Assembly: GCA_016873225.1 (NCBI GenBank)
Contig: VGXS01000013.1
Location: forward strand, 1-64,000
Source: Planctomycetota bacterium
GTDB taxonomy: Bacteria > Planctomycetota > Planctomycetia > Gemmatales > Gemmataceae
Direction: 5' to 3'
Length of the DNA: 64,000 nt
Shown: positions 1 to 64,000 of the stretch, piece after piece
Layout: every line of letters begins with the position of its first letter
How positions within the stretch are numbered: position 1 is the first letter of the stretch
Position numbers and translations under genes: made by a program
The notes under the pieces: model-generated
Databases searched by the model: none
Seen by the model: only the letters and a program-made list of their open reading frames with translations
What the model was told of the DNA's origin: nothing

Positions 1-1165
1 TGTATGCCCCTTGAGGGAAAGGAGTTCCGCTCCGGTTTTGGCATCCCACACATTGGCGGTTTTGTCCCAGCTTGCGGTGATAATGCGGTTTCCGTCGGGG
101 CTGAACTGGGCGGAATTTACAGAACTTGTGTGCCCCTTGAGGGAAAGCAGTTCCTTGCCGTTTTTGGCATCCCACACCTTGGCGGTTTTGTCATCGCTTC
201 CGGTGACGATGCGGTTTCTATCAGGGCTGAACTGGGCGGAAAGCACCCAATTTGTGTGGCCCTTGAGGGAAAGCAATTCCGCCCCGGTTTTGGCGTCACA
301 CACCTTGGTGGTATTGTCAGAGCCTATGGTGAGGATGCGATTTCCGGCGGGGCTGAACAGGGTGGACTTTACAAAAATTACGTTCCCCTTGAGGGGAAGT
401 ATTTCGGCGCTGGTTTTGGCATCCCACACCTTGGCGGTTTTGTCATCGCTTCCGGTGACGATGCGGTTTCCGTCGGGGCTGAACTGGGTGGAACGCAACT
501 CCCTTGTATGCCCCTTGAGGGAAAGGAGTTCCGCTCCGGTTTTGGCATCCCACACATTGGCGGTTTTGTCCCAGCTTGCGGTGATAATGCGGTTTCCGTC
601 GGGGCTGAACTGGGCGGAATTTACAGAACTTGTGTGCCCCTTGAGGGAAAGCAGTTCGGCACCCGTTTTGGCGTCCCACACCTTGGCGGTTTTGTCTTGG
701 CTTGCGGTGACGATGCGGCGTCCATCGGGGCTGAACTGGGCAGAATTGACATCACTTGTGTGCCCCTTGAGGGAAAGCAGTTCGGCACCGGTTTTGGCAT
801 CCCACACCTTGGCGGTATCGTCTTCGCTTGCGGTGACGATGCGGTTTCCGTCGGGGTTGAATTGGGCGGAACGCACATCATCTGTGTGCCCCTTGAGGGA
901 AAGGAGTTCGGCACCCGTTTTGGCGTCCCACACCTTGGCGGTTTTATCATCGCTTGCTGTGACAATGCGGTTTCCGTCGGGGCTGAACTGGGCGGACTCC
1001 ACCCATCCTGTGTGCCCCTTGATTGAAAGGAGTTCGGCACCCGTTTTGGCGTCCCACACCTTGGCGGTTTGGTCTTGGCTTGCGGTGACGATGCGGTTTC
1101 CGTCGGGGCTGAAATGGGCAGTATTGACATTACTTGTGTGCCCCTTGAGGGAAAGCAGAGACGGG
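1..1165 (-). repeat. Tandem 126-bp repeats encoding WD40 blades
   Basis: The motif ccccttgagggaaag recurs at an exact 126-bp spacing near 7, 132, 258, 385, 510, 636, 762, 888, 1014 and 1140, giving nine full units and the start of a tenth at the window edge. Because 126 is a multiple of 3, each unit is 42 codons of the kinase gene. Bases 1-153 are identical to 505-657, an offset of exactly four units, which points to recent block duplication or gene conversion. The repeats lack stops in several frames, which creates the long shadow ORFs on both strands. Confidence 0.95.
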
Positions 1166-2472
1166 TCACGAAGGCGGTTCAGGTATCGCCATTCCCAACC
1201 ACGCAGTTTGGGGTCGGCACCGTCGAGCAACGCTCCCATGGCAACAAGGTTGTCCTCGCGCCATTCCTGATGGGCCACCCTCATTGCATTGCCGTATTCA
1301 AATACGGCTACACGCTCTTTCGCCGCATCGGCGTTTTCCCGCTGGATTTCCGCTTCGGCCCGGTTGCCTTCCGATACCCGCCACAGCGCCGCGAACCCGG
1401 CGCCCCCCACCCCGGCGATCAGCAGCAGCACCACCACGCCCGCCAGCATCCGCTGCGTCTGCCGCCTTTTGCGCTCCTCCTCGGCGCGCACCCGCGCCAT
1501 TTCCGCTTCCTTGAGCCGTTGCTCCACCTCCGCCCGGTAATCAGCCACCGCCTTGGCCAGTTCGGCGCCATCGGCGGGCCGGTCGTCCGGCGTCGCCATC
1601 AGGCAGCGCCGGCACAGGGTCACCAGTTCCCGGTCCGCTCCGCAGGCATCGAGCCTTTCAAGCGTTTCGCCAAGGTCGCACTGTGCCGCGCGGGTGATGG
1701 TCTGCATCACGCTGGTGCCGCCAAACGGCGCATGCCCCGTCAATAGGGAAGCCAGGATGCCTCCCAGCGCAAACACATCGGCCCGGGCATTCACCTCCTC
1801 GCCCCGGGCCTGCTCGGGCGCCATGTACGCCGGCGTGCCCTTCACCTGCCCGGCCACGGTCAGGCCCGCCTCTGTCGCCTTGATCTCCCCGGTGATCTCC
1901 TCGCCGCCGGCGATCTCCTTGGCCAACCCCCAGTCCATCACCTGCACTTCGCCAAAGGCACCCACCATCACATTCGAGGGTTTCAGGTCGCGGTGAATGA
2001 TGCCCTGAGCGTGCGCGTACCCCACCGCCTGGCAAATGGACTCAAACGCCGCGATCAGCCGGCCGCGGCCGGTCTCAAGGTCCGTGCGCTTTTTGAGAAT
2101 CTGGTCGAGGGTTTCGCCCCGGATCAGCTTCATCACCAGGTAGGGCAGGCCGGTGGGCAAGGTGCCCAGCGCGTGCACCGGCGGAATGCCGGGGTGCGGC
2201 AGACGGGCGGTGATGCGCGCCTCGCGGTTGAACGAGGCCGCCGACATGCCGGACTTCATCACCTTGATGGCCACTTCCCGGCCAAAGGTGAGGCACTCGG
2301 CGGCGTAGACGACGCCCATGCCGCCGCGGGCGATCTCCGGCTTGAGCCGGTAGCCGGGGACTGTGGCCATGGGAACAGCGGGGCCTTCAGGCTGTTCAAG
2401 GGTATTGGAACCTGGCGGGTCGCTGGCCGGGGTCGGCGGCGTGGTTTCGTGAATGTCGTCGTCAGGCATCAT
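1..2472 (-). CDS. Ser/Thr protein kinase with C-terminal WD40 repeats (partial, runs off left edge)
   Basis: The minus-strand frame is open from an ATG at 2472 to base 1 (824 codons) and has no stop, so the gene continues outside the window. Residues about 40-310 are a Hanks-type kinase domain: Gly-rich loop GGMGVVYAA, Lys70 in VAIK, HRD at 160-162, metal-binding DWG (a DFG variant) at 180-182, and APE at 218-220. A charged stretch then leads into one membrane helix (about 343-363), followed by WD40 repeats of exactly 42 residues starting LLSLKGHT. The layout suggests a cytoplasmic kinase with a beta-propeller outside the membrane, a common planctomycete design. The start could instead be the adjacent ATG at 2469. 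The track misses this gene because it lacks a stop. Substrate unknown. Confidence 0.93.
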   Translation of the reverse strand, partial: MMPDDDIHETTPPTPASDPPGSNTLEQPEGPAVPMATVPGYRLKPEIARGGMGVVYAAECLTFGREVAIKVMKSGMSAASFNREARITARLPHPGIPPVHALGTLPTGLPYLVMKLIRGETLDQILKKRTDLETGRGRLIAAFESICQAVGYAHAQGIIHRDLKPSNVMVGAFGEVQVMDWGLAKEIAGGEEITGEIKATEAGLTVAGQVKGTPAYMAPEQARGEEVNARADVFALGGILASLLTGHAPFGGTSVMQTITRAAQCDLGETLERLDACGADRELVTLCRRCLMATPDDRPADGAELAKAVADYRAEVEQRLKEAEMARVRAEEERKRRQTQRMLAGVVVLLLIAGVGGAGFAALWRVSEGNRAEAEIQRENADAAKERVAVFEYGNAMRVAHQEWREDNLVAMGALLDGADPKLRGWEWRYLNRLRDPSLLSLKGHTSNVNTAHFSPDGNRIVTASQDQTAKVWDAKTGAELLSIKGHTGWVESAQFSPDGNRIVTASDDKTAKVWDAKTGAELLSLKGHTDDVRSAQFNPDGNRIVTASEDDTAKVWDAKTGAELLSLKGHTSDVNSAQFSPDGRRIVTASQDKTAKVWDAKTGAELLSLKGHTSSVNSAQFSPDGNRIITASWDKTANVWDAKTGAELLSLKGHTRELRSTQFSPDGNRIVTGSDDKTAKVWDAKTSAEILPLKGNVIFVKSTLFSPAGNRILTIGSDNTTKVCDAKTGAELLSLKGHTNWVLSAQFSPDRNRIVTGSDDKTAKVWDAKNGKELLSLKGHTSSVNSAQFSPDGNRIITASWDKTANVWDAKTGAELLSLKGHT

Positions 2473-2593
2473 GGGCGTGATCCCGAACCGGGAAAGCGAA
2501 TAAAGACCAGTCCATTCTCAAAAGTTACCCGCACCGACCAGGGCACGCAATGACGGAGCATTCAGGGACATGGTGCAAAAAACGAATTTTTAC

Positions 2594-2682
2594 GAGCCCC
2601 CAGCGGAGGTGCGAAGCACCGAAGCGAATGGGTGAGTTTTAAGGCACCCCACTCACTCCGCCTTCGGCTCCGCTGGGGGCTC
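2594..2682. repeat. Inverted repeat pair, GAGCCCCCAGCGGAG family, possible terminator
   Basis: gagcccccagcggag (2594-2608) is the perfect reverse complement of ctccgctgggggctc (2668-2682). The right arm is followed by ttttgttt, so the structure could end transcription coming from the left. The right copy extends to 32 bp (2651-2682) and matches, as its reverse complement, 2805-2836 with one or two differences. That makes it a member of a dispersed repeat family and not just a local hairpin. Confidence 0.75.
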
Positions 2683-2737
2683 TTTTGTTTCCGCTAGGGC
2701 TCCTGGTGTTGTTCCTTGATCGACTCGCCCCTCACTT

Positions 2738-2836
2738 CGCTGGGGGCTCCTAAACGATGAATGGATCTCAATATGAAGGCCACACAAAGGCTGACGATGC
2801 TTAGGAGCCCCCAGCGCAGCCGAAGGCGGAGTGAGC
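2738..2836. repeat. Second inverted repeat pair of the same family
   Basis: cgctgggggctccta (2738-2752) pairs perfectly with taggagcccccagcg (2802-2816). The right copy continues through agccgaaggcggagtgag to 2836, the same extension seen in reverse at 2651-2667. Four related copies in alternating orientation therefore sit within 250 bp. It lies just 3' of folD (minus strand), so it may also help end that operon's transcript. Confidence 0.72.
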
Positions 2837-2938
2837 GGGTCTGAATCCGAAGTCGGCGCGATTACTCCGGCGCGACGCGCCTGCGTTCGGGGTTCCTCTC
2901 GCGTTCACTGTACTGGGACGGGTTTGTTGCCTGGCGGA

Positions 2939-3796
2939 TTACGGCGCGCCGCCGGCAGAGCGGAGCGTGTTGGCCAGCAGCATGGCAATCGTCATGGGGC
3001 CGACGCCGCCGGGAACCGGGGTGATGGCGCCCGCCACCTTCGCCACCTCGTCGTAGGCCACATCGCCGCACAGCGAGCCGTCGGGCAGGCGGTGGATGCC
3101 CACATCGATCACCACCGCGCCGGGGTGGATCATGTCGGCGGTCACCCAGCGGGGCTGGCCGAGGGCCGCCACCACGATCTCCGCCTGCCGCAAGATTCCG
3201 GGGATATTTTTCGACTTGCTATGGCAAATGGTGACGGTGGCGTCGACGCCCTTCTGCAGCAGCACCAGCGCCAGGCTCTTGCCCACGATGCTGCTGCGGC
3301 CGAGGATGGCGACGCGCTTGCCCGACCAGTCGATGCCCGAGCGCCGGCCCAGTTCCCACACCCCTTGGGGCGTGCACGGGAGGTAGCGGGGCCGGCCATC
3401 GGCCAGGAGGCCGAGGTTGTCGGGGTGCAGGCCGTCGACATCCTTGGCCGGGTCGATCGCGTCGAGCACCGCCGCGGCATCGAGGTGCCCGGGCAGGGGC
3501 AACTGCACCAATATGCCGTGGACAAGCGGGTCGGCGTTGAGTTTCCGCACCAGCGCCACCAACTCGGCCTGGGCGATGTCGCCGGGCATCTGGTGCAGCC
3601 AACTGGCCATGCCGGCCTTGTCGCACGCCTGCCTCTTGTTGCGCACATAGACATGGCTGGCCGGATTGTCGCCCACCAGCACCGCCGCGAGGCCGGGAAC
3701 AACGCCACTGGCGGCTTTCAGCCTCGCCGCGCCCCCGGCGATCTCGTCGCGGATGGCCTGCGCGATCGCCTTGCCGTCGATGATGCTGGCGGTCAT
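2939..3796 (-). CDS. folD: Bifunctional methylenetetrahydrofolate dehydrogenase / cyclohydrolase FolD
   Basis: 285 aa, the usual length. FolD interconverts 5,10-methylene-THF and 10-formyl-THF in the cytoplasm, using NADP for the oxidation step. Family hallmarks are visible: the catalytic-region YVRNKRQACDKAG (the Lys lies in the Y-x3-K pattern), QLPLPGH, KDVDGLHP, the dinucleotide-binding GRSSIVGKSLA, and the C-terminal TPVPGGVGPMT. Its ATG overlaps the stop of the upstream 127-aa gene by 4 bp, so it is translationally coupled as the last gene of the peroxiredoxin operon. Confidence 0.97.
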   Translation of the reverse strand: MTASIIDGKAIAQAIRDEIAGGAARLKAASGVVPGLAAVLVGDNPASHVYVRNKRQACDKAGMASWLHQMPGDIAQAELVALVRKLNADPLVHGILVQLPLPGHLDAAAVLDAIDPAKDVDGLHPDNLGLLADGRPRYLPCTPQGVWELGRRSGIDWSGKRVAILGRSSIVGKSLALVLLQKGVDATVTICHSKSKNIPGILRQAEIVVAALGQPRWVTADMIHPGAVVIDVGIHRLPDGSLCGDVAYDEVAKVAGAITPVPGGVGPMTIAMLLANTLRSAGGAP

Positions 3797-4176
3797 GGGG
3801 AGGTTCCCGGAGGATTCGAGAAGTCGATGGCCGCGTCGGCGGCCCGGTGAATCACCGCCCCCTGCCAGTCGGCAAGGTCGACCAGGGCTTCCAGCTCGCG
3901 GGACAGCACGCCGAGGGCGAACACGGTGTTCGCCTCGCGGCAGGCGATTTCGGCGAGGTTCCAGGCCTTGGCGTCGAGCGGTTCGTTGTCGGCGGGTTCG
4001 CCAAGGTCGACATGCCCGCCCTTGCCGATGACGAGGCAGCCTGCGGCGATGGCGCCCGACGGGTCGAGCGGGGCGCCGGTGTCCTCGCGCTTGCCCACAA
4101 TCGCGACGAACCGGGCGCCCTGGCAGTGGACCGGATCGTGGTGGTCGTGGCCGTGGTCGCGATCCCCGTGGATCAC
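3793..4176 (-). CDS. Uncharacterised small protein with His/Asp-rich N terminus
   Basis: 127 aa, not recognised. It begins [15 protein letters not shown], a His/Asp cluster that could bind metal, followed by a region with predicted alpha/beta character and no signal peptide or membrane helix. It overlaps both neighbours by 4 bp (ATGA at each junction), between a peroxiredoxin and folD, which makes it a real translated gene and ties it to one or both functions. No catalytic motif is visible. The close packing is seen; a redox or metal role would be guesswork. Confidence 0.75.
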
Positions 4177-4763
4177 GCGTTGGCCTTCTTGAAATATTCC
4201 TGGGAACCCTTGGGATCGGCCTTCATCGTGGCTTCGCCCTTCTTCCAGTTGGCGGGGCAGACCTCGCCGACGGTCTCGAACTGCTGCAGGGCGTCGACCA
4301 TGCGCAGGGCCTCGTCCACGCTGCGGCCCAGGGGCAGGTCGTTGATGAGCATGTGGCGCACCACGCCGGCCTTGTCGATCAGGAACAGGCCGCGGAGGGC
4401 GACGCTGTCATCCGGCAGGAGCACGCCGTAGTCCTTGGCGATTTTCTTGGTGAGGTCGGCCACGAGGGGGTAGCGCACGCCGCCCAGGCCGCCGTGGGTT
4501 CGCGGGGTCTGGTTCCAGGCCAGGTGGGTGAACTGGCTGTCGATCGACACGCCGATCACCTCGGTGTTGCGCTTCCTGAATTCATCGAGCTTCTGGTCGA
4601 AGGCGATGATTTCGGTGGGGCAGACGAAGGTGAAGTCGAGCGGGTAGAAGTACAGCACGACATATTTTCCGAGGTAGTCGGCAAGATTCACGGAGGTGAT
4701 TTCCGAACCGATGACCGCGGCGGCGTTGAACACGGGCGCGGGCTTGGTGACGAGCGATGACAT
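4173..4763 (-). CDS. 2-Cys peroxiredoxin (AhpC/Prx1 type)
   Basis: 196 aa from the ATG at 4763, chosen over the longer track ORF because AGAGG sits just upstream and the family N terminus begins there. The enzyme reduces H2O2, organic peroxides and peroxynitrite with thiol recycling. The peroxidatic Cys48 is in DFTFVCPTE and the resolving Cys169 in [13 protein letters not shown] segment (91-94) and a C-terminal YF (190-191) are both present, the pair linked in Prx1-type enzymes to sensitivity to over-oxidation. It is the first gene of a three-gene minus-strand operon with folD. Confidence 0.95.
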
Positions 4764-4961
4764 GGCAACCTCTTTCGGGGTGGTGTGTTGGAGCTTCGAC
4801 CATGTCATGATTAGGGATGGGGTGCCACCACGGTCAATCCCCGGCCCGGGCGCGGCGACGCGGGAGTCGCCGGTGGGCTTGAAATGCGCCACATCGGCTC
4901 CTAGCAGATAAAATGAGCAACTTGAGAAACTGTTGTCGGTTTCCCGAACGCCGACTGCCTA

Positions 4962-5951
4962 ATGGATCACTTGGCCATGATGGTTGAAATCGAGCATCTT
5001 TCCAAGTACTTCGGGCCCGTTTTGGCCGTCAGCGATGTTTCGCTGAAGATCGGCCGCAACGAGATTGTGGGCCTCCTTGGCAACAACGGCGCGGGCAAGA
5101 GCACGCTCATGCGGATGCTCACCACCTACCTTCCCGCCACCAGCGGACGGATGACGGTGGATGGTTTCGATGTGCTCACCCAGTCGCAGGATGTGCGGCG
5201 CCGGATTGGTTATCTGCCCGAGAGCATCCCTCTGTATCCCGAGATGCGGGTGGAGGAATACCTGCGCTACCGGGCCCAGTTGAAGGGCCTGAGCCGTTGC
5301 AAGGTGCGCCCGCGCATCGAGCATGTGTTGGGCCGGTGCCGCCTCGGCGAGGTGCGCCGCCGGCAGTGCGGCACCCTGTCGAAGGGGTTCCGGCAGCGGG
5401 TGGGCCTGGCCGACGCCCTTTTGGCGGAACCGGCGCTTCTGATCCTTGATGAGCCCACCGACGGCCTCGATCCCGGCCAAAAACAGGAGGCGCTGGCCCT
5501 TTTGCGCGACCTGGGCCGCGAGCACACCATCGTCTTCAGCTCCCACCTGCTGGGCGAGGTGGAGTCGCTGGTGAACCGGATCGTGATCCTCAGGCGGGGG
5601 CATCTGGCGCTCGACAAGCGCATCGAGGAACTGCGGGAGGAGGCCGACCGCGAGCGCACCCTGCGCTTCGAGGTCCGTGGCGGCCGGGAAGCGGTCGATG
5701 GCGCGCTGCGGAACTGCTCGCTGGGCGAATCGGCCCGCTCGGTGCGGTACAACCCTCTTCCCGACGGCTGGTTGCAGGGTGAACTGAGGCTGCCCGGTTC
5801 GCTCGACCCGAGGGAAGACCTGGTGCGGCAGATCACCGGCGCGGGCGTGGGACTGAGGCACATCGAGTTCCACAGGCCCTCGCTGAACGACCGCTGGAAC
5901 GAGATCAACAACCGGGATGTGGCGTCGCTGGCCGCCGCCCCATCCGCCTGA
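4962..5951 (+). CDS. ABC transporter ATP-binding protein, GldA-like
   Basis: Up to 329 aa. Walker A GNNGAGKST, signature LSKGFRQRVGLADALL, Walker B LLILDEPTDGLDP and an H-loop in SSHLL are intact. The start is uncertain: ATG at 4962, 4977 or 4980 are all in frame, and MVEIEHLSKYFG (4980) best matches the family N terminus. It precedes an ABC-2 permease, a GldG-type auxiliary protein and a DUF4340 protein, the arrangement of Gld-like exporters named from gliding motility in Bacteroidetes. Motility is not implied here, and the substrate is unknown. Confidence 0.92.
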   Translation: MDHLAMMVEIEHLSKYFGPVLAVSDVSLKIGRNEIVGLLGNNGAGKSTLMRMLTTYLPATSGRMTVDGFDVLTQSQDVRRRIGYLPESIPLYPEMRVEEYLRYRAQLKGLSRCKVRPRIEHVLGRCRLGEVRRRQCGTLSKGFRQRVGLADALLAEPALLILDEPTDGLDPGQKQEALALLRDLGREHTIVFSSHLLGEVESLVNRIVILRRGHLALDKRIEELREEADRERTLRFEVRGGREAVDGALRNCSLGESARSVRYNPLPDGWLQGELRLPGSLDPREDLVRQITGAGVGLRHIEFHRPSLNDRWNEINNRDVASLAAAPSA

Positions 5952-6002
5952 ACCGGCCCCCCGGGGCCAACATTTGCCGCGAGTCCGATCCGGAGAGCTT
6001 TC

Positions 6003-7559
6003 ATGTCCGATCCGACAGACATCCTGCCCCAGGCAGCGGGGCCAACGGGGGCGCCCGAGGGCCCCGGCCCTTCCCAGATCGTGGACGACGAACTGGCGGC
6101 GCCGCGGATGGTGGGAATCGCCGGGCTCATGGCGCTCATCATCGGTTTCGTCGCCGTGGGGTTCGGCCTGCAGGACCGGGCGTTCGCCATCGGGCCGGGC
6201 ATCGGCCTGTTGTGCCTGTTCGCGGGGCTGACGGGGTTGATCGTCCATGCGTTCATGGAGGACGAGGCCGCGCTGAAGCTGGCCTATTTCTCTGGTGGCG
6301 TGACCGGGGCGGTGGCGGGAACCGGGGTGCTGTTCCTGGGCGACTGGAGCGTGGCGGCCCGGGCCCTGGGGATGGTCATCGCGCTTTCGGCCCTGCCGTT
6401 GCTGTTGAGCGTGGCGCGGGGCGGAACCCCGGGCCAATCGGTGCTGGGCTTGGTGCCCCGGGGCCTGCTGGCGGCCGGTTCGCTGCTGCTTGCCGGCGGC
6501 CTGGCCTGGCAGTTCATCCTGGGCGAGCGGGGCGACTTCGAGTCGATCGGGCTGCCGCTGGCCCTTTCCATCCTCGGCGCGGCCTATTTCATCGGGGTGC
6601 TCGGCTTCCTCGGCTGGGAATCGGAACTGTCGTTCCGAGCCGGGTGGATGGCCACCCTGGCCGGCCTGGGCGTGGCCCTTTTGGCCCTGGTCCGCTCGGT
6701 GCTTCATGAATCGGGCGTCTGGCAGGCGCAGGGAACGGCCTACTTCGTGCCGGCCGGCTACCTGATCGTCGCGGTGTCGCTGCTGGTGGCCGCCGCGGCC
6801 TACGCCACCGTTTCCGACAGGCCCACGCTCGTGGTGGCGCGCCGTGAACTCCAGGGCTTCTTCTACTCGCCCATCGCCTATTTCGTGCTGGTTTCATTCG
6901 CCCTGGCCACCTGGTTCAGCTACCAGAACTTCCTCGGCAACCTCGCCGAGGGCAGGGTGCTCGAGCCGATCCTCAACTACTATGTGGTCGAACTGTTCCT
7001 GATCCTCTGCCTGCTGTTCTCCGTTCCTTTGATCACGATGCGCCTCCTCAGCGAGGAGAAGCGCGCCGGCACGCTCGAGGTGCTGCTCACCGCCCCGGTG
7101 GACGAGGCTTCCATCGTGCTCGGGAAGTTCATCGCGGCGTTCATCATGTTCCTGTGCCTGTGGCTGCCGTTCATGCTGTACCTGCTGGCGCTGCCGGTGG
7201 GGGCCCAACCGGGCTTCGACTTCCGGCCGCTGTTGAGCTTCGGCGTGGCGCTCGCCGCCAGCGGCGCCGGGTTCGTGGCCATGGGCCTGCTGTTCAGCGC
7301 GCTTTCGGGAAACCAGCTGATCGCCGGCGCCCTGACGCTCGTGGGCATGATCGGGCTTCTCGTGCCTTACATCATGCAGTTCAGGCTGATGGAAACCTCG
7401 GGATGGGGAACCGTGCTGGGGCACATCTCGTTCCTCACCGGCTGGGAAAGCGCGCTGGAAGGCAAGCTGATCCCCAGGCAGTGGGTTTTCTCGGTGTCGC
7501 TGACGGTGTTCTGCCTGTTCTGTTCCGTCAAGGTGCTGGAATCACGCAAATGGAAATGA
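6003..7559 (+). CDS. ABC-2 type permease, GldF-like with N-terminal membrane extension
   Basis: 518 aa, about twice the length of a simple GldF. The first 270 residues are a series of about seven hydrophobic helices. The second half starts RRELQGFFYSPIAYFV and carries the six-helix ABC-2 permease fold, including the cytoplasmic SEEKRAGTLEVLLTAPV segment found in this family. It should form the membrane channel for the ATPase encoded 51 bp upstream. The extra N-terminal helices may interact with the downstream GldG-like subunit; this is inference. Confidence 0.88.
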   Translation: MSDPTDILPQAAGPTGAPEGPGPSQIVDDELAAPRMVGIAGLMALIIGFVAVGFGLQDRAFAIGPGIGLLCLFAGLTGLIVHAFMEDEAALKLAYFSGGVTGAVAGTGVLFLGDWSVAARALGMVIALSALPLLLSVARGGTPGQSVLGLVPRGLLAAGSLLLAGGLAWQFILGERGDFESIGLPLALSILGAAYFIGVLGFLGWESELSFRAGWMATLAGLGVALLALVRSVLHESGVWQAQGTAYFVPAGYLIVAVSLLVAAAAYATVSDRPTLVVARRELQGFFYSPIAYFVLVSFALATWFSYQNFLGNLAEGRVLEPILNYYVVELFLILCLLFSVPLITMRLLSEEKRAGTLEVLLTAPVDEASIVLGKFIAAFIMFLCLWLPFMLYLLALPVGAQPGFDFRPLLSFGVALAASGAGFVAMGLLFSALSGNQLIAGALTLVGMIGLLVPYIMQFRLMETSGWGTVLGHISFLTGWESALEGKLIPRQWVFSVSLTVFCLFCSVKVLESRKWK

Positions 7560-7608
7560 ACGCCCGGCCGGTTGAAACGCCGGCGTGCCGTTCGGAGGTG
7601 AGCGCGAC

Positions 7609-9471
7609 ATGAGCGACTGGAAAGCCGAGGAGGCCAAGGCCCGCGACCGTGTGATTCCGCTGCTGACGCTGGCGATCACCGGCCTGGCGCTCTTTTCCGC
7701 CGGCCTCATCATCCCCTTTGTCAAAAGGGATTTTTACGAGGTGATTTCCGGCGGAGTCGTCCAGTGGCGGGCCCGCCCGTTCCCGCTGGTGATGACGGGA
7801 GCGCTGCTGGTGCTTGGCATCGGGTGCCTGCTGGGAGCCTCCATCCTGGGGAGGGGCGGCGAGCGCGCCAGTCCCTCCGTCAGGAGGCTGCTGTACGGGG
7901 CCAACACCCTCGTGGCGGGCCTGTTCCTCGTCGGGATCCTGGCCTTCCTCAATGTGCTCAGCAACCTGCGCCTGGGCCGGTTTGATGTGTTCAACCAAAC
8001 CTTCGACTACACCCAGGCATCGCTTTACACGCTGGCGCCCAGCACCCGCGACTTCATCTCCAACCTGCGCGAGCCGGTGAACCTCTACTACTTCCACAGC
8101 CCGTTCAGCGGCTCAAGCCAGTTCGCCCGCGCCGAAACCGCCACCCTCGTGGAGAACTGCCGGCGCATCCAGCCCTCGCTCGTGACATGGCAGGTGCTTG
8201 AGATTCCCAGCGAATCGGGCCTCCGCGAGCTTGAGGACCTGCGCAAGAAATACCAGTTTCCCGAGGAACTGGGCCTGTTGGTGGTCATGGGCACCAACCA
8301 CGAGTTCATCAAGTCGTCCGACCTGGTCTCGCAGCAGCGCTCCGGGCCACCGGGAGACCCCTCCGGCGGCGCCACGCTCCAGTACCTGGGCGAGGGCAAG
8401 CTGCTCAACGCGCTGGTTTACCTGTCGGAAAACAAGACCAAGGCCTCGGTGTACCTAACATCGGGCAACGGCGAAATGGGCAAGGGGGATGGAGCCGACC
8501 GCTCCGCCGCCATGGGCCAGGTGATCCAGGCGCTGGAAAAGGACAGCTACAAAGTGGAAACCCTGAACCTCGCCGGCAAGTTCCAGGCGATCCCGGCGGA
8601 CGCCGACATCATTGTCATGGCCGGGCCCAAGAACGACCCATCCCAGCAGGCCGTCGACGCGCTCGAGAAGTTTTTGCAGGGCGGCTCATCCGGCAAGAAG
8701 GGCAAGCTGCTGGTGCTGCTGGGCCCCGAGCGCGAACGCACCGGAGGCGCCATCGGCTTCACGCCGCTGCCCCGCCTCAAGGGCCTGCTGCGCAAGTTCA
8801 AGGTGGATGTCGCCGACCAGGTGGTTGTCAATGGCGAACTTCCACCGCATTCAACCACCATCGCCGTCGCCAATCCCAGGGTGAGCAGTTCGCTCACGAA
8901 GCCGATGCGGCGCGGCGGCGGGTTGCTTCCGTTCGAGTTTCCCGAGGCTCGCGTGGTCAATCCCGTCACGGCGGGCCCGGCGGACGCCGCCGCCCCCTCG
9001 CCCCTCTCCGCCGACTCGTTCCTGATCGCCTTCCCCCGCTACGATCCCCGGCCGGTCTCCGACCTGTCGCAGTCGTTCGAGGCGCTGGTGAGGTCCGCCG
9101 GCTGGGAAAGCGGCAAGAATCCCGCCCCGCCGACCGACGAGCTTACCGTCGGCGTGTCGGTGAGCGATGGCGGCTCACCCCGGTTGGTGGTTTTGGGCAA
9201 CGCCCGCGGCTTCTCGGATGACTTCCTCGGCAGGCGCGGCGTATCCGGTAATTCCATCGACCTCGCCTCCACCAGCGTCAACTGGCTGCGCGAGCGCTCG
9301 AACCTGGGCGCCAAGCCGTCGGACATGGTGAAGACCGAACGCAAGACCTACAAGCTGGAACTTGACCAGCGCGCGGCCGGTTTCAGCCGGCTACGGTTCC
9401 TGCCTCCGGCGCTCGCGGTGCTCGCCATCGCGGGCATGGGGGCGGGTGTCTGGCTGATCCGCAGGCGCTGA
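7609..9471 (+). CDS. GldG-like ABC transporter auxiliary protein
   Basis: 620 aa from the ATG at 7609, which has GGAGG at a good distance; the track's GTG at 7585 lies before that site. N-terminal helices (about 18-40, 58-80, 95-120) lead into a large extracytoplasmic domain containing FDYTQASLYTLAPSTRDFISNL, the family hallmark. One C-terminal helix (PPALAVLAIAGMGAGVWLI) is followed by a basic RRR end. It matches the ABC_transp_aux family, which is paired with GldF permeases. It lies in the same transcription unit as its neighbours, with short gaps. Confidence 0.87.
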   Translation: MSDWKAEEAKARDRVIPLLTLAITGLALFSAGLIIPFVKRDFYEVISGGVVQWRARPFPLVMTGALLVLGIGCLLGASILGRGGERASPSVRRLLYGANTLVAGLFLVGILAFLNVLSNLRLGRFDVFNQTFDYTQASLYTLAPSTRDFISNLREPVNLYYFHSPFSGSSQFARAETATLVENCRRIQPSLVTWQVLEIPSESGLRELEDLRKKYQFPEELGLLVVMGTNHEFIKSSDLVSQQRSGPPGDPSGGATLQYLGEGKLLNALVYLSENKTKASVYLTSGNGEMGKGDGADRSAAMGQVIQALEKDSYKVETLNLAGKFQAIPADADIIVMAGPKNDPSQQAVDALEKFLQGGSSGKKGKLLVLLGPERERTGGAIGFTPLPRLKGLLRKFKVDVADQVVVNGELPPHSTTIAVANPRVSSSLTKPMRRGGGLLPFEFPEARVVNPVTAGPADAAAPSPLSADSFLIAFPRYDPRPVSDLSQSFEALVRSAGWESGKNPAPPTDELTVGVSVSDGGSPRLVVLGNARGFSDDFLGRRGVSGNSIDLASTSVNWLRERSNLGAKPSDMVKTERKTYKLELDQRAAGFSRLRFLPPALAVLAIAGMGAGVWLIRRR

Positions 9472-9500
9472 AAAACGCGACCAAGAACGAGGCCCATCCA

Positions 9501-12020
9501 ATGAATCCGCGCACGACTTACATCCTTGGCGGCGTTTTCCTGGCGATGCTGATGCTGGTGGCGCTCGCCGTCTTCTGGGGGCCGGCCAATCCCGAGCAGG
9601 GCCGGCATGTCTTCCCCGCCTGGCACGCCTCGGCGGCCCTTGACGCCAATCCCGCCGACTCCGTCGTTCGCGTGCGGATCGAGCGAACCGAACCGGCGTC
9701 GGAAACCATCGAATTCGCCCGCGACGGCAAGGGCGGTTCCTGGCGGATCGGGGCGCCGATGGCCGCCGCCGGCGACAACTTCTCGATCGGCGCCATGGTG
9801 CGGGCCATCGTGGAGGCCCGCCGCGAGGACGACCGCGAGGTGACCGGTTCGCCTTCCACCCTCGGCCTCGACAAGCCCGTCGCGACGATCACGCTCACCG
9901 ACGCCGCCGGTGCCGACCGCACCCTCAAGGTGGGGCGCACCATCCCGGGAGCCACCACCCAGCAGACGGCGGTCGAGTCTTCCGACCGCCCGGGCAAGCC
10001 CGTCATCGTGGCCCGCCGCGACATCGCCGACATCTTCAAGCCCCTCTCGGCGCTGCGCGACCGCTCCCTTGTGGCCTCCACCGAGGCGGACATCGATTTC
10101 CTCGAGGTGGCCGAGGGCAAGAAGGGGCCCGTGTCGCTGCGCAAGAAGGATGGCCGCTGGCGTTATGTCGCCCCCGACCTGGGCCCCGCCGACTCCGGGG
10201 ATCCCTCAGCCCAGTCCACCCCGGGCGGATCGGCGGATGTGGGATCGATCCTGCGGGAAATCGTCGCCCTGCGCGTGGAGCAGGCCGGCGAGAGGGCCGG
10301 CGAACGCAACGACTTTGTCGCCGACGGTGTGAAGGATGCCGCGGCGTACGGCCTTGATCCGGCCAAGGGTCGGGTGCTGCGGCTCAAGGTCGACCGCGCC
10401 GAGACGGTGAAGGTGGAGGGGGGAACCTCCGAGGCCAAGGTGAAGACCGTGACGCTGCTGGTGGGCCTCGACAAGAAGGAGGAGGTCAAGCCCCAGGGCA
10501 CGCCTCCCTCCGGGGCGCCCTTCAGCGGATATCCCGCCATGCTCGAGGGGTCGGGCAGCGTGGCGCGCGTGCCCGCCAAGCCGGTCGAGGCGCTGCTGAA
10601 GCTCGTGGAAACCCCCGACATGCTCAGGGACAGGGCGCTCACGCGCCTCTCCGCCGAACCCGATGTCATCGAGATCAGGAACGGCCTGGGGGCTTTCGAG
10701 CTTCTCAGGCCGTCGGCGGGCACATGGCAGCTTTGGAAAGCCGGCGCCAAGGAACCGCTCGCGGCCGACGCCACCGCGGTCGCCGGCTTGGTGGAGGCGT
10801 TCCGCAAGGAGCGCGTCTCGTTCGTGGAAGGCGATCCCAAGGCCCGGGAAAAGGAACTCGACCTCGACAAGCCCGCCGACAGGCAGGTTCTGGTCACCTT
10901 CAGGCTTGCCGGGATATTGGCGGACGCCTCCAAGCCCGACGAGAAGAAGGACGCCCCGGCGGGCAAGCCCAGGATCCGCGAGGCCAAGCCCGACGCCGTG
11001 GTCGTGTTTGGCAAGCGGCTGGGCGAGGAAGTCGCGGCGCGGCGTGACTGGGGCGACGACACCGCCCTGGTGAAGGCCGGCAAGGGCCTGCTCGACCTCG
11101 TGGAACAAGGCTCGCTGTCCTACCTGGAAAAGCGGCTCCCCCCCTTGGCGGCCTCGACAACCGACCTGGCGGGCGAGGCGCTCACGGTATCCGTGGCCCA
11201 GGCGGACGGTACCGTGGAACTGGCCCGCGAGGCCAAGGACAAGCCCTGGGCTTTCAGCCAGCCGGCGGACCGCAAGGCGTTGCCCGTGGGCCCCGACGCC
11301 GCCAGGAACCTCGCCTCGGCCCTGGCCGGACTTCCCGTGCGCCGCTGGATTGCCGAGCAACCCGCCGCGGCCCAGCTTGAATCGTTCGGGCTTGCCAAGC
11401 CTCGCCTGACGGTGACGATCACCCTTCCCGGCAAGGACGGCAAGAAGGAATCGGCCGCGGCGCAGTTCGGCGCCGACATCTCCGACAAGGGCGAGGTGTA
11501 TGCCAGGATTGTCGGCAGCGACCGGGTCTTCGCCACCGACAAGGCCGCCCTGACGCCCCTGCAGGCTCCCCTCGAGGACCGCGTTCCATTCGCCGCACTC
11601 GATGCCAGGAAGGTGGCCCACCTCAAGATCACCGGATGGCAAGGCATCAACGGCACTCCGGTCACCCTTGAGGTGGAGCGCAAGGATGGAGGCTGGGTCG
11701 CCAAGGATCCCCCCAAGGATTTCCCCGTGGCCGCGGCGAAGGTCGACGCCCTCCTGGAAAGCATCAAGTCGCTTCGCGTGGACAAGTTCGTCAAGTTCTC
11801 CGGCGGACCGGATGCGTCCCACGAGATCGAACCCGCCAAGAACGGCATGCGGATCGAATGGACGGCCGAGGGCAAGTCCGAACCCAGTGTCCTGTCGCTT
11901 GGCAAGGTCGACGGCTCGATGCTTCACGCCACCGCCTCGCGTTACCCCGGGGCCGTGATCTTGGTTCCCAAGGCGCCGTTCGACGAGCCGATGCAGGGAC
12001 GGGCCAAGTTCAAGCAATGA
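9501..12020 (+). CDS. DUF4340 domain-containing membrane-anchored protein
   Basis: 839 aa. A single N-terminal helix (about 8-27) anchors a long soluble region built from repeated DUF4340-like modules, recognisable by recurring patterns such as LGLDKPVATITLTD, YGLDPAKGRVLRLKV and FGLAKPRLTVTITL, each followed by a G-x-x strand. Proteins of this kind regularly follow GldG-like genes, so it is probably an extracytoplasmic partner of the same ABC complex. Function of the domain is unknown. The stop overlaps the next gene's ATG by 4 bp. Confidence 0.85.
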   Translation: MNPRTTYILGGVFLAMLMLVALAVFWGPANPEQGRHVFPAWHASAALDANPADSVVRVRIERTEPASETIEFARDGKGGSWRIGAPMAAAGDNFSIGAMVRAIVEARREDDREVTGSPSTLGLDKPVATITLTDAAGADRTLKVGRTIPGATTQQTAVESSDRPGKPVIVARRDIADIFKPLSALRDRSLVASTEADIDFLEVAEGKKGPVSLRKKDGRWRYVAPDLGPADSGDPSAQSTPGGSADVGSILREIVALRVEQAGERAGERNDFVADGVKDAAAYGLDPAKGRVLRLKVDRAETVKVEGGTSEAKVKTVTLLVGLDKKEEVKPQGTPPSGAPFSGYPAMLEGSGSVARVPAKPVEALLKLVETPDMLRDRALTRLSAEPDVIEIRNGLGAFELLRPSAGTWQLWKAGAKEPLAADATAVAGLVEAFRKERVSFVEGDPKAREKELDLDKPADRQVLVTFRLAGILADASKPDEKKDAPAGKPRIREAKPDAVVVFGKRLGEEVAARRDWGDDTALVKAGKGLLDLVEQGSLSYLEKRLPPLAASTTDLAGEALTVSVAQADGTVELAREAKDKPWAFSQPADRKALPVGPDAARNLASALAGLPVRRWIAEQPAAAQLESFGLAKPRLTVTITLPGKDGKKESAAAQFGADISDKGEVYARIVGSDRVFATDKAALTPLQAPLEDRVPFAALDARKVAHLKITGWQGINGTPVTLEVERKDGGWVAKDPPKDFPVAAAKVDALLESIKSLRVDKFVKFSGGPDASHEIEPAKNGMRIEWTAEGKSEPSVLSLGKVDGSMLHATASRYPGAVILVPKAPFDEPMQGRAKFKQ

Positions 12021-13084
12021 CCCCGAACCGTCCGGCGGATGACCGCGTGACCCGCGCGGTGCTCGATTGCCTGCGGGACGGTTCATGGGCCCGATACGAC
12101 CACGAGCGCCTTGAATCGTTCGAGGCGTTCACGGCGCGGACCTTGGGCGCCGCCCACGCCGTGCTGGCGGGCAGCGGCACTCTGGCTCTGGAGCATGCCC
12201 TTGCCGCCACGGGAGTCGGGCCGGGCGGCATGGTGGCCCTTTCGGCCTACGATTTTCCCGGGAACTTTCTCACCGTTCATGCCCTGGGCGCCCGTCCCGT
12301 GCTCGTGGATGCCGACCCCGCCACCGGGCAGATGGACCCGGCTTCACTGTCGGTCGCGCTGGGCCGTTTTTCCATCGCCGCCGTCGTGGTGAGCCACCTT
12401 CATGGCGGGATCGCGCCGCTCGATGACATCATCCCCCTGTGTGATCGCGCCGGCGCGGCCGTGGTGGAGGATTGCTGCCAGTGTCCGGGCGGGACGCTGG
12501 CGGGCCGGCCGCTGGGAACCCGGGGACGCGCGGGCGTGGTGAGTTTCGGCGGGGGCAAGCCGGTGAGTTGCGGCCGTGGCGGCGCGGTGCTGACGGACGA
12601 TGCCTTGGTGGCCCAGCGGGTGAAGTTGAGGTCGCACCGCGGCACAAGGCTGGCCGTGCCGGGCAATTTGCAGCTGGCGGCTTTGGAACCCCAATTGGCC
12701 GGATGGAAGGAAACCCTCGGCACCGCCGCGGACCGCCTTGGCCGCCTCGACGGGGTGTTCCGAAACAATCGCGCTTGTCAACCGGTTTGGCGGGTTTCCA
12801 CCGGCAATTTGTCGGGGTTTTACCGCCTTGGGTTGATGGTTCCGGCGGGGGATCGCCAGCGGCTGATCGAGTCGGCGAAGGCGCTGGACCTGCCACTTGC
12901 GGCCGGTTTTCGGGCGATTCACGCCGGCAGATCCGCCGCGCGCTTTGAAACGGCGGGCGATTTGCCCGGGGCCCTCGAATGCGGCAGGCGGATGACGACG
13001 CTGGAAGGGGAGTTGGTCCGCTGGGACGGGAACGCATTCGAAGACGCCCTGGAGAGGTGCCGGGCCTGGGCCCCGGCGGCATGA
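12017..13084 (+). CDS. DegT/DnrJ/EryC1-type PLP-dependent aminotransferase-like protein
   Basis: 355 aa from an ATG overlapping the preceding stop (ATGA); the track ORF starts too early. The fold type I pattern is clear: AGSGTLALEHAL near residue 52, VVSHLHGG at 124, the PLP-ring Asp152 in VVEDCCQ, and the Schiff-base Lys181 in SFGGGKPVSCGRGG. Enzymes of this family transaminate nucleotide-sugars. Compared with typical members (370-400 aa) the C-terminal part is short. Coupling to an ABC exporter operon suggests a role in making an exported or surface sugar, but this is inferred. Confidence 0.82.
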   Translation: MTPNRPADDRVTRAVLDCLRDGSWARYDHERLESFEAFTARTLGAAHAVLAGSGTLALEHALAATGVGPGGMVALSAYDFPGNFLTVHALGARPVLVDADPATGQMDPASLSVALGRFSIAAVVVSHLHGGIAPLDDIIPLCDRAGAAVVEDCCQCPGGTLAGRPLGTRGRAGVVSFGGGKPVSCGRGGAVLTDDALVAQRVKLRSHRGTRLAVPGNLQLAALEPQLAGWKETLGTAADRLGRLDGVFRNNRACQPVWRVSTGNLSGFYRLGLMVPAGDRQRLIESAKALDLPLAAGFRAIHAGRSAARFETAGDLPGALECGRRMTTLEGELVRWDGNAFEDALERCRAWAPAA

Positions 13085-13187
13085 TCGTGATGGCGAACCG
13101 TGTCAGCTGCAAAAATGGCGGGTTTCCCCGGCGACACAACCCCTGCCGAATGGGGCTTGGACACACCCGGCGGGCCTCTCCGGTCAC

Positions 13188-13216
13188 TTGACACTCCTCA
13201 AGGGGCCCGATAGTTT
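13188..13216 (+). promoter_or_regulatory. Promoter of the S10 ribosomal operon
   Basis: A perfect TTGACA at 13188-13193 is followed after 17 bp by TAGTTT at 13211-13216. It lies 60 bp before rpsJ, in the only non-coding gap before the ribosomal block. The -10 matches consensus at three of six positions; the -35 and the spacing are ideal. Confidence 0.7.
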
Positions 13217-13255
13217 GGGAACTTCCCGGTTTACGGAACAACCAGGAAGAGAACC

Positions 13256-13279
13256 ATGGGAGTGGGCTCAGCGCGATGA
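13256..13279 (+). other. Possible seven-codon leader ORF coupled to rpsJ
   Basis: ATG at 13256 is preceded by AGGAAG at a good distance and encodes MGVGSAR before TGA at 13277-13279, which overlaps the rpsJ ATG as ATGA. The rpsJ start itself has only a distant GGGAG. This would allow coupled translation of S10. Chance occurrence of so short an ORF cannot be excluded. Confidence 0.35.
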
Positions 13280-13605
13280 ATGAGCGCATGCGGATTCGCA
13301 TTCGGATGGAAGGCTACGACCACGAGGTCTTGGATCGTACGGCCCGTGAGATTGCCGAAACAGCCGAGCGAACCGAAGCTCAGGTGCACGGACCGATTCC
13401 ATTGCCGACGCGCGTGGAGCGGTATACGGTGCTGCGCAGCCCACACATTGACCGGAAATCCAGGGAGCAGTTCGAGATCCGGACGCACAAGCGCCTGATC
13501 GACATCCTGCGCCCGACCGGCAAGACGGTCGAGGCCCTCAACAAGGGTCTCAGCCTTCCCCCAGGCGTGGACATCAAGATCCGCGTACTGACTGCAGGCG
13601 CCTGA
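13276..13605 (+). CDS. rpsJ: 30S ribosomal protein S10
   Basis: 109 aa. [20 protein letters not shown] and the downstream [39 protein letters not shown] are classic S10, which sits in the 30S head and also serves as NusE in transcription antitermination. An alternative start at 13288 ([10 protein letters not shown]) is closer to the E. coli N terminus. It is the first gene of the block, 60 bp after a strong promoter. The next gene is rplD and not rplC, after an unusually long 158-bp gap. Confidence 0.97.
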
Positions 13606-13623
13606 CGCGCTGGTCTCTTCGAA

Positions 13624-13647
13624 GGGGTCCGGGTGATGCCGGGCCCC
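13624..13647 (+). promoter_or_regulatory. Hairpin between rpsJ and rplD
   Basis: ggggtccgg (13624-13632) pairs with ccgggcccc (13639-13647) through nine positions including one G-U, with a 6-nt loop. There is no U tract, so it is not a simple terminator. It lies in the 158-bp space where rplC is normally found. It could be an attenuator, a processing site or a relic of a rearrangement. Confidence 0.35.
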
Positions 13648-13763
13648 GTGTGTTGGCGGGACAGGTTTTGGGAAGGATCCCGGGCGCCCCTTGCGAACCA
13701 ATGGGTTGGGGTACCCGTGATTTTGTTGCCGGTGGGGTAGCCCTCCGGTGATTGGGGTGTGTG

Positions 13764-14444
13764 ATGTTGAGCCTGAAGGTTGTCAACATGGAAGGGCAGG
13801 AAGTCGGCTCGATTGAAGTCAATCCCGCCGATTTCGGTGGCGAAGTCAATCGCCAGCTGCTTCATGATGTCGTTCTGATGCAATTGGCTAACCGCCGCGC
13901 CGGCACGCACTCAACCCTTCGCCGCGGCGAGGTGGCTGGCAGCACCAAGAAGATCTTCCGCCAGAAGGGCACCGGCCGGGCGCGCGCCGGCAGCAAGCGC
14001 ACGAACAAGCGGGTCGGCGGCGGTACGGCCAAGGGTCCCAAGCCGCGCGACTACGAATACCACATGCCCAAGAAGGCGGTTCGCGCCGCCACGCGCATGG
14101 CGGTGCTGAGCAAGCTGGCCGACAACGAGGCCATCATTGTCGACTCCATCAGCATCCCCGACGCCAAGACCAAGTCATTCCGCAAGCTGCTCGCCAATCT
14201 CAAGCTCCGCGGCACCAAGACCCAAGTGGGCGAACGCCAGTACGATCGCCGCATCGACGGCCTCACCTGCCTCGTGGGACTTCCCCAGGCCGATGACAAC
14301 ACCTGGCGCTCGGCCCGGAACATTCCCGGGGTCGCCGTGCTGCCGGTCAACGAGTTCAACGCGCTGACCATCATGAGGCAAAAGCGGCTGGTCCTGACGC
14401 GTGAGGCCCTCGAGGCCCTTCGCTCGACCAAGGCCATGGCGTAA
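13764..14444 (+). CDS. rplD: 50S ribosomal protein L4
   Basis: 226 aa from ATG at 13764, preceded by TTGGGG; the track start (TTG, 13752) is less likely. The extended loop [36 protein letters not shown] is the L4 signature that lines the peptide exit tunnel. In E. coli L4 also represses its own S10 operon by binding the leader; whether that holds here is unknown. Directly preceded by rpsJ without the usual rplC. Confidence 0.97.
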
Positions 14445-14462
14445 CCGGGAGCAGCGATTACC

Positions 14463-14792
14463 ATGAGCATTCACAAGGCAGCCGTCCCGGTGAGGAACTT
14501 CGGGCCCAAGCTCGACGCCCACCAGGTGATCATCCGCCCGCTGGTGACGGAGAAGGGCAACCGCCTGACCGATGAGTCGCGCACCTATGTCTTTGAAGTG
14601 AACTCGCTGGCGACCAAGCCCGAGATCAAGCAGGCCGCCGAGGTTCTGTTCAACATCAAGATCAGCACTGTCCGCACCCTGAATGTCCGCGGCAAGGGCC
14701 GCGGCTACCGTTTCCGGATGGGGCGGCTGAGTCACTGGAAAAAGGCTTACATCTCCCTGCAGCCGGACAGCCCGGCGCTGGACCTGTTCTAA
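14463..14792 (+). CDS. rplW: 50S ribosomal protein L23
   Basis: 109 aa with the family segment [13 protein letters not shown] and the [36 protein letters not shown] core. L23 sits at the tunnel exit, where it docks trigger factor and SRP. It follows rplD by 18 bp in the canonical S10-operon order. The N terminus is about 15 residues longer than in E. coli. Confidence 0.97.
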
Positions 14793-14823
14793 TCTCCGGG
14801 GCGAGCCGGCAAGGAGCCGTTCG

Positions 14824-15678
14824 ATGGGTATAAGGCAGTTCAAACCGGTGACCGCGGGCCGACGGCAGATGTCGGTCAGCGATTTCGCGGATATCACCGA
14901 TCGCAAGAAGAAGCCCGAGAAGTCGCTGCTGCGCCCCCTGCCCAAGAGCGGTGGACGCAACAACCAGGGAGTGATCACCTCCCGTTTCCGTGGCGGCGGC
15001 CACAAGCAGCGTTACCGCCTCATCGACTTCAAGCGCCGCAAGGACGGGCAAGTCGCCGATGTGGTAGCCGTCGAGTACGATCCCAATCGTTCCGCGCGCA
15101 TCGCCCTCATCGCCTATGCCGACGGCACCAAGGCCTACATCCTTGCCCCGCAAGGCCTGGCCAAGGGCGACAAGGTCAGTTCCGGCGAGGACTGCGAGCC
15201 GAAGACCGGCAACTGCATGCCCTTGCGCAAGATTCCCCTGGGCATGTCGGTCCACAACATCGAACTCCAGCCCGGCCGCGGTGGCCAAATGGCCCGTTCC
15301 GCCGGGTGCTCCGCCGTGCTCACCGCGCGCGAGGGGGCTTGGGCCCAGGTCACGCTGCCGAGTGGCGAAATGCGCCGCGTGAGCTGTGAATGCCGGGCCA
15401 CGATCGGTGTCCTTGGCAACGCCGACCACATGAATGTGAGCCTTGGCAAGGCGGGTCGCAAGCGATGGATGGGCCGCAAGCCCCACAACCGCGGCGTGTC
15501 GATGAACCCGGTCAACCACCCGATGGGTGGCGGCGAGGGGCGCACGGCCGGCGGCCGTCATCCTTGCAGCCCGACGGGCGTGCTGGCCAAGGGTGGCAAG
15601 ACCAGGAAGAAGCGGAAGCCGAACAGCAAGGCGATCATCCGTCGCCGTCGTCCGGGCCCGCGCAACACGGCCAAGTAA
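14824..15678 (+). CDS. rplB: 50S ribosomal protein L2
   Basis: 284 aa. The N-terminal [13 protein letters not shown], the central [29 protein letters not shown] and the C-terminal [29 protein letters not shown] region near the peptidyl transferase centre are present, the last as [12 protein letters not shown]2 is needed for subunit joining and peptide bond formation. The common HPVSPWG end reads HPCSPTG here, a mild variation. Confidence 0.97.
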
Positions 15679-15721
15679 CCGGGGATCGTTTGAGGAGGGC
15701 GGCTAACGCCGCTAGCGAGTC

Positions 15722-16003
15722 ATGGGAAGATCGCTTAAGAAGGGTCCCTATGTGGATGAGCGGCTCTACGCCAAGGTCGAGAAGGGCCGGACCAAGGGCA
15801 ACCGTGATCCCATCAAGACCTGGGCTCGCGACTGCACGATCGTGCCCGAGTTCGTGGGAGTCACCTTCCTCGTCCACAACGGCAAGCAGTTCATCCGCGT
15901 CTACGCGACGGAAGACATGGTCGGCCACAAGCTTGGCGAGTTTTCGCCGACCCGGACATTCAAGGGACACGCCGGCGCCAAGGCCAAGGCCGCCGCGAAG
16001 TAA
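15722..16003 (+). CDS. rpsS: 30S ribosomal protein S19
   Basis: 93 aa. It starts [15 protein letters not shown] and carries [32 protein letters not shown], the S19 signature. The protein binds 16S rRNA in the 30S head together with S13. It lies 43 bp after rplB and 26 bp before rplV, in standard order. Confidence 0.97.
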
Positions 16004-16029
16004 CGGGCAGGGAAACGGGAGCTGATTCC

Positions 16030-16374
16030 ATGAAGGTCAAGGCGATTCACCGCTACGCGCGCATGTCGCCCCGGAAGCTTCGGCTGTATGCCGACTTGAT
16101 CCGGGGGCGACGCGCCGACGAGGCTCTCGAGCTCCTCCGCTTCGAGACCACCCGCAGCGCCCGCCTCATCGAGGCTGTCCTGAAGAGCGCCATCGGCAAC
16201 GCGCGCTTCAAGGAGATCGATGATGTCGAGGACATGATCGTCAATGAGTCACGGGTCGATGGCGGACCAATCCTCAAGCGCAGCATGCCCCGCGCCCGGG
16301 GATCGGCTTACCCGATCAAGAAACGAACCGCCCATATCCATGTGGGCTTGGCCACCGAGGACGAGCTGGCCTGA
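16030..16374 (+). CDS. rplV: 50S ribosomal protein L22
   Basis: 114 aa with YARMSPRKLRLYADLIRGRRADEAL at the N terminus and the C-terminal hairpin RSMPRARGSAYPIKKRTAHIHV that reaches into the exit tunnel opposite L4. Standard length and position between rpsS and rpsC. Confidence 0.97.
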   Translation: MKVKAIHRYARMSPRKLRLYADLIRGRRADEALELLRFETTRSARLIEAVLKSAIGNARFKEIDDVEDMIVNESRVDGGPILKRSMPRARGSAYPIKKRTAHIHVGLATEDELA

Positions 16375-16400
16375 CCGGCCAACCGTGGAGAACACCCAAG

Positions 16401-17105
16401 ATGGGACAGAAAGTCCGTCCGACAGGCTTCCGAACCGGCGTGATGATCGACTGGAAAAGCCAGTGGAGCGCCAGCGTCAAGAAGGAGTTCCCGGAGCTTC
16501 TTCTTGAGGATCGCAAGATCCGCGCGTTCATCAACAAGGAGTACCGCGCGGCCCTTGTCTCGATGGTTCGAATCGAGCGGACCCGCGAGAAGGTGATCGT
16601 CTACATCCACGCCGCGAAGGTCGGTTCCATCATCGGCCAGAAGGGCGCCAAGATCGACGAGCTCACCGAGAAGCTCAAGGACATGTTCAACCGCGAGATC
16701 GAGGTGAAGACGATCGAGGTTTATCGGCCGCAGACCGATCCCCAGATCCTTTCACGCGAGATCGCCGACAACCTGGAAAAGCGCCAGAGCTTCCGCCGCA
16801 CCCTGAAGAGGGCGCTGGAGCAGGCGATGGAAAGCGGCGCCCGCGGCGTGCGCATCCAGATGTCGGGCCGCCTGGGCGGCGCTGAAATGGCGCGATGCGA
16901 AAGCGGCATGCTCGGCAGCATCCCGTTGTCGACGCTTCGCAGCCGGGTTGAATACGGGTTCTCCGAGGCCTCAACGCCCCAGGGGAACATTGGCATCAAG
17001 GTGTGGGTGAACAACGGCGACTACTTGACGGAGGAATCTGGCGATGGCCCTAATGCCCAAGCGCGTAAAGTATCGAAAAAGCCAGCGCGGTCGGGTAAAA
17101 GGTAA
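16401..17105 (+). CDS. rpsC: 30S ribosomal protein S3
   Basis: 234 aa. It starts MGQKVRPTGFRTGVMIDWKSQW and contains a type II KH domain (IHAAKVGSIIGQKGAKIDELTEKL, GQKG as the RNA-binding GxxG). The C-terminal S3 domain includes GARGVRIQMSGRLGGAEMAR. S3 forms part of the mRNA entry channel. Its last 20 codons (DGPNAQARKVSKKPARSGKR) overlap the start of rplP by 62 bp, an unusually long overlap that supplies a basic tail. Confidence 0.97.
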   Translation: MGQKVRPTGFRTGVMIDWKSQWSASVKKEFPELLLEDRKIRAFINKEYRAALVSMVRIERTREKVIVYIHAAKVGSIIGQKGAKIDELTEKLKDMFNREIEVKTIEVYRPQTDPQILSREIADNLEKRQSFRRTLKRALEQAMESGARGVRIQMSGRLGGAEMARCESGMLGSIPLSTLRSRVEYGFSEASTPQGNIGIKVWVNNGDYLTEESGDGPNAQARKVSKKPARSGKR

Positions 17106-17466
17106 CGCATGCCGCGGCAACACGGTCTCCTACGGGGAATTCGGTCTCCAGTCTCTGGAAGCCGGATGGATGCCCGCAGAGACCATTGAAGCCGGGCGCA
17201 TCACGGTCGCCCACGCGATCCGCGGCGAAGGCAAGCTTTTCATCCGGGTTTTTCCGCACAAGTCCGTGACGGCGATCCCGCTTGAAACCCGAATGGGCAA
17301 GGGCAAGGGCGAACCCGAGTTCTGGGCCGCCGTGATCAAGCCCGGCATGGTTCTGTTCGAACTGGGCGGATTGCCCGAGGCGGCGGCAAGGGAGGCCTTC
17401 GCCAAGGTGGCGTACAAGATGCCGTTCAAGTGCCGCTTCGTGGCGAGGCGACCGAGCGTCGGCTGA
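17044..17466 (+). CDS. rplP: 50S ribosomal protein L16
   Basis: 140 aa. The N terminus [33 protein letters not shown] and the [27 protein letters not shown] region are typical of L16, which helps position tRNA in the A site. The start at 17044 is backed by GGAGG 12 bp upstream; ATG at 17053 is an alternative. Either way it begins inside rpsC, so the two are probably translationally coupled. Confidence 0.96.
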   Translation: [140 protein letters not shown]

Positions 17467-17504
17467 TGCGGAATGGGGCGCGATGCGCTCCGAGGGGATT
17501 TTCA

Positions 17505-17915
17505 ATGAGCAGCAAGCTGAAGGCCGACGCCATCCGTTCGATGGGCGACGAGCAGCGCAAGGCGGTGTTGGTCGAGCAGGCCCGCCTCCTGATGGAACTC
17601 AAGGTCCAGCGCGCCACGGACCGACTTGAGGCGATCAGCGAGGTTCGCGTGACCCGGCGCAACATCGCCCGGCTCAAGACGATCCTCCATGAGAAGGCCG
17701 TCAAGGAAAGGCATTCAGCCGCGGACAAGGCGTTGGCCGACGCCAAGGCCGCCCGCCTCGAGGCCCAGAAGGCCGCCGAGAAGCAGTACCGCGAGATTCG
17801 CGAGGCGAATGAGAAGGCCAGGCAGGCGGCCCTTGAGCGGAAAAAGGCCGGGGTCAAGAAGGCTGGCGCGGGAGCCAAGGGTTCCAAGGGCGCCAAGCCT
17901 GCCAAGAAGAAATAA
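17505..17915 (+). CDS. rpmC: 50S ribosomal protein L29 with long Lys/Ala-rich C-terminal extension
   Basis: 136 aa from the ATG at 17505, about twice the usual 60-70 aa. Residues 1-65 (KLKADAIRSMGDEQRKAVLVEQARLLMELKVQRATDRLEAISEVRVTRRNIARLKTIL) are L29, normally a helical hairpin at the tunnel exit. The remaining 70 residues are charged, helix-forming and end in AGAKGSKGAKPAKKK, probably a coiled coil with a basic tail. The extension is in frame and within operon context, so it is not a fusion artefact. Confidence 0.93.
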   Translation: MSSKLKADAIRSMGDEQRKAVLVEQARLLMELKVQRATDRLEAISEVRVTRRNIARLKTILHEKAVKERHSAADKALADAKAARLEAQKAAEKQYREIREANEKARQAALERKKAGVKKAGAGAKGSKGAKPAKKK

Positions 17916-17947
17916 CCGTCCAGGTGTTAGCCTAAAGGGGTGATTCG

Positions 17948-18268
17948 ATGTCCGAGACGAATGAAAACCAGGCGGAAGGGGACGATCGCGGTCGCCGCCG
18001 GGTGTTGATCGGGGTGGTCACGAGCGACAAGACCAGCAAGACCCGCCGCGTGGAAATTCCCCGGCAGGTTCGCCATCCCCGATACGGGAAGATCATCCGT
18101 CGCCGGACCGTTTGTGTCGCCCATGACGAGAAGAACGAGAGTCGTTCGGGCGACACCGTGGAGATCATGGAAAGCAGGCCGATCAGCCGCACCAAGCACT
18201 GGCGCCTGGTCCGGGTGGTGACCAAGGGTGTCTCGGACAATGCCGTGAAGGCGGCTCCGGGCGCGTGA
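17948..18268 (+). CDS. rpsQ: 30S ribosomal protein S17
   Basis: 106 aa. The OB-fold core reads RRRVLIGVVTSDKTSKTRRVEIPRQVRHPRYGKIIRRRTVCVAHDEKNESRSGDTVEIMESRPISRTKHWRLVRVV with the family's SRPIS-K motif. It binds 16S rRNA helix 11 early in assembly. The N terminus has about 18 extra, acidic residues. Position between rpmC and rplN is standard. Confidence 0.96.
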   Translation: MSETNENQAEGDDRGRRRVLIGVVTSDKTSKTRRVEIPRQVRHPRYGKIIRRRTVCVAHDEKNESRSGDTVEIMESRPISRTKHWRLVRVVTKGVSDNAVKAAPGA

Positions 18269-18300
18269 GGCGGGTCGGCGAGAGCCGGGAGTGACGAACA

Positions 18301-18669
18301 ATGATCCAGATGTACACCTACATCGATGTCGCCGACAACACGGGTGCCAAGGAGTGCATGTGCGTGAAGGTGCTTGGCGGCACCCACAGGCGCTACGCGG
18401 GCATCGGTGATGTCATCATCGCCAGCGTGAAGAAGGCGAATCCGGGCGGTGATGTGAAGCAGGGCGATGTGGTGCGCGGCGTGGTGGTGCGGGTGCGCAA
18501 GCAGACCCGCCGGGCCGACGGCACCTATGTCAAGTTCGACCGCAACGCCGTCGTGCTTCTAGACAAGGAAGACGAGCCAAGGGGCACCCGCATCTTCGGA
18601 GCCGTGGCCCGCGAGTTGCGCGAGAAGAATTTCACCAAGATCACGAACTTGGCCGAGGAGGTGGTCTGA
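18301..18669 (+). CDS. rplN: 50S ribosomal protein L14
   Basis: 122 aa, the normal length. [27 protein letters not shown] opens the protein, and [43 protein letters not shown] closes it. L14 sits at the subunit interface and contacts 16S rRNA in a bridge; it is also the docking site for silencing factor RsfS in other bacteria. Confidence 0.97.
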
Positions 18670-18697
18670 CGCGAGCCGATGGCCCGCGCCGGATCCG

Positions 18698-19072
18698 ATG
18701 AACATGAACATTCGCAAGAACGACATGGTGGTGGTGATTGCCGGCAATGACGCCGATGCCGCCAAGGTGCGCAAGGTGGTGCGCGTGCTGCCTTCCGAAG
18801 GCAAGGTTGTTGTCGAGGGCGTCAACCGCACCTTCAAGCATGTTCGCCCGAGCAAGCGGAACATGCAGGGTGGTCGCCTGTCGATCGAGCGGCCCATCGA
18901 CGCCAGCAATGTGCTGCTCTATTGCGGAGCCTGCAAGTCGGGTGTGCGCACTGGACGCGAACACCTGCCTGACGGCACCAAGGTGCTGTTCTGCAAGAAG
19001 TGCAAGAAGGCGGGCAGGGCGGGCATCATCCGGGTGCTGGCCAAGGCGGCGGCCCCCAAGGCGACGAAGTGA
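18698..19072 (+). CDS. rplX: 50S ribosomal protein L24, zinc-ribbon form
   Basis: 124 aa. The KOW motif NDMVVVIAGNDADAAKVRKVVRVLPSEGKVVVEGVN is followed by a C-terminal ribbon with CGAC and CKKC pairs, so this is the metal-binding version. L24 starts 50S assembly and lies by the tunnel exit. It follows rplN by 28 bp. Confidence 0.96.
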   Translation: MNMNIRKNDMVVVIAGNDADAAKVRKVVRVLPSEGKVVVEGVNRTFKHVRPSKRNMQGGRLSIERPIDASNVLLYCGACKSGVRTGREHLPDGTKVLFCKKCKKAGRAGIIRVLAKAAAPKATK

Positions 19073-19095
19073 AACACGAGAGGGAGTAAGGGTTT

Positions 19096-19638
19096 ATGGC
19101 CCGTTTGTTGGAAAAATACCGCAAGGAAATCATGCCGGTGCTGGCCGAGAAGTTCGGCCGGACCAACCCCATGAGCCTGCCCCGTTTGCAGAAGATCGTG
19201 GTGAACATGGGCGTTGGCAAGGCGGTGCAGGAAAAGGCTCGCATCGAGCAGGCCGCCGAGCAACTGAGCCAGATCACCGGCCAGCGCGCCCAGGTGACCA
19301 AGGCCAAGCGCGCCGTCTCGGGTTTCCGGCTTCGCGAGAACCTTGAGATCGGATGCCGGGTCACGCTTCGCGGCAAGCGTATGTTCGAGTTCCTCGACCG
19401 GCTGCTGAACCTGGCCCTTCCCCGTATTCGCGACTTCCGGGGAGTGAACCCGAAAAGCTTCGACGGGAACGGAAACTACAGCATGGGCCTCGTGGAACAG
19501 AATGTGTTTCCCGAGATAAATCCGGACAAGGTGACCTTCACGCAGGGCATGGATGTGACCTTCGTGACCAGCACCCGGCAGGACGACGAGGCCCGCGAAC
19601 TTCTTCGCGCCTTCGGAATGCCCTTCAGGGACAAGTGA
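19096..19638 (+). CDS. rplE: 50S ribosomal protein L5
   Basis: 180 aa. Family segments include the [14 protein letters not shown] strand, [45 protein letters not shown], and [22 protein letters not shown]5 binds 5S rRNA in the central protuberance and contacts S13. The usual order L24-L5-S14 is kept. Confidence 0.97.
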
Positions 19639-19663
19639 CACAAAGCAGGCTTGGAGTAGCGAC

Positions 19664-19924
19664 ATGGCGACCGATGCGAAGAATGTGGGATTCCGGAGGG
19701 CTCTTGCCCGCCTGGAGGAACACGCCCGGCAAATGCAGAAGCGGCCGGAGGAGAGGATCAAGTCGAGGGTGATGGAACCCCGCGAGATGATCCGCATCCG
19801 AATGCGTTGCCGCATGTGCGGACGATCCCGCGCCGTTTACCGCAAATTCGGCATCTGCCGCATTTGCTTCCGTAACCTGGCCAGCGACGGGTTGATTCCC
19901 GGCGTTCGCAAGGCCTCCTGGTAA
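19664..19924 (+). CDS. rpsN: 30S ribosomal protein S14, zinc-binding type with N-terminal extension
   Basis: 86 aa. The C-terminal half has four ligand cysteines, Cys49, Cys52, Cys65 and Cys68 ([23 protein letters not shown]), so it is the zinc form, normally about 61 aa. The first 35 or so residues are an extra charged stretch. The 19664 start is favoured by GGAG a few bases upstream. Located between rplE and rpsH as usual. Confidence 0.95.
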
Positions 19925-19947
19925 GGACAGACAGGACACCACGAATC

Positions 19948-20400
19948 ATGATGACCGACACGATCGCCGACATGCTCACGCGGATCCGCAATGGCAACCG
20001 GATTGAGCGCCCCGTCGTTGACATGCCCGCCTCGAAGCTCAAGCTCGGCATCGCCGAGACGCTGAGGCGCGAGGGATTCATCACCCACTTCCAGGTGGGT
20101 CGGGCAATCCTCGACGAGCAGGGCCGCCCTCTTTTCCAGGAAGTCGGCGGCGACGAGATCGGCAACGGCAAGGTGACGCTTAGGCTGCACCTCAAGTATG
20201 GTCCGGACGGCGAGAAGGTGATCCGTCACATCTCTCGCTCGAGCAAGCCCGGCCGCCGCGTCTTCATGGCGTCGCGGGAATTGACCAAGGTTCTTGATGG
20301 CCAAGGAATCAGGGTGCTCAGCACGAGCCACGGCGTCATGAGCGACCGCGAGGCGAAGTCGCGCAACCTCGGTGGCGAAGTCCTGTGCACGGTGTGGTGA
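19948..20400 (+). CDS. rpsH: 30S ribosomal protein S8
   Basis: 150 aa, about 20 longer than E. coli. TDTIADMLTRIRNGNRI starts the protein, and the C-terminal VLSTSHGVMSDREAKSRNLGGEVLCTVW carries the conserved STSxGxM(S/T)D-x-EA motif that binds 16S rRNA. In E. coli S8 represses the spc operon. An insert around LDEQGRPLFQEVGGDEIG lies in the middle. Confidence 0.97.
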   Translation: MMTDTIADMLTRIRNGNRIERPVVDMPASKLKLGIAETLRREGFITHFQVGRAILDEQGRPLFQEVGGDEIGNGKVTLRLHLKYGPDGEKVIRHISRSSKPGRRVFMASRELTKVLDGQGIRVLSTSHGVMSDREAKSRNLGGEVLCTVW

Positions 20401-20438
20401 GACAAGTTTGAACCGCCCCGCGGGCGGAGGAGTTTAAG

Positions 20439-21029
20439 GTGTCACGCATCGGCAAAGCTCCCGTGGCGGTTCCCGCCGGGGTCGAGTTCAAGATCAACGC
20501 CCGCCAGTTGGGCGTGAAGGGTCCCAAGGGCACCCTCAAGTTTGAGCATCATCCGCTGGTGACCGTGTCGTATGACGACAAGGCCCGCAGCGTTGAGGTG
20601 AAGAGGGTCAGCGACGAGCGCCTGGCGCGTTCGGTGCATGGCCTGACCCGGACGCTGATCTCGAACATGATCGAGGGAGTCACCAAGGGCTACGAACGGC
20701 GACTGGTCGTCATCGGCCTGGGTTACAAGGCCGAACTCGACAAGAAGGACAAGCGCATCGTCCTCCTCAAGGTGGGTTACGCGAACACCGTGGGCGTGCG
20801 CGCTCCCGAAGGCGTGACCGTCGAGATCGGCGAAACCTCCTACAAGGTTGAGGGATCGGGCGAGGAAAAGGTCGCCTGCATCACGGTCCGAGGCGCCGAC
20901 AAGCAGGTTGTCGGCCAGTATGCCGCCGACCTTCGCGCCGTCCAGCCCGCCGAGCCTTACCAAGGCAAGGGCGTGCGGTACTTCGGCGAGGTCGTGCGCC
21001 GCAAGGAAGGCAAGACCAAGGGCGCCTGA
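20439..21029 (+). CDS. rplF: 50S ribosomal protein L6
   Basis: 196 aa with a GTG start preceded by [21 protein letters not shown] opens the protein, the duplicated fold follows, and the C-terminal [30 protein letters not shown] is the L6 signature. L6 lies near the factor-binding site of the 50S subunit. Confidence 0.97.
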
Positions 21030-21079
21030 CCGGCGCGATGAGATGGGGCGGCGCTGTCCGCCCGTGGGGGAAACGGTTC

Positions 21080-21448
21080 ATGAGCGTCACCAAGCAGAAG
21101 GCCCAAAGCCGCCAACGCCGGCGGAACCGAGTCCGGAGCGCTGTCCGCGGCACGATCGAGCGTCCGCGCCTGACCGTTTTCCGGTCGAGCAAGCACATTT
21201 ACGCCCAGGTGATCGACGACGACCGAGGCGTGACCCTGGCCTCGGCCAGCACCGTGTCGCCTGAACTCAAGGGCAAGGTCACCTATGGCGGCAACATCGC
21301 CGCGGCCCAGGCCGTGGGCCAACTGCTCGCCGACAAGGCCAAGGCCGCCGGTGTCGCGAAGGTGTGCTTCGACCGCGGTCATTACCGTTATCATGGCCGG
21401 ATCAAGGCGCTGGCTGATGCCGCGCGCACCGGCGGACTGAGCTTCTGA
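21080..21448 (+). CDS. rplR: 50S ribosomal protein L18
   Basis: 122 aa from ATG at 21080; the track start (21038) adds an implausible 14 residues. [36 protein letters not shown] and the C-terminal [26 protein letters not shown] are typical of L18, which binds 5S rRNA together with L5. Confidence 0.96.
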
Positions 21449-21483
21449 AACGCCAATAGCCCGAAGGGGCGCGGGGAATCGAC

Positions 21484-21996
21484 ATGGCCAAGGATCGTGA
21501 CAGGGACAGGGGCGAGAGGGTTTCGGACGGTCTTGAGGACCGCCTGATCAAGGTTCGCCGCAGTTCGACCACCGTGAAGGGCGGACGGCGGTTCACCTTC
21601 AACGCCCTGGTGGTGATCGGGGACGGCAAGGGACGCGTGGCCTTTGGTTACGGCAAGGCCAACGAAGTGCCCCCCGCCGTCGAAAAGGCCACGAAGGAAG
21701 CCCGCAACCTGGTGCAGCGGCGCAGGCCCGTGCAACTGCGTGGCGACACCATCCCCCACAGGATTGTCGGCCGTTACGGCAGCAGCCGCGTGATCCTCGT
21801 GCCGGCGGGCGCCGGCACGGGCGTCAAGGCGGGCGCCAGCGTCCGTGCGGTTCTCGAGGTCGCCGGCGTGCGGAACATCCTCACCAAGGTGCACGGGAGC
21901 ACCAATCCCATCAACCTCATCAAGGCGACGCTTGACGGCCTGGAAAACCTCCGGTCCCGCGAGTCGGTGGCCCGCCTGCGTGGAGTGGCACTCTGA
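21484..21996 (+). CDS. rpsE: 30S ribosomal protein S5
   Basis: 170 aa. LEDRLIKVRRSSTTVKGGRRFTFNALVVIGDGKGRVAFGYGKANEVPPAVEKA is the N-terminal RNA-binding signature, and the C-terminal domain includes VLEVAGVRNILTKVHGSTNPINLIKATLDGL. S5 is involved in decoding accuracy and mRNA entry. The next gene is rplO; the small rpmD (L30) usually found between them is absent. Confidence 0.97.
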   Translation: MAKDRDRDRGERVSDGLEDRLIKVRRSSTTVKGGRRFTFNALVVIGDGKGRVAFGYGKANEVPPAVEKATKEARNLVQRRRPVQLRGDTIPHRIVGRYGSSRVILVPAGAGTGVKAGASVRAVLEVAGVRNILTKVHGSTNPINLIKATLDGLENLRSRESVARLRGVAL

Positions 21997-21997
21997 C

Positions 21998-22489
21998 ATG
22001 GATCTCTCAACACTTTCCCACGGCGTCCACAAGCGGAAGCTCAAGAAGCGCGTCGGCCGCGGAATCGGAACCGGTCATGGCAAGACCGGCAGCCGCGGAA
22101 CCAAGGGCCAATACGCCTCGGCGGGTGCCGAACTTCCGCGCTCGATCTTCGAGGGCGGCCAGATGCCGCTCTTCCGCAAGATTCCCAAGCGCGGATTCAG
22201 CCACGGCCTGTGGGACAAGAAGTTCCATGCCGTGAATGTGGGCGACCTCAACGGCTTCCCCGAGGGCACCCTCGTCGACCAGAAGGCCCTCGACCGGGCC
22301 GGGGTTGCCAAGGGCCCGGCGGATGGCGTGCGGATCTTGGGCACCGGCGAACTGAAGGTGAAGCTGGTCATCAAGGCCCATCATTTCAGCAAGTCGGCAC
22401 TCGAGAAAATCCAGAAGGCTGGCGGCACCGCCGAGGTGATTCCCCCGGCCAAGAAGCCGGTCCGGAATAAGATGAAACCGCGCCGATAG
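21998..22489 (+). CDS. rplO: 50S ribosomal protein L15
   Basis: 163 aa from ATG at 21998, directly after the rpsE stop; the longer track ORF is an out-of-frame read of rpsE. KLKKRVGRGIGTGHGKTGSRGTKGQYASAGAELPRSIFEGGQMPLFRKIPKRGF is the Gly-rich L15 tail that penetrates 23S rRNA, and the C-terminal fold includes KLVIKAHHFSKSALEKIQKAGGTAEVI. Confidence 0.96.
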   Translation: MDLSTLSHGVHKRKLKKRVGRGIGTGHGKTGSRGTKGQYASAGAELPRSIFEGGQMPLFRKIPKRGFSHGLWDKKFHAVNVGDLNGFPEGTLVDQKALDRAGVAKGPADGVRILGTGELKVKLVIKAHHFSKSALEKIQKAGGTAEVIPPAKKPVRNKMKPRR

Positions 22490-22519
22490 AATCCTGAGCC
22501 CCGCGCCTCGAGGAGCCCC

Positions 22520-23899
22520 ATGGGCAAGCTGAGCAACATTCTCCGGATTCCCGAGCTGATGCAGAAGCTCGGGATAACCCTGCTTTTCCTCGCGATCTAC
22601 CGCGTGGGTTTCTCCATACCTCTGCCTTACATCGACCAGGAGAAGCTCAACCGCAGCATGGGCGGATCCGGCGGGCTCAACAGCGTCTTCAACTTTGTCT
22701 CGATGTTCTCCGGCGGCGACCTGTCGGGCGCTACGGTGTTCGGCCTGGGAATCATGCCCTACATCTCGGCCGGCATCATCATGCAGTTGATGGCGTATGT
22801 CGTGCCGGCCCTCCACAGGCTCCAGAAGGAGGAGGGGCAAGCCGGCCAGAAACAGATCAACAAGTACACGCGCCTGCTGACGGTGGTGATTTGCACTGTT
22901 CAAGCCGGGTTTTATCTCAATTACCTCCTCGGCGACAAGGGCGGCGCGTCGTCGGGGTCCATGGGCTTTCCCGACGCCTCGCTCCCGGCGGGCTATTTCA
23001 TCGCCATGCTGCTCAGCATGGTCGTCGGAACCCTGTTCCTGATGTGGATCGGGGAACAGATCGACGAGTACGGAATCGGCAACGGCGTGAGCCTCATCAT
23101 CATGGCCGGTATCCTGGCGCGCTTGCCCGCCGCGGTGATCACCCTGCTTTATGAGCAGACGGCGACGGGATGGCGGTTCAAGGACTCCGTCCTGACCCTT
23201 GGCGGCTCGGGACAGGACATGAGCTTCGAGAGGCTGGCCACCCTGGTCGTGCTGTTCATCGCCGTGGTTGTCGCGGTTGTCATCATCACCCGCGCCCAGC
23301 GGCGGATTCCGATGCAGTCGGCCCGCCATGTGCGCGGTTCGCGCGCCTTCGGCGCCGCCGGCAGGCAGTACCTGCCCATCAAGATCAACCAGGCCGGCGT
23401 CATGCCCGTGATCTTCGCCAGCAGCCTGCTCACCCTTCCCTACTTCCTGTTCACGGCGATGGCCTCCTCAACCCAATGGGAATGGGCCCGGCGCATCGCC
23501 GACGCCTTCCAGCGGCAGGGTTGGGTCTACTGCGTCAGCGAGATCCTGCTCATTTACCTCTTCAGCTATGTCTGGACGGGCGTGATCTTCGATCCCAAGG
23601 AAATATCCGAGAACCTCAAGCGGGGCGGCAACTTCATTCCCGGCTACCGGCCTGGCGTCCGCACCGCCGAGTACATCGACCGCGTGCTGCTGCGGATCAC
23701 CTATGTGGGATCCGCCTTCCTCGCGGTCATCGCGATCTCTCCAACCCTCGTCTCGAGCTTCCTGGAAGTGCGCCCCGATGTGGCGCAGTTCTTCGGTGGC
23801 ACAAGCCTTCTCATCGTGGTCAGCGTGGCCTTGGATGTCGTCCAGAGGATCAACAGCCACTTGGTGATGCGGAATTATCCGGGGCTGACGGACGATTGA
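22520..23899 (+). CDS. secY: Protein translocase channel subunit SecY
   Basis: 459 aa with ten predicted membrane helices. Family landmarks include FGLGIMPYISAGIIMQL in helix 2, the EQIDEYGIGNGVSLIIMAGIL segment, and the cytoplasmic loop RRIPMQSARHVRGSRAFGAAGRQYLPIKINQAGVMPVIFASSLL that contacts SecA and the ribosome. It forms the Sec channel with SecE and SecG, encoded elsewhere. Standard place at the end of the spc block. Confidence 0.97.
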   Translation: MGKLSNILRIPELMQKLGITLLFLAIYRVGFSIPLPYIDQEKLNRSMGGSGGLNSVFNFVSMFSGGDLSGATVFGLGIMPYISAGIIMQLMAYVVPALHRLQKEEGQAGQKQINKYTRLLTVVICTVQAGFYLNYLLGDKGGASSGSMGFPDASLPAGYFIAMLLSMVVGTLFLMWIGEQIDEYGIGNGVSLIIMAGILARLPAAVITLLYEQTATGWRFKDSVLTLGGSGQDMSFERLATLVVLFIAVVVAVVIITRAQRRIPMQSARHVRGSRAFGAAGRQYLPIKINQAGVMPVIFASSLLTLPYFLFTAMASSTQWEWARRIADAFQRQGWVYCVSEILLIYLFSYVWTGVIFDPKEISENLKRGGNFIPGYRPGVRTAEYIDRVLLRITYVGSAFLAVIAISPTLVSSFLEVRPDVAQFFGGTSLLIVVSVALDVVQRINSHLVMRNYPGLTDD

Positions 23900-23955
23900 C
23901 CGTTCCGGTCTGGCCCCAGGCCGGACCCTGGCGTGCCTGACCCGAAAGGTATCGC

Positions 23956-24618
23956 ATGAGGCTGATCCTCCTCGGCCCTCCCGGCTGCGGCAAAGGTACG
24001 CAGGCCAAGATGCTGTGCCGGGATGCCCGCGCCGAACATGTGGGCACCGGCGACCTGCTTCGTGACGCCATCCGGCGCGAAACATCCGCCGGAATCGAGG
24101 CCCGCCGCGAGGTCGACGCCGGGCACCTTGTTCCCGACGAGGTCGTCAACCTCCTCATCGGCGAGAGGTTCGGGCGGGGCGACCGGCCTTCCCGGTTCGT
24201 GATGGACGGCTACCCCCGCACCCTGCCCCAGGCACACGCCTTCGATTCCATTCTTTCCGGAGTCGGCATGGCGCTTGACGGCGTCGTCATGATGCAGGTC
24301 AGGGACGAGCTCATCGTCAACCGCGTCAGCGGCCGCTGGTCGTGCCCGAAGCTCGGGTGCAAGGCGACCTACCACATTGATTCCAACCCGCCCGCGCGCC
24401 CGGGGTTCTGCACCGACTGCGGCACGGGACTGGTGCAGCGCGCCGATGACGCCCCCGCCACCGTCGGGGAAAGGCTCGTGATCTACCACCGCGACACCGA
24501 GCCCCTGGTTCCCCACTACGAGAAGGCGGGAATCCTGATCCGCGTCGATGGCGAGGGCGACATCGGCGTCGTGGGGCTGGCGATCAGGCAGGCGCTTGCC
24601 ACGCGGGGCCTGCTGTGA
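23956..24618 (+). CDS. adk: Adenylate kinase
   Basis: 220 aa. The P-loop reads GPPGCGKGTQAK (Cys where Ala is usual). The AMP-binding segment GTGDLLRDAIRRETSAG and MDGYPRTLPQA follow. The LID domain carries a four-Cys zinc site, but the first pair is C-x4-C (CPKLGC) in place of C-x2-C. It interconverts ATP, ADP and AMP in the cytoplasm. The secY-adk-map order is common. Confidence 0.96.
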   Translation: MRLILLGPPGCGKGTQAKMLCRDARAEHVGTGDLLRDAIRRETSAGIEARREVDAGHLVPDEVVNLLIGERFGRGDRPSRFVMDGYPRTLPQAHAFDSILSGVGMALDGVVMMQVRDELIVNRVSGRWSCPKLGCKATYHIDSNPPARPGFCTDCGTGLVQRADDAPATVGERLVIYHRDTEPLVPHYEKAGILIRVDGEGDIGVVGLAIRQALATRGLL

Positions 24619-24652
24619 TCGCGCCAGGTGTTGCCTTCGGGGGCGATCGGGG

Positions 24653-25474
24653 ATGGTGAGGCAGGGGGGATCGTCGCAACCGCGGCTCAAGACCCGGGCC
24701 CAGATGGAACTGATGCGCCGCGCCGGCAGGCTTGTGTCGGAAGCCCTCGCCATGTGCCGGCGGATGGCAGTTCCGGGCTGCGCCTTGTCCGAACTCGACT
24801 CCGCCGTTGAAGCCCTCTTCGTCTCGCGCGGGGCCCAGCCCCTGTTCAAGGGTTATCCGGGCAAGGTGCCCTATCCCGGCAGCACCTGCCTGTCGGTCAA
24901 TGAGCAGGTCGTTCACGGGTTGCCCGGGGCGAGGATGCTGCAGGAAGGCGACCTCCTCAAGGTGGACACGGCCTGCAGGCTTGACGGTTGGTGCGCCGAC
25001 GCGGCGGTGACCCTTGGGGTTGGAAGGGTCAGTTCCGGGAAGGACAGGCTGAGGCGGGTGACGGAGGAGGTCTTGCAGCTGGCGATCCGGGAGCTGGCTT
25101 CCGGAGTGAAGCGCAGGGGCCTGTGGTCTGAAGTGGCCAAGCGTATGCAGCTGCACGCCGAGTCCGCCGGGTTCCAGATGGTGACCCAATATGTCGGCCA
25201 CGGGATCGGCGAAACGATGCATGAACCGCCCCAGGTTCCCAACTACTTCGACCGTGAGACCCTCGGAACGGATTTCAGGCTGGTTCCTGGTCTTGTTTTG
25301 GCCGTGGAACCCATGGTGAACATGGGAGTTTCGCAAACCAAGGTGCTTCGCGACCACTGGACTGTCGTAACGCGGGACGGACTTCCCAGCGCCCATGTGG
25401 AGCATACCTTGGCGCTGACGGCGGACGGTGTCTGGGTGATCACCTCGGATCGGGATGACGATGTCGTGAAATAG
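24653..25474 (+). CDS. map: Methionine aminopeptidase, type I
   Basis: 273 aa from ATG at 24653, after the adk stop; the track start lies in adk. Metal ligands can be read in the family motifs: Asp in VDTACRLDG and CADAAVTLG, His in GHGIGETMHE, and Glu in AVEPMVNMG and SAHVEHTLAL. It removes the initiator Met from new proteins. infA, which commonly follows map, is absent and rpmJ comes next after a promoter. Confidence 0.95.
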   Translation: MVRQGGSSQPRLKTRAQMELMRRAGRLVSEALAMCRRMAVPGCALSELDSAVEALFVSRGAQPLFKGYPGKVPYPGSTCLSVNEQVVHGLPGARMLQEGDLLKVDTACRLDGWCADAAVTLGVGRVSSGKDRLRRVTEEVLQLAIRELASGVKRRGLWSEVAKRMQLHAESAGFQMVTQYVGHGIGETMHEPPQVPNYFDRETLGTDFRLVPGLVLAVEPMVNMGVSQTKVLRDHWTVVTRDGLPSAHVEHTLALTADGVWVITSDRDDDVVK

Positions 25475-25484
25475 CGTGAAACCC

Positions 25485-25513
25485 TTGTCAGTGCAGGGGA
25501 ATTGATCTAATAT
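25485..25513 (+). promoter_or_regulatory. Promoter for rpmJ-rpsM-rpsK-rpsD-rpoA-rplQ
   Basis: TTGTCA (25485-25490, five of six consensus bases) is followed after exactly 17 bp by TAATAT (25508-25513, four of six). It lies in the 64-bp gap between map and rpmJ, 25 bp before the rpmJ start. It would let the alpha block be transcribed independently of the S10-spc part. Confidence 0.68.
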
Positions 25514-25538
25514 CGACGTTTCGCGCGGAGGGCGTGAC

Positions 25539-25652
25539 ATGAAGGTGCGATCAAGCGTGAAGCGGATTTGCGAAAAGTGCAAGATCATCAAGCGCGAGGG
25601 CAAGGTCCTCGTGATTTGCGAGAATCCGCGACACAAGCAGCGCCAAGGCTGA
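25539..25652 (+). CDS. rpmJ: 50S ribosomal protein L36, zinc-binding form
   Basis: 37 aa, too short for the ORF track. [37 protein letters not shown] matches L36 throughout, with zinc ligands Cys11, Cys14, Cys27 and His32. GGAGG stands about 9 bp before the ATG. It follows a strong promoter and leads the alpha block. Confidence 0.96.
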
Positions 25653-25692
25653 TTTCCGGGAAACGGGGGCCATGGCCCCTTGGGAGTAGAAA

Positions 25693-26073
25693 ATGCCTCG
25701 TATTCTGGGTGTGGACCTTCCCAACGACAAGCCGACGCACATTTCGCTGCGTTACATTTACGGCATCGGCCCCGCATTGGCCCTGAGGATCTGTGAAGAG
25801 GCCCGCGTCGATCCCCTGCGCCGTGCCCGGGAACTGTCCGACGACGATATCAGCCGCATCGCGACCATCCTCGACCGCGAATACACCGTCGAAGGCCCCC
25901 TTCGTCGGCAAACCCAGCAAAATATCGCCAGGCTCAAGGATATCGGCAGCTACCGTGGGATGCGGCATCGGCGCAGCCTTCCCTGCCGCGGCCAGCGCAC
26001 CAAGACGAACGCCCGCACCCGCAAGGGCCCCCGCAAGACGGTGGCCGGCAAGAAGGGCGTCAAGGACAAGTAA
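25693..26073 (+). CDS. rpsM: 30S ribosomal protein S13
   Basis: 126 aa. [37 protein letters not shown] is the N-terminal helix-turn part, and [37 protein letters not shown] is the basic C-terminal tail that contacts tRNA in the P site. Normal length and position. Confidence 0.97.
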
Positions 26074-26145
26074 AAATTCACGAGGCATTCCCGGTTCATG
26101 GCCGGGTTCGCATGGGCGTTTTGAATCATTTTCGGAGAGGCAAGC

Positions 26146-26526
26146 GTGGCGAAGACGAAGAAGCGCAAAGTCAGGCGCAATGTGAATCAGGGCATCGCCC
26201 ATATTCGCGCCACTTTCAACAACACCATCGTGACGATCACCGACCGTCAGGGCGACACACTTTGCTTCGCTTCAGGCGGACAGGTTGGCTTCAAGGGAAG
26301 CCGCAAAAGCACGCCTTTCGCGGCGCAGCGCGCTGCCGAGGTGGCGGCGGAAAGGGCCTCGAAGTTTGGGGTCCGCGACCTTGATGTCCGTGTGCAAGGG
26401 CCCGGCGCCGGGCGCGAGTCGGCCGTCACGGCCCTTCAGGCGTCCGGAATGATCATCAAGTCGATTGAGGATGTGACGCCATTGCCGCACAATGGTTGTC
26501 GTCCTCCGAAGAAGCGTCGAGTTTAA
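26146..26526 (+). CDS. rpsK: 30S ribosomal protein S11
   Basis: 126 aa with a GTG start after [57 protein letters not shown] and the C-terminal [15 protein letters not shown] are diagnostic. S11 lies on the 30S platform near the E-site codon. Standard place between rpsM and rpsD. Confidence 0.97.
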
Positions 26527-26534
26527 AAGACACG

Positions 26535-26560
26535 GCAGCCCCGACATTCGACCGGGCTGC
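26535..26560 (+). promoter_or_regulatory. Hairpin upstream of rpsD
   Basis: gcagccc (26535-26541) pairs with gggctgc (26554-26560) across a 12-nt loop in the 69-bp gap before rpsD, with no U tract. S4 is known to control alpha operon translation through leader structure in some bacteria, so it may be regulatory, but the structure here is short. Confidence 0.25.
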
Positions 26561-26595
26561 AAGGGAACCTGAACGGGGAGCATCGGCGGGATACC

Positions 26596-27249
26596 ATGGC
26601 AAGAACCACCAATCCGGTTTGCAAGATGTGCCGGCGCGAAGGCCGCAAGCTGTACCTCAAGGGCACTCGCTGCGAGTCCGACAAGTGTTCCGTCAGTCGT
26701 CGCAACAAGCCGCCCGGCATGCACGCCGACCGGCGCTCAAAGCCTTCCGAATACGGTACCCGTCTTCGCGAGAAGCAAAAACTCAAGCGGTTTTACGGCA
26801 TTCTCGACCGCCAGTTCCACCGCACCTTCGACCAGGCGACCCGCGCCACCGGCAATACCGGCGAGCAGCTTCTTTCCTTGATGGAAAGACGGCTCGACAA
26901 CGTGGTTTACCGGATGGGTTGGGCTGGCAGCCGCGCCGCGGCCCGTCAGTTGGTCGCCCACGGCCATTTCACGATCAATGGCAAGCATGTCGACATTCCC
27001 AGCCTTCTGGTGAAGCCCGGCGATCTGGTCTCCGTGAAGGCCAGGGAACGCTCCCTTTCCATCGTGCGCAAGCTCTCGGAAGGGGTCGGCCGCAAGGAAC
27101 TTCCGGCCTATCTGGAGGCGCAAGGCTCCGAAAGTGAACCGCCCCAGTGCCGGGTCACGAGGATGCCCAGCCGCACCGATGTCGACCCCCGTCTTGAGGA
27201 TCAGGGGCCGCTTCGCGAGCAGCTCATCATCGAATTCTGCTCCCGTTGA
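26596..27249 (+). CDS. rpsD: 30S ribosomal protein S4, zinc-binding type
   Basis: 217 aa. The N terminus carries four cysteines (Cys9, Cys12, Cys26, Cys31), the zinc form. An S4 RNA-binding domain reads RRLDNVVYRMGWAGSRAAARQLVAHGHFTINGKHVDIPS. S4 nucleates 30S assembly. It follows rpsK and precedes rpoA, as in typical alpha operons. Confidence 0.97.
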   Translation: MARTTNPVCKMCRREGRKLYLKGTRCESDKCSVSRRNKPPGMHADRRSKPSEYGTRLREKQKLKRFYGILDRQFHRTFDQATRATGNTGEQLLSLMERRLDNVVYRMGWAGSRAAARQLVAHGHFTINGKHVDIPSLLVKPGDLVSVKARERSLSIVRKLSEGVGRKELPAYLEAQGSESEPPQCRVTRMPSRTDVDPRLEDQGPLREQLIIEFCSR

Positions 27250-27343
27250 CCATCACCAAGGTGTTTCGCCGGGCTTGGAGTCCGGCGAACTCCATCCGGG
27301 GAAACTGACGGCCCGCCGGCCGTAGACCGAGGAGACCGAGACA

Positions 27344-28339
27344 ATGCGAATCCGTTGGCGTGGACTTGAGCTTCCCAGCCGCGTGGCGACCGACCGCCCC
27401 GCGATGACCGACACCTATGGCAAGTTTTCCATCGAGCCGTTCGAGCGCGGCCTGGGGGTGACGATCGGCAACAGCCTCCGGCGCGTGCTCCTTTCCACGC
27501 TCGAGGGCAGCGCGATCACGCAGATCAAGATCCGCGGTGTCGCCCATGAAATCACCACCCTGCCCGGTGTCGTCGAGGATGTCACGGACATCGTCCTCAA
27601 CATCAAGAGCCTCGTGGTGCGTAACACCTCCGACGAGCCCAAGGTGATCCGGATCGAGCGGTCGGAGAAGGGAACGATCTTCGCCCGCGACATCATCACC
27701 GATCCGTCGGTTGAAATCATCAATCCCGACCATGTGATCGCCACCCTCACGGGCGACATCACCTTTCAATGCGAGATGACCGTGGAGAATGGCCGGGGTT
27801 ACCGCCCCGCCGAGGAAAATGTCCAGAAGGATCGCGAGATCGGCGTCATTCCGGTGGACAGCAGCTTCTCCCCCGTGGTCAAGGTGAAGTACGAGATCGT
27901 CGACACCCGCGTGGGCCAGAAGACGAATTATGACCGCCTTGTCCTTGAGATTTGGACCAACGGCACCACCTCGCCCCAGCTCGCGCTTGTCGAGGCGGCC
28001 AAGATTCTCCGCAAGCACCTCAATCCGTTCGTCCAGTACAGCGAACCTGGCCCCGAAGTCTCGATCGACGATCGCCCCGACTCGGCTGGCGGCTCGCATG
28101 ATATGGAACTTGAGCGCAAGCTGGCGATGAGCCTCGCCGAGCTCGAGTTGTCCGTCCGCGCGACCAATTGCCTTGAAACCGAGGGCATCACCACCGTCCG
28201 CGACCTGGTGACCCGCAACGAGGCCGAACTCCTCGAGGTCCGCAACTTCGGCGAGACGACGCTGAAGGAAGTCAAGCAGAAGCTGAGCGAGCGCGGCCTT
28301 GAATTGGGACAAAGGATTCCCGGCGCCCTCCGCCGCTAA
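27344..28339 (+). CDS. rpoA: RNA polymerase subunit alpha
   Basis: 331 aa. The N-terminal assembly domain includes [36 protein letters not shown], and the C-terminal domain includes [48 protein letters not shown], which binds UP-element DNA and activators. Usual length and gene order (rpsD-rpoA-rplQ). It makes the dimer on which beta and beta-prime assemble. Confidence 0.98.
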
Positions 28340-28365
28340 CCGACAAAACGAAGGGGTATCGTGAC

Positions 28366-28851
28366 ATGCGCCATCTGAAATCGGGCCGCAAGCTCAACCG
28401 CAACGCCGCCCATCGCCGATCTCTTTTCCGCAACATGGCGTGCGCCCTGATCGAGCACGGCCAAATCGTGACGACGGTCGCCAAGGCCAAGGAACTTCGT
28501 CCGTTTGTCGAAAGGCTCGTCACCATGGCGAGGCCGAAGGAGGGGCGCGACCCTGTCACCGCCCGCAGGCTCGTCATTTCCCGGTTGGGACCCACCGCCA
28601 AGACGGTCTTGACAACCGACAAGGCCAATGAGTCGATCCAGCAGGAATGGCTCAAGAGCAATGTCCTGCGCAGGTTGATGGAACGCGCGGCGGCCTACGA
28701 GGCGGCGAAGCGCCCCGGTGGTTACACCCGCGTCATCAAGATGTCCGATTACAGAATCGGGGATGGCGGGGCAAAAGCGCTCATTGCCTTCATTGATCCA
28801 AACGAGGCCAAGGTGGCCCGCGAGGAAACCTCCGCCCCCACGGTTTCCTGA
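28366..28851 (+). CDS. rplQ: 50S ribosomal protein L17
   Basis: 161 aa, about 35 longer than E. coli. MRHLKSGRKLNRNAAHRRSLFRNMACALIEHGQIVTTVAKAKELRPFVERLVTMA is the L17 signature, and the C-terminal region includes the GGYTRVIKMSDYRIGDGGAKALI motif. It sits near the tunnel exit. It is the last gene of the ribosomal block, 27 bp before a strong terminator. Confidence 0.97.
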   Translation: MRHLKSGRKLNRNAAHRRSLFRNMACALIEHGQIVTTVAKAKELRPFVERLVTMARPKEGRDPVTARRLVISRLGPTAKTVLTTDKANESIQQEWLKSNVLRRLMERAAAYEAAKRPGGYTRVIKMSDYRIGDGGAKALIAFIDPNEAKVAREETSAPTVS

Positions 28852-28878
28852 TATCTCTTGCCTAGTCCGAAATCCTTG

Positions 28879-28915
28879 CCAAGGGCCCGTTTTCGGGCCC
28901 TTGGTTCTTTTTTTG
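28879..28915 (+). terminator. Rho-independent terminator of the ribosomal block
   Basis: An 11-bp perfect stem ccaagggcccg / cgggcccttgg with a tttt loop is followed by ttctttttttg. It stands 27 bp after the rplQ stop and is the best terminator in the window. Confidence 0.93.
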
Positions 28916-29011
28916 CCTAGAAAGACCAATAGAAAAATCTTGCTTATGAATTTAATTGAATATCGCACGAATTATTCGTGATGGATTTTTCTGGATACGA
29001 ATTGATATACA
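28916..29011 (+). promoter_or_regulatory. AT-rich upstream region with a 15-bp palindrome
   Basis: The stretch after the rplQ terminator is much richer in AT than its surroundings and contains the palindrome cacgaat-t-attcgtg at 28966-28980, the size of a dimeric regulator's site. TATACA at 29006-29011 could be a -10 box, with only a weak -35 (TGGATT) near 28982. It precedes the 1,323-aa unknown gene. The operator role is inferred. Confidence 0.4.
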
Positions 29012-29074
29012 AGGCTTAGGCGAGGAATCTCCTGGTCTTTGGAGGGAGTCAACTTTCCGGGGAATGAACCTTCC

Positions 29075-32000
29075 ATGCTGTTCGAATTCAAGAAAAACGC
29101 GGATTTCAAAGTGAATCCACCCTCCTCGGAAAAAATCCTGGGATATCTTAACTTTTCGGATGGAAGATGCGATCCGAAATGGCAGGCACTGGTCAACGAA
29201 TCGTTCGCGGCGCTGGATCCTGATTCCAGGCCTTGGGCGACATTGCTGGATCGCTGGTCATCCGACCTTCGGAATCTTTCGGAATCCGGTTCTCCCGGTT
29301 TTCGTGACATCAGGCAGGCGGTCGGCGCCATTGGACTCGCCCGGGAGTCCCTTGCCGCCTACAGGGCCTACCATTCCGATCTTTTGGGACATTGCCATGA
29401 TTCGGAGTTATTCGGTCCCCTTTTTCTCGTTCGTGTCCTCGAGTCGGTTCTCCGGGTGATCCACGATGCCGAAATGCCCGGGGAATCCGGTTTTTCCGAG
29501 GCCTCAAGCCTGGCCGGCAGGGTTGTTCGCGATCTCAACGATTTTGTCGGGTACAGGCCCGTGGCCCTGCTGGAAACGCGGAACACCGGGGAGCCTTACG
29601 AGCACGAGAGGCACCGTCCGGTGCCGGTCTTCATCCGCGGCTGCGGTTTTGCCGTCGGGTCGAAGGAAAAGGTGGTTGAGAGGGCGTTCGCGTTCCTTCG
29701 GGAAACATCGCCCCAACTGCTCCGTGACGCCGGCATCGACCTCGAGCAAATCGAGGAACTGTCGGTCGACATGAGGTCGTATGATCATGGCCACCCCGCC
29801 AACCTGCGGCCCAACCAGGTGTTCGGCGAGTGGGACCCGGCTCGGATCGACATCAAGGGACGGTATTCCCGCTTGGTGGTTCGCAAGCTCATCTTCGACG
29901 CGATCGGGGATTGGGGACGCATCCGTTCATCCCTCGCCGATCCGGATGAATCGGTGTCGGAATCGGCCGCTGTCCTTTGCGGCACGATGCTGATGTCCAG
30001 CGGCGTGACGGGGGGCCAACCCGGCGCGCATGATTCCACCAAGCGCCTCGGCGACCTGCTGCCCGGAATCGCGCGGTACCGCGACCAGTTCTACAGGGAA
30101 CTGCAGGAGCGCATGCCGCCCAACCACCTCGAGCGCTTGCGCGCGGAGGAAAAGCAGGTCAGGCAGCCGTTTGGCAAGGTCCGTCAATTCCTCAACGCGT
30201 GGATGGCGAGGCAAAGGGCCCTGCAGGTGCAGCAGCAGGCGATGGCGACACTGTTCGCCCGCCTCGGGCTTCCGGGCTCGAGCGCGCGGGAGGCGAGGAA
30301 AATCACGGTTTTGGCGCCACGGTTCATGTGTGAACTGATCGCCGGAATGAAGCTGATGAAGTTCGAGGGTGAGCAGGGAAGGCTCGACTCGGCGGTTGGT
30401 CGACTTCCCGCCGTGGTTCAGAAGCTCAGGCTCGGCATTTCCTGCGGCGCCCTGACCGACCCGTGGAATGTCCTTGGTTTCCAGGGGATGTTTCCGCTGA
30501 GCCCGGCGAGGGAGGACGCGACGCGCGACACGAGGCTTGACGACCTCCTTTCCATCGTCGAGAGGCTTTTCGAGTCGATGACATTGCTTTGGGCCGAATC
30601 GGCGGCGCGGGGCGACGACGAGAGGGCCGGCTTCGTCTCGGGCCGGATGAGGGAGCTGGCGGACTGGTGGGACAAATTCGCCACATACCGAGTCAGTGAT
30701 GTTCGCTTTGTCAGGGGATTGCGGCACCTCAAGGCGGGACGCGGGGTGGCCGAGGCCCTGTCACGGTGGCGGCAGCGGGGCTCGGCTCCGGCCGACATGG
30801 TGTTCTGGCAAAAGCAGGTCAGGTCCCTGCGCACCGCCCAGACCCACGCCCTGGCCGTGGAGGCCCTGCTGCGCCAGGGTGACTTGGCCGCCTCCCAGGG
30901 CCTGCTTGTGCATTGGATATCCCTGGCCGACAAGATCGGGCTCGAGGATGGGCAGCACAACTTCTACCGGCTCGCGTTCCAGTGGCTTGGCAAGGCGGCG
31001 GCGATCGGGGAACCCCCGCAGGCGAGGGTGAGGCGGGTCGGATTGTTCCTCGGCCAGTTGGTTGTCAACGCCGGCGAAATGCTGGAAGTGCCGCGCGCAG
31101 GTGAATTCCTCACGGCGGTTCGCGAGGACGATTTCGACCCGGATCATCGGGAGGATGACCCACCTCCGTTTGACGCGAAGCCGGAGGCCGGCGGCCTCGC
31201 CGAGGTTGGGCTTCCCGGGGACAATCCGTTCGACATGGAGGAGCAGGCCGAGCGGCTGGAAAGGCGGCTCCGTTTCCAGGCGGCCCAAGGGCGGCTGATG
31301 CAGGAAGGCGCCCGCTGGCTCGAGGGGCAGGAACTCCCAGTTCCATCGGTCGACCAACTGTGTTCGTGGCGCGAGGAAGCGTGCCACCGTTCGACCAGGG
31401 CGCTTGAGCTGGCCCGTGAGTTGCTTGGCATCGAGGTTCCTCCGCCATCCACGCCCGATGTCGATTCCTTTTTGCAATACGAGCGCCGTCGCAGTCTCCG
31501 CGAGACCCTCACCAACGAGGCGCTCTCCGCCAGCCTCGAGCAGAGAATGGCGGGTTTGGTGTTCGCGGTGGCCTCCGCCTCGCACAAGCGCGAGGTCGCC
31601 AAGCTCGAGGGCGATCCTTCCTACCTTGAGCCATTCATCGAGTTGGGCGGGGCGCTATTCAGGCGCGACGGGGTCAAGGTGAGGCGGGCGCTTCCGGGTT
31701 TCCGCGAATTTTTCCGCGAAGAACCATTGCTGCACACGCACCTGTTCCAAGGCGGCAGGCCGGCGAACCTGATGCGCACCCGGCTGGCGATGCAGGTTCT
31801 CCGCTCCCTGCTCGCGAACCTGCCGCGGCTGGGCCTGTTCGCCGACACGCTTGAATTGCTTCGCCTCGCGAGGCGCATGGAGGACAAGCCCGGCCCCGAT
31901 GGCCCGGGCGTTACCGAATTCGTCCAGTACTACACGGCGGGGTTGCAGGCGATCGTCGAGGCGGTCGTCCATTCCGCGACGGGATGGGAGGATTCGTCGG

Positions 32001-33046
32001 GCCTCGTCGGCATTCTCGACGATCTCGTGAAGCCGTTTGAGGCGCTCTGGATCGAGCACAGCCGATCGGGCCAGTTGTCGGCGCTTGAGGGTATCGGCGG
32101 GGAAAAGGAATACCGAGCGCTGCAAAAGTTCATCAAGGACCATGGGCGTGAACTGTTCCATGCCCGCTTCATGACGCTCGCGAACCTGCGCGGAATTTTG
32201 CACAGGGGACCGAAGGCCTATCTTGAGACGATGGTGCGAGAGTCGGATCCCCTCAAGCCGAGCCGGCTTGCCGATACCCTTGAAGCGCCCCAGGAACTCA
32301 AGGCCGCATCCCGCCGGCTCGAGGTGATCATCAAGACGGTCGTCGAAAACTACGAGGAGTTCAAGGACTACAACACCACGACAACCCTGTCCGACTACGG
32401 CGAGAACCTGAATGTCCTCGTCGATTTCCTCGTGCTGAAGTCGGGATACGACCGTCGGGCGTGGGAGTTGAGGCCCCGCCTTCTTGTTCACGAGGTGCTG
32501 GCCAGGCAGGAAAGGCATGAGGAGGCCCGGGCCTGGCAGTCGGCTCTCGAGGAGCGAACCAAGGCCATCGCGGAGGACCAGATCGACCGCCTTGGCCAAC
32601 TTGAGCGCCTTCACGGGGTCAGGCTTTCGACCATCCGCGACCGGATCGAGGAAAGGTTTGTCCGCAACCTCGGGTTGGACCGACTTTGCGCCCTCATCCG
32701 GCCGGTGCTGGAGCAATCCCGGGCCTTGGCGGCGAGCGGCCAGCAGGGTACCGGAATCTCATCCGGCGCCGAGGAACACGCATGTCCGGCGCTTGCCTCG
32801 CTGCGCGAGGGGCTTGAGCCATTCATGGAGAAACCGGCGGGCGTCGGGCGGGATGTCCCCGAGTGGATCAGGAAACTCGAGCTGGAATTGCAAAGGGCCA
32901 GCGTCACCACGCTTGTGGAAGCTTCCGCACCTGAAAGATTTTTCCTGATACCCGAGCCCAAGTTGGCGCGCATCGATGTGCTTGGGGAGATCAAGGCCAT
33001 GACCCCGCCTGATGACTCGAAGCCCGATTCCGCGTTGGCCACCTGA
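29075..33046 (+). CDS. Very large uncharacterised cytoplasmic protein
   Basis: 1,323 aa from ATG at 29075; the track's TTG at 29039 adds 12 residues. I do not recognise a family. No signal peptide, membrane helix or catalytic motif is evident. It appears largely alpha-helical, with an acidic proline-bearing linker near residues 685-710 (DDFDPDHREDDPPPFD) that may divide it into two parts, and heptad-like stretches elsewhere. Codon use and GC resemble neighbouring core genes, so it is not an obvious foreign insertion. It stands alone after a strong terminator and before a beta-barrel gene. A scaffold role is possible but unsupported. Confidence 0.85.
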   Translation: MLFEFKKNADFKVNPPSSEKILGYLNFSDGRCDPKWQALVNESFAALDPDSRPWATLLDRWSSDLRNLSESGSPGFRDIRQAVGAIGLARESLAAYRAYHSDLLGHCHDSELFGPLFLVRVLESVLRVIHDAEMPGESGFSEASSLAGRVVRDLNDFVGYRPVALLETRNTGEPYEHERHRPVPVFIRGCGFAVGSKEKVVERAFAFLRETSPQLLRDAGIDLEQIEELSVDMRSYDHGHPANLRPNQVFGEWDPARIDIKGRYSRLVVRKLIFDAIGDWGRIRSSLADPDESVSESAAVLCGTMLMSSGVTGGQPGAHDSTKRLGDLLPGIARYRDQFYRELQERMPPNHLERLRAEEKQVRQPFGKVRQFLNAWMARQRALQVQQQAMATLFARLGLPGSSAREARKITVLAPRFMCELIAGMKLMKFEGEQGRLDSAVGRLPAVVQKLRLGISCGALTDPWNVLGFQGMFPLSPAREDATRDTRLDDLLSIVERLFESMTLLWAESAARGDDERAGFVSGRMRELADWWDKFATYRVSDVRFVRGLRHLKAGRGVAEALSRWRQRGSAPADMVFWQKQVRSLRTAQTHALAVEALLRQGDLAASQGLLVHWISLADKIGLEDGQHNFYRLAFQWLGKAAAIGEPPQARVRRVGLFLGQLVVNAGEMLEVPRAGEFLTAVREDDFDPDHREDDPPPFDAKPEAGGLAEVGLPGDNPFDMEEQAERLERRLRFQAAQGRLMQEGARWLEGQELPVPSVDQLCSWREEACHRSTRALELARELLGIEVPPPSTPDVDSFLQYERRRSLRETLTNEALSASLEQRMAGLVFAVASASHKREVAKLEGDPSYLEPFIELGGALFRRDGVKVRRALPGFREFFREEPLLHTHLFQGGRPANLMRTRLAMQVLRSLLANLPRLGLFADTLELLRLARRMEDKPGPDGPGVTEFVQYYTAGLQAIVEAVVHSATGWEDSSGLVGILDDLVKPFEALWIEHSRSGQLSALEGIGGEKEYRALQKFIKDHGRELFHARFMTLANLRGILHRGPKAYLETMVRESDPLKPSRLADTLEAPQELKAASRRLEVIIKTVVENYEEFKDYNTTTTLSDYGENLNVLVDFLVLKSGYDRRAWELRPRLLVHEVLARQERHEEARAWQSALEERTKAIAEDQIDRLGQLERLHGVRLSTIRDRIEERFVRNLGLDRLCALIRPVLEQSRALAASGQQGTGISSGAEEHACPALASLREGLEPFMEKPAGVGRDVPEWIRKLELELQRASVTTLVEASAPERFFLIPEPKLARIDVLGEIKAMTPPDDSKPDSALAT

Positions 33047-33138
33047 GAGCGACCGCTCCGAATTTATCAAGTTTGACGATTGTGCCGGTCGATGGATGGG
33101 TGTCGTTGAACTCTATCGGAGTGACGGGTCAGCGTCGC

Positions 33139-34071
33139 ATGCGGCCAATTCTTGCCATCATCACGGCCACCATCCTGTCGGTTTGGGGTGTCGCGCCAAT
33201 CGCATGCGGCCAGGAGGCCGCAGTAGAGGCCGGCATGGCGGAGGTTTCCGCGGCGGATCCCTCCATCCCGTTCTGGTCGCCGGCCAGGCTCAATTGGCGG
33301 ATGCGCGAGGTCGAGGATCGCTCACCCAGCATTCGTGTTCCCGGTCCCGACACGGCGAACTACCCCAATGGCTGCTTCACGCTTCCCGCCGGCAGGTCGT
33401 ATGTCGAATTTCTGCCCGTGGTGTTTTCCGGACAAACGGCAGGGAGCCCATCCAACTACAGCGCCCAGGTGCTCCTGAGGCACGGCATCACCGACTGGCT
33501 TGAGTTCCGCCTTTTCCTCCCGGGAATGCCGCAAGTCCAGTTCGGGGGCGACGGCCAATCGCAGGTGACGGGCGTGGGGCCGCTGACATTCGATACCAAA
33601 ATCCACCTGTTTGATGAAAAGAAAGAATTTTTCCTTCCCGCGTTCGGCATAGAACTGGCGTTGCAGACCAACTGGGCCTCCCCGGCCTTCAACTCGGGTG
33701 TCCAGCCCTCGATCAACCTGCTGTTCGACCACTCACTGCCATTGGGCTTGGTATTCGAGTGGAATGTGGGAGTGTTTGGTGGCAAGGACAGCAACAATAT
33801 CAATTATTACCTGGCGACATGGCAATTCTCCCTGCAGAGGGAAGTGCTGCCTGGGTTCGCTGTCTTCGCTCAAGCCTTCATCAACGACGCCAACCTGACT
33901 CGGTTTGGTCCGGAAATCAGGTCGACGATACCCAATAATGCGACTGTGGTTGGAGCGGGATTCCTGTGGACGGTGAGCGACCTGTTCGCGGTCTACGCCT
34001 CGGGCGGCGCCGGTGTCACCAAGGAAGCTTCCGAAAGCGTGGCTCAGATCGGCATGGCGTTCGCCTTCTGA
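33139..34071 (+). CDS. Predicted outer-membrane beta-barrel protein (transporter-like)
   Basis: 310 aa from ATG at 33139, where a signal peptide begins (RPILAIITATILSVWGVAPIACGQ); the track start at 33073 hides it. The mature part consists of alternating hydrophobic strands and ends in AFAF, a terminal Phe typical of outer-membrane barrels. The pattern VLLRHGITDWLEFRLFLPG and the strand order recall the family annotated as MetA-pathway phenol degradation or transporter proteins, often over-named. Substrate unknown. It converges with rho with a 6-bp gap. Confidence 0.7.
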   Translation: MRPILAIITATILSVWGVAPIACGQEAAVEAGMAEVSAADPSIPFWSPARLNWRMREVEDRSPSIRVPGPDTANYPNGCFTLPAGRSYVEFLPVVFSGQTAGSPSNYSAQVLLRHGITDWLEFRLFLPGMPQVQFGGDGQSQVTGVGPLTFDTKIHLFDEKKEFFLPAFGIELALQTNWASPAFNSGVQPSINLLFDHSLPLGLVFEWNVGVFGGKDSNNINYYLATWQFSLQREVLPGFAVFAQAFINDANLTRFGPEIRSTIPNNATVVGAGFLWTVSDLFAVYASGGAGVTKEASESVAQIGMAFAF

Positions 34072-34077
34072 ACGAAC

Positions 34078-35427
34078 TCACTTGGCCGGCGGCAGCTTGA
34101 TCATTTCCAGGAATTCTGCGTTCGACTTGCAGGGCGAAAGCCTTGAAAGCAGCTTTTGCATTCCTTCGACGGGGTTCATGTCCACGAGCAGGCGGCGCAT
34201 GGCGTGGATGCGGCGGAGGTCTTCGGCCGGTATGAGGCGCTCCTCCTTGCGCGTGCCCGACTGGCTGATGTCCATGGCCGGGAAGATTCGGCGGTCGGCG
34301 AGCTTGCGATCAAGGACAAGCTCCATGTTTCCCGTGCCCTTGAGTTCCTGGAAGATCACCTCGTCCATGCGCGAGCCGGTGTCGATGAGCGCGGTGCCGA
34401 TGACAGTGACGCTGCCGCCTTCCTCGAAGGCCCTGGCGCAACCGAAGAGGCGCTTGGGCACCTCGAGGGCTCGGACATCCATGCCTCCCGACATGGTCCG
34501 GCCGCTGTTGCCGACATTCTTGTTGTAGGCCCGCGCCAGGCGGGTGAGGCTGTCGAGCAGCAGGAAGACCTGCTTGCCCTGCTCGGCCAGGCGCTTGGCG
34601 CGCTCGACAACCAGTTCGGCGACCCTGACATGGTTGGCCGCGTCGTGGTCGCTGCTCGAGGCGATCACCTCACCCCTCACCGTGCGACGGATTTCCGTGA
34701 CTTCCTCGGGCCTTTCGTCGACGAGAAGCACCATGAGGTGCATCTCGGGATGGTTTTCGCTGACCGCCTTGGCGATGTGCTGAAGAAGGATGGTCTTTCC
34801 GGTGCGGGGAGGCGCGACGATCAGGCCGCGCTGTCCCTTGCCGATGGGAGTGAGCAGGTCCATGACCCGGGTCGTGAGAGGTTCGGCCCCGGTTTCAAGG
34901 CGGATCGGCTGGGTCGGGTCTACGGCGGTGAGCAAGTCGAAGTCGCGGTGCCTGTAGTCCGCCGGGGGGTGTCCCTCGATCGATTCGATCCTCAGCACGC
35001 GCGGACCCTGGCCCCTGTTGCCGGGAACAACCTGGCACGAAAGCTGAAGCCCCTCGCGCAGCCCGAGTCTCTGGATGGTTCCGACCGGGATGAACGGGTC
35101 ATTCGGCTGGGGCAGAAAGTCCCGCTTGGCCGAGCGCAGGAAACCATGGCCCTTGTTGGAAAGCTCGAGAATTCCCTCGGCTTCCATCGCCGGCTGAGCC
35201 GGGGTGCGGTATCCCGCGGTTTCACCAGGCAAGGGGGTTTCCTCGGGCAAAGGCGCTCCGGGGAGGAGTTCCTCCGGATAGGGATTTCCCTCAGCGGGAA
35301 GCGGCGAGGGCCTGCGGAACGGACCCCTGGGCTTCAGGCCCTGGGCCCCGTGCGGGCGACCTGGATGTGACGGCCGGCGCCCGTCCTGGTTGTTGCGGCG
35401 CGGATCGGGACGATTGAACGATGCCAT
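34078..35427 (-). CDS. rho: Transcription termination factor Rho with Pro/Arg-rich N terminus
   Basis: 449 aa from ATG at 35427, 10 bp after the thyX stop; the track ORF extends into thyX. The RNA-binding domain (LSNKGHGFLRSAKRDFLPQPNDPFIP), Walker A APPRTGKT at 205-212, Walker B region QVFLLLDSLTRLARAYN and GGMDVRALEVPKRLFGCAR are intact. The first 80 residues are a low-complexity Pro/Gly/Arg stretch, and the usual N-terminal helical Rho_N domain is not apparent. Rho is a hexameric RNA helicase that ends transcripts. Confidence 0.96.
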   Translation of the reverse strand: MASFNRPDPRRNNQDGRRPSHPGRPHGAQGLKPRGPFRRPSPLPAEGNPYPEELLPGAPLPEETPLPGETAGYRTPAQPAMEAEGILELSNKGHGFLRSAKRDFLPQPNDPFIPVGTIQRLGLREGLQLSCQVVPGNRGQGPRVLRIESIEGHPPADYRHRDFDLLTAVDPTQPIRLETGAEPLTTRVMDLLTPIGKGQRGLIVAPPRTGKTILLQHIAKAVSENHPEMHLMVLLVDERPEEVTEIRRTVRGEVIASSSDHDAANHVRVAELVVERAKRLAEQGKQVFLLLDSLTRLARAYNKNVGNSGRTMSGGMDVRALEVPKRLFGCARAFEEGGSVTVIGTALIDTGSRMDEVIFQELKGTGNMELVLDRKLADRRIFPAMDISQSGTRKEERLIPAEDLRRIHAMRRLLVDMNPVEGMQKLLSRLSPCKSNAEFLEMIKLPPAK

Positions 35428-35437
35428 GGTTTCTGGT

Positions 35438-36229
35438 TCACACCTTGCGGAAAGGGGTACTGGCTTCGAAAGTTCCGTCTGGCAGGGGATCAAGGACATA
35501 GTCGCCAAACAGGTTGGGCGACTCCCTTTGAAGAATTCTGAGCATGGCGACGGCGACCTTGCGGATCTCATCCTCGGCGTGCCTGCTGCCGCGCATCTCG
35601 ATGAAGTGCCTCAGGGCACGGGCGTTGGCCGTCACGAAGATCTTGGTCTCGGTGGCGTTGGGCAGAACGCTCCTGGCGGCCTGCCGGGCCTTCTTGCGCC
35701 GGAGGGTGTTGTCGGTTTCGTCGGAAAACCGCTCCGAAAGCCGTGAAACCAATTCCTGGTATCCGGCATGGGCGGCCTCGATGGTTCTCTGCCAGATCGC
35801 GTGGCATTCCGGGTCTTGCGCGATGCAATCGGGCTCGACATATTCCGCGACCGACTCGTCGACATACCGTTGGCTTAGTTGGGAATATCCCATTCCCGCG
35901 CGATGGCGCACCAGTTCGTGAGTGAACGACCGGCTTACCCCCGTGATGACAAAATTCCACACGGCATGCTCAAGGACGGAACCATGTCCCACCTCGAGGA
36001 TGTGCTTGATGTAGGCGTGGTTTCCTCCGGGCCTGGGCCTGGCAAAGCTCATGTAGCAAACACGGCCCGCGACTTCGACGAGCGACTCGGCGGCGACATC
36101 GGTGTCGGTTTGCCAGGCGACCCCATGGTCGGCAAGGAAACGCTCGACTTCCGCCTCATGGCTTTCCTGGCGACCAACGAGGTACACCTCGGGGTCCCGG
36201 AGGATCCTCATCGGATCAACCGAATCCAT
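35438..36229 (-). CDS. thyX: Flavin-dependent thymidylate synthase ThyX
   Basis: 263 aa. ThyX makes dTMP from dUMP with methylene-THF and FAD, using [50 protein letters not shown] is the FAD/dUMP-binding core, and [35 protein letters not shown] is the C-terminal signature. The RHR is separated from the conserved Ser by eight residues, where the usual motif has seven. It uses the cofactor FolD produces and is cotranscribed with rho. Confidence 0.96.
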
Positions 36230-36435
36230 TCAAACTTTCCTGGAAAAACCACCTAACTTGGCGGCTGAAGGGTTCGACCCAGCGATTGGGAGGAATTCCC
36301 GGACAACTTATGTACCATCAGTCTTAGGTCCGGGGCCTGTCGAGTCAACGCCAAATCACGGAATGTGCCTGCGTTCGCTCTGGCCGGTGGTTTCCATGGC
36401 CGGAAAACCCGTCATTTCGATCGTTTTCGCCAGAC

Positions 36436-36464
36436 TTGTGAACCCGCCACACTGCCGATATGAT
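36436..36464 (+). promoter_or_regulatory. Promoter of rpmE
   Basis: TTGTGA (36436-36441, four of six) and TATGAT (36459-36464, five of six) are 17 bp apart, 27 bp before the rpmE ATG. It lies in the 262-bp divergent gap between thyX and rpmE. I could not identify the opposing thyX promoter with confidence. Confidence 0.65.
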
Positions 36465-36491
36465 CTTGTTTTGCCGAATGTGGAGGGCGTC

Positions 36492-36722
36492 ATGAAGAAG
36501 AACATCCATCCCGAATACACGGAAGCCACCGTGACCTGCGGTTGCGGCAACAAATTCACCACGCGCAGCACCAAGAAGGCGATCACGGTTGAAATTTGCT
36601 CGGCCTGCCACCCCTTCTTCACCGGAAAGATGAAATTCGTGGACACCACCGGCCGGGTCGAGCGCTTCCAGAAGAAGTACGCCTCCTTCTCCGGCAAGAA
36701 GAAGGCCGAAGTCGCGAAGTAG
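36492..36722 (+). CDS. rpmE: 50S ribosomal protein L31, zinc-binding type
   Basis: 76 aa from ATG at 36492, with GGAGGG just upstream; the track ORF starts far too early. [26 protein letters not shown] with Cys16, Cys18, Cys36 and Cys39 is the zinc form. L31 bridges the two ribosomal subunits. It is followed by a strong terminator and then prfA and prmC, a common rpmE-prfA-prmC association. Confidence 0.96.
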
Positions 36723-36740
36723 GGATTCCAAATCATGGCT

Positions 36741-36777
36741 GCCCGCCCGGGTTTTTCCCGGGCGGGCGCTTTGTTTT
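36741..36777 (+). terminator. Rho-independent terminator after rpmE
   Basis: gcccgcccggg (36741-36751) pairs perfectly with cccgggcgggc (36757-36767) across a ttttt loop, followed by gctttgtttt. It begins 18 bp after the rpmE stop and would separate rpmE from prfA or allow partial read-through. Confidence 0.88.
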
Positions 36778-36806
36778 GATGGTCGGGATCACCGCGGGCG
36801 GAAACC

Positions 36807-37883
36807 ATGATCGAAGCCTTCGAAGTCATGGAAAATCGTCTCAGGGAGGTCGAGTCCCTGCTGCAAGACCCCGCCGTTGCGGGTGACAGGGCCAGGCAGT
36901 CGACACTGTTCCGCGAGCACGGGCTTCTCACGAAAAAACTCGAGCCTTACCGCCGATATCTCAAGGTCTCCTCGAGCCTTTCGGAAGCCCGGGCCTTGGC
37001 GTCGGGCGATGATGCCGAGATGGCCGCCCTCGCGGTTGAGGAGACGGCTTCGCTGGAGGCGGAGGAGTCGGCGCTCAGGCGCTCCCTTGAGGATGTGTTG
37101 ATCGCGGGCGATGATGATTTCGCCAGCTGCATCGTTGAAATTCGCGCCGGAACCGGTGGCGCCGAAGCGGCCCTATTCGCCGGTGACCTATTCCGCATGT
37201 ACACGATGTTCGCCCGCGACCGCCGCTGGCAAGTTGAGGAAGTCTCGTTCCAGCCGGGCGACCAGGGCGGCTTCAAGGAAGTCGTCTTCGGCCTCAAGGG
37301 TGAGGGAGCCTGGGAGGCGATGCGCCACGAGAGCGGAGGCCATCGCGTGCAGCGGGTTCCCGAGACCGAGGCCCAAGGCAGGATCCACACCTCCGCCGCC
37401 ACCGTCGCCGTGCTGCCCGAACCCGACGATGTCCAGGTGGAGATCAGGGACGAGGACATCGAATGGGAGCGGATGCGCGCCGGCGGCGCCGGCGGCCAGC
37501 ATGTGAACAAGACGGAGTCGGCGGTCCGGATCCGCCACATACCGACGGGCATCGAGGTGAAATGCCAGGACGAGCGCAGCCAGCACAAGAATTACGACCG
37601 CGCCATGCGCATCCTCAAGACCCGATTGTTTGAACTCCAGCAGGAAAAACTGCATCAGGAACGATCCCAATTGCGCCGGTCCCAGATTGGCTCGGGTGAC
37701 CGCAACGAGCGGATCCGCACCTACAATTTTCCGCAGAATCGAATCACCGACCACCGCGTCGGGCTCACGCTCCACACCCTCGATCTCGTGATGGAAGGCC
37801 AATTGTCCGAACTGTTCTCGCAACTGGCGGAGCACGACCGCAAGGAAAGGCTCGCGCGCCTTTCCGCCGGTGAATCGTCATGA
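36807..37883 (+). CDS. prfA: Peptide chain release factor 1
   Basis: 358 aa, normal length. The stop-codon-reading tripeptide lies in [18 protein letters not shown] (PET at 185-187, the RF1 P-x-T form), and the catalytic GGQ at 229-231 is in [26 protein letters not shown]. It reads UAA and UAG. The stop overlaps the prmC start by 4 bp, coupling the factor to the enzyme that methylates its GGQ glutamine. Confidence 0.98.
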
Positions 37884-38746
37884 GTTCCGATCCGTCCGAA
37901 TGGACGATCGGCCGCCTCCTGGAATGGACTTCCCGTAAGCTGGCCGAATCGGGTGTTTCCGAGGCCCGGCTTGAGGCCGAGATGATGCTTGCCAAGGCCA
38001 TCGGCGGCCGGCGCATCGACCTCTACGCCCAGCATGGCAGGAACGCCACGGAAGAGGAGAGAACGCGCTTTCGCGACATGGTGCGCAGGAGACTCGACCA
38101 CGAGCCTGTCGCCTACATCGTGGGCAAGCGGGAATTTTACGCCTTGGAGTTCAAGGTTGACTCGCGTGTTCTCGTTCCCAGGCATGAGACGGAACTGGTG
38201 GTTGACGAGGCGAGGGCCTGCCTGCGAGGTAAGGCCTCGCCGTTGGTGGTGGATGTGGGCACCGGGTCGGGAGCGATCCTCCTCTCGGTGCTGAGCCAGA
38301 TTCCCACGGCCAGGGGAATCGGAATCGACCTATCCGGCGGAGCCATTGAGGTTGCCCACGACAACGCGCGCGCGCTTGGAATGTCCGGGCGGGTCGAATG
38401 GGTGAACGGTTCGCTGCTCGAGGCGCTTCCGGGGGGAATCACGCCCCATGCCATCACCGCCAACCTGCCCTACATTCCCGGCGGGGAGATCGACCTGTTG
38501 GCTCCGGAGGTGAGGCGCGAACCCCGCATCGCCCTGGATGGCGGGCCGGATGGCCTGAGCCTGGTGCGGGCCCTGGCCGGGCAGTCGGAGGCGGTCCTGC
38601 CGCCGGGAGGGCACCTGATCCAGGAAGTGGGGGCCGGCCAGGCGGAGGGGGTTTCCCGCTGGCTGTCGGAGCGGGGCTGGCGGGTGAAGCCGGCCATTCG
38701 CGACGGCGGCGGGCACTGGCGCGTCGTGAGCGCCTCCCGTCCCTGA
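37880..38746 (+). CDS. prmC: Release factor N5-glutamine methyltransferase PrmC
   Basis: 288 aa. The SAM-binding motif [12 protein letters not shown] is at 124-135 and the catalytic tetrapeptide at 195-198 reads NLPY where NPPY is most common. The N-terminal helical domain ([25 protein letters not shown]) recognises the release factor. It methylates Gln of GGQ in RF1 and RF2. Start overlaps prfA (ATGA). Confidence 0.96.
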
Positions 38747-38753
38747 GGCCATC

Positions 38754-39230
38754 CTAGTCCATCGTGTACACGGAATTCGGATCCAGTTCGTGGCGAATTT
38801 CATCAACGGGATCCTTCCGGCCCGCACCCTTGTAAAGTGTGTCCGGAAAGTTGTAAACGATCCCATCGACGCCGCCGATGTTCCTGTATCCGTGGATAAC
38901 CCGGGGTGGCACGATCACCAGCATCGGCCTTGAGGCGCCGACCACCTCTCGCTGGATCACCCCGAAGGTGGGGGATCCGGGCCTGGAGTCCCACAGGACA
39001 AGTTCAAAGTCCGATGGGCCGATGAAGCAGAAGCAGTCCGACTGGCCGGCGTGCTCGTGCGGTCCGCGCGCGACACCGGTCGAGGTTTGCGAGACATAGC
39101 CCATGAGGGGCGAATAACCCGCCGGCAATTCGTCGGCCCGGAACATCTCGGCGAGCCATCCCCTGGAATCGCCGTGGGTTTTCAGCGGTTTCCAGAACAG
39201 GTTGGAGATGATTCCCGGTGTGAAGGCCAT
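38754..39230 (-). CDS. dTDP-4-dehydrorhamnose 3,5-epimerase-like cupin
   Basis: 158 aa from ATG at 39230; the track ORF extends into the neighbour. The cupin fold includes the His pair in ARGPHEHAGQSD and the C-terminal VPPRVIHGYRNIGG segment, similar to RmlC/WxcM-like proteins that epimerise or isomerise nucleotide sugars. It begins 4 bp after the manA-like stop and is the last of four genes of a polysaccharide export operon. The exact substrate cannot be read. Confidence 0.75.
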   Translation of the reverse strand: MAFTPGIISNLFWKPLKTHGDSRGWLAEMFRADELPAGYSPLMGYVSQTSTGVARGPHEHAGQSDCFCFIGPSDFELVLWDSRPGSPTFGVIQREVVGASRPMLVIVPPRVIHGYRNIGGVDGIVYNFPDTLYKGAGRKDPVDEIRHELDPNSVYTMD

Positions 39231-39234
39231 GGAT

Positions 39235-40230
39235 TCAGGCGCCCTGCCGGCCGGGATCAACCGCGAGAACCAGGGATGACGGCCCCTCGGGTTCCCAGGT
39301 CCAGGGACCGGCGTTCCTCGGAAGAATGGCGGTGTGGCCCGCCGCGAGGATCTCGCCGCGGGTCCGGCCCCTGAGCGTTCCCCGGCCCGACACGGCGAAG
39401 ACGGCGCCCAGCCTTCCCGCGACCGGCAGGTCGGCGGGCGATTTTCCAGCCACATGATGGAGTTGGAAATAAGGGCAATCAACCATCGGCTCGATCGTGG
39501 TCGACCTGCCATCGCCCCCGTGGTTTGCCGGCATGACGGGATGGACGGGACCGCGGCGCCAATCGATGCAGGCGATCGATTCCTCAAGGTGCAACTGCCG
39601 GCCCTTTCCCGAGGCATCGACGCGGTTCCAGTCGAAGAGCCGGAAGGTGGCGTCGGAGGTCTGCTGGATCTCCGCCATGAGGACGCCGCCGCCGACGGCA
39701 TGGACCGTCCCGGCGGGCAGGTAGAGGCATTCACCGGGCCTGGGCGTGAAGGAGTGGAGGCACTCGGCGATGGTGCCCTTGGCCGCGGTCGCCCGGATGT
39801 CGGCGGCGGTCACGCCGGGTAGAAGGCCTGCCCATACCTTGGCGTTCGGTCCGGCATCGATGATGAACCAAGCCTCGTTTTTCGGCCCCTCGCCGGGCCA
39901 GAGAGTCCTTGCCTTTTCAGCGTCGGGATGCACCTGCACCGATAACCAATCATGGCAGTCCAGCCACTTGAGCAACCATGGAAACCGTTCCGCCTCCGGG
40001 GCGCCCACGATTTCATCGACGTGATTTTCCATCAAGGAACGGAGGCATTTCCCGCGGGCCGAACCGGACAGGCAAACGCTTGAGTGGCGGGGATGATCGC
40101 TCACCTCCCACGCCTCGCCATAGGACTGTCCGTCGGGAAGGGGCTTGCCGAGGCGCGATTCCAGCGCCCTTCCGCCCCAGACCATCGCGCGGGGCGAGGA
40201 TTCAAAAATCAGGGGACCTGTGCTGGGCAT
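39235..40230 (-). CDS. manA: Mannose-6-phosphate isomerase (type I-like, ManA)
   Basis: 331 aa. Zinc ligands of the family are visible: Gln99 and His101 in QVHPD, Glu119 in KNEAW, and His177 in PAGTVHAVG. ManA links fructose-6-phosphate with mannose-6-phosphate, feeding GDP-mannose and surface polysaccharide synthesis. The compact size is that of the short bacterial form. It lies between wzt and the RmlC-like gene in one operon. Confidence 0.88.
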   Translation of the reverse strand: MPSTGPLIFESSPRAMVWGGRALESRLGKPLPDGQSYGEAWEVSDHPRHSSVCLSGSARGKCLRSLMENHVDEIVGAPEAERFPWLLKWLDCHDWLSVQVHPDAEKARTLWPGEGPKNEAWFIIDAGPNAKVWAGLLPGVTAADIRATAAKGTIAECLHSFTPRPGECLYLPAGTVHAVGGGVLMAEIQQTSDATFRLFDWNRVDASGKGRQLHLEESIACIDWRRGPVHPVMPANHGGDGRSTTIEPMVDCPYFQLHHVAGKSPADLPVAGRLGAVFAVSGRGTLRGRTRGEILAAGHTAILPRNAGPWTWEPEGPSSLVLAVDPGRQGA

Positions 40231-40248
40231 GGATGGATCCCGAAAAAG

Positions 40249-41040
40249 TCAGGCGGCGCTGAGGACCGTGCCGCCCGGCTTGGCCTTGCCCGTGGAAGCG
40301 GCGATTCGCGTCCATTCCTTGTACGCGGGAATGATCTCCCCGGCGGATCCAACCTGCCGCACCTTGCCGTGCTCAAGCCAGATGATGCGGTTGCAAAGCT
40401 CGGCCGTTCTCTCAAGGTCGTGGCTCACCATGACCATGAGGTGGGCTTTCGCGATTGTGGCGCGCATCCTTTCGAATGCCTTGGCCTGAAACGCCATGTC
40501 GCCGGCGGCCAAGACCTCGTCCACCAGCAGAACCTCCGGATCAATCGCCGTCGCGATGCTGAAGGCAAGCCTCACGCGCATACCCGAGGAATAAAATCTC
40601 ACGGGCATCTCAAGGAACTCGCCTAATTCGCTGAAGTCCGCGATCTCCTGGAGCTTGTTGTCCACGCTCCTGGGTGTTTCACCTTGGAGATAACAGCGGA
40701 ACCGGATGTTCTCCCAGCCCGTGGCTTCCTGTTCAAATCCCAAGGCGATGTCGAAAAGGGACGAAATTCGCCCGGCAACCTTCCGGCTACCGTTGCTTGG
40801 CTGGTAAATGCCGGCGATCAACCTAAGGAGCGTGCTTTTGCCGGCGCCGTTATGGCCGATGATGCCTAGCCGTTCCCCGTCGTTCACTTCCAGCGAAATG
40901 TCGTCGAGCGCCTGCACCTGCTTGGGCATCCTGTAGTGCTTGCGGAAAAAGCCCCCCACCAGGATGTCCTTGAGGTTGTAACCGGAGTCCTGCTTCACCA
41001 TGAAGGCAAGGCTGACATTTTTAAGCGAGATGTTGGCCAT
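40249..41040 (-). CDS. wzt: Polysaccharide ABC exporter ATP-binding protein, Wzt-type
   Basis: 263 aa. Walker A GHNGAGKST, the signature YSSGMRVRLAFSIA and Walker B EVLLVDEVLAAGD are intact, with the MVMVSHDLERTAELCNRIIWLEHGKV H-loop region. The N terminus (FMVKQDSGYNLKDILVGG) resembles Wzt/TagH-type proteins that export O-antigen or teichoic acid. It has no C-terminal carbohydrate-binding domain, so it probably belongs to the kind that exports an uncapped chain. Pairs with the permease 18 bp upstream. Confidence 0.88.
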   Translation of the reverse strand: MANISLKNVSLAFMVKQDSGYNLKDILVGGFFRKHYRMPKQVQALDDISLEVNDGERLGIIGHNGAGKSTLLRLIAGIYQPSNGSRKVAGRISSLFDIALGFEQEATGWENIRFRCYLQGETPRSVDNKLQEIADFSELGEFLEMPVRFYSSGMRVRLAFSIATAIDPEVLLVDEVLAAGDMAFQAKAFERMRATIAKAHLMVMVSHDLERTAELCNRIIWLEHGKVRQVGSAGEIIPAYKEWTRIAASTGKAKPGGTVLSAA

Positions 41041-41058
41041 GTTCCCCGGGGTTTCCTG

Positions 41059-41841
41059 TCACAGGAAAAAGATCAGCCTTGATTCCCGTTGCCGCAAGTT
41101 GAGCGCCGCCAGGAGGAAGAAGCCCCCGGCGATGATGGTGGCGAGGCCGTACATCTCAACCGATGGCACCTCATGAGTGAGCAGGGGCGTGCGAACCAGC
41201 GTGAGGAACGGGACGATCGGGTTGGCGTTGACGAGCCAACTCAGTCCCTTCTCCCTGAGTAGCTGTTCCGGGTACCAGATTGGAGTGAGATACATGAGGA
41301 TTTGTAGCGCGACTTCTGTGATATGTTTTACATCACGAAAATAAACATTTAATATACCGAGCAAGCAAGATATGGACCAGCCCATAATCATGATGAGCAG
41401 CAGGGATGGGACAAGGCTCAAAAGTGGAAGGATGCCAGGAAAACCCGTTCCCCAAATCGAAAGTGCGATGGCCAAAGACAATGCGATGAGCAGATGAAAT
41501 GTATTGGCGAGCATAAGACGAATTGGATATATCGCCATGGGTGCTGGATGCTGTCGAATATAGGCCTCGGCTTGATGAAATATATAGCAGCCCATAGAGG
41601 TGCACTGGGAGAAAAAGCTCCAAAGCGTCAGGCCTGTCATCACATAGGGGGCAAATGAGGCGATTTCCTGGTGAAACAATGTAGCGGAAACCCCGCAAAA
41701 AACCGTTGTCATGGCGATGGGCTGGATCAGCGACCATCCCATGCCCAATGCCGAACCACGGTACTTGGCCCGCAAATCCATGCGCACCAAGGACATCCAG
41801 AAAAAACGCGTGCGCCAAATCTCGTTCAGGTAATCGGTCAT
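41059..41841 (-). CDS. wzm: Polysaccharide ABC exporter permease, Wzm-type
   Basis: 260 aa from ATG at 41841, the best-fitting start; the track's start at 42198 would cross into the divergent gene's upstream region. Six hydrophobic segments follow the amphipathic DYLNEIWRTRFFWMSLVRMDLRAKYRGSALGMGWSLIQP, the ABC-2 exporter signature. The stretch from about 41280 to 41650 is noticeably richer in A and T than its surroundings, including the neighbouring wzt, consistent with transfer or relaxed selection. Confidence 0.85.
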   Translation of the reverse strand: MTDYLNEIWRTRFFWMSLVRMDLRAKYRGSALGMGWSLIQPIAMTTVFCGVSATLFHQEIASFAPYVMTGLTLWSFFSQCTSMGCYIFHQAEAYIRQHPAPMAIYPIRLMLANTFHLLIALSLAIALSIWGTGFPGILPLLSLVPSLLLIMIMGWSISCLLGILNVYFRDVKHITEVALQILMYLTPIWYPEQLLREKGLSWLVNANPIVPFLTLVRTPLLTHEVPSVEMYGLATIIAGGFFLLAALNLRQRESRLIFFL

Positions 41842-42098
41842 GGCACTCCATATTCGTCGCAACGCCGTGGGAAAGGTTAATCCGGCCAATTGGGATGAAT
41901 CAACTGAAGCCGCCAAAGGCAACTTGAAAGGAATAATCGTCAAATGATCGCTTGCTTGACTTGTCCGGGCTTCTGGATTCCTTGCCTTGCATCCAATTGT
42001 CAGAAACAATTCCCAAAGAAGCGCAATTTTCGTTTGCTCCGGCGTATGGATGTTGGACAAACAGCATTCCGCACCCTCCAAATGCTCGAGGTGGCACC
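41842..42098. other. Divergent intergenic region between wzm and the VWA gene
   Basis: 257 bp between divergent start codons, of lower GC than the surrounding genes. It should hold promoters for both directions; TTGACT at 41956-41961 is a good -35 but no matching -10 is found. Several track ORFs here are shadows. Confidence 0.4.
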
Positions 42099-45000
42099 AT
42101 GACAAATCGCAAATTTCTTGCCTGCACGCTTGGACTTTTCGGAGTTGGCGCCGCCTTGGTTGGCCTGAGGGTGATGGGCGACCCGACCCGCGCCGCAAAG
42201 GAACGGCGGATTTCGGTGGTTTCCCCCATTCAGGAAAAGCTCGACGAAGAAAACGGCATTTCCAGATTCACCAACCAACCCGCCATTGGCTACACCACGG
42301 CCCAGGGCGAGGCACTGGTTGCCATTCAGATCAAGCCGGAAATTCCCTCGCAACTGCTGCCCCGTGATGTGGTTCTTGTTGTCGACACATCAGCCAGCCA
42401 GGCGCAAGGTCCGCTGGCCAGTTCATCCAGGATCGCGCGGGCTTTTGTCAAGCATCTCCAGCCAACCGATCGCATCGGGCTGGTTACAGCCAATCTCGAC
42501 CCAACCCTTCTAACGCGGGGTCTGGTGACGCCCGCCGAGGCCGCCCAGGCGCTTGACAAGCTCGACCAGGAATATGCCAGCGGCGCCACGAATGTGCCCA
42601 AGGCTGTCGAGGCTGCCGCAGGAATGCTGGAACTCAATCATGAGCGTTCCAGGTCGGTCGTTTTTCTTGGAGACGGCATCAGTTTGGCGAGCCCGCTTGA
42701 CGGGTCCGACCGGGCCAAAGTGGTGGACGACCTGGTTCGTCGGCAGGTTCCCTTGATCACCATCCCGATGGGAGCCCGCATGGATCCCACCAATCTTCAC
42801 GGCTTGGCGACCGGCACGGGAGGCAAGTGCGTTCGTATTCGCCAGGGAGACGCGCCCGAGGCCGTGGCGGAACGAGTCAGGCTTGCGGTGGATTCCCCGG
42901 TCCACTACCCCGTTTCCATCAAGGTTATCGATGGCGTCAAGGAACTCTATCCTTCCAAGCTGCCTCCATTGCGGGCGGATTCTCCAACGCTCGTCGTGGG
43001 CACAATCGCGCCGGGCAGCAAGCAAATTGAAATTGCGATTGGTGGAACATGCCGAGGCGCCGAGCGGGCCCTATCGGTGCGTCACGCCACCCCCCCCCAT
43101 GAGGTGGAGAATTTCTTCCTCGGCAGGATGGTGGCCGAATGGCGCGACGCCAAGGATGCGCCCGCCATGGTGCAGGCCGACCGCGCCTTGGCGTTGGCGT
43201 CCGCCCAAGGCAGGCTGGACAGGGAGGAAACGCTGGCCAAGGGTAATTTCGCGCTCAGCGTCGGCCGGGTCGAAGCGGCATCGCGGTTTTTCACCGAGGC
43301 GCGGAAGATCGATCCTTCGAACCTTGAGGCGGCTCAGGGCCTCAAGCTTGCCGGCAAGGTGATGGAAGGTTCGGTTTCCCGCGACCAACTGATGAAGTCA
43401 ATGACCCAGATCAACGCGCTGATTCAGGATGCGGCCAAGCCCGGTGCCAAGCCGGCCGATGGCGGCGCGCCCGGAGTCGAGGCTGATTTCCTGGAAAAGC
43501 AGAAGCAACTCGCGGAGATCACGCTCCAGAAGCGCGAGGGCGAGATCAAGGCCGCGCTCAGCGAGGCTAGCCGCGCCACCGGGACCGATGCCATCAGCCA
43601 AGCCAAGGAAAGCCTCAAGCAGCAACTGAATGGGCTGCAAAACGATCCGAATGTCCGCGAGGACAAGCGCAGGCAGCTCAGCAACCAGATTGAGTCACGC
43701 CTCAGGGAACTTGACAAGCGGGGCCAAACGGCGGAACGCGAGGAGCGCGAGCGCCAAATTGCCCAGATCGCCCTTGAGGAGCGTCGCAAGGAGGAACGAA
43801 GCCTCGCGGCTCAGCAGGACCGCGTCAAGGAAAGGTTGAGGCAGTTCCATGCACTCATGAACCAGGCACGCGAGGAACTGGCGCAGCAGCAGGCCCAGAA
43901 AATTCGCGAGGATCTCGTCAACCAGGGCCTCGAGGTTCCGCCCGCTGTCACGGCCGCTTATGCGATCTCACAGCGTGGATATTACCTGCGCAACTTGCAG
44001 GATCTTGTGCGCGTTCGCGAAGACAAGTGGCTGGCGGTGCTTTACGAGGTTGAGCGCAGCCATGTGCCTTTCCCCGATGAACCGCCAATCACCTTCCCCG
44101 ATGCTTCCAGCCCCGTGATCAAGGGCCGCTACAAGGATTGGGCCGACTTGTCCAAGAAGCGCATCGACAAGTACGACACCCAGGGGTTCGGCTCGAACAC
44201 CCCCGAAGCGACCATGAAGCTTCGCGACACAATGAGCCGTGTCATTGATTATCCGGGGCTAGATGTGGCCACGGCCAAGGTCAGTGAGGAACTCGATCGC
44301 CTTGGCAAGGAACACAACATCAGCTTCGAGTTCAATGAGGCTGCCTTCCGCGCCGCCGGCATCGAGAAGGTTCGCGACTCTGAAATCGGCGACCCCATTC
44401 CCCGCATGCGCGCCACCTTGGGCACCATCGTTCGCAAGCTGATCGCGCGCATCAAGAACAACTCCCCCGAGGGCGCGGCCACCTATGTGATTCGACGCGA
44501 CAATGTCGAGATCACCACGAGCCAATTCCAACTGCTCGACAAGGTGGCGAGGGCCTACCCGGTTGCCGATATCGTCTACGGAGCGCCCAACTCCTTTGCC
44601 CAGAGTTCTGTCATCCAGCAGTCAACGCTCTTCGGGTTCGGTGGCAGCTACGGCTTCGCCGGGCAGTCGGCCCAGAACTCGTTCAACGGTATTGGAGCGC
44701 TCAACGGCCTCGGCCAAGTGGGCGCGGCTGGCGCCGCGATGCTGGGCGTGATTGGTGCCGCTGGCCAGGCCGGCGCCATCGGCGGCGCCCTCGGCGGCAA
44801 CCAAATCGGCGGGCAATTGGGCGTTGGCGCTGTCGGCAACGCCGGCATGCAAGGCCAAGTGGGCCAGTTCGGCCAAAATGGCGGGCTTTCATCCCTCGGC
44901 CAGTTCGGAAATGTCGGCGGCCAATTCGGACTGCAGGGCGGCAACTACGCCGACACCCTGGTGACGACGATCCGTGAACTCGTCGGCCGCAGGTCGGATT

Positions 45001-46550
45001 GGGCCGCCCCGATTGTGTTGCCTGGACAGCAGGCCGCGGATCCGCTCCAGCAAACCGATCCCAACGCCGGCGACCAGCAGGAGCGAAACCAGATCGGCTA
45101 CTTCCAGCCCGCCAACGCCCTAGTCATCAAGGGCACCTCCTACATCCACACGGAGCTGTACAGCAACTTCGTGGCCCCCGTTGGTGGGGCCGCTCCGGGT
45201 GGCATGGGTGCCTTGCCCGTGAAGCGTCCTGGCGCGCTGGCCGCCGGCAACAAGCCGGGTGAGATCAAGAAAGACATCGACCCGCGCAAGGTTTGGCAGG
45301 ATGCGCTGGCCCGCGGGGTTGACGATCCCGGTCTCATCGTCGCTGTCGCCGACTTCCTCGCCATGAACCAGATGTGGGACCACGCCACGGAATTCCTGAA
45401 GGCCAACCTTCGCAAGGGCATCGTCGTGAAGCCTTGGGTGTATGAATCCCTCGCCGTGGCCTTGCGTGAGAGCGGCGCCGCCCCGGCCGAGATCGAACGG
45501 GCCGAAATCGCCTTGGCGGACCTCGAGCCGCGGGATTCGGACGGATACCTGAAAGCGGCCCGCGGCATGGCCAACCTCAAGAGGTTCGACCGCGCCGTGG
45601 CGCTGTGCCGGCAAGCCTCGCTGGTTGATCCTTCCAACAGCCGCGCCCTTGAACAGGGACTGAGATTCGCGGAAATCGCCAGCGACGCCGATGGCATGGC
45701 ATGGGCGGCTGGCGGCCTTCTCAAGCAGGAATGGCCCGAGCGCAACAACGATCTCCAGGGCCTTGCCAAGCGTTCGCTTGATGCCATGGCGCACCGGCTG
45801 GGCCAGCAGAACCGTGCCGACGACCGAAAGCGGTTGCTTGCCAGCGCGTCCGAACAAGGCCGTCGGGACCTCGTGGTTCACCTGAGCTGGATTGGCGACG
45901 CCGATCTGGACCTTGAGGTGAAGGAGCCCACAGGCAGCATTTGCTCAACCCTGACAAGAAGGACTCCCAATGGCGGCACCTTCGTGGGTGACATGCCTGG
46001 GGAGGGCCCGACCGAGCGATATGTTGCTGCCGAGGCGTTCTCCGGTGCCTACGAGATTCGCGTGCGCGCCATCTGGGGCAATTCCGCAAGCGGCAAGGCC
46101 CAGGTTCGCGTGATCCGCCATCAAGGCACCGACCGGGAAACACAGGAGGTTGTGCAGGTAGATGTGGCCTCGGGCAAGCTGGTGCGCGTTGAACTGGCTG
46201 ACGGCCGCAGGGCGGAACTGGCCGCCGTGCTGCCACCCCGACCTCGTGAGGAATCCGCCTCCGCCCCCGACCGTCGCGATGACCCGTTCCACTCTCTCCG
46301 CCGCATGACCGAGCCTTACATTCCCGCCGCCTCGGGAATTCGCGGGGGTGCCGGCAACGCGGCCCAGGTGATGCCCCAGGTCGAGGCACCCGCCACCAGG
46401 AAGAACGCCGGATCCGAAAGGGTTTACCAGAACAGGGTCGCCGCCTTCATGCGCAACAGCATGGATGTCGCCTCGCAGATCGAACTTGAATCGCAAAGGC
46501 GATCGGTTCGTGCCACGGGCAGCAACCTGATCGATCGGCAAGCGAAATGA
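42099..46550 (+). CDS. Giant VWA-domain protein with STN-like, low-complexity and DUF2135-like regions
   Basis: 1,483 aa from ATG at 42099, with GAGGTGG just upstream. A membrane anchor or signal (7-24) is followed by a VWA domain (about 89-265) with an intact MIDAS DTSAS at 96-100. Next come TPR-like repeats, a charged coiled coil (about 460-600), a region resembling secretin/STN-type domains (about 706-810), a Gly/Gln-rich stretch (about 833-953), a further TPR-like region, and a C-terminal beta domain like DUF2135 (DADLDLEVKEPTG). Probably a large extracytoplasmic adhesion or scaffold protein. The boundaries are approximate. Confidence 0.85.
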   Translation: MTNRKFLACTLGLFGVGAALVGLRVMGDPTRAAKERRISVVSPIQEKLDEENGISRFTNQPAIGYTTAQGEALVAIQIKPEIPSQLLPRDVVLVVDTSASQAQGPLASSSRIARAFVKHLQPTDRIGLVTANLDPTLLTRGLVTPAEAAQALDKLDQEYASGATNVPKAVEAAAGMLELNHERSRSVVFLGDGISLASPLDGSDRAKVVDDLVRRQVPLITIPMGARMDPTNLHGLATGTGGKCVRIRQGDAPEAVAERVRLAVDSPVHYPVSIKVIDGVKELYPSKLPPLRADSPTLVVGTIAPGSKQIEIAIGGTCRGAERALSVRHATPPHEVENFFLGRMVAEWRDAKDAPAMVQADRALALASAQGRLDREETLAKGNFALSVGRVEAASRFFTEARKIDPSNLEAAQGLKLAGKVMEGSVSRDQLMKSMTQINALIQDAAKPGAKPADGGAPGVEADFLEKQKQLAEITLQKREGEIKAALSEASRATGTDAISQAKESLKQQLNGLQNDPNVREDKRRQLSNQIESRLRELDKRGQTAEREERERQIAQIALEERRKEERSLAAQQDRVKERLRQFHALMNQAREELAQQQAQKIREDLVNQGLEVPPAVTAAYAISQRGYYLRNLQDLVRVREDKWLAVLYEVERSHVPFPDEPPITFPDASSPVIKGRYKDWADLSKKRIDKYDTQGFGSNTPEATMKLRDTMSRVIDYPGLDVATAKVSEELDRLGKEHNISFEFNEAAFRAAGIEKVRDSEIGDPIPRMRATLGTIVRKLIARIKNNSPEGAATYVIRRDNVEITTSQFQLLDKVARAYPVADIVYGAPNSFAQSSVIQQSTLFGFGGSYGFAGQSAQNSFNGIGALNGLGQVGAAGAAMLGVIGAAGQAGAIGGALGGNQIGGQLGVGAVGNAGMQGQVGQFGQNGGLSSLGQFGNVGGQFGLQGGNYADTLVTTIRELVGRRSDWAAPIVLPGQQAADPLQQTDPNAGDQQERNQIGYFQPANALVIKGTSYIHTELYSNFVAPVGGAAPGGMGALPVKRPGALAAGNKPGEIKKDIDPRKVWQDALARGVDDPGLIVAVADFLAMNQMWDHATEFLKANLRKGIVVKPWVYESLAVALRESGAAPAEIERAEIALADLEPRDSDGYLKAARGMANLKRFDRAVALCRQASLVDPSNSRALEQGLRFAEIASDADGMAWAAGGLLKQEWPERNNDLQGLAKRSLDAMAHRLGQQNRADDRKRLLASASEQGRRDLVVHLSWIGDADLDLEVKEPTGSICSTLTRRTPNGGTFVGDMPGEGPTERYVAAEAFSGAYEIRVRAIWGNSASGKAQVRVIRHQGTDRETQEVVQVDVASGKLVRVELADGRRAELAAVLPPRPREESASAPDRRDDPFHSLRRMTEPYIPAASGIRGGAGNAAQVMPQVEAPATRKNAGSERVYQNRVAAFMRNSMDVASQIELESQRRSVRATGSNLIDRQAK
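44596..44956 (+). repeat. Gly/Gln/Ala-rich low-complexity coding segment
   Basis: About 120 codons of short irregular repeats such as GQFGQNGGLSSLGQFGNVGGQF and GAAGQAGAIGGALGG within the VWA protein. Such stretches form flexible, elastic or self-associating linkers. The degenerate repeats are prone to length change by slippage. Confidence 0.8.
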
Positions 46551-46574
46551 CCGACTGACCCGACAAGTCTTCTC

Positions 46575-46607
46575 GACCCGGACCGGTGATCGTCCGGGTC
46601 GTATAAT
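46575..46607 (+). promoter_or_regulatory. Hairpin and TATAAT box between the VWA and FHA genes
   Basis: A 9-bp perfect stem gacccggac / gtccgggtc (46575-46600) is followed directly by a perfect TATAAT at 46602-46607. No U tract follows, so it may end the VWA transcript poorly. With a 17-bp spacer the -35 position reads CGGACC (three of six). It lies 27 bp before the FHA gene, whose start has GAGGAAA. Confidence 0.5.
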
Positions 46608-46633
46608 AATCGGACAGCGATGCGAGGAAACGC

Positions 46634-47206
46634 ATGCCGCCTCCCCCCCCGCCCCCTGCCGCATCCGCAAGATCCGGCGAACTTGGCCACCTCGTGATGA
46701 TCGCGGGTGGTCCCGCCGGTTTCCGGATACCGCTGCGGAACCCCCGTAACATTCTTGGCCGATCTCCCGCCGCCACCATCCGCGTCCCCGACCCATCGAT
46801 CAGCCGTTCCCACTGCAGCCTTGTTTTCAACGGCATCCACTGGGTAGTCGCCGATTTGGGCAGCAGCAACGGAACCTATGTCGACGAGCATGAAGTCACC
46901 CAACCGGTCCTCGCCATGCCGGGTTCCATGATCGCCTTGGGCAAGGTTCAATTCAGGATCGAATATGCCATGGCCGGCCAGGCCGCCCAACCGGAAGCCC
47001 TTCCTGAACTCGAGGCCCAACTGGTTGAGGACGATCTTGTGCTTGAGGAGGCGGCGCTTGACTTCTCCGCGGATTCCGGCGCCACCGAGGCCGTGCTGGT
47101 CGACCCGGAAATGAGCTTGGAACTGGACCTGGATTCGCTTCCGGATGGCGGTTTGGAAGATCCGGAGGGGGATTCCAACAAAACACTCGGACCGGGTGGC
47201 CGCTGA
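46634..47206 (+). CDS. FHA-domain protein
   Basis: 190 aa. After MPPPPPPPAA a forkhead-associated domain spans about 18-115, with GRSPAATIRVPDPSISRSHCSLVF and DLGSSNGTYVDEHEV, the phosphothreonine-binding loops. The C-terminal 70 residues are highly acidic and probably disordered. FHA domains read Thr-phosphorylated partners of Hanks kinases, such as the type at the left edge. It overlaps the next gene by a few codons. Confidence 0.93.
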   Translation: MPPPPPPPAASARSGELGHLVMIAGGPAGFRIPLRNPRNILGRSPAATIRVPDPSISRSHCSLVFNGIHWVVADLGSSNGTYVDEHEVTQPVLAMPGSMIALGKVQFRIEYAMAGQAAQPEALPELEAQLVEDDLVLEEAALDFSADSGATEAVLVDPEMSLELDLDSLPDGGLEDPEGDSNKTLGPGGR

Positions 47207-48977
47207 GTTGGATGCGTCCACGCTGGAAGCGGCCCTGGACAAGGCCATCGCCGACCTGATGGCCTGCAAAAGGTCCCAAGGGTATTGGGAGGGCGAGCTT
47301 TCGACATCGGCCCTATCCACCGCGGTGGCCTGTTCGGCCCTCTCGCTGTGCGGCAGGTTCGCCCTGGTTGACCGGGGAATCGACTGGCTCACGAAACACC
47401 AGAACCCCGACGGCGGTTGGGGCGACACGGTGGCCAGCAAAAGCAACCTCCCGACAACCCTGCTTTGCGTGTCGGCGTTCCATATCACCGGCAAGGCTCA
47501 GGTTTGGGCCGCGACCCTCCAAAAGGCCCGTGACTGGATCGAACAGCGCGCCGGAAAAACGCCCGCCGAATGGGCCGAGGCGGTTCGCGCTAGCTATGGA
47601 ACCGATCGCACATTCTCCGTTCCCATCCTCACCACATGCGCGCTGGCGAGGCTCGTGCCCTGGCGCGAAGTCCCGCCATTGCCTTTCGAACTCTCCTGCC
47701 TCCCGCAATCGTGGTACAGGCTGGCCAGCCTGCCGGTGGTGAGCTATGCGCTTCCGGCGCTGATCGCCATCGGACAATGCGTTCATGCCCACCGGCCCAC
47801 CTGGTTCCTGCCTTGGCGATGGCTCAGGAACGCTTGCCGCGGGACGAGCCTTCGCGTGCTGACATCCCTGCAGCCGTCGAACGGGGGGTTCCTGGAGGCC
47901 ACGCCGCTGACCGCGTTCGTGGCCATGGCGCTGGCTTCGATCGGCAAGGCCGACCATCCTGTGGCGCTCAAGGCATGCGACTTCCTGGAATCGTCCATCA
48001 GGCCAGATGGTTCATGGCCCATCGACACGAACCTGGCCACCTGGGTGACCACGCTGGCCGTCAACGCGTTGGCCGCCGGTGGAAACCTGGGAGTCCTTGG
48101 AGACCCGGGCCCCGTGCGCGATTGGTTGCTGGGGCAGCAGCATCGTGTCCGGCATCCGTTCACAGGGGCGGATCCGGGGGGGTGGGCTTGGACACCTCTG
48201 CCCGGCGGGGTTCCGGATGCCGATGACACTCCCGGCGCGCTGATCGCCCTGATGAACCTCCGTACTCCAAGGGGCGATTGGCTCAATGATGGAATCGGCT
48301 GGCTTGGCGGGTTGCAGAATCGTGATGGCGGAATGCCCACCTTTTGCCGTGGTTGGGGAAAGTTGCCGTTCGATCGCAGTGGAACCGACCTCACGGCCCA
48401 CGCGTTGAGGGCGATCGCCCCTTTGAGGGAGCACGCGGAAACCGATCCTTTCCTCAAGCCGGTGGCCACCGAGGTGCGCGTGCTGTTTGAAGGCGGCCTC
48501 GAGTATCTCAGCAGGACCCAGAATCCGGATGGATCGTGGAATCCCCTTTGGTTTGGTCATGAGGATGCTCCCGGGATGGGCAACCCCGTGTTCGGCACGG
48601 CGCGGGTTTTGATGGCATATCGTGAGCTGGAACTTGGAGATGTGGCTGAGGCGAGGCGGGGAGTGGCCTACCTGGCCGGGGCTCAAAACGCCGATGGCAG
48701 CTGGAGCGGTGCCGCGGGCCTTCCCGGTCAGGTGGAGGAAACGGCCCTGGCGCTTGACGCGCTCATCGGCCTGGGTGTGCAAACGGCGCGAACCCGGGCG
48801 GGTATCCGCTGGTTGGCCGGCGCTGTTCTTGAAGGAAGGCACCTGGAACCCTCGCCCATCGGTTTTTATTTCGCGCGTCTCTGGTATTCCGAGCGCCTCT
48901 ACCCCATAATCTTCAGCGTCGCGGCGCTTGGAAGGGCCAGGTTTCAAGGCGGGCTGCAATGCCTGTCGGCAACCTGA
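47196..48977 (+). CDS. Squalene-hopene cyclase-type class II terpene cyclase
   Basis: 593 aa from GTG at 47196; ATG at 47145 is possible but would overlap the FHA gene by 62 bp and add an uncharacteristic basic leader. The catalytic class II motif D-A-D-D is at 341-344 (GVPDADDTPG), and QW repeats read QNPDGGWGD, QNPDGSWNP and QNADGSWSG. Length is shorter than typical squalene-hopene cyclases (about 630-720), so the substrate may be a different prenyl chain. It is followed by a prenyl diphosphate synthase, giving a terpenoid module. Confidence 0.85.
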   Translation: MAAELDASTLEAALDKAIADLMACKRSQGYWEGELSTSALSTAVACSALSLCGRFALVDRGIDWLTKHQNPDGGWGDTVASKSNLPTTLLCVSAFHITGKAQVWAATLQKARDWIEQRAGKTPAEWAEAVRASYGTDRTFSVPILTTCALARLVPWREVPPLPFELSCLPQSWYRLASLPVVSYALPALIAIGQCVHAHRPTWFLPWRWLRNACRGTSLRVLTSLQPSNGGFLEATPLTAFVAMALASIGKADHPVALKACDFLESSIRPDGSWPIDTNLATWVTTLAVNALAAGGNLGVLGDPGPVRDWLLGQQHRVRHPFTGADPGGWAWTPLPGGVPDADDTPGALIALMNLRTPRGDWLNDGIGWLGGLQNRDGGMPTFCRGWGKLPFDRSGTDLTAHALRAIAPLREHAETDPFLKPVATEVRVLFEGGLEYLSRTQNPDGSWNPLWFGHEDAPGMGNPVFGTARVLMAYRELELGDVAEARRGVAYLAGAQNADGSWSGAAGLPGQVEETALALDALIGLGVQTARTRAGIRWLAGAVLEGRHLEPSPIGFYFARLWYSERLYPIIFSVAALGRARFQGGLQCLSAT

Positions 48978-49031
48978 CTTCGGCCCCCCTGCCGGGGGTG
49001 CCGGCGCGCGATCCCGCCCGAGGAAACAGCC

Positions 49032-50825
49032 GTGTCCACGATGATCGGAGAACAACCGACGACAACCGTAGCCGAACGCAGGAAGCCGAGCACGGCGCAA
49101 ATCAAGGTTGTTCCAGAAACCCGGGAAATGCGCGACAGGGTTCGCGATGCCGCGAAGGTGCTGGCCGCCAAGCTCGACCGTTCCCGCGGATTCAACCGGG
49201 ACGAGTTGCGGACGCTTGCCGAGGCCCTGCTCGCCGACATGGGCTTGGGCAGCCAGTATTCCGGATTTGCCGCCGTTTGCATCGCCAACGAATTCTGGCG
49301 CGAGCAGGTTCAAGCGATTCCGTTCAACCGCCGCCTGCTGCTGTTGCCCCACTGCCTGAAGCATGCCGAGGGGTGCCCTGCCGATTATGACGAATTCGGC
49401 CTCGATTGCCGCAAGTGCGGCGCCTGCTCGGTGGCCGACTTCAAGACCAAGGCCGAGGACCTGGGCTACAAGGTTTTGGTTTCGGAAGGAACGCCGATTG
49501 TTCTCAAGATCATCGTTTCGGGGCATGTGGACGCCATCGTTGGCGTGGCCTGCCTCAATGTGCTTGAACGGGCCTTCGACAAGATCCTGCTCGCCGGCGT
49601 CCCCTGCGTGGCCACGCCGCTGTTGTCGAGCAACTGCAAGAGCACCTCGGTGGACGAGGACTGGGTCATGGACATGATCCAGCTTGAGACGCCTCCCGCC
49701 CCCGTGAAGACCCGCAGTTTCATGCCGCTGTTGCGCGCCGCCCATGCCTTGTGCGAACAGCCCGAGCTTTCGAGGCTGGCTCCCGGTCCCCGCGCCGACC
49801 TGCCAGGCACCGATCCCCTGAGGGCGCATGAGGACATTGCCTATTCCTGGATGGCCACGGGCGGCAAAAGGTCGAGGCCGTTCATTACTTTGGCGGCCTA
49901 CGACGCGATGCTCGGGGGCGCCGGCACGCGCGGTGGTGAACTGGCGATTCCCGATTCGGTGAAGCGCGCCGCCCTGGCGATCGAGGCGTTCCACAAGGCT
50001 TCGCTCATCCATGATGACATCGAGGATGGAGACGCCTACCGCTATGGGCAGGAAACGCTGCATCGCCGACATGGCGTGGGTCCCGCGATCAACATTGGCG
50101 ATTATCTTGTCGGTTGGGGCTACCGGTTGCTGGCCCGTGACAGGCAGGCCGTTGGTGCCGTCGCCTCCGCAGACCTTCTAGCCCGGTTCTCCGATGCCCA
50201 TGTCAAGCTTGCCGAGGGGCAAGGTGCCGAGTTGTTGTGGCGCCAAAGCGCCGACAAGGCCCTCAAGCCGATCGACGCCCTGAGGATTTACGCCCTCAAG
50301 ACGGCGCCCGCCTTTGAAGCGGCCTTGGGCGCCGGCATCCGGCTGGCGGGGGATCATCCCGAACTCGACAAGACGGTGACGGAGTTCGGCAAGAACCTCG
50401 GCATCGCGTTCCAGATTCTCAACGACCTCAAGGATTTCGAGGCGGACTCCGACAACAAGATCATTGCCGGGCAGGATGTTCTGGCATCGAGGCCGACCGT
50501 GCTGCTGGCCTTGGCCTTGGAGGCCCTGCCGCCGGCCCGGCGGGAGGAATTGCTGTCCTTGGTCTCGGGCACTGACGCGGTCGATTCCGAGCGTGTTTCC
50601 CGGGTCAGGTACCTCTACGAGCTTGCCGGGGTCTTTGAAAAAGCCGAGCGCTTGGTCGACAAGTTCCGCGCCAAGGCGGAAGACCTGGCCGATGCCGCGG
50701 CGCCCCCCGATCTCCGCGACCTGCTTCTTTATCTGGTCGATTCCGTCCTCGATGGTTCCAGCCATGTGGTGCCCGAGGCGCCGGCCGAATCGTCCGGCGG
50801 ACTTGTGAGCCTTCCCGTGGCGTGA
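49032..50825 (+). CDS. DUF116 domain fused to a polyprenyl diphosphate synthase
   Basis: 597 aa with a GTG start preceded by GAGGAAA. The N-terminal part (about 50-230) is DUF116, with cysteine clusters CLKHAEGCPADYDEFGLDCRKCGACS and the VACLNVL segment. The C-terminal part is a trans-isoprenyl diphosphate synthase: first Asp-rich motif DDIED at 328-332 and second motif NDLKD at 464-468, where Asn replaces the first Asp of the usual DDxxD. It would elongate prenyl chains from IPP, possibly for the cyclase upstream. The metal-binding half suggests redox or metal control. Confidence 0.88.
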   Translation: MSTMIGEQPTTTVAERRKPSTAQIKVVPETREMRDRVRDAAKVLAAKLDRSRGFNRDELRTLAEALLADMGLGSQYSGFAAVCIANEFWREQVQAIPFNRRLLLLPHCLKHAEGCPADYDEFGLDCRKCGACSVADFKTKAEDLGYKVLVSEGTPIVLKIIVSGHVDAIVGVACLNVLERAFDKILLAGVPCVATPLLSSNCKSTSVDEDWVMDMIQLETPPAPVKTRSFMPLLRAAHALCEQPELSRLAPGPRADLPGTDPLRAHEDIAYSWMATGGKRSRPFITLAAYDAMLGGAGTRGGELAIPDSVKRAALAIEAFHKASLIHDDIEDGDAYRYGQETLHRRHGVGPAINIGDYLVGWGYRLLARDRQAVGAVASADLLARFSDAHVKLAEGQGAELLWRQSADKALKPIDALRIYALKTAPAFEAALGAGIRLAGDHPELDKTVTEFGKNLGIAFQILNDLKDFEADSDNKIIAGQDVLASRPTVLLALALEALPPARREELLSLVSGTDAVDSERVSRVRYLYELAGVFEKAERLVDKFRAKAEDLADAAAPPDLRDLLLYLVDSVLDGSSHVVPEAPAESSGGLVSLPVA

Positions 50826-50843
50826 GCGCGGAGTCCTGGTGCC

Positions 50844-51356
50844 ATGGGCCCGTTCCTCGAGCGGCTCCTGCGCTGTTTCCCCGATGAACCTGCCATCGAG
50901 CCCGATTACCCCAAAATCATTCCCGAGCCTTACTCAGGCTTGCTGGCCCACGACCACCACATGACCGTGGCCTTGGAAAGGCACCATGGATATCCGGTGG
51001 AGGTGACCATTCTCCAGAGTCGTATCTCGGGCGAGGAATATCATCGGCGCATCGTGTTGACCACCCGCGGTTCGAGCAAGGTGGTGCTTTACGGCCTGGT
51101 TCGCCTTCAACTTTCGCTCGTGCCGCGGGAAGCGCGGGAGGAGATTCTTGAGGAGAAAAAACCGCTCGGGCGAGTCTTGATCGAACGGAGCGTGCTGAGG
51201 CGCGTCGAGCACATGGCCCTCTTGCGCTTTTCCTCCCGTCCGGTTGACATGGCTAGGTTCGAACTTTCCGGGCCTTGCCAGCTTTACGGGAGGCTGGCCT
51301 ACCTGCACTGCGATGACAAACCCGCGATCGAACTGCTTGAGGTGGTTCGGCCGTAA
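50844..51356 (+). CDS. Chorismate lyase-like (DUF98/UbiC superfamily) protein
   Basis: 170 aa. The pattern GLLAHDHHMTVALERHHGYPVEVTILQSRISGEEYHRRIVLTT followed by KKPLGRVLIERSVLRRVE matches the fold of chorismate pyruvate-lyase-like proteins, which make 4-hydroxybenzoate. Catalytic equivalence is not certain because I cannot align the active site. It follows the prenyl synthase by 18 bp, and hydroxybenzoate is a classic acceptor for prenyl groups, so a prenylated aromatic product is possible. This link is inferred. Confidence 0.6.
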   Translation: MGPFLERLLRCFPDEPAIEPDYPKIIPEPYSGLLAHDHHMTVALERHHGYPVEVTILQSRISGEEYHRRIVLTTRGSSKVVLYGLVRLQLSLVPREAREEILEEKKPLGRVLIERSVLRRVEHMALLRFSSRPVDMARFELSGPCQLYGRLAYLHCDDKPAIELLEVVRP

Positions 51357-51383
51357 CAACAACATCATCATCAGGGTCTGATC

Positions 51384-54300
51384 ATGCTTTCCTTCCTGCT
51401 GGCCTTGGCGCCCGCCGTCGCACCCAATCCAGCCGAAGCCGGCCGGATCCAGTTCAACCGCGACATCCGCCCGATCCTGTCCGACAAGTGTTTCTTTTGC
51501 CACGGTCCCGACAAGGCGCAGCGCAAGGCCGACCTTCGGCTTGATACCCGGGAGGGATTGCTCGGCCGTTCCGGGGAGCCCGGAACCGTTGTTTCGGAAA
51601 AGCCCGCGGAAAGCGAGCTGTTCCAACGGATCATCAGCACCGACGCCTCCAAGCGCATGCCCCCTCCCAAGGCTGGAAAGGATTTGACGGAGTCGGAAAA
51701 AGCGACCATCCGGAAATGGATCGAGCAGGGCGCCCACTATGAGGGCCATTGGTCGTTCCAGCCGGTCGCCAAGTCAGGTTCAAACGATGCCGGCGCGATT
51801 GACACCCTGATAGGGGCCGAACTGGTCCGTCGCGGCCTGGCTCCGGTGTCCGAGGCCGACCGCCGCACCCTGCTGCGCCGTCTTTCGTTCGACCTCACCG
51901 GCTTGCCTCCCACCCCTCAGGAGGTGGACGCCTTCATCAATGACAAGGACCCCGGCGCCTATGCCCGGCAGGTTGAACGCCTGCTGGCTTCCCCCCGCCA
52001 CGGCGAAAGGCTGGCGATGTGGTGGCTCGATCTGGTCCGTTACGCCGACAGCGTCGGTTACCATGGCGACCAACCCGTGAGCGTTCATCCGTTCCGCCAG
52101 TATGTGGTGGAAAGTTTCAACGCCAATGTCCCGTTCGACCGATTCACCCGCGAGCAATTGGCGGGTGATCTGATTGCTGATGGCGGCGACCGTGGAAAAA
52201 TCGCCTCCGGTTACAACAGGCTGGGGATGATGAGCGCCGAGGGCGGCGTGCAGCCCAAGGAATACCTGGCGAAGTACATCGCCGAGCGGGTTCGGAATGT
52301 CTCGGGCGTCTGGATGGGCGTCACCCTTGGGTGCGCCGAATGCCACGACCACAAGTACGATCCGTTCACGGCGAAGGACTTCTACCGCATGCAGGCGTTT
52401 TTCGCCGACATCAACGAGAAAGGCCTTTACGGAGGCGGCAAGGATTGGGGCCCGAGCATCGCCGTGCCGATGGCCTCGCAGCGCGAGGAACTGGCGAAGG
52501 TTGACGCCGAAATCGCCAAGCTGCGCGCGGTCTCGACCAAGGCCGACCCCATGATGGAATCAGCCCAGTTGGCGGCCCGTGAGGCATGGCGGATCCTTGA
52601 GCCAAGGAAGGTCGCAAGCACAGGCGGCGCCAAGCTGGTGGTCAGGGGCAACGGCCAGGTGGTGGCCTCGGGCAAAAATCCCGCGACAGACACCCATGAG
52701 ATCGAGATTGTGGCGCCACCGGGCGGTCTGGCCGCGATTCGCCTTGAAGTGATTCCCGCCGATGGGCTTCCCGCGCGCGGGCCCGGGCGTGCGGCCAATG
52801 GCAATTTCGTGCTGACGGAAATCGTGGCCCGCAAGGCCGGTGACCCGAAGGCAGAACCCTTGTCATTCTCCTCCGCCCGGGCCACTTTCGAGCAGAAGGG
52901 CGCGCTGGTGGGCAACCCGTGGGGCCTTTGGACGGCTCGCGCGGCGATCGACAAGGATGCCAAGGGCCGCAACTGGGGCTGGGCCGTCATGGAGGAAGCT
53001 GGGCAAGCCAATGCCGCCGAGTTCACGCTGGCCTCAAGCGTTCCCGAGGGAACGGCGCTCCGGATCAGCCTCGAGCAAAACCACCCCAACGCCGGACACA
53101 CTCTGGGCTCCTACCGGTTGATGGGCTCCTCCAAGCCTGCCGACCCGCTGCTGCGGCCGCTTGCGGATGATGCCACCGCCATCCTGGCCAAGGTGCCGGC
53201 CTCCCGCACCGCCGAGGAAAAGGCCAAGCTGCTGGCCGCCATCCGCCGTGACATCAACGAGGGGGCCGGCACCGGGGCCGAGCTGAAAAAACTGGAAAAG
53301 CGCGGGGCCGAAATCCTGGCCGGTGCTCCCACCACGCTCGTCACGGAGCGGGTGATGCCGCGCACCGTCCGAATCCTGCACCGAGGCAACTGGATGGATG
53401 ACAAGGGTGAAATCGTCACTCCCGGGATTCCAGAAGTCCTGGGTGGTTTCAAGGCCCGCGGCGCGACTCCCGACCGCCTCGACCTGGCCAACTGGCTTGT
53501 GTCGTCCGAGAATCCGCTCACCGCCCGGGTCACCGCCAACCGCATCTGGAAGATGTTCTTCGGGGCCGGACTTTCCCGTTCACTGGACGACCTCGGTTCC
53601 CAAGGTGATTGGCCAAGCCATCCGGCGCTTCTTGATCACCTGGCCTCGCGCCTCGTCGAATCCGGCTGGGACCTGCGGGCCCTGATCCGGGGCATCGTGA
53701 TGTCGGATGCCTACCGGAGGTCATCGGTGGCGCCCCGGCCGGTCCGTGAATCCGACCCTTACAACCGGTATCTCGCCCGGCAGTCCCGTTACCGTGTCGA
53801 TGCCGAGATGGTGCGTGACAACGCGCTGGCCGTCTCCGGTTTGCTGGTGGAGCAGATGGGCGGTCCCAGCGTGTTCCCGTTCCAGCCGCCGGGCTATTGG
53901 GCCTACCTCAATTTCCCCACCCGGGAGTGGCGCAACGACGACGGATCCTCGAGATACCGCCGCGGCCTGTATGTGCATTGGCAACGGCAATACCTGCATC
54001 CCTCGCTTGCCGCATTCGACGCCCCGTCGCGCGAGGAATGCACGGCCGAGCGTTCACGCAGCAACACGCCTCTACAGTCGCTTGTCCTGCTCAATGATCC
54101 GATCCATGTGGAGGCCGCGCGCGAACTGGCCCGCCACGCGCTTGAGGCCAAGCCGAATGATGCCGCAAGGCTTGCGTGGATTTTCAGGCAAGCCCTGCAG
54201 AGGGTGCCTTCCCCCGACGAGGCCAAGGTGCTGGCTGCGCTGATCGACAACCAGAGGAAACATTTCAAGGGACTGCCCGCTGACGCCGCTGCCCTGGTTT

Positions 54301-54410
54301 CAGTCGGCGGATTCAAGCCCGTTCCCGGAGCCGAAACCATCGAACTGGCCGCGTGGACCGGAGTGGCGCGCGCCATGCTCAACCTCCATGAAACAATCAC
54401 GCGAGACTGA
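51384..54410 (+). CDS. PSD1-family cytochrome protein (PSCyt1/DUF1549/DUF1553), copy 1
   Basis: 1,008 aa. A signal peptide (1-19) leads to a PSCyt1 domain with heme motif CFFCH (36-40) and the family's RKADLRLDTREGLLG. DUF1549 includes RRLSFDLTGLPPTPQEVDAFI and a second CxxCH, CAECH, at 317-321. A beta-rich region with GPGRAANGNFVLTEI lies in the middle, and DUF1553 (about 680-960) includes NPLTARVTANRIWKMFFG. Two heme sites imply a periplasmic electron-transfer or binding role. Paired with a DUF1501 gene 11 bp downstream. Confidence 0.94.
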   Translation: MLSFLLALAPAVAPNPAEAGRIQFNRDIRPILSDKCFFCHGPDKAQRKADLRLDTREGLLGRSGEPGTVVSEKPAESELFQRIISTDASKRMPPPKAGKDLTESEKATIRKWIEQGAHYEGHWSFQPVAKSGSNDAGAIDTLIGAELVRRGLAPVSEADRRTLLRRLSFDLTGLPPTPQEVDAFINDKDPGAYARQVERLLASPRHGERLAMWWLDLVRYADSVGYHGDQPVSVHPFRQYVVESFNANVPFDRFTREQLAGDLIADGGDRGKIASGYNRLGMMSAEGGVQPKEYLAKYIAERVRNVSGVWMGVTLGCAECHDHKYDPFTAKDFYRMQAFFADINEKGLYGGGKDWGPSIAVPMASQREELAKVDAEIAKLRAVSTKADPMMESAQLAAREAWRILEPRKVASTGGAKLVVRGNGQVVASGKNPATDTHEIEIVAPPGGLAAIRLEVIPADGLPARGPGRAANGNFVLTEIVARKAGDPKAEPLSFSSARATFEQKGALVGNPWGLWTARAAIDKDAKGRNWGWAVMEEAGQANAAEFTLASSVPEGTALRISLEQNHPNAGHTLGSYRLMGSSKPADPLLRPLADDATAILAKVPASRTAEEKAKLLAAIRRDINEGAGTGAELKKLEKRGAEILAGAPTTLVTERVMPRTVRILHRGNWMDDKGEIVTPGIPEVLGGFKARGATPDRLDLANWLVSSENPLTARVTANRIWKMFFGAGLSRSLDDLGSQGDWPSHPALLDHLASRLVESGWDLRALIRGIVMSDAYRRSSVAPRPVRESDPYNRYLARQSRYRVDAEMVRDNALAVSGLLVEQMGGPSVFPFQPPGYWAYLNFPTREWRNDDGSSRYRRGLYVHWQRQYLHPSLAAFDAPSREECTAERSRSNTPLQSLVLLNDPIHVEAARELARHALEAKPNDAARLAWIFRQALQRVPSPDEAKVLAALIDNQRKHFKGLPADAAALVSVGGFKPVPGAETIELAAWTGVARAMLNLHETITRD

Positions 54411-54421
54411 GGAGACACGAC

Positions 54422-55819
54422 ATGCTTCCTGAAACCATCGCCCGCCGCAGCTTCCTTCGCGCGGGCGGACTCAGCCTTGGATCGATGGCCTTTTCCCAGT
54501 TGCTGGCCCGCGATGGCCGGGCCGCGGCCGCCGTGCCAAGGCTGCCGTTCGCCCCCAAGGCCAAGCGCGTGATCTGGCTCTACATGGCCGGCGGCATGAG
54601 CCATATCGACACCTTCGACAACAAGCCCAAGTTGGCGCAGATGAGCGGCCAGCCGATGCCCGAGTCGGTGACGAAGGGCAAGCAGATCGCCCAGCTTCAA
54701 GGTGCCAAGCTCAACTGCCTGGGGCCGCAGCATCCCTTCAAGAAATGGGGGCAATCCGGGCAGGAGATATCAGTGATTTGGCCCAAGCTTGCCGAGGCCT
54801 GCGCCGACAGGATGTGCATCGTCAGGTCGCTTTCCACCGAGGCGATCAACCATGACCCGGCCCACACCTTCATGAACACCGGGTCGATGATTCCCGGCCG
54901 GCCGGCCATGGGTTCGTGGCTGCTTTACGGCCTTGGAAGCGAATCGGACAACCTGCCTGGATTCATCGTCCTGGTGTCGACGGGCAAGTTCGGCCAAAGG
55001 CAGCCGATCGCGGCGCGCCAATGGCACTCGGGCTTCCTTCCCGGACAGCATCAGGGTGTGGAACTGCGCGGCACCGGCGACCCCGTGCTTTATGTTCGCA
55101 ATCCCGCGGGCGTGGACATGTCGGCCCAGCGGCAGGTGGTCGACGCGGTGGGCGACCTCAACCGGTTGCGCGACCGCGCCGTGGACGACCCGGAAATCTC
55201 GACGCGGCTGAGCCAGTACGAACTGGCGTTCCGCATGCAGACGAGCGTTCCCGGCCTCATGGATCTTTCGGATGAACCCAAGAGCATGCTCGATCTGTAC
55301 GGCACGCGCGGTGGCGACGGCAGCTTCGGCTCCAACTGCCTGCTGGCCCGCCGCCTGGCCGAACGCGGCGTGCGCTTCATCCAGCTTTACCACCGCGATT
55401 GGGATCACCACGGTGCCGTGAAGGATCATGTGGCCGGCACGGCGGGCGAGGTGGACCAGGGCGCTGCCGCGCTGGTCACCGACTTGGCGCGCCGGGGAAT
55501 GCTCGACGACACCCTCGTGGTGTTCGGCTCGGAGTTCGGCCGAACGCCGATGGCGCAGGGCAGCGGCCGCGACCATCACCTGGCCGGCTTCACGATGTGG
55601 TTCGCCGGCGGCGGCATGCGCCCGGGCTTCAGCTTCGGCGCCACCGATGAATTCGGGTACAACGCCGTGGAGAACAAGGTGTCGGTTCACGATGTGCACG
55701 CGACGATGCTGCACCAGTTGGGCATCGACCACGAGCGGTTCACCTACCGCTTCCAGGGACTCGACATGCGCCTAACGGGCGTGGAGCCAAGCCGCGTGGT
55801 GAAGGAGATTCTGGCCTAG
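54422..55819 (+). CDS. DUF1501 protein with Tat signal, copy 1
   Basis: 465 aa. The N terminus carries twin Arg8-Arg9 in RRSFLRAGGLSLGSMAFSQLL, a Tat signal, so it is exported folded. The body has an alkaline-phosphatase-like pattern: HIDTFDNKP, FGSEFGRTPMAQGSGRDHH and a His-rich end. Function of the family is not established; it is almost always paired with PSD1 proteins. Followed by 380 bp of non-coding DNA, ending the first pair's unit. Confidence 0.93.
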   Translation: MLPETIARRSFLRAGGLSLGSMAFSQLLARDGRAAAAVPRLPFAPKAKRVIWLYMAGGMSHIDTFDNKPKLAQMSGQPMPESVTKGKQIAQLQGAKLNCLGPQHPFKKWGQSGQEISVIWPKLAEACADRMCIVRSLSTEAINHDPAHTFMNTGSMIPGRPAMGSWLLYGLGSESDNLPGFIVLVSTGKFGQRQPIAARQWHSGFLPGQHQGVELRGTGDPVLYVRNPAGVDMSAQRQVVDAVGDLNRLRDRAVDDPEISTRLSQYELAFRMQTSVPGLMDLSDEPKSMLDLYGTRGGDGSFGSNCLLARRLAERGVRFIQLYHRDWDHHGAVKDHVAGTAGEVDQGAAALVTDLARRGMLDDTLVVFGSEFGRTPMAQGSGRDHHLAGFTMWFAGGGMRPGFSFGATDEFGYNAVENKVSVHDVHATMLHQLGIDHERFTYRFQGLDMRLTGVEPSRVVKEILA

Positions 55820-56199
55820 CGTTTCGCCGGATTTTAAGCCGGATCAAGGCCATTGATTTCATGGTCCGGGTGGCATGCCGTCTTTTCTCGGTATGAACCC
55901 GGAACATTCCAAGTCGTACGATCCGCAAAATATCAATTGCCTGTCGCCGCCATGGTGAAGCCGATGGCATGCCACGAGGATGGCGATGTCGGAAGAGGGC
56001 GTGGCTGTTTCGCGCGCGGTTGAGCCATGAAGATTGATGCCAATGAAAGCGGAAGACGGAGCGCGGGACGATTCTATTCATTGGCCGCGGCCATGTTGAA
56101 GGGGATGAATCATATCACAGTTCTACCATGCGAGAGGGGGCTTTATTGGGCGCCAAAACCGGGTTAACCTGATGAGTCCCTCCCGCAGGTACCCTCCCG
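55820..56199. other. Intergenic gap between PSD1/DUF1501 pairs 1 and 2
   Basis: 380 bp with no credible gene. I see no strong terminator hairpin and no convincing promoter; TTGAAG at 56096 has no properly spaced -10. It separates pair 1 from the tightly overlapped pairs 2 and 3, which begin a new unit. Confidence 0.5.
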
Positions 56200-59133
56200 A
56201 TGCTTGCCTCGTTGTTCCTCGTCATGCTTCAGTCACCGAGCGCGCCCGACTTTGCCCGGGAAGTCAGGCCGATCCTTGCCCGGGCCTGCTTCAAGTGCCA
56301 TGGGCCCGACGAAGGCGCCCGCAAGGGCAAGCTAAGGCTTGATGAATCCGCCTTGGCGCGACTTGGCGGGCGAAGCGGAAACCCGGCCATCGTTCCAGGC
56401 AAGCCCGGCAACAGTCCGTTGGTTGCGCGGTTGGACGCCAAAGGCGCCCAGCGGATGCCGCCGCGGTCCTCGGGATTGGAGCTTTCCGCGAAGGAAAAGG
56501 CCATCCTGCGGGATTGGGTGGCTTCGGGGGCGGAGTACCAAAGGCATTGGGCCTTCGTGGCACCCGTGAAGCCCGCCCTTCCGCCGGTTCGCCAAGCCGA
56601 TTGGTGCCGCAACCCGATCGACCGCTTCGTGCTGGCAAGGCTCGAGGCGGCGGGATTGAAGCCTTCCCGTGAGGCCGACCGTTACACACTGATCCGAAGG
56701 CTGTCGTTCGACCTGACGGGATTGCCTCCCACTCCCGGGGAGTCCGACGCCTTCGTGGCTGATGAACGGCCGGACGCCTTCGCGAGGCTTGTTGACCGCC
56801 TGCTGGCCCATCCTGGATATGGTGAACGATGGGCCCGCAAGTGGCTCGACCTGGCGCGCTATGCCGACACCAACGGCTATGAGAAGGACAGGCCGCGGAC
56901 CATTTGGCCGTGGCGGGATTGGGTCATTGGCGCATACCGCGGCGACCTTCCTTACGACCAGTTCGGCATCCAGCAACTGGCCGGCGACATGCTTCCGGGG
57001 GCCACCCGTGAGCAGGTGGTGGCGACCGGTTTCCACCGCAACACGATGCTCAACGAGGAGGGCGGCATCGATCCGCTTGAATTCCGCTACCACGCGGTCG
57101 CCGATCGCGTGAACACCACGGGCACGGCTTTCCTCGGACTCACCCTGGGTTGCGCCCAATGCCACACCCACAAGTACGATCCGGTTTCGCATGTGGATTA
57201 TTTCAGGTTCATGGCATTCCTCGACAACGCGGAGGAACCCGAGCTTGAGCTGCCGCCGGAAGGGGCGGCCGACAAGGCGGCGGAAGCCCGCCGGAAGGTC
57301 GCGGAGTTGGAAAAGGCGTTGCCCGGGCGGTTTCCCAACAACAGTTTCGATGCCGCCTTCCAAGCCTGGCTCCAACGGGAAAGGGCCCGCGCCGCAGCCA
57401 GGGTGCCGCTTGTGCCGACCAAGCTGTCGAGCAATCTTCCCCGCTTGCGTCATGAGGGTGACGGGGTTGTTTTCGCCGATGGCGATGCCACCAAGAATGA
57501 CATCTACAACCTCGAGGGCGGCGGATCGTTTCCAGGCATGACGGAACTACGGGTTGAGGCGCTTCCCGATGACAGGCTGCCCGCCGGAGGCCCGGGCCTG
57601 AGCTACTACGAGGGGCCCAAGGGTGATTTCCTGCTGACCCGCATCAGCCTCGAGATCGATGGAAAGCCGGTCACTTTCACTCGCGCCACGCAAACCGCGG
57701 GTTCGTCGGCCATGCTGGTGCTGGATGACAACCTGCAAACCGGGTGGGGTGTTCCCGGCCAGCCCGGTCGGCGCAACGCCGCGACATTCTTCACCGACAA
57801 GCCGATGCCCGCCGGGACAACATGGAAGGTGGTGCTTGAATTCGGGAGGCATTATGTGGCAAGCCTCGGTAAGCTGCGCCTGACGGTGGCCTCCCCGGCT
57901 CACAAGGACGCTCCCCCGCTGATGCCCGCGGAGGTGGAGAACGCCTTGGCGTCCAAGGACGCTCCCGCGGGCAAGGCGCTCGATGCGCTGAGGGCCCATT
58001 TCGCGGCATCCTGCCCGGAACTCGCCAATGCGCGCCGGGAGATCGATGCCGCGCGCGCCTCGGTTCCCAAGGGACCGTTCACCTTGGTGATGCGCGAGCG
58101 TCCCGCCGACAATCCCCGGCCCACCATGCGCCGCCACCGTGGCGAGTACCTGGAACCCCGAGAGGTGGTTTCCGCCGGAGTGCCCGGATTCCTGCCGGCC
58201 TTGCCCGCGGGTGCGGCAACCAACCGGCTTGAGTTCGCCCGCTGGCTGTTCTCCGCGGAAAACCCCCTCACGGCCCGCGTGGCCGTCAACCGCATGTGGG
58301 CCGCCCTGTTCGGCAAGGGAATCGTTTCCACACCCGCCGACTTCGGTCTGCAGGGGGCCTTTCCGTCGCATCCCGAGTTGCTTGACTGGCTGGCTGCCAC
58401 CTTCCGCGAGCGGGGTTGGTCGCAGAAGGAGTTGCTGCGCGAGATCGTCACCAGCGCCACCTACCGCCAAGCCTCCGATCCCCGGGCCGACTTGTCCGCC
58501 AAGGATCCCTCGAACATCCTGCTGGGCCGGGCCGGGAGGTTCCGCTTGGATGCCGAGATGCTCCGCGACGGCGCGCTCAAGGCGGCGGGGCTGCTTTCGG
58601 AAAAGTCGGGGGGGCCCGGAGTCTTTCCTCCCCAGCCCGCGAACATCACGACGGAGGGAACTTACGGTCCGCTGGCCTGGAAGGTGAGCGAGGGGGAGGA
58701 CAGGTACCGCCGGACCATCTACACCTTCACCAAGCGTACGGCTCCTTTCGCCTTTCAGGCCACATTCGACGCTCCCAGCGGCGAGGCTTGCGTGGCGAGG
58801 CGCGAGTCTTCGAACACCGCGCTGCAGTCGCTCACGCTTCTCAATGATGCGATGTACCTTGACGCCGCGCGGGCGTTGGGTCGCCTGGGTGCCCGCCAAG
58901 CCGATGATTCAGCGGCCATCACCCTCATGTTCCGCCGGGTCCTGACGCGGCCGCCCACGCCCGCTGATTCGGCTCTTTGCCTATCGTTCTTACAGGCGGA
59001 GCAGAAGCGCCTGGTCGCCTCCCCGGCCGATTCCAAGGCCCTGGCGGGGGGCGAGTCCGATGCCCGGAGCGCGGCGCTGGCCAGCCTGGCCCGCGTGCTT
59101 CTCAACCTCGACGAGGCGGTGACCCGACCATGA
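56200..59133 (+). CDS. PSD1-family cytochrome protein, copy 2
   Basis: 977 aa. Short signal (1-15), PSCyt1 heme motif CFKCH (30-34), DUF1549 with RRLSFDLTGLPPTPGESDAFV and the second heme motif CAQCH at 318-322. A beta-rich middle segment contains GPGLSYYEGPKGDFLLTRISLEID, and DUF1553 follows with NPLTARVAVNRMWAALFG. It resembles copy 1 throughout but is clearly diverged, so the duplication is old. The stop overlaps the following DUF1501 start by 4 bp. Confidence 0.94.
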   Translation: MLASLFLVMLQSPSAPDFAREVRPILARACFKCHGPDEGARKGKLRLDESALARLGGRSGNPAIVPGKPGNSPLVARLDAKGAQRMPPRSSGLELSAKEKAILRDWVASGAEYQRHWAFVAPVKPALPPVRQADWCRNPIDRFVLARLEAAGLKPSREADRYTLIRRLSFDLTGLPPTPGESDAFVADERPDAFARLVDRLLAHPGYGERWARKWLDLARYADTNGYEKDRPRTIWPWRDWVIGAYRGDLPYDQFGIQQLAGDMLPGATREQVVATGFHRNTMLNEEGGIDPLEFRYHAVADRVNTTGTAFLGLTLGCAQCHTHKYDPVSHVDYFRFMAFLDNAEEPELELPPEGAADKAAEARRKVAELEKALPGRFPNNSFDAAFQAWLQRERARAAARVPLVPTKLSSNLPRLRHEGDGVVFADGDATKNDIYNLEGGGSFPGMTELRVEALPDDRLPAGGPGLSYYEGPKGDFLLTRISLEIDGKPVTFTRATQTAGSSAMLVLDDNLQTGWGVPGQPGRRNAATFFTDKPMPAGTTWKVVLEFGRHYVASLGKLRLTVASPAHKDAPPLMPAEVENALASKDAPAGKALDALRAHFAASCPELANARREIDAARASVPKGPFTLVMRERPADNPRPTMRRHRGEYLEPREVVSAGVPGFLPALPAGAATNRLEFARWLFSAENPLTARVAVNRMWAALFGKGIVSTPADFGLQGAFPSHPELLDWLAATFRERGWSQKELLREIVTSATYRQASDPRADLSAKDPSNILLGRAGRFRLDAEMLRDGALKAAGLLSEKSGGPGVFPPQPANITTEGTYGPLAWKVSEGEDRYRRTIYTFTKRTAPFAFQATFDAPSGEACVARRESSNTALQSLTLLNDAMYLDAARALGRLGARQADDSAAITLMFRRVLTRPPTPADSALCLSFLQAEQKRLVASPADSKALAGGESDARSAALASLARVLLNLDEAVTRP

Positions 59134-60536
59134 ACCAGCCAGTTTCATCGCACTCGGGCAGGCGCGCGTTCCTGCGGCAAGGCGTTTTCTCGCTGGCCCC
59201 CCTGGCCTTGGCCGGACTCGACTCATCAGCGGCCCGCGGCGCTCCGCTGGCTCCCAAGTCCCCGATGGGCTCATCCCGGGCCAAGGCGGTGATTCACCTG
59301 TTCATGTCCGGGGCTCCCAGCCAACTCGACCTGTTCGATCCCAAGCCCGAACTCACCCGGCTTGAGGGCAAGCCCCTGCCGCCATCGGTGATCGGCAACC
59401 AGAGATACGCGTTCATCCGTCCCGAGGCGGGGGTTTTGGGCCCGCGGTTCAAGTTCCGCAGGCATGGTTCCAGCGGCGCTGACATTTCGGAGGTCTTTCC
59501 TTACCTGGGACGCATCGCCGACAGGCTTTGCTTCATCCGGTCGATGAAGACCGAGCAGTTCAACCATGCGCCGGCGCAAATGTTGCTGCAAACCGGTTTC
59601 TCCCAGCCGGGCAGGCCCAGTTTCGGCTCGTGGGTGGTGTACGGACTGGGAGCGGAAACCTCCGAATTGCCCGCCTACATGGTGCTGTCCACGGGAGCGG
59701 GAATCTCCGGCGGCGCGGCGCTGTGGTCGGCCGGGTTTTTGCCGGGCGAATATGGCGGCACGCGCCTCAGGAACCAGGGTGATCCCATACTTCACCTTTC
59801 CAATCCGCCGGGAATCACCCGGGAGGCCCAGAGGGCGGCGCTCGACCTCGCGGCGGGACTCACCAAGCCGCGTCCGGCCGCCGCCGACCCCGAAACCTCA
59901 ACGCGCCTCGCGGCCGCCGAGATGGCGTTCAGGCTGCAGGCTTCGGCGCCCGGGCTTTTCGACTTATCCGGCGAAAGCCGGGCAACACTTGAGCGATACG
60001 GATGCGATCCGGCCAAGCCGTCGTTCGCCCGGGCCTGCCTTCTGGCGCGCCGGATGGTGGAGCGGGGCGTGCGATTCGTCACGATCTTCCACGAGGGATG
60101 GGACGCCCACAGCGATGTCGCCGGCAACCTGCGCCGCAACGCGCAGGCCACCGACCAGGCCAGCGCCGCCTTGGTGGAAGACCTTGCCGGCCGCGGCATG
60201 CTCGACGAGACGCTCGTGGCCTGGGGTGGCGAGTTCGGGCGCACGCCGATGGTGGAGACGAATCCCACCCTCGGCCGCTCTCTCGGACGCGATCATCATC
60301 CCCAGGCGTTCACGATGTGGCTGGCCGGCGGCGGGGTGAGGCCCGGAATCACCATCGGCCGCACCGATGAGTTGGGTTTCCATGTGGTGGAGCGCCCCGT
60401 TGAGGTGTACGACCTCCAGGCGACGATGCTGCACCTGCTCGGCCTCGACCATACTCGCCTCACCTTCCACCATGCCGGGCGCGATTTCCGCCTCACCGAC
60501 ATCCATGGCCAAGTCGTGCGCGAGGCGCTGGCATGA
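59130..60536 (+). CDS. DUF1501 protein with Tat signal, copy 2
   Basis: 468 aa from ATG at 59130, overlapping the preceding stop (ATGA); the track start at 58977 is inside the PSD1 gene. Twin Arg11-Arg12 in RRAFLRQGVFSLAPLAL marks a Tat signal. The body includes GAPSQLDLFDPKPELTRLEG, GGEFGRTPMVETNP and GRDHHPQAFTMWLAGGGVRPG, the conserved end of the family. Overlaps the next PSD1 start by 4 bp, so the four genes of pairs 2 and 3 are coupled. Confidence 0.94.
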   Translation: MNQPVSSHSGRRAFLRQGVFSLAPLALAGLDSSAARGAPLAPKSPMGSSRAKAVIHLFMSGAPSQLDLFDPKPELTRLEGKPLPPSVIGNQRYAFIRPEAGVLGPRFKFRRHGSSGADISEVFPYLGRIADRLCFIRSMKTEQFNHAPAQMLLQTGFSQPGRPSFGSWVVYGLGAETSELPAYMVLSTGAGISGGAALWSAGFLPGEYGGTRLRNQGDPILHLSNPPGITREAQRAALDLAAGLTKPRPAAADPETSTRLAAAEMAFRLQASAPGLFDLSGESRATLERYGCDPAKPSFARACLLARRMVERGVRFVTIFHEGWDAHSDVAGNLRRNAQATDQASAALVEDLAGRGMLDETLVAWGGEFGRTPMVETNPTLGRSLGRDHHPQAFTMWLAGGGVRPGITIGRTDELGFHVVERPVEVYDLQATMLHLLGLDHTRLTFHHAGRDFRLTDIHGQVVREALA

Positions 60537-63475
60537 CCACGGTCTCCGCGTCGGCATGGCTGTTGATCATGCTGGTCACGGCGGCCGCCGACGATTTCCA
60601 CTCCCGCGTCGAACCGGTCCTCAAGCGCCATTGCCTGGGATGCCATTCCCATGCCGCCGGAGCCATGAAGGGCGGCCTCGCCCTCGATAGCCGCTCGGGC
60701 TGGGCCCATGGCGGCGACAGCGGCCCTGCGATCATGCCCGGCAAGCCGGTGGAAAGCCTTGTCATTCGCGCGGTGAGGAGGTCGGAGGGCGTCAAGGCGA
60801 TGCCGCCCAAGGGGGCCATTCCCGAGGAAGATATCAGGATCCTCGAGGAATGGATCCGGCAAGGCGCGGCGGATCCACGCGTGCCGGCCCCTGCCAAGCC
60901 TGTCGATTGGTGGTCGCTCAGGCCATTGGCGAAGCCGGAGGTTCCTTCGGGCTTCGCGCATCCTGTCGACGCCTTCATCGCCACCCGATTGGCCCGATCG
61001 GGACTCAAGCCGTCACCCGAGGCGGATCGCGCAACCCTCATTCGCCGCCTACACGCCGACTTGACGGGCTTGCCACCCACCCGGGCGGAAATCGAGGCGT
61101 TTGTCGCTGACCCCGATCCCGCGGCTTATGGCAGGCTTGTCGACCGCCTGCTGGCTTCGCCCCGCCACGCCGAGCGCTGGGCGAGGCATTGGCTCGATGT
61201 CGTGCATTTCGCCGAAACCCATGGCTACGAACACGACCTGCCGCGGAACAACGCCTGGCGGTACCGGGATCATGTGATCGAGTCGTTCCATGCCGACAAG
61301 CCGTGGGGCCGGTTCATCAGGGAGCAGTTGGCGGCGGACCATTTTTTCCCGGGTGAAATCGAGGCGAGGCGGGCCCTTGGGTTCCTCGGCGCCGGTCCGT
61401 TCGACCACAGCGCCTACACCACGGCCCGCGCCACCTTCGAATACCTCGACCGTGACGACCTTGTGAACCAGACGATGACGGCGTTCGCCAGCACCACCGC
61501 GAGTTGCGCGCGCTGCCACGCCCACAAGTTCGACCCGATTTCCCAGGACGATTACTATTCGCTGCAGGCGGTGTTCGCCGGCGTCGTGGAGGGCGACATT
61601 CCGCTCGAGGTGAACGCCGGTGTTGCCGGTAGCCGCGCTCGCTGGACCTCCCTGGCCTCCGCTGCCAAGGCGCGCGACAAGTCCGTGCTTCTTTCACCCG
61701 TGAACGAGGCCATGGCGGAGGAGTCCCTCGGCGCGGCAAAGTCGATCCGCTGGACCGTGCTGGCGCCCGATTCGTGGAAGGGAACCGGCGGCACCACGCT
61801 GGAACGCCTTCCCGACCAATCCCTTCTGGCCAAGGGGCCAAGGCTTGAAAAGGACACCTACGAAATCAACTTCACGCTTCCCCCCGGCAAGTTCACGGCC
61901 ATCAGGCTTGAGGTGCTGGCCCATGAATCGCTGCCCATGCGGGGGCCCGGCCGCTGCGACAATGGCAACCTGCACCTGAGCGAGTTCGAGGCGCGCGTTA
62001 TCCACGCGGGCGAACCGGCGGGGGAACCGGTCAAGTTCTCCTCCGCGACCGCTGATTTCGATCAATCGGGATGGGACATCACCCGGGCCATCGACGGCAA
62101 GGCCCAGACCGCGTGGGGCATCCATCCCGATGTGGGCAGGCCCCATTCCGCCGTGTTCACTTTTGGCAAGCCCATGGAAGGGCGGCCGGGATCCCGCCTG
62201 GCCGTGGCGCTAAGGCAACTGCATGGCGGCGGCCACCTGATCGGCCGGCCGAGGCTGTCGCTGACAACCGATGATCCCAGGGGCGCCCTGATCCTTCCGG
62301 AGGGGGTGGAGCGGGCGCGGGCCTTGCCTCGCTCGGAGCGTACCGAGGCCCAGCGCCTTGACCTGGCCGCGTTCGCTTTGGAGATCGTCGCCCGCCGTGA
62401 ACTGGCCGCGCTTCCGGAATCCGCAAAGGTCTACGCCGCCGGGGCCAAATCCGAGGTGGTTCTCGCCGTGGGATCGGGCAGCGCGCAGGAGACCCCCCGG
62501 CCTCGCCAGGTGTTCGTCCTGCGCAGGGGAGACCTCGACAAGCCCGGTGCCGAGGCCATGCCCGGGTCGCTTTCGGCGGTCGCGGCGATTCCGGCCCGGT
62601 TTGGCATTCCCAAGGAGGCCCCCGAGTCGGCCAGGAGGGCGGCGCTGGCCGATTGGCTCGCCAGCCATGCCAATCCCCTCACATGGAGGTCCATCGCCAA
62701 CCGCGTCTGGCAGCACCATTTCGGCAGGGGCATCTGCGATACCCCCGGGGATTTCGGGCGCATGGGTGGCGAACCCAGCCATCCCGAACTGCTCGACTGG
62801 CTCGCCTGCCGCTTGCGGGACAACGGAGAGTCGCTCAGGGACCTGCACCGGGTGATCGTCATGAGCGCCACCTACCGGCAGGTTTCGGCGAATCGTGCCG
62901 AGGCCGCGGCCATTGACGGCGACAACAGGCTGTTGTGGCGGCAGAACCGGCGCCGCCTTGACGCCGACGCCTACCGGGACGGGGTGCTCTCGGTCTCGGG
63001 GTGCCTTGACCTGACGATGGGCGGGCCGGGCGCCAGGGAATTCAGCGCCGGCCCGCCGGTGCAACTGACTCCAAGGGTCGATTACGGCGCTTTCGACTGG
63101 GCCTCCAAGCCGGAGCACCGACGGGCCATTTACCGTTTCGTGTGGCGTGGCATTCCCGATCCGTTCATGGAGGTGCTCGATTTCCCCGACCTGGGACTTT
63201 TGACGCCGGCGCGGGCGTCTTCCTCCTCCGCGCTTCAGGCCCTGGCCCTTTACAACAACAAGTTCACCCTTCACTTCAGCGGCATGCTTGGCAAGTCGAT
63301 CGACTCGTCGGCCAAGTCCGACAGCCAGCGGGCGCGGGAGGCCTGGTCGCGGGTTTTGGGCCGGCTTCCCGACGCGCGGGAAGCCGCGATGGCCGAACAG
63401 CATGTCGCGCGCCATGGCGCGGCATCGTTGTGTCGGGTGCTATTCAACTCCCATGAGTTCCTTTTCGTGGAGTGA
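60533..63475 (+). CDS. PSD1-family cytochrome protein, copy 3
   Basis: 980 aa. Signal-like N terminus (1-19), heme motif CLGCH (34-38), DUF1549 with IRRLHADLTGLPPTRAEIEAFV and a second heme motif CARCH at 325-329. The middle has a jelly-roll-like segment (GRCDNGNLHLSEFEARV), and DUF1553 includes NPLTWRSIANRVWQHHFG. It starts 4 bp inside the previous gene. Divergence from copies 1 and 2 suggests distinct partners. Confidence 0.93.
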   Translation: MTTVSASAWLLIMLVTAAADDFHSRVEPVLKRHCLGCHSHAAGAMKGGLALDSRSGWAHGGDSGPAIMPGKPVESLVIRAVRRSEGVKAMPPKGAIPEEDIRILEEWIRQGAADPRVPAPAKPVDWWSLRPLAKPEVPSGFAHPVDAFIATRLARSGLKPSPEADRATLIRRLHADLTGLPPTRAEIEAFVADPDPAAYGRLVDRLLASPRHAERWARHWLDVVHFAETHGYEHDLPRNNAWRYRDHVIESFHADKPWGRFIREQLAADHFFPGEIEARRALGFLGAGPFDHSAYTTARATFEYLDRDDLVNQTMTAFASTTASCARCHAHKFDPISQDDYYSLQAVFAGVVEGDIPLEVNAGVAGSRARWTSLASAAKARDKSVLLSPVNEAMAEESLGAAKSIRWTVLAPDSWKGTGGTTLERLPDQSLLAKGPRLEKDTYEINFTLPPGKFTAIRLEVLAHESLPMRGPGRCDNGNLHLSEFEARVIHAGEPAGEPVKFSSATADFDQSGWDITRAIDGKAQTAWGIHPDVGRPHSAVFTFGKPMEGRPGSRLAVALRQLHGGGHLIGRPRLSLTTDDPRGALILPEGVERARALPRSERTEAQRLDLAAFALEIVARRELAALPESAKVYAAGAKSEVVLAVGSGSAQETPRPRQVFVLRRGDLDKPGAEAMPGSLSAVAAIPARFGIPKEAPESARRAALADWLASHANPLTWRSIANRVWQHHFGRGICDTPGDFGRMGGEPSHPELLDWLACRLRDNGESLRDLHRVIVMSATYRQVSANRAEAAAIDGDNRLLWRQNRRRLDADAYRDGVLSVSGCLDLTMGGPGAREFSAGPPVQLTPRVDYGAFDWASKPEHRRAIYRFVWRGIPDPFMEVLDFPDLGLLTPARASSSSALQALALYNNKFTLHFSGMLGKSIDSSAKSDSQRAREAWSRVLGRLPDAREAAMAEQHVARHGAASLCRVLFNSHEFLFVE

Positions 63476-63479
63476 GCCG

Positions 63480-64000
63480 ATGGGCCAGCCTGATCGCAGA
63501 AACCTGCTGGAGGGGATCGCCTCGGGATTCGCCAGCGTGGCCATCTCGGCGATGCTGGCCCGTGACGGACTGGCGGGGCCTTCGCCGATTCATGGTGGAT
63601 TGCATCACCGGCCGCGGGCGCGCCGGGTGATCGAATTGTTCATGAATGGCGGCGCCAGCCCGATGGACACCTTCGACCACAAGCCGGCGCTTGAAAGGCT
63701 GCATGGCCAGAACCTGGGGCCCAAGGTGAAGCCCGAGGGGTTCACCGCCATGCCCGGGGCGATCATGAAAAGCCCGTTCAGTTTCCGTAGGCACGGGCAG
63801 TCGGGCCGCTGGGTGAGCGAGGTGTTTCCCGAGCAGGCCCGCCTGGTGGACGAGATGGCGTTCCTGATGGCGATGCAGTCCAAGACGAATGTCCACGGGC
63901 AGGGCGCCTACCTGATGACGACGGGATTCACCCTTCCGGGGTTTCCCTGCATGGGTTCGTGGATCTCCCACGCCTTGGGGAACATCGCCGACAACCTTCC
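63480..64000 (+). CDS. DUF1501 protein with Tat-like signal, copy 3 (partial, right edge)
   Basis: 173 residues are visible before the window ends. Arg6-Arg7 in RRNLLEGIASGFASVAISAML form a Tat-like signal, and the body shows ELFMNGGASPMDTFDHKPALERLHG, the start of the DUF1501 domain. It begins 4 bp after the PSD1 copy 3 stop, completing the third pair. The gene is cut by the window edge, not broken. Confidence 0.92.
   Translation, partial: MGQPDRRNLLEGIASGFASVAISAMLARDGLAGPSPIHGGLHHRPRARRVIELFMNGGASPMDTFDHKPALERLHGQNLGPKVKPEGFTAMPGAIMKSPFSFRRHGQSGRWVSEVFPEQARLVDEMAFLMAMQSKTNVHGQGAYLMTTGFTLPGFPCMGSWISHALGNIADNL

Follow-up and report, generated by a model that had tools for sequence, protein, structure and literature searches.

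The window, the 64,000-nucleotide stretch of planctomycete DNA analysed here, opens inside a kinase gene that raises two questions: how did its long row of WD40 blades arise, and what might variation among those blades do for the protein? The stretch covers the opening 64 kb of contig C13 (94,152 bp), which belongs to a genome assembly (G000) of 172 contigs that is 82% complete. We find that the array has grown by copying blades within the gene, that its differences concentrate at a few residues of the predicted binding face, and that its youngest copy is also the place where the assembly breaks.

A membrane kinase with a repetitive WD40 array

The gene lies on the minus strand at 1..2472 (open reading frame 2472..1), with 824 aa inside the window and an open end at the contig boundary. 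Its protein kinase domain (aa 41–300; 1573..2352, minus strand) matches Pfam PF00069 (Pkinase, E 2.8e-37), and in the translation the catalytic motifs GGMGVVY, VAIK, HRDLKPSN, DWG and APE are all intact. A single transmembrane segment is predicted at aa 342–360 (1393..1449, minus strand; Kyte-Doolittle mean 2.35 over 19 residues). It is followed by a linker whose translated motif GWEWRYL (1180..1200, minus strand), shared with several related kinases, stands immediately ahead of the array. WD40 repeats are recognised in the same reading frame with a Pfam E value of 4.3e-99. Named relatives come chiefly from Gemmata, Fimbriiglobus and other planctomycete genomes. PADLOC returned only kinase models for the kinase domain (best PD-T4-6) and is not informative here. 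Judged by its domains, the gene product is a planctomycete membrane Ser/Thr kinase whose sensor part is a highly repetitive WD40 array.

The array within the window comprises nine complete 42-aa WD40 units, from u0 (1033–1158) to u8 (25–150), together spanning 25..1158 on the minus strand. A sequence-only reading of the window had described an exact 126-bp period in near-identical DNA. The period holds: Tandem Repeats Finder reports, over 1–1158, a period of 126 with 9.2 copies, 81% matches and 0% indels. Near-identity does not, for pairs of units share 72–94% of nucleotides and 52–88% of amino acids, and the sole identical pair is u4 and u8. Median amino acid identity between units is 0.81, computed over 10 distinct units as plain pairwise identity and not with the script of the study that defined highly repetitive WD40 proteins (PMC5587647). 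One unit, u6 (277..402, minus strand), is degenerate: WD has become CD, SPDG has become SPAG and GHT has become GNV, and it shares 72–79% of nucleotides with the other units of the window. AlphaFold2 models the 400-aa C-terminal part encoded in the window as 36 strands forming nine four-stranded blades (mean pLDDT 83.6), with pLDDT below 50 at model residues 272–275, inside u6. Because the model covers part of the array, its closure is uninformative about the real number of blades. The top PDB match to the array, both by sequence (E 6.5e-214) and by fold, is 2YMU, itself a highly repetitive propeller.

Contig C13 begins at window base 1, and the gene is truncated at that point. Contig C38 supplies the continuation: its last 127 bp are identical to window 1..127, and it carries on the reading frame through units 9–11 to a stop codon, the C-terminus of the kinase. 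The other end of C13 likewise overlaps the start of contig C11 by exactly 127 bp. We interpret these exact overlaps as the mark left by a de Bruijn assembler with k = 127.

Variation concentrates on the predicted binding face

In fungal HET-D and HET-E repeats, high dN/dS has been reported at positions 10, 11, 12, 14, 30, 32 and 39 (PMC12222747). Using the conserved WD40 tryptophan, position 37 in PMC5587647, we mapped these seven positions to array positions 8, 9, 10, 12, 28, 30 and 37. At the seven preset sites pN between units is 0.46, compared with 0.12 elsewhere, and pN/pS is 2.22 compared with 0.40. A permutation test of pN against random seven-site sets gives p 1e-5; the same test of the pN/pS ratio alone is weaker (p 0.012). 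Fisher's test gives p 1e-6 on distinct codons when u6, u8 and u11 are left out, and 0.001 with all units. Nearly all of the variation sits at five of the seven sites: array positions 9, 10, 12, 28 and 30, equivalent to fungal positions 11, 12, 14, 30 and 32, hold five to six amino acids each, while the site equivalent to fungal position 39 does not vary in this array and that equivalent to position 10 hardly does. The codons that vary most lie at known interaction hotspots, which lends weight to the earlier suggestion that the ligand face varies. Unit pairs lack independence, and recombination between units can distort codon counts; we therefore regard these values as good evidence for binding-face diversification and not as proof of positive selection.

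Relaxed constraint on the top face could also leave these sites variable, with no selection for new binding. More than ten genes among the relatives that we retrieved share the architecture, with internal amino acid identity of 0.69–0.86 and, in most cases, a visible kinase motif. In all of these arrays pN at the seven sites exceeds pN at the remaining positions, and in most of them it is close to pS, as relaxed constraint would predict. In the kinase studied here, however, pN/pS at these sites is 2.2–2.3, with a bootstrap interval over units of 1.5–4.9, and two other kinases (L051 and L054) also exceed 1.8. Relaxation is a possibility to be taken seriously, although we hold it to be the less probable account of the variable face.

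A single blade was copied exactly

One pair of blades departs from the general level of divergence. Positions 1–153 equal 505–657 with zero mismatches, as the sequence-only reading had noticed; the runner-up exact repeat is 57 bp. On the minus strand, the copy at 505..657 holds the last codon of u3, the whole of u4 and the first 24 nt of u5, and the copy at 1..153, which ends at the contig end, holds the last codon of u7, the whole of u8 and the first 24 nt of u9. The duplicated stretch thus amounts to one blade and a further 27 bp. Where bases agree at about 84%, 153 consecutive matches have a probability of 0.84^153, on the order of 1e-12, and are not due to chance. With dS of 0 (upper bound about 0.1), the u4/u8 copy is the youngest event in the array.

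The spacing of the two copies, 504 bp or four times 126, had been taken as the mark of a 504-bp higher-order duplication, in which four blades would have been copied together. We rejected this reading on the assembled sequence. Once the 153 bp are set aside, lag 504 shows an identity of 0.81, whereas lag 126 gives 0.82, lag 252 gives 0.84 and lag 378 gives 0.85. In the unit matrix, units 5, 6 and 7 are no more like units 1, 2 and 3 than like other units, and units 9–11 do not pair with units 5–7 either (81, 75 and 65% nt). Because lag 504 is unexceptional beyond the exact stretch, a single blade was copied and not a four-blade block. The assembly graph leaves one opening for a block. It runs from the upstream units into the shared 153 bp, through a loop of u5–u7, back through the shared 153 bp and on to C38, and more than one pass through the loop in the genome would mean a tandem four-blade block of u5–u8. 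We consider a true four-blade duplication improbable.

The same graph accounts for the contig boundary, since an exact 153-bp repeat makes a loop in a short-read assembly graph and the contig ends there. The number of passes is unreadable from the assembly, and the count of 12 blades applies only if the loop is passed once (12, 16 and so on). WD40 blade numbers peak at 7 and 14 (PMC9218822); twelve fits neither, so the array may be misassembled. At the extreme, the exact repeat could be purely an artefact in which the assembler walked one repeat twice. One copy does end exactly at the contig end, the next contig does share the 127 bp, and short-read assemblies of 42-aa WD40 arrays are known to drop or invent repeats (PMC12222747). 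But a u5–u8 loop that departs from the shared stretch and returns to it requires reads over both borders, and at least two copies is the simplest reading. Moreover, kinases in single-contig genomes carry exact repeats of similar size, of 131 bp at a lag of eight units in G033 and of 103 bp at a lag of two units in G050. Non-adjacent exact blade copies are accordingly normal in these genes, independent of fragmented assembly, and we give the artefact little credence.

The array is probably young and grew within its own gene

Single-blade copying also appears to account for the rest of the array. Between units the median dS is 0.33–0.36, far from saturation at synonymous sites. For comparison, dS between this genome and its sister species (G002) is 0.38 for FolD and 0.36 for the ABC-ATPase, and 0.23–0.24 for NAMPT, NADAR and DraG. 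Divergence between units is similar to that of FolD and the ABC-ATPase between the two closest species, and if rates are alike, the array would be roughly as young as the split between the two species. The pairs u4/u8 and u0/u3 (the latter 94% nt) are younger than the rest, which points to repeated events.

A blade tree of 13 genes places the nine tested units of this kinase in one clade (support 0.98), and for 9/9 of them the nearest relative lies within the same gene. Units of several other genes likewise form their own clades. Blades of WD40 propellers have been reported to amplify independently, gene by gene (PMC9218822), and the tree, as a comparison of sequences, indicates the same here. 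The low unit dS and the single unit clade together support the recent amplification or gene conversion that had been proposed.

The remaining alternative, in which the repeats are old and purifying selection for a stable fold has kept them similar, would fit the conservation of sites outside the seven variable ones (pN/pS 0.2–0.4), but it is disfavoured by unit dS and predicts the synonymous saturation seen in a divergent kinase of the sister species (G002:C527; unit pS 0.66, amino acid identity 0.43) where we find pS of 0.27–0.28, and we regard it as very improbable. In our judgement the array was, with high probability, built by repeated in-gene duplication and/or conversion of single 126-bp blades. 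The duplication itself is demonstrated; its route could have been either unequal crossing-over or gene conversion.

A different gene occupies the locus in the sister species

The gene encoding FolD (2939..3796, minus strand; 94% aa identity to the sister species) serves as a syntenic anchor beside the kinase gene. Sequence common to the two species stops at about 2541. A single TolB-like gene stands where the two flanks meet in G002: one half of it closes the contig with the FolD flank (C92, 89% nt), and the other half closes the contig with the NADAR flank (C268, 91% nt). The halves overlap by 10 bp, and their join is spanned by a colinear TolB-like gene on G000:C22. Synteny with G002 thus independently supports the adjacency of C13 and C38.

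Between orthologous flanks, from window 2541 to position 6393 of L003 (C38), one gene has been swapped for another: a WD40 kinase in G000 and a TolB-like propeller gene in G002. The G002 relative of the kinase and the G000 TolB-like gene are both found at other loci. In G000 the TolB-like gene (L202 4289–5478, G000:C22) is split over two frames by an apparent frameshift; the G002 copy reads through.

The nearest G002 kinase, on C527, has 14 divergent blades with a median amino acid identity of 0.43 and is near saturation at synonymous sites. We considered it as a positional orthologue (70% kinase identity) and rejected it, because its kinase dS is 1.05 compared with 0.23–0.38 at the genes of the FolD and NADAR flanks. 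It follows a sulfatase gene, at a site that lacks the kinase in G000, and its position at another locus together with its dS marks it as a paralogue or a transferred copy. In a third genome (G001), whose contig ends beside FolD, we found no DNA-level orthologue of the kinase.

REP-like inverted or tandem repeats lie beside the swapped genes: inverted repeats at 2589..2839 of the window, in the interval that separates the kinase gene from FolD, and further repeats at L203 5159–5360 and at L024 2750–2772 and 6413–6439. A 23–27-bp repeat flanks the G002 kinase in opposite orientation, and several copies of it occur at the corresponding kinase-free site in G000.

Directly downstream of the kinase, genes for NADAR, an ADP-ribosylglycohydrolase, a Prs-like phosphoribosyltransferase and NAMPT/NAPRTase stand in a row on the minus strand (L003, C38 26000–33029, at 2355–6331). 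This NAD-salvage or ADP-ribose cluster is 91% conserved in nucleotides in G002:C268.

Relation to known repeat proteins

Highly repetitive prokaryotic WD40 proteins have internal identity above 0.7, unit dS usually below 0.4 and diversity at hotspot sites; they are enriched in Planctomycetes, some carry a kinase domain in the same protein, and about 20% of prokaryotic WD40 proteins are young (PMC5587647). With unit identity of 0.81 (at least 0.7), unit dS of 0.33–0.36 and variation at hotspot sites, the kinase joins this class, and the idea of amplification is itself already published (PMC5587647, PMC9218822). We see no essential difference from the proteins of Hu et al. 2017 (PMC5587647); what this locus adds is that its most recent unit copy can be dated and that one blade is degenerate. 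2YMU and the newly amplified propellers of Pereira and Lupas 2022 (PMC9218822) likewise arose by gene-by-gene blade amplification, although the solved 2YMU chain has no kinase and the blade number here may be neither 7 nor 14.

Two related kinase loci show other repeat lengths and lags. In G009:C1, the kinase at L039 (about 3625 to 4506) has 144-bp (48-aa) repeats whose lag identity is 91%, and it contains an exact 170-bp repeat with a lag of 432. A Gemmata kinase-WD40 contig (L044) has an exact 196-bp repeat at 1597 and 1993, a lag of 396 that is not a multiple of 126.

Planctomycetota also encode WD40- and TPR-array Ser/Thr kinases with an N-terminal Pkinase domain, one membrane span and a C-terminal array, and Gemmataceae carry about 100–140 Ser/Thr kinases, according to the part of PMC11032199 that concerns these families. 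The domain order is the same as here. That part counts domains and places them in the membrane, and DNA-level repeat turnover is not its subject.

The fungal HNWD NLRs HET-D, HET-E and HET-R also have 42-aa/126-bp units with high internal conservation, and they share with the kinase array both the variable positions and the trouble in short-read assembly (PMC4986451, PMC12222747). They are NACHT NLRs with a HET effector, whereas the protein here is a bacterial kinase: its N-terminus is the kinase domain, and no NACHT domain occurs among the 25 Pfam matches listed for its reading frame. Allele specificity and strain variation have been demonstrated only in the fungal proteins (PMC4986451, PMC12222747).

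A possible diversifying sensor

These comparisons suggest how the protein might work. With one hydrophobic segment, and by the rule described for this architecture in the relevant part of PMC11032199, the kinase domain would be cytoplasmic and the propeller would sit on the outer side of the membrane. The propeller's top face may bind a protein or peptide as its ligand, with five variable residues per blade giving specificity, and this binding would control kinase activity. As blades differ mainly at their variable residues, duplication or conversion of blades would reshuffle the binding face and leave the fold undisturbed. The array, the turnover of its units and their site-specific diversity are features of the DNA itself; topology, ligand control and a benefit of variation belong to the model.

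On the broadest interpretation, the gene would be a bacterial counterpart of fungal allorecognition receptors: a transmembrane kinase whose face is diversified by blade copying and by diversifying selection on the five residues that also vary in the fungi, encoded at a locus that holds a different gene in the sister species, such that blade number and specificity differ between strains. We advance this only tentatively and think it unlikely to hold in full.

For genes of this kind, blade numbers taken from short-read metagenome assemblies should not be trusted, as the break of the contig within the array shows here. The locus offers a bacterial sensor kinase in which blade turnover is still going on and can be dated, and its variable residues coincide with those of fungal recognition receptors. 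Its most interesting aspect is the possibility that the recognition face of a bacterial kinase may vary at the level of strains.

Follow-up and report, generated by a model that had tools for sequence, protein, structure and literature searches.

Two described protein groups come closest to the protein analyzed here. TPR/importin-type helical repeat proteins (e.g., PDB entries 7rdr, 3sf4 and 5vch) are, like it, long helix-rich chains, and indoleamine 2,3-dioxygenase (IDO; PF01231) resembles it superficially in the order of a few residues around positions 320-396 of the protein analyzed here. More generally, many large lineage-specific proteins belong to flagella, mobile elements, phages or defence systems. 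As regards planctomycetes, the Tn-seq report on Planctopirus limnophila counts 151 coding sequences that are essential and whose function is unknown, many of them found in planctomycetes only, and a saturated transposon map of this species is already available (PMC10632474). Here, we analyzed a gene for a 1,323-residue protein within a window of 64,000 nucleotides (the whole stretch of DNA under study) from a member of the Gemmataceae. As sequence comparisons show, it belongs to a class-wide protein family without known relative in the searched databases, whose function we can only infer.

The gene and a possible upstream start were delimited as follows:

29075..33046, + strand: coding sequence of the 1,323-residue protein, stop codon included (open reading frame and homologues)
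29039..29074, + strand: putative N-terminal extension of 12 residues, if translation starts at the in-frame TTG (29039)

As the initial annotation had described, 1,323 codons plus the stop lie in a single unbroken frame on the forward strand. Full-length homologues share 28-68% identity with the protein, and a dN/dS of 0.05-0.065 (about 0.06) was obtained against a same-genus genome, where the comparison partner is a partial copy, 97% identical. Since homologues exist, mostly full length and without internal stops, and dN/dS is low, this is a genuine coding gene and not a chance reading frame, and it is evolving under strong purifying selection. Translation from the TTG at 29039 is possible; bearing on this start, homologues can be aligned from about residue 12-22 of the 1,323-residue protein onwards. 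Separately, one internal stop (TGA or TAA) was noted in the matched frame in a few genomes (G418, G410, G387, G415 and G040), for which sequencing errors, pseudogenes or alternative decoding may account.

To describe the anatomy of the protein, the two halves were modelled separately with AlphaFold from 52-sequence alignments, which together with the alignment delimit these parts:

29108..31144, + strand: N-terminal module, residues 12-690 (model pLDDT 91.5, pTM 0.88)
31145..31219, + strand: variable linker between the modules, residues 691-715 (from the alignment)
31220..33004, + strand: C-terminal all-helical module, residues 716-1310 (model pLDDT 89.9, pTM 0.88)

Two modules, both helical and with a variable linker between them, are thus predicted with high confidence. 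In line with the initial description of a large helical protein, the models are mostly helical; the N half also contains a small region with strands, at about residues 157-270. The protein is probably cytosolic, because it contains no stretch of transmembrane strength (the highest mean hydrophobicity over 19 residues was 1.44) and no evident signal peptide.

Searches with the 1,323-residue protein gave no match above the curated cut-offs of Pfam, NCBIfam, PHROGs or PADLOC. When all family members were searched against the same collections, scattered, member-specific weak matches were obtained, none of them significant family-wide. The commonest, to cobalamin adenosyltransferase (PF01923), occurred in 9 of the 52 members with a best E-value of 0.0056 and was taken as chance; in the single member shown, its score was 14.7 bits, below the cut-off of 24. 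PDB chains searched by sequence profile likewise yielded nothing significant for the family. A known fold was to be called from a confident model at a Foldseek E-value of at most 0.001 with a TM-score of at least 0.5, and neither the N half nor the C half had any match to the PDB at E ≤ 0.001; the N half had no match among viral structures either. Hence the statement that the protein has no recognisable domain holds for the Pfam, NCBIfam, PHROGs, PADLOC and PDB sequence searches, and as far as these reach the protein is undescribed, as had been proposed. The result named beforehand as refuting this, a clear match to a characterised family in a profile or structure search, did not appear.

The main rival to the enzyme-like reading set out below is a non-catalytic, solenoid-like helical scaffold or adaptor that would organise a planctomycete-specific complex, for instance in the envelope, in budding or in trafficking. 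The great length and mostly helical models of the protein favour such a role, as does the nature of its weak top PDB fold matches, which were TPR proteins, importins and APC/C subunits. However, none of these matches was significant: against TPR/importin-type proteins the best E-values were 0.004 for the N half and 0.21 for the C half, with TM-scores of about 0.1-0.2. Moreover, profile self-comparison revealed no internal repeats, which counts against a simple repeat solenoid, and so a TPR/HEAT/importin scaffold was indicated neither by repeats nor by a significant repeat-protein fold match.

The distribution of conservation along the chain provided further information. The alignment of 52 sequences contains 137 near-invariant columns, and the polar ones crowd into three patches:

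29345..29944, + strand: patch 1, residues 91-290 (38 near-invariant columns, 21 of them polar)
30395..30574, + strand: patch 2, residues 441-500 (CGAxxDPWNxLGFQG...EDxxxDxR; 7 polar near-invariant columns)
32345..32554, + strand: patch 3, residues 1091-1160 (YNxTTTxSDYGENL; 8 polar near-invariant columns)

Patch 1 comprises the motifs HxDLLxH, LNDxVGxRPxxxLE, YxHExxRPxP and DPRxYDxxHPxNxRPNxxFGEWDP together with R266/R270. The 12 polar positions checked for identity (E228, D237, D254, R266, R336, Y340, Q364, R370, N374, R416, D485 and R487) are the same in 52 of 52 sequences, and the most divergent family member keeps 78 of the 137 near-invariant columns. This patchy polar conservation, which resembles that of enzymes and speaks against a scaffold, would be explained by an enzyme or ligand-binding site no less well than by the structural or regulatory role suggested in the initial annotation.

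Our preferred, though tentative, reading is that the 1,323-residue protein may be an enzyme or an enzyme-like ligand-binding protein specific to Planctomycetia, to which we assign a probability of roughly 0.4. It is preferred because the near-invariant polar residues sit in three short patches rather than being spread out as in repeat scaffolds. We infer a putative site in the N-terminal module (residues about 91-500), where an invariant Asp/Glu/Arg/His/Asn cluster around the small strand-containing region, together with the CGA-DPWN-LGFQG...EDxxxDxR segment, would form the active or binding site. This site might then be completed, covered or regulated by the helical C-terminal module, in which a separate YNxTTTxSDYGEN motif occurs. 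Against an enzyme stands the fact that neither sequence nor fold searches matched a catalytic family, and clustered invariant polar residues can alternatively mark a surface that contacts proteins or nucleic acids, or buried salt bridges. Accounting for the same patches as partner-binding surfaces, the scaffold role appears nearly as likely as the putative enzyme or ligand site. A bolder version of the enzyme-like reading, in which the protein stands for an enzyme class not described so far, with a new helical fold of two modules, serves core Planctomycetia physiology and is dispensed with only in Isosphaeraceae, we regard as rather unlikely.

One specific enzyme identity was suggested by eye, since residues 320-396 resemble the IDO segment GAQSS...MPxxH...RxxHxxxA, so that the protein could be a highly diverged heme-dioxygenase-like enzyme of the IDO fold that has lost its heme ligand. 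However, hhalign against seven planctomycete IDOs returned a probability of 0.3% and left residues 320-396 unaligned. The MPP-H match is not conserved in the family, where the consensus at this place reads R-A-x-Q-L-Q and lacks a His. IDO is helical in the region where strands are predicted in the 1,323-residue protein, and no IDO structure was found among the 50 best fold matches of the N half. An IDO or heme-dioxygenase identity was rejected in view of the hhalign result and the predicted structure, and even the diverged, ligand-less form is highly improbable.

With regard to distribution, a homologue, mostly full length, was present in 52 of 59 related genomes (the window's own counted), and a profile search detected the family in 126 of 159 Planctomycetia genomes, nearly all at least 90% complete. 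The gene is nearly always single-copy, and in its tree the proteins group by genome family. Vertical, essentially single-copy inheritance within the class Planctomycetia is therefore shown, and the term 'orphan' used in the initial annotation does not apply to a protein with homologues across the class. Its planctomycete specificity, by contrast, was borne out in the phylum samples and the 159 class genomes, in a narrower form: the family is restricted to Planctomycetia and absent from the Isosphaeraceae-type genomes listed. All significant matches in three phylum samples fell inside the class, and four short matches outside it (E 0.04-0.3, 26-53 residues) were taken as chance. A scan of 84,980 species genomes with peptide patterns, one of which was the patch 2 segment (CGAxxDPWN region), returned 575 relatives; the best 80 of these came nearly all from planctomycete-titled records, the exception being titled just 'uncultured bacterium', and with the best 80 listed, rare members beyond planctomycetes are possible. 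Restriction to a single class is also the pattern of a lineage-specific structure, which adds to the case for a scaffold.

No match was obtained in 33 of the 159 class genomes. Among the 20 of these that were listed, 19 belong to family f3, by inference the Isosphaeraceae, and one to the window's own family; none of the f3 genomes listed had a match. The absences comprise one clade plus scattered draft genomes, a pattern that also favours vertical inheritance. In an rpoB tree the f3 genomes form one clade, and f7, placed beside f3 with weak support, retains a very divergent copy of the protein. For these two reasons, loss in Isosphaeraceae looks like the simplest reading, and it means that the function is dispensable for part of Planctomycetia, a point that we count against the preferred reading. 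Two further observations were made on the genomes themselves. Record CAMCLK010000005.1 (L071) is titled Candidatus Kuenenia stuttgartiensis, a title that looks wrong: its genome is the window's nearest relative, of the same genus and family, and carries the 1,323-residue Planctomycetia protein. Further, the RpoB branch of the window's genus is long (0.64; other Gemmatales about 0.1-0.2), suggesting that this genus evolves fast.

The general expectation for large lineage-specific proteins would make a flagellar, mobile-element, phage or defence protein conceivable, and no result here points that way. Mobile, phage and defence functions are at odds with the vertical, single-copy inheritance, with the lack of any relative in viral contigs, phages or plasmids, and with the lack of a PADLOC or PHROGs match. 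As for flagella, co-occurrence was examined and rejected: FliM was above cut-off in 70 of the 159 genomes, just one of them from Gemmataceae, compared to 126 of 159 for the gene, most Gemmataceae included, so FliM is missing from nearly all Gemmataceae that carry the gene. This whole group of functions is accordingly very improbable. Independently of the gene, a flagellar motor would seem to be rare in Gemmataceae, as nearly all sampled genomes of this family lack a FliM match.

The initial annotation had based part of its case on the position of the gene and its codon use. The gene does lie directly after the alpha operon in this window, but the following element separates the two:

28878..28915, + strand: intrinsic terminator after rplQ, stem-loop plus T-run, between the alpha operon and the gene for the 1,323-residue protein

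Its stem-loop (28878-28905) has a GC-rich stem of 12 pairs (9 G-C), a 4-base loop and an adjoining T-run; with a dG of -29.3 kcal/mol (z -5.1), it was equalled in stability by none of 200 shuffles. Furthermore, among 79 loci with neighbours, rplQ/rpoA lie upstream of the gene in just four, i.e., in this genome and at three other loci, so that neither conserved adjacency nor co-transcription with rpoA/rplQ was indicated. As for codon use (CAI-like index 0.60, GC3 0.78), the gene resembles map, rho and prfA; the index is below those of rpoA (0.785) and secY (0.714), and overall the codon use is that of an average window gene, unlike ribosomal genes. Because of the terminator, the 4/79 adjacency and the average codon use, the positional argument carries little weight, and a functional link with the alpha operon, as implied by the initial annotation, is not supported. 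A regulator linked to transcription or translation, with a functional tie to rpoA/rplQ, is favoured by the adjacency at these four loci but improbable in view of the same three results, and profile searches of the family found no nucleic-acid-binding domain.

No constant gene neighbour was found across the 79 loci. This is expected of a lone-acting protein rather than of a member of a gene-linked complex, and it also counts against a scaffold. Neighbours vary by order: many Planctomycetales have a divergent MotA/ExbB plus TolR-like operon upstream, many Pirellulales-type loci a PQQ-propeller gene, and some Gemmataceae a purN-like gene. As candidate partners, these were rejected: close MotA/ExbB relatives are absent from many gene-carrying Gemmataceae, and the PQQ-propeller and purN-like neighbours are each limited to certain lineages. 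The divergent operon of Planctomycetales is an observation in its own right; it consists of three genes (L032:2487-7443, with matching places in L095, L145, L148 and L150), encoding a MotA/ExbB channel protein, which is extended at its C terminus by a conserved part, and proteins of 690-745 aa and 380 aa, the latter two with TolR-like N-terminal membrane segments and without family match. In the window, the next gene (33139-34071) encodes a 310 aa protein with an exported-looking N terminus, possibly an outer-membrane barrel, for which Pfam gave no match; in L076 and L078, too, the gene is followed by a similar protein. Elsewhere in the window, a very large protein (up to 1,532 aa) is encoded at 41952-46550; its N-terminal part is VWA-like and its middle is rich in glycine, alanine and glutamine.

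If confirmed, the family would be a very large conserved protein that marks a bacterial class of unusual cell biology. Being near-universal outside Isosphaeraceae, it offers a clean comparative handle, as that family manages without the protein or differently. An orthologue is expected in P. limnophila, because the family occurs throughout related genomes, and the question of essentiality can probably be answered from the transposon map reported for this species (PMC10632474). Since P. limnophila is both mapped and genetically tractable, essentiality could be read at once and the function tested directly.

In comparison with known systems, the protein departs from TPR/importin-type proteins in having no sequence repeat, and in carrying invariant polar patches and a strand-containing insert. 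It departs from PF01231 in that the family has no conserved heme ligand at the suggested position and its predicted strands are misplaced. The family falls outside every family and fold searched here, and it is new as a protein family and as a predicted fold.
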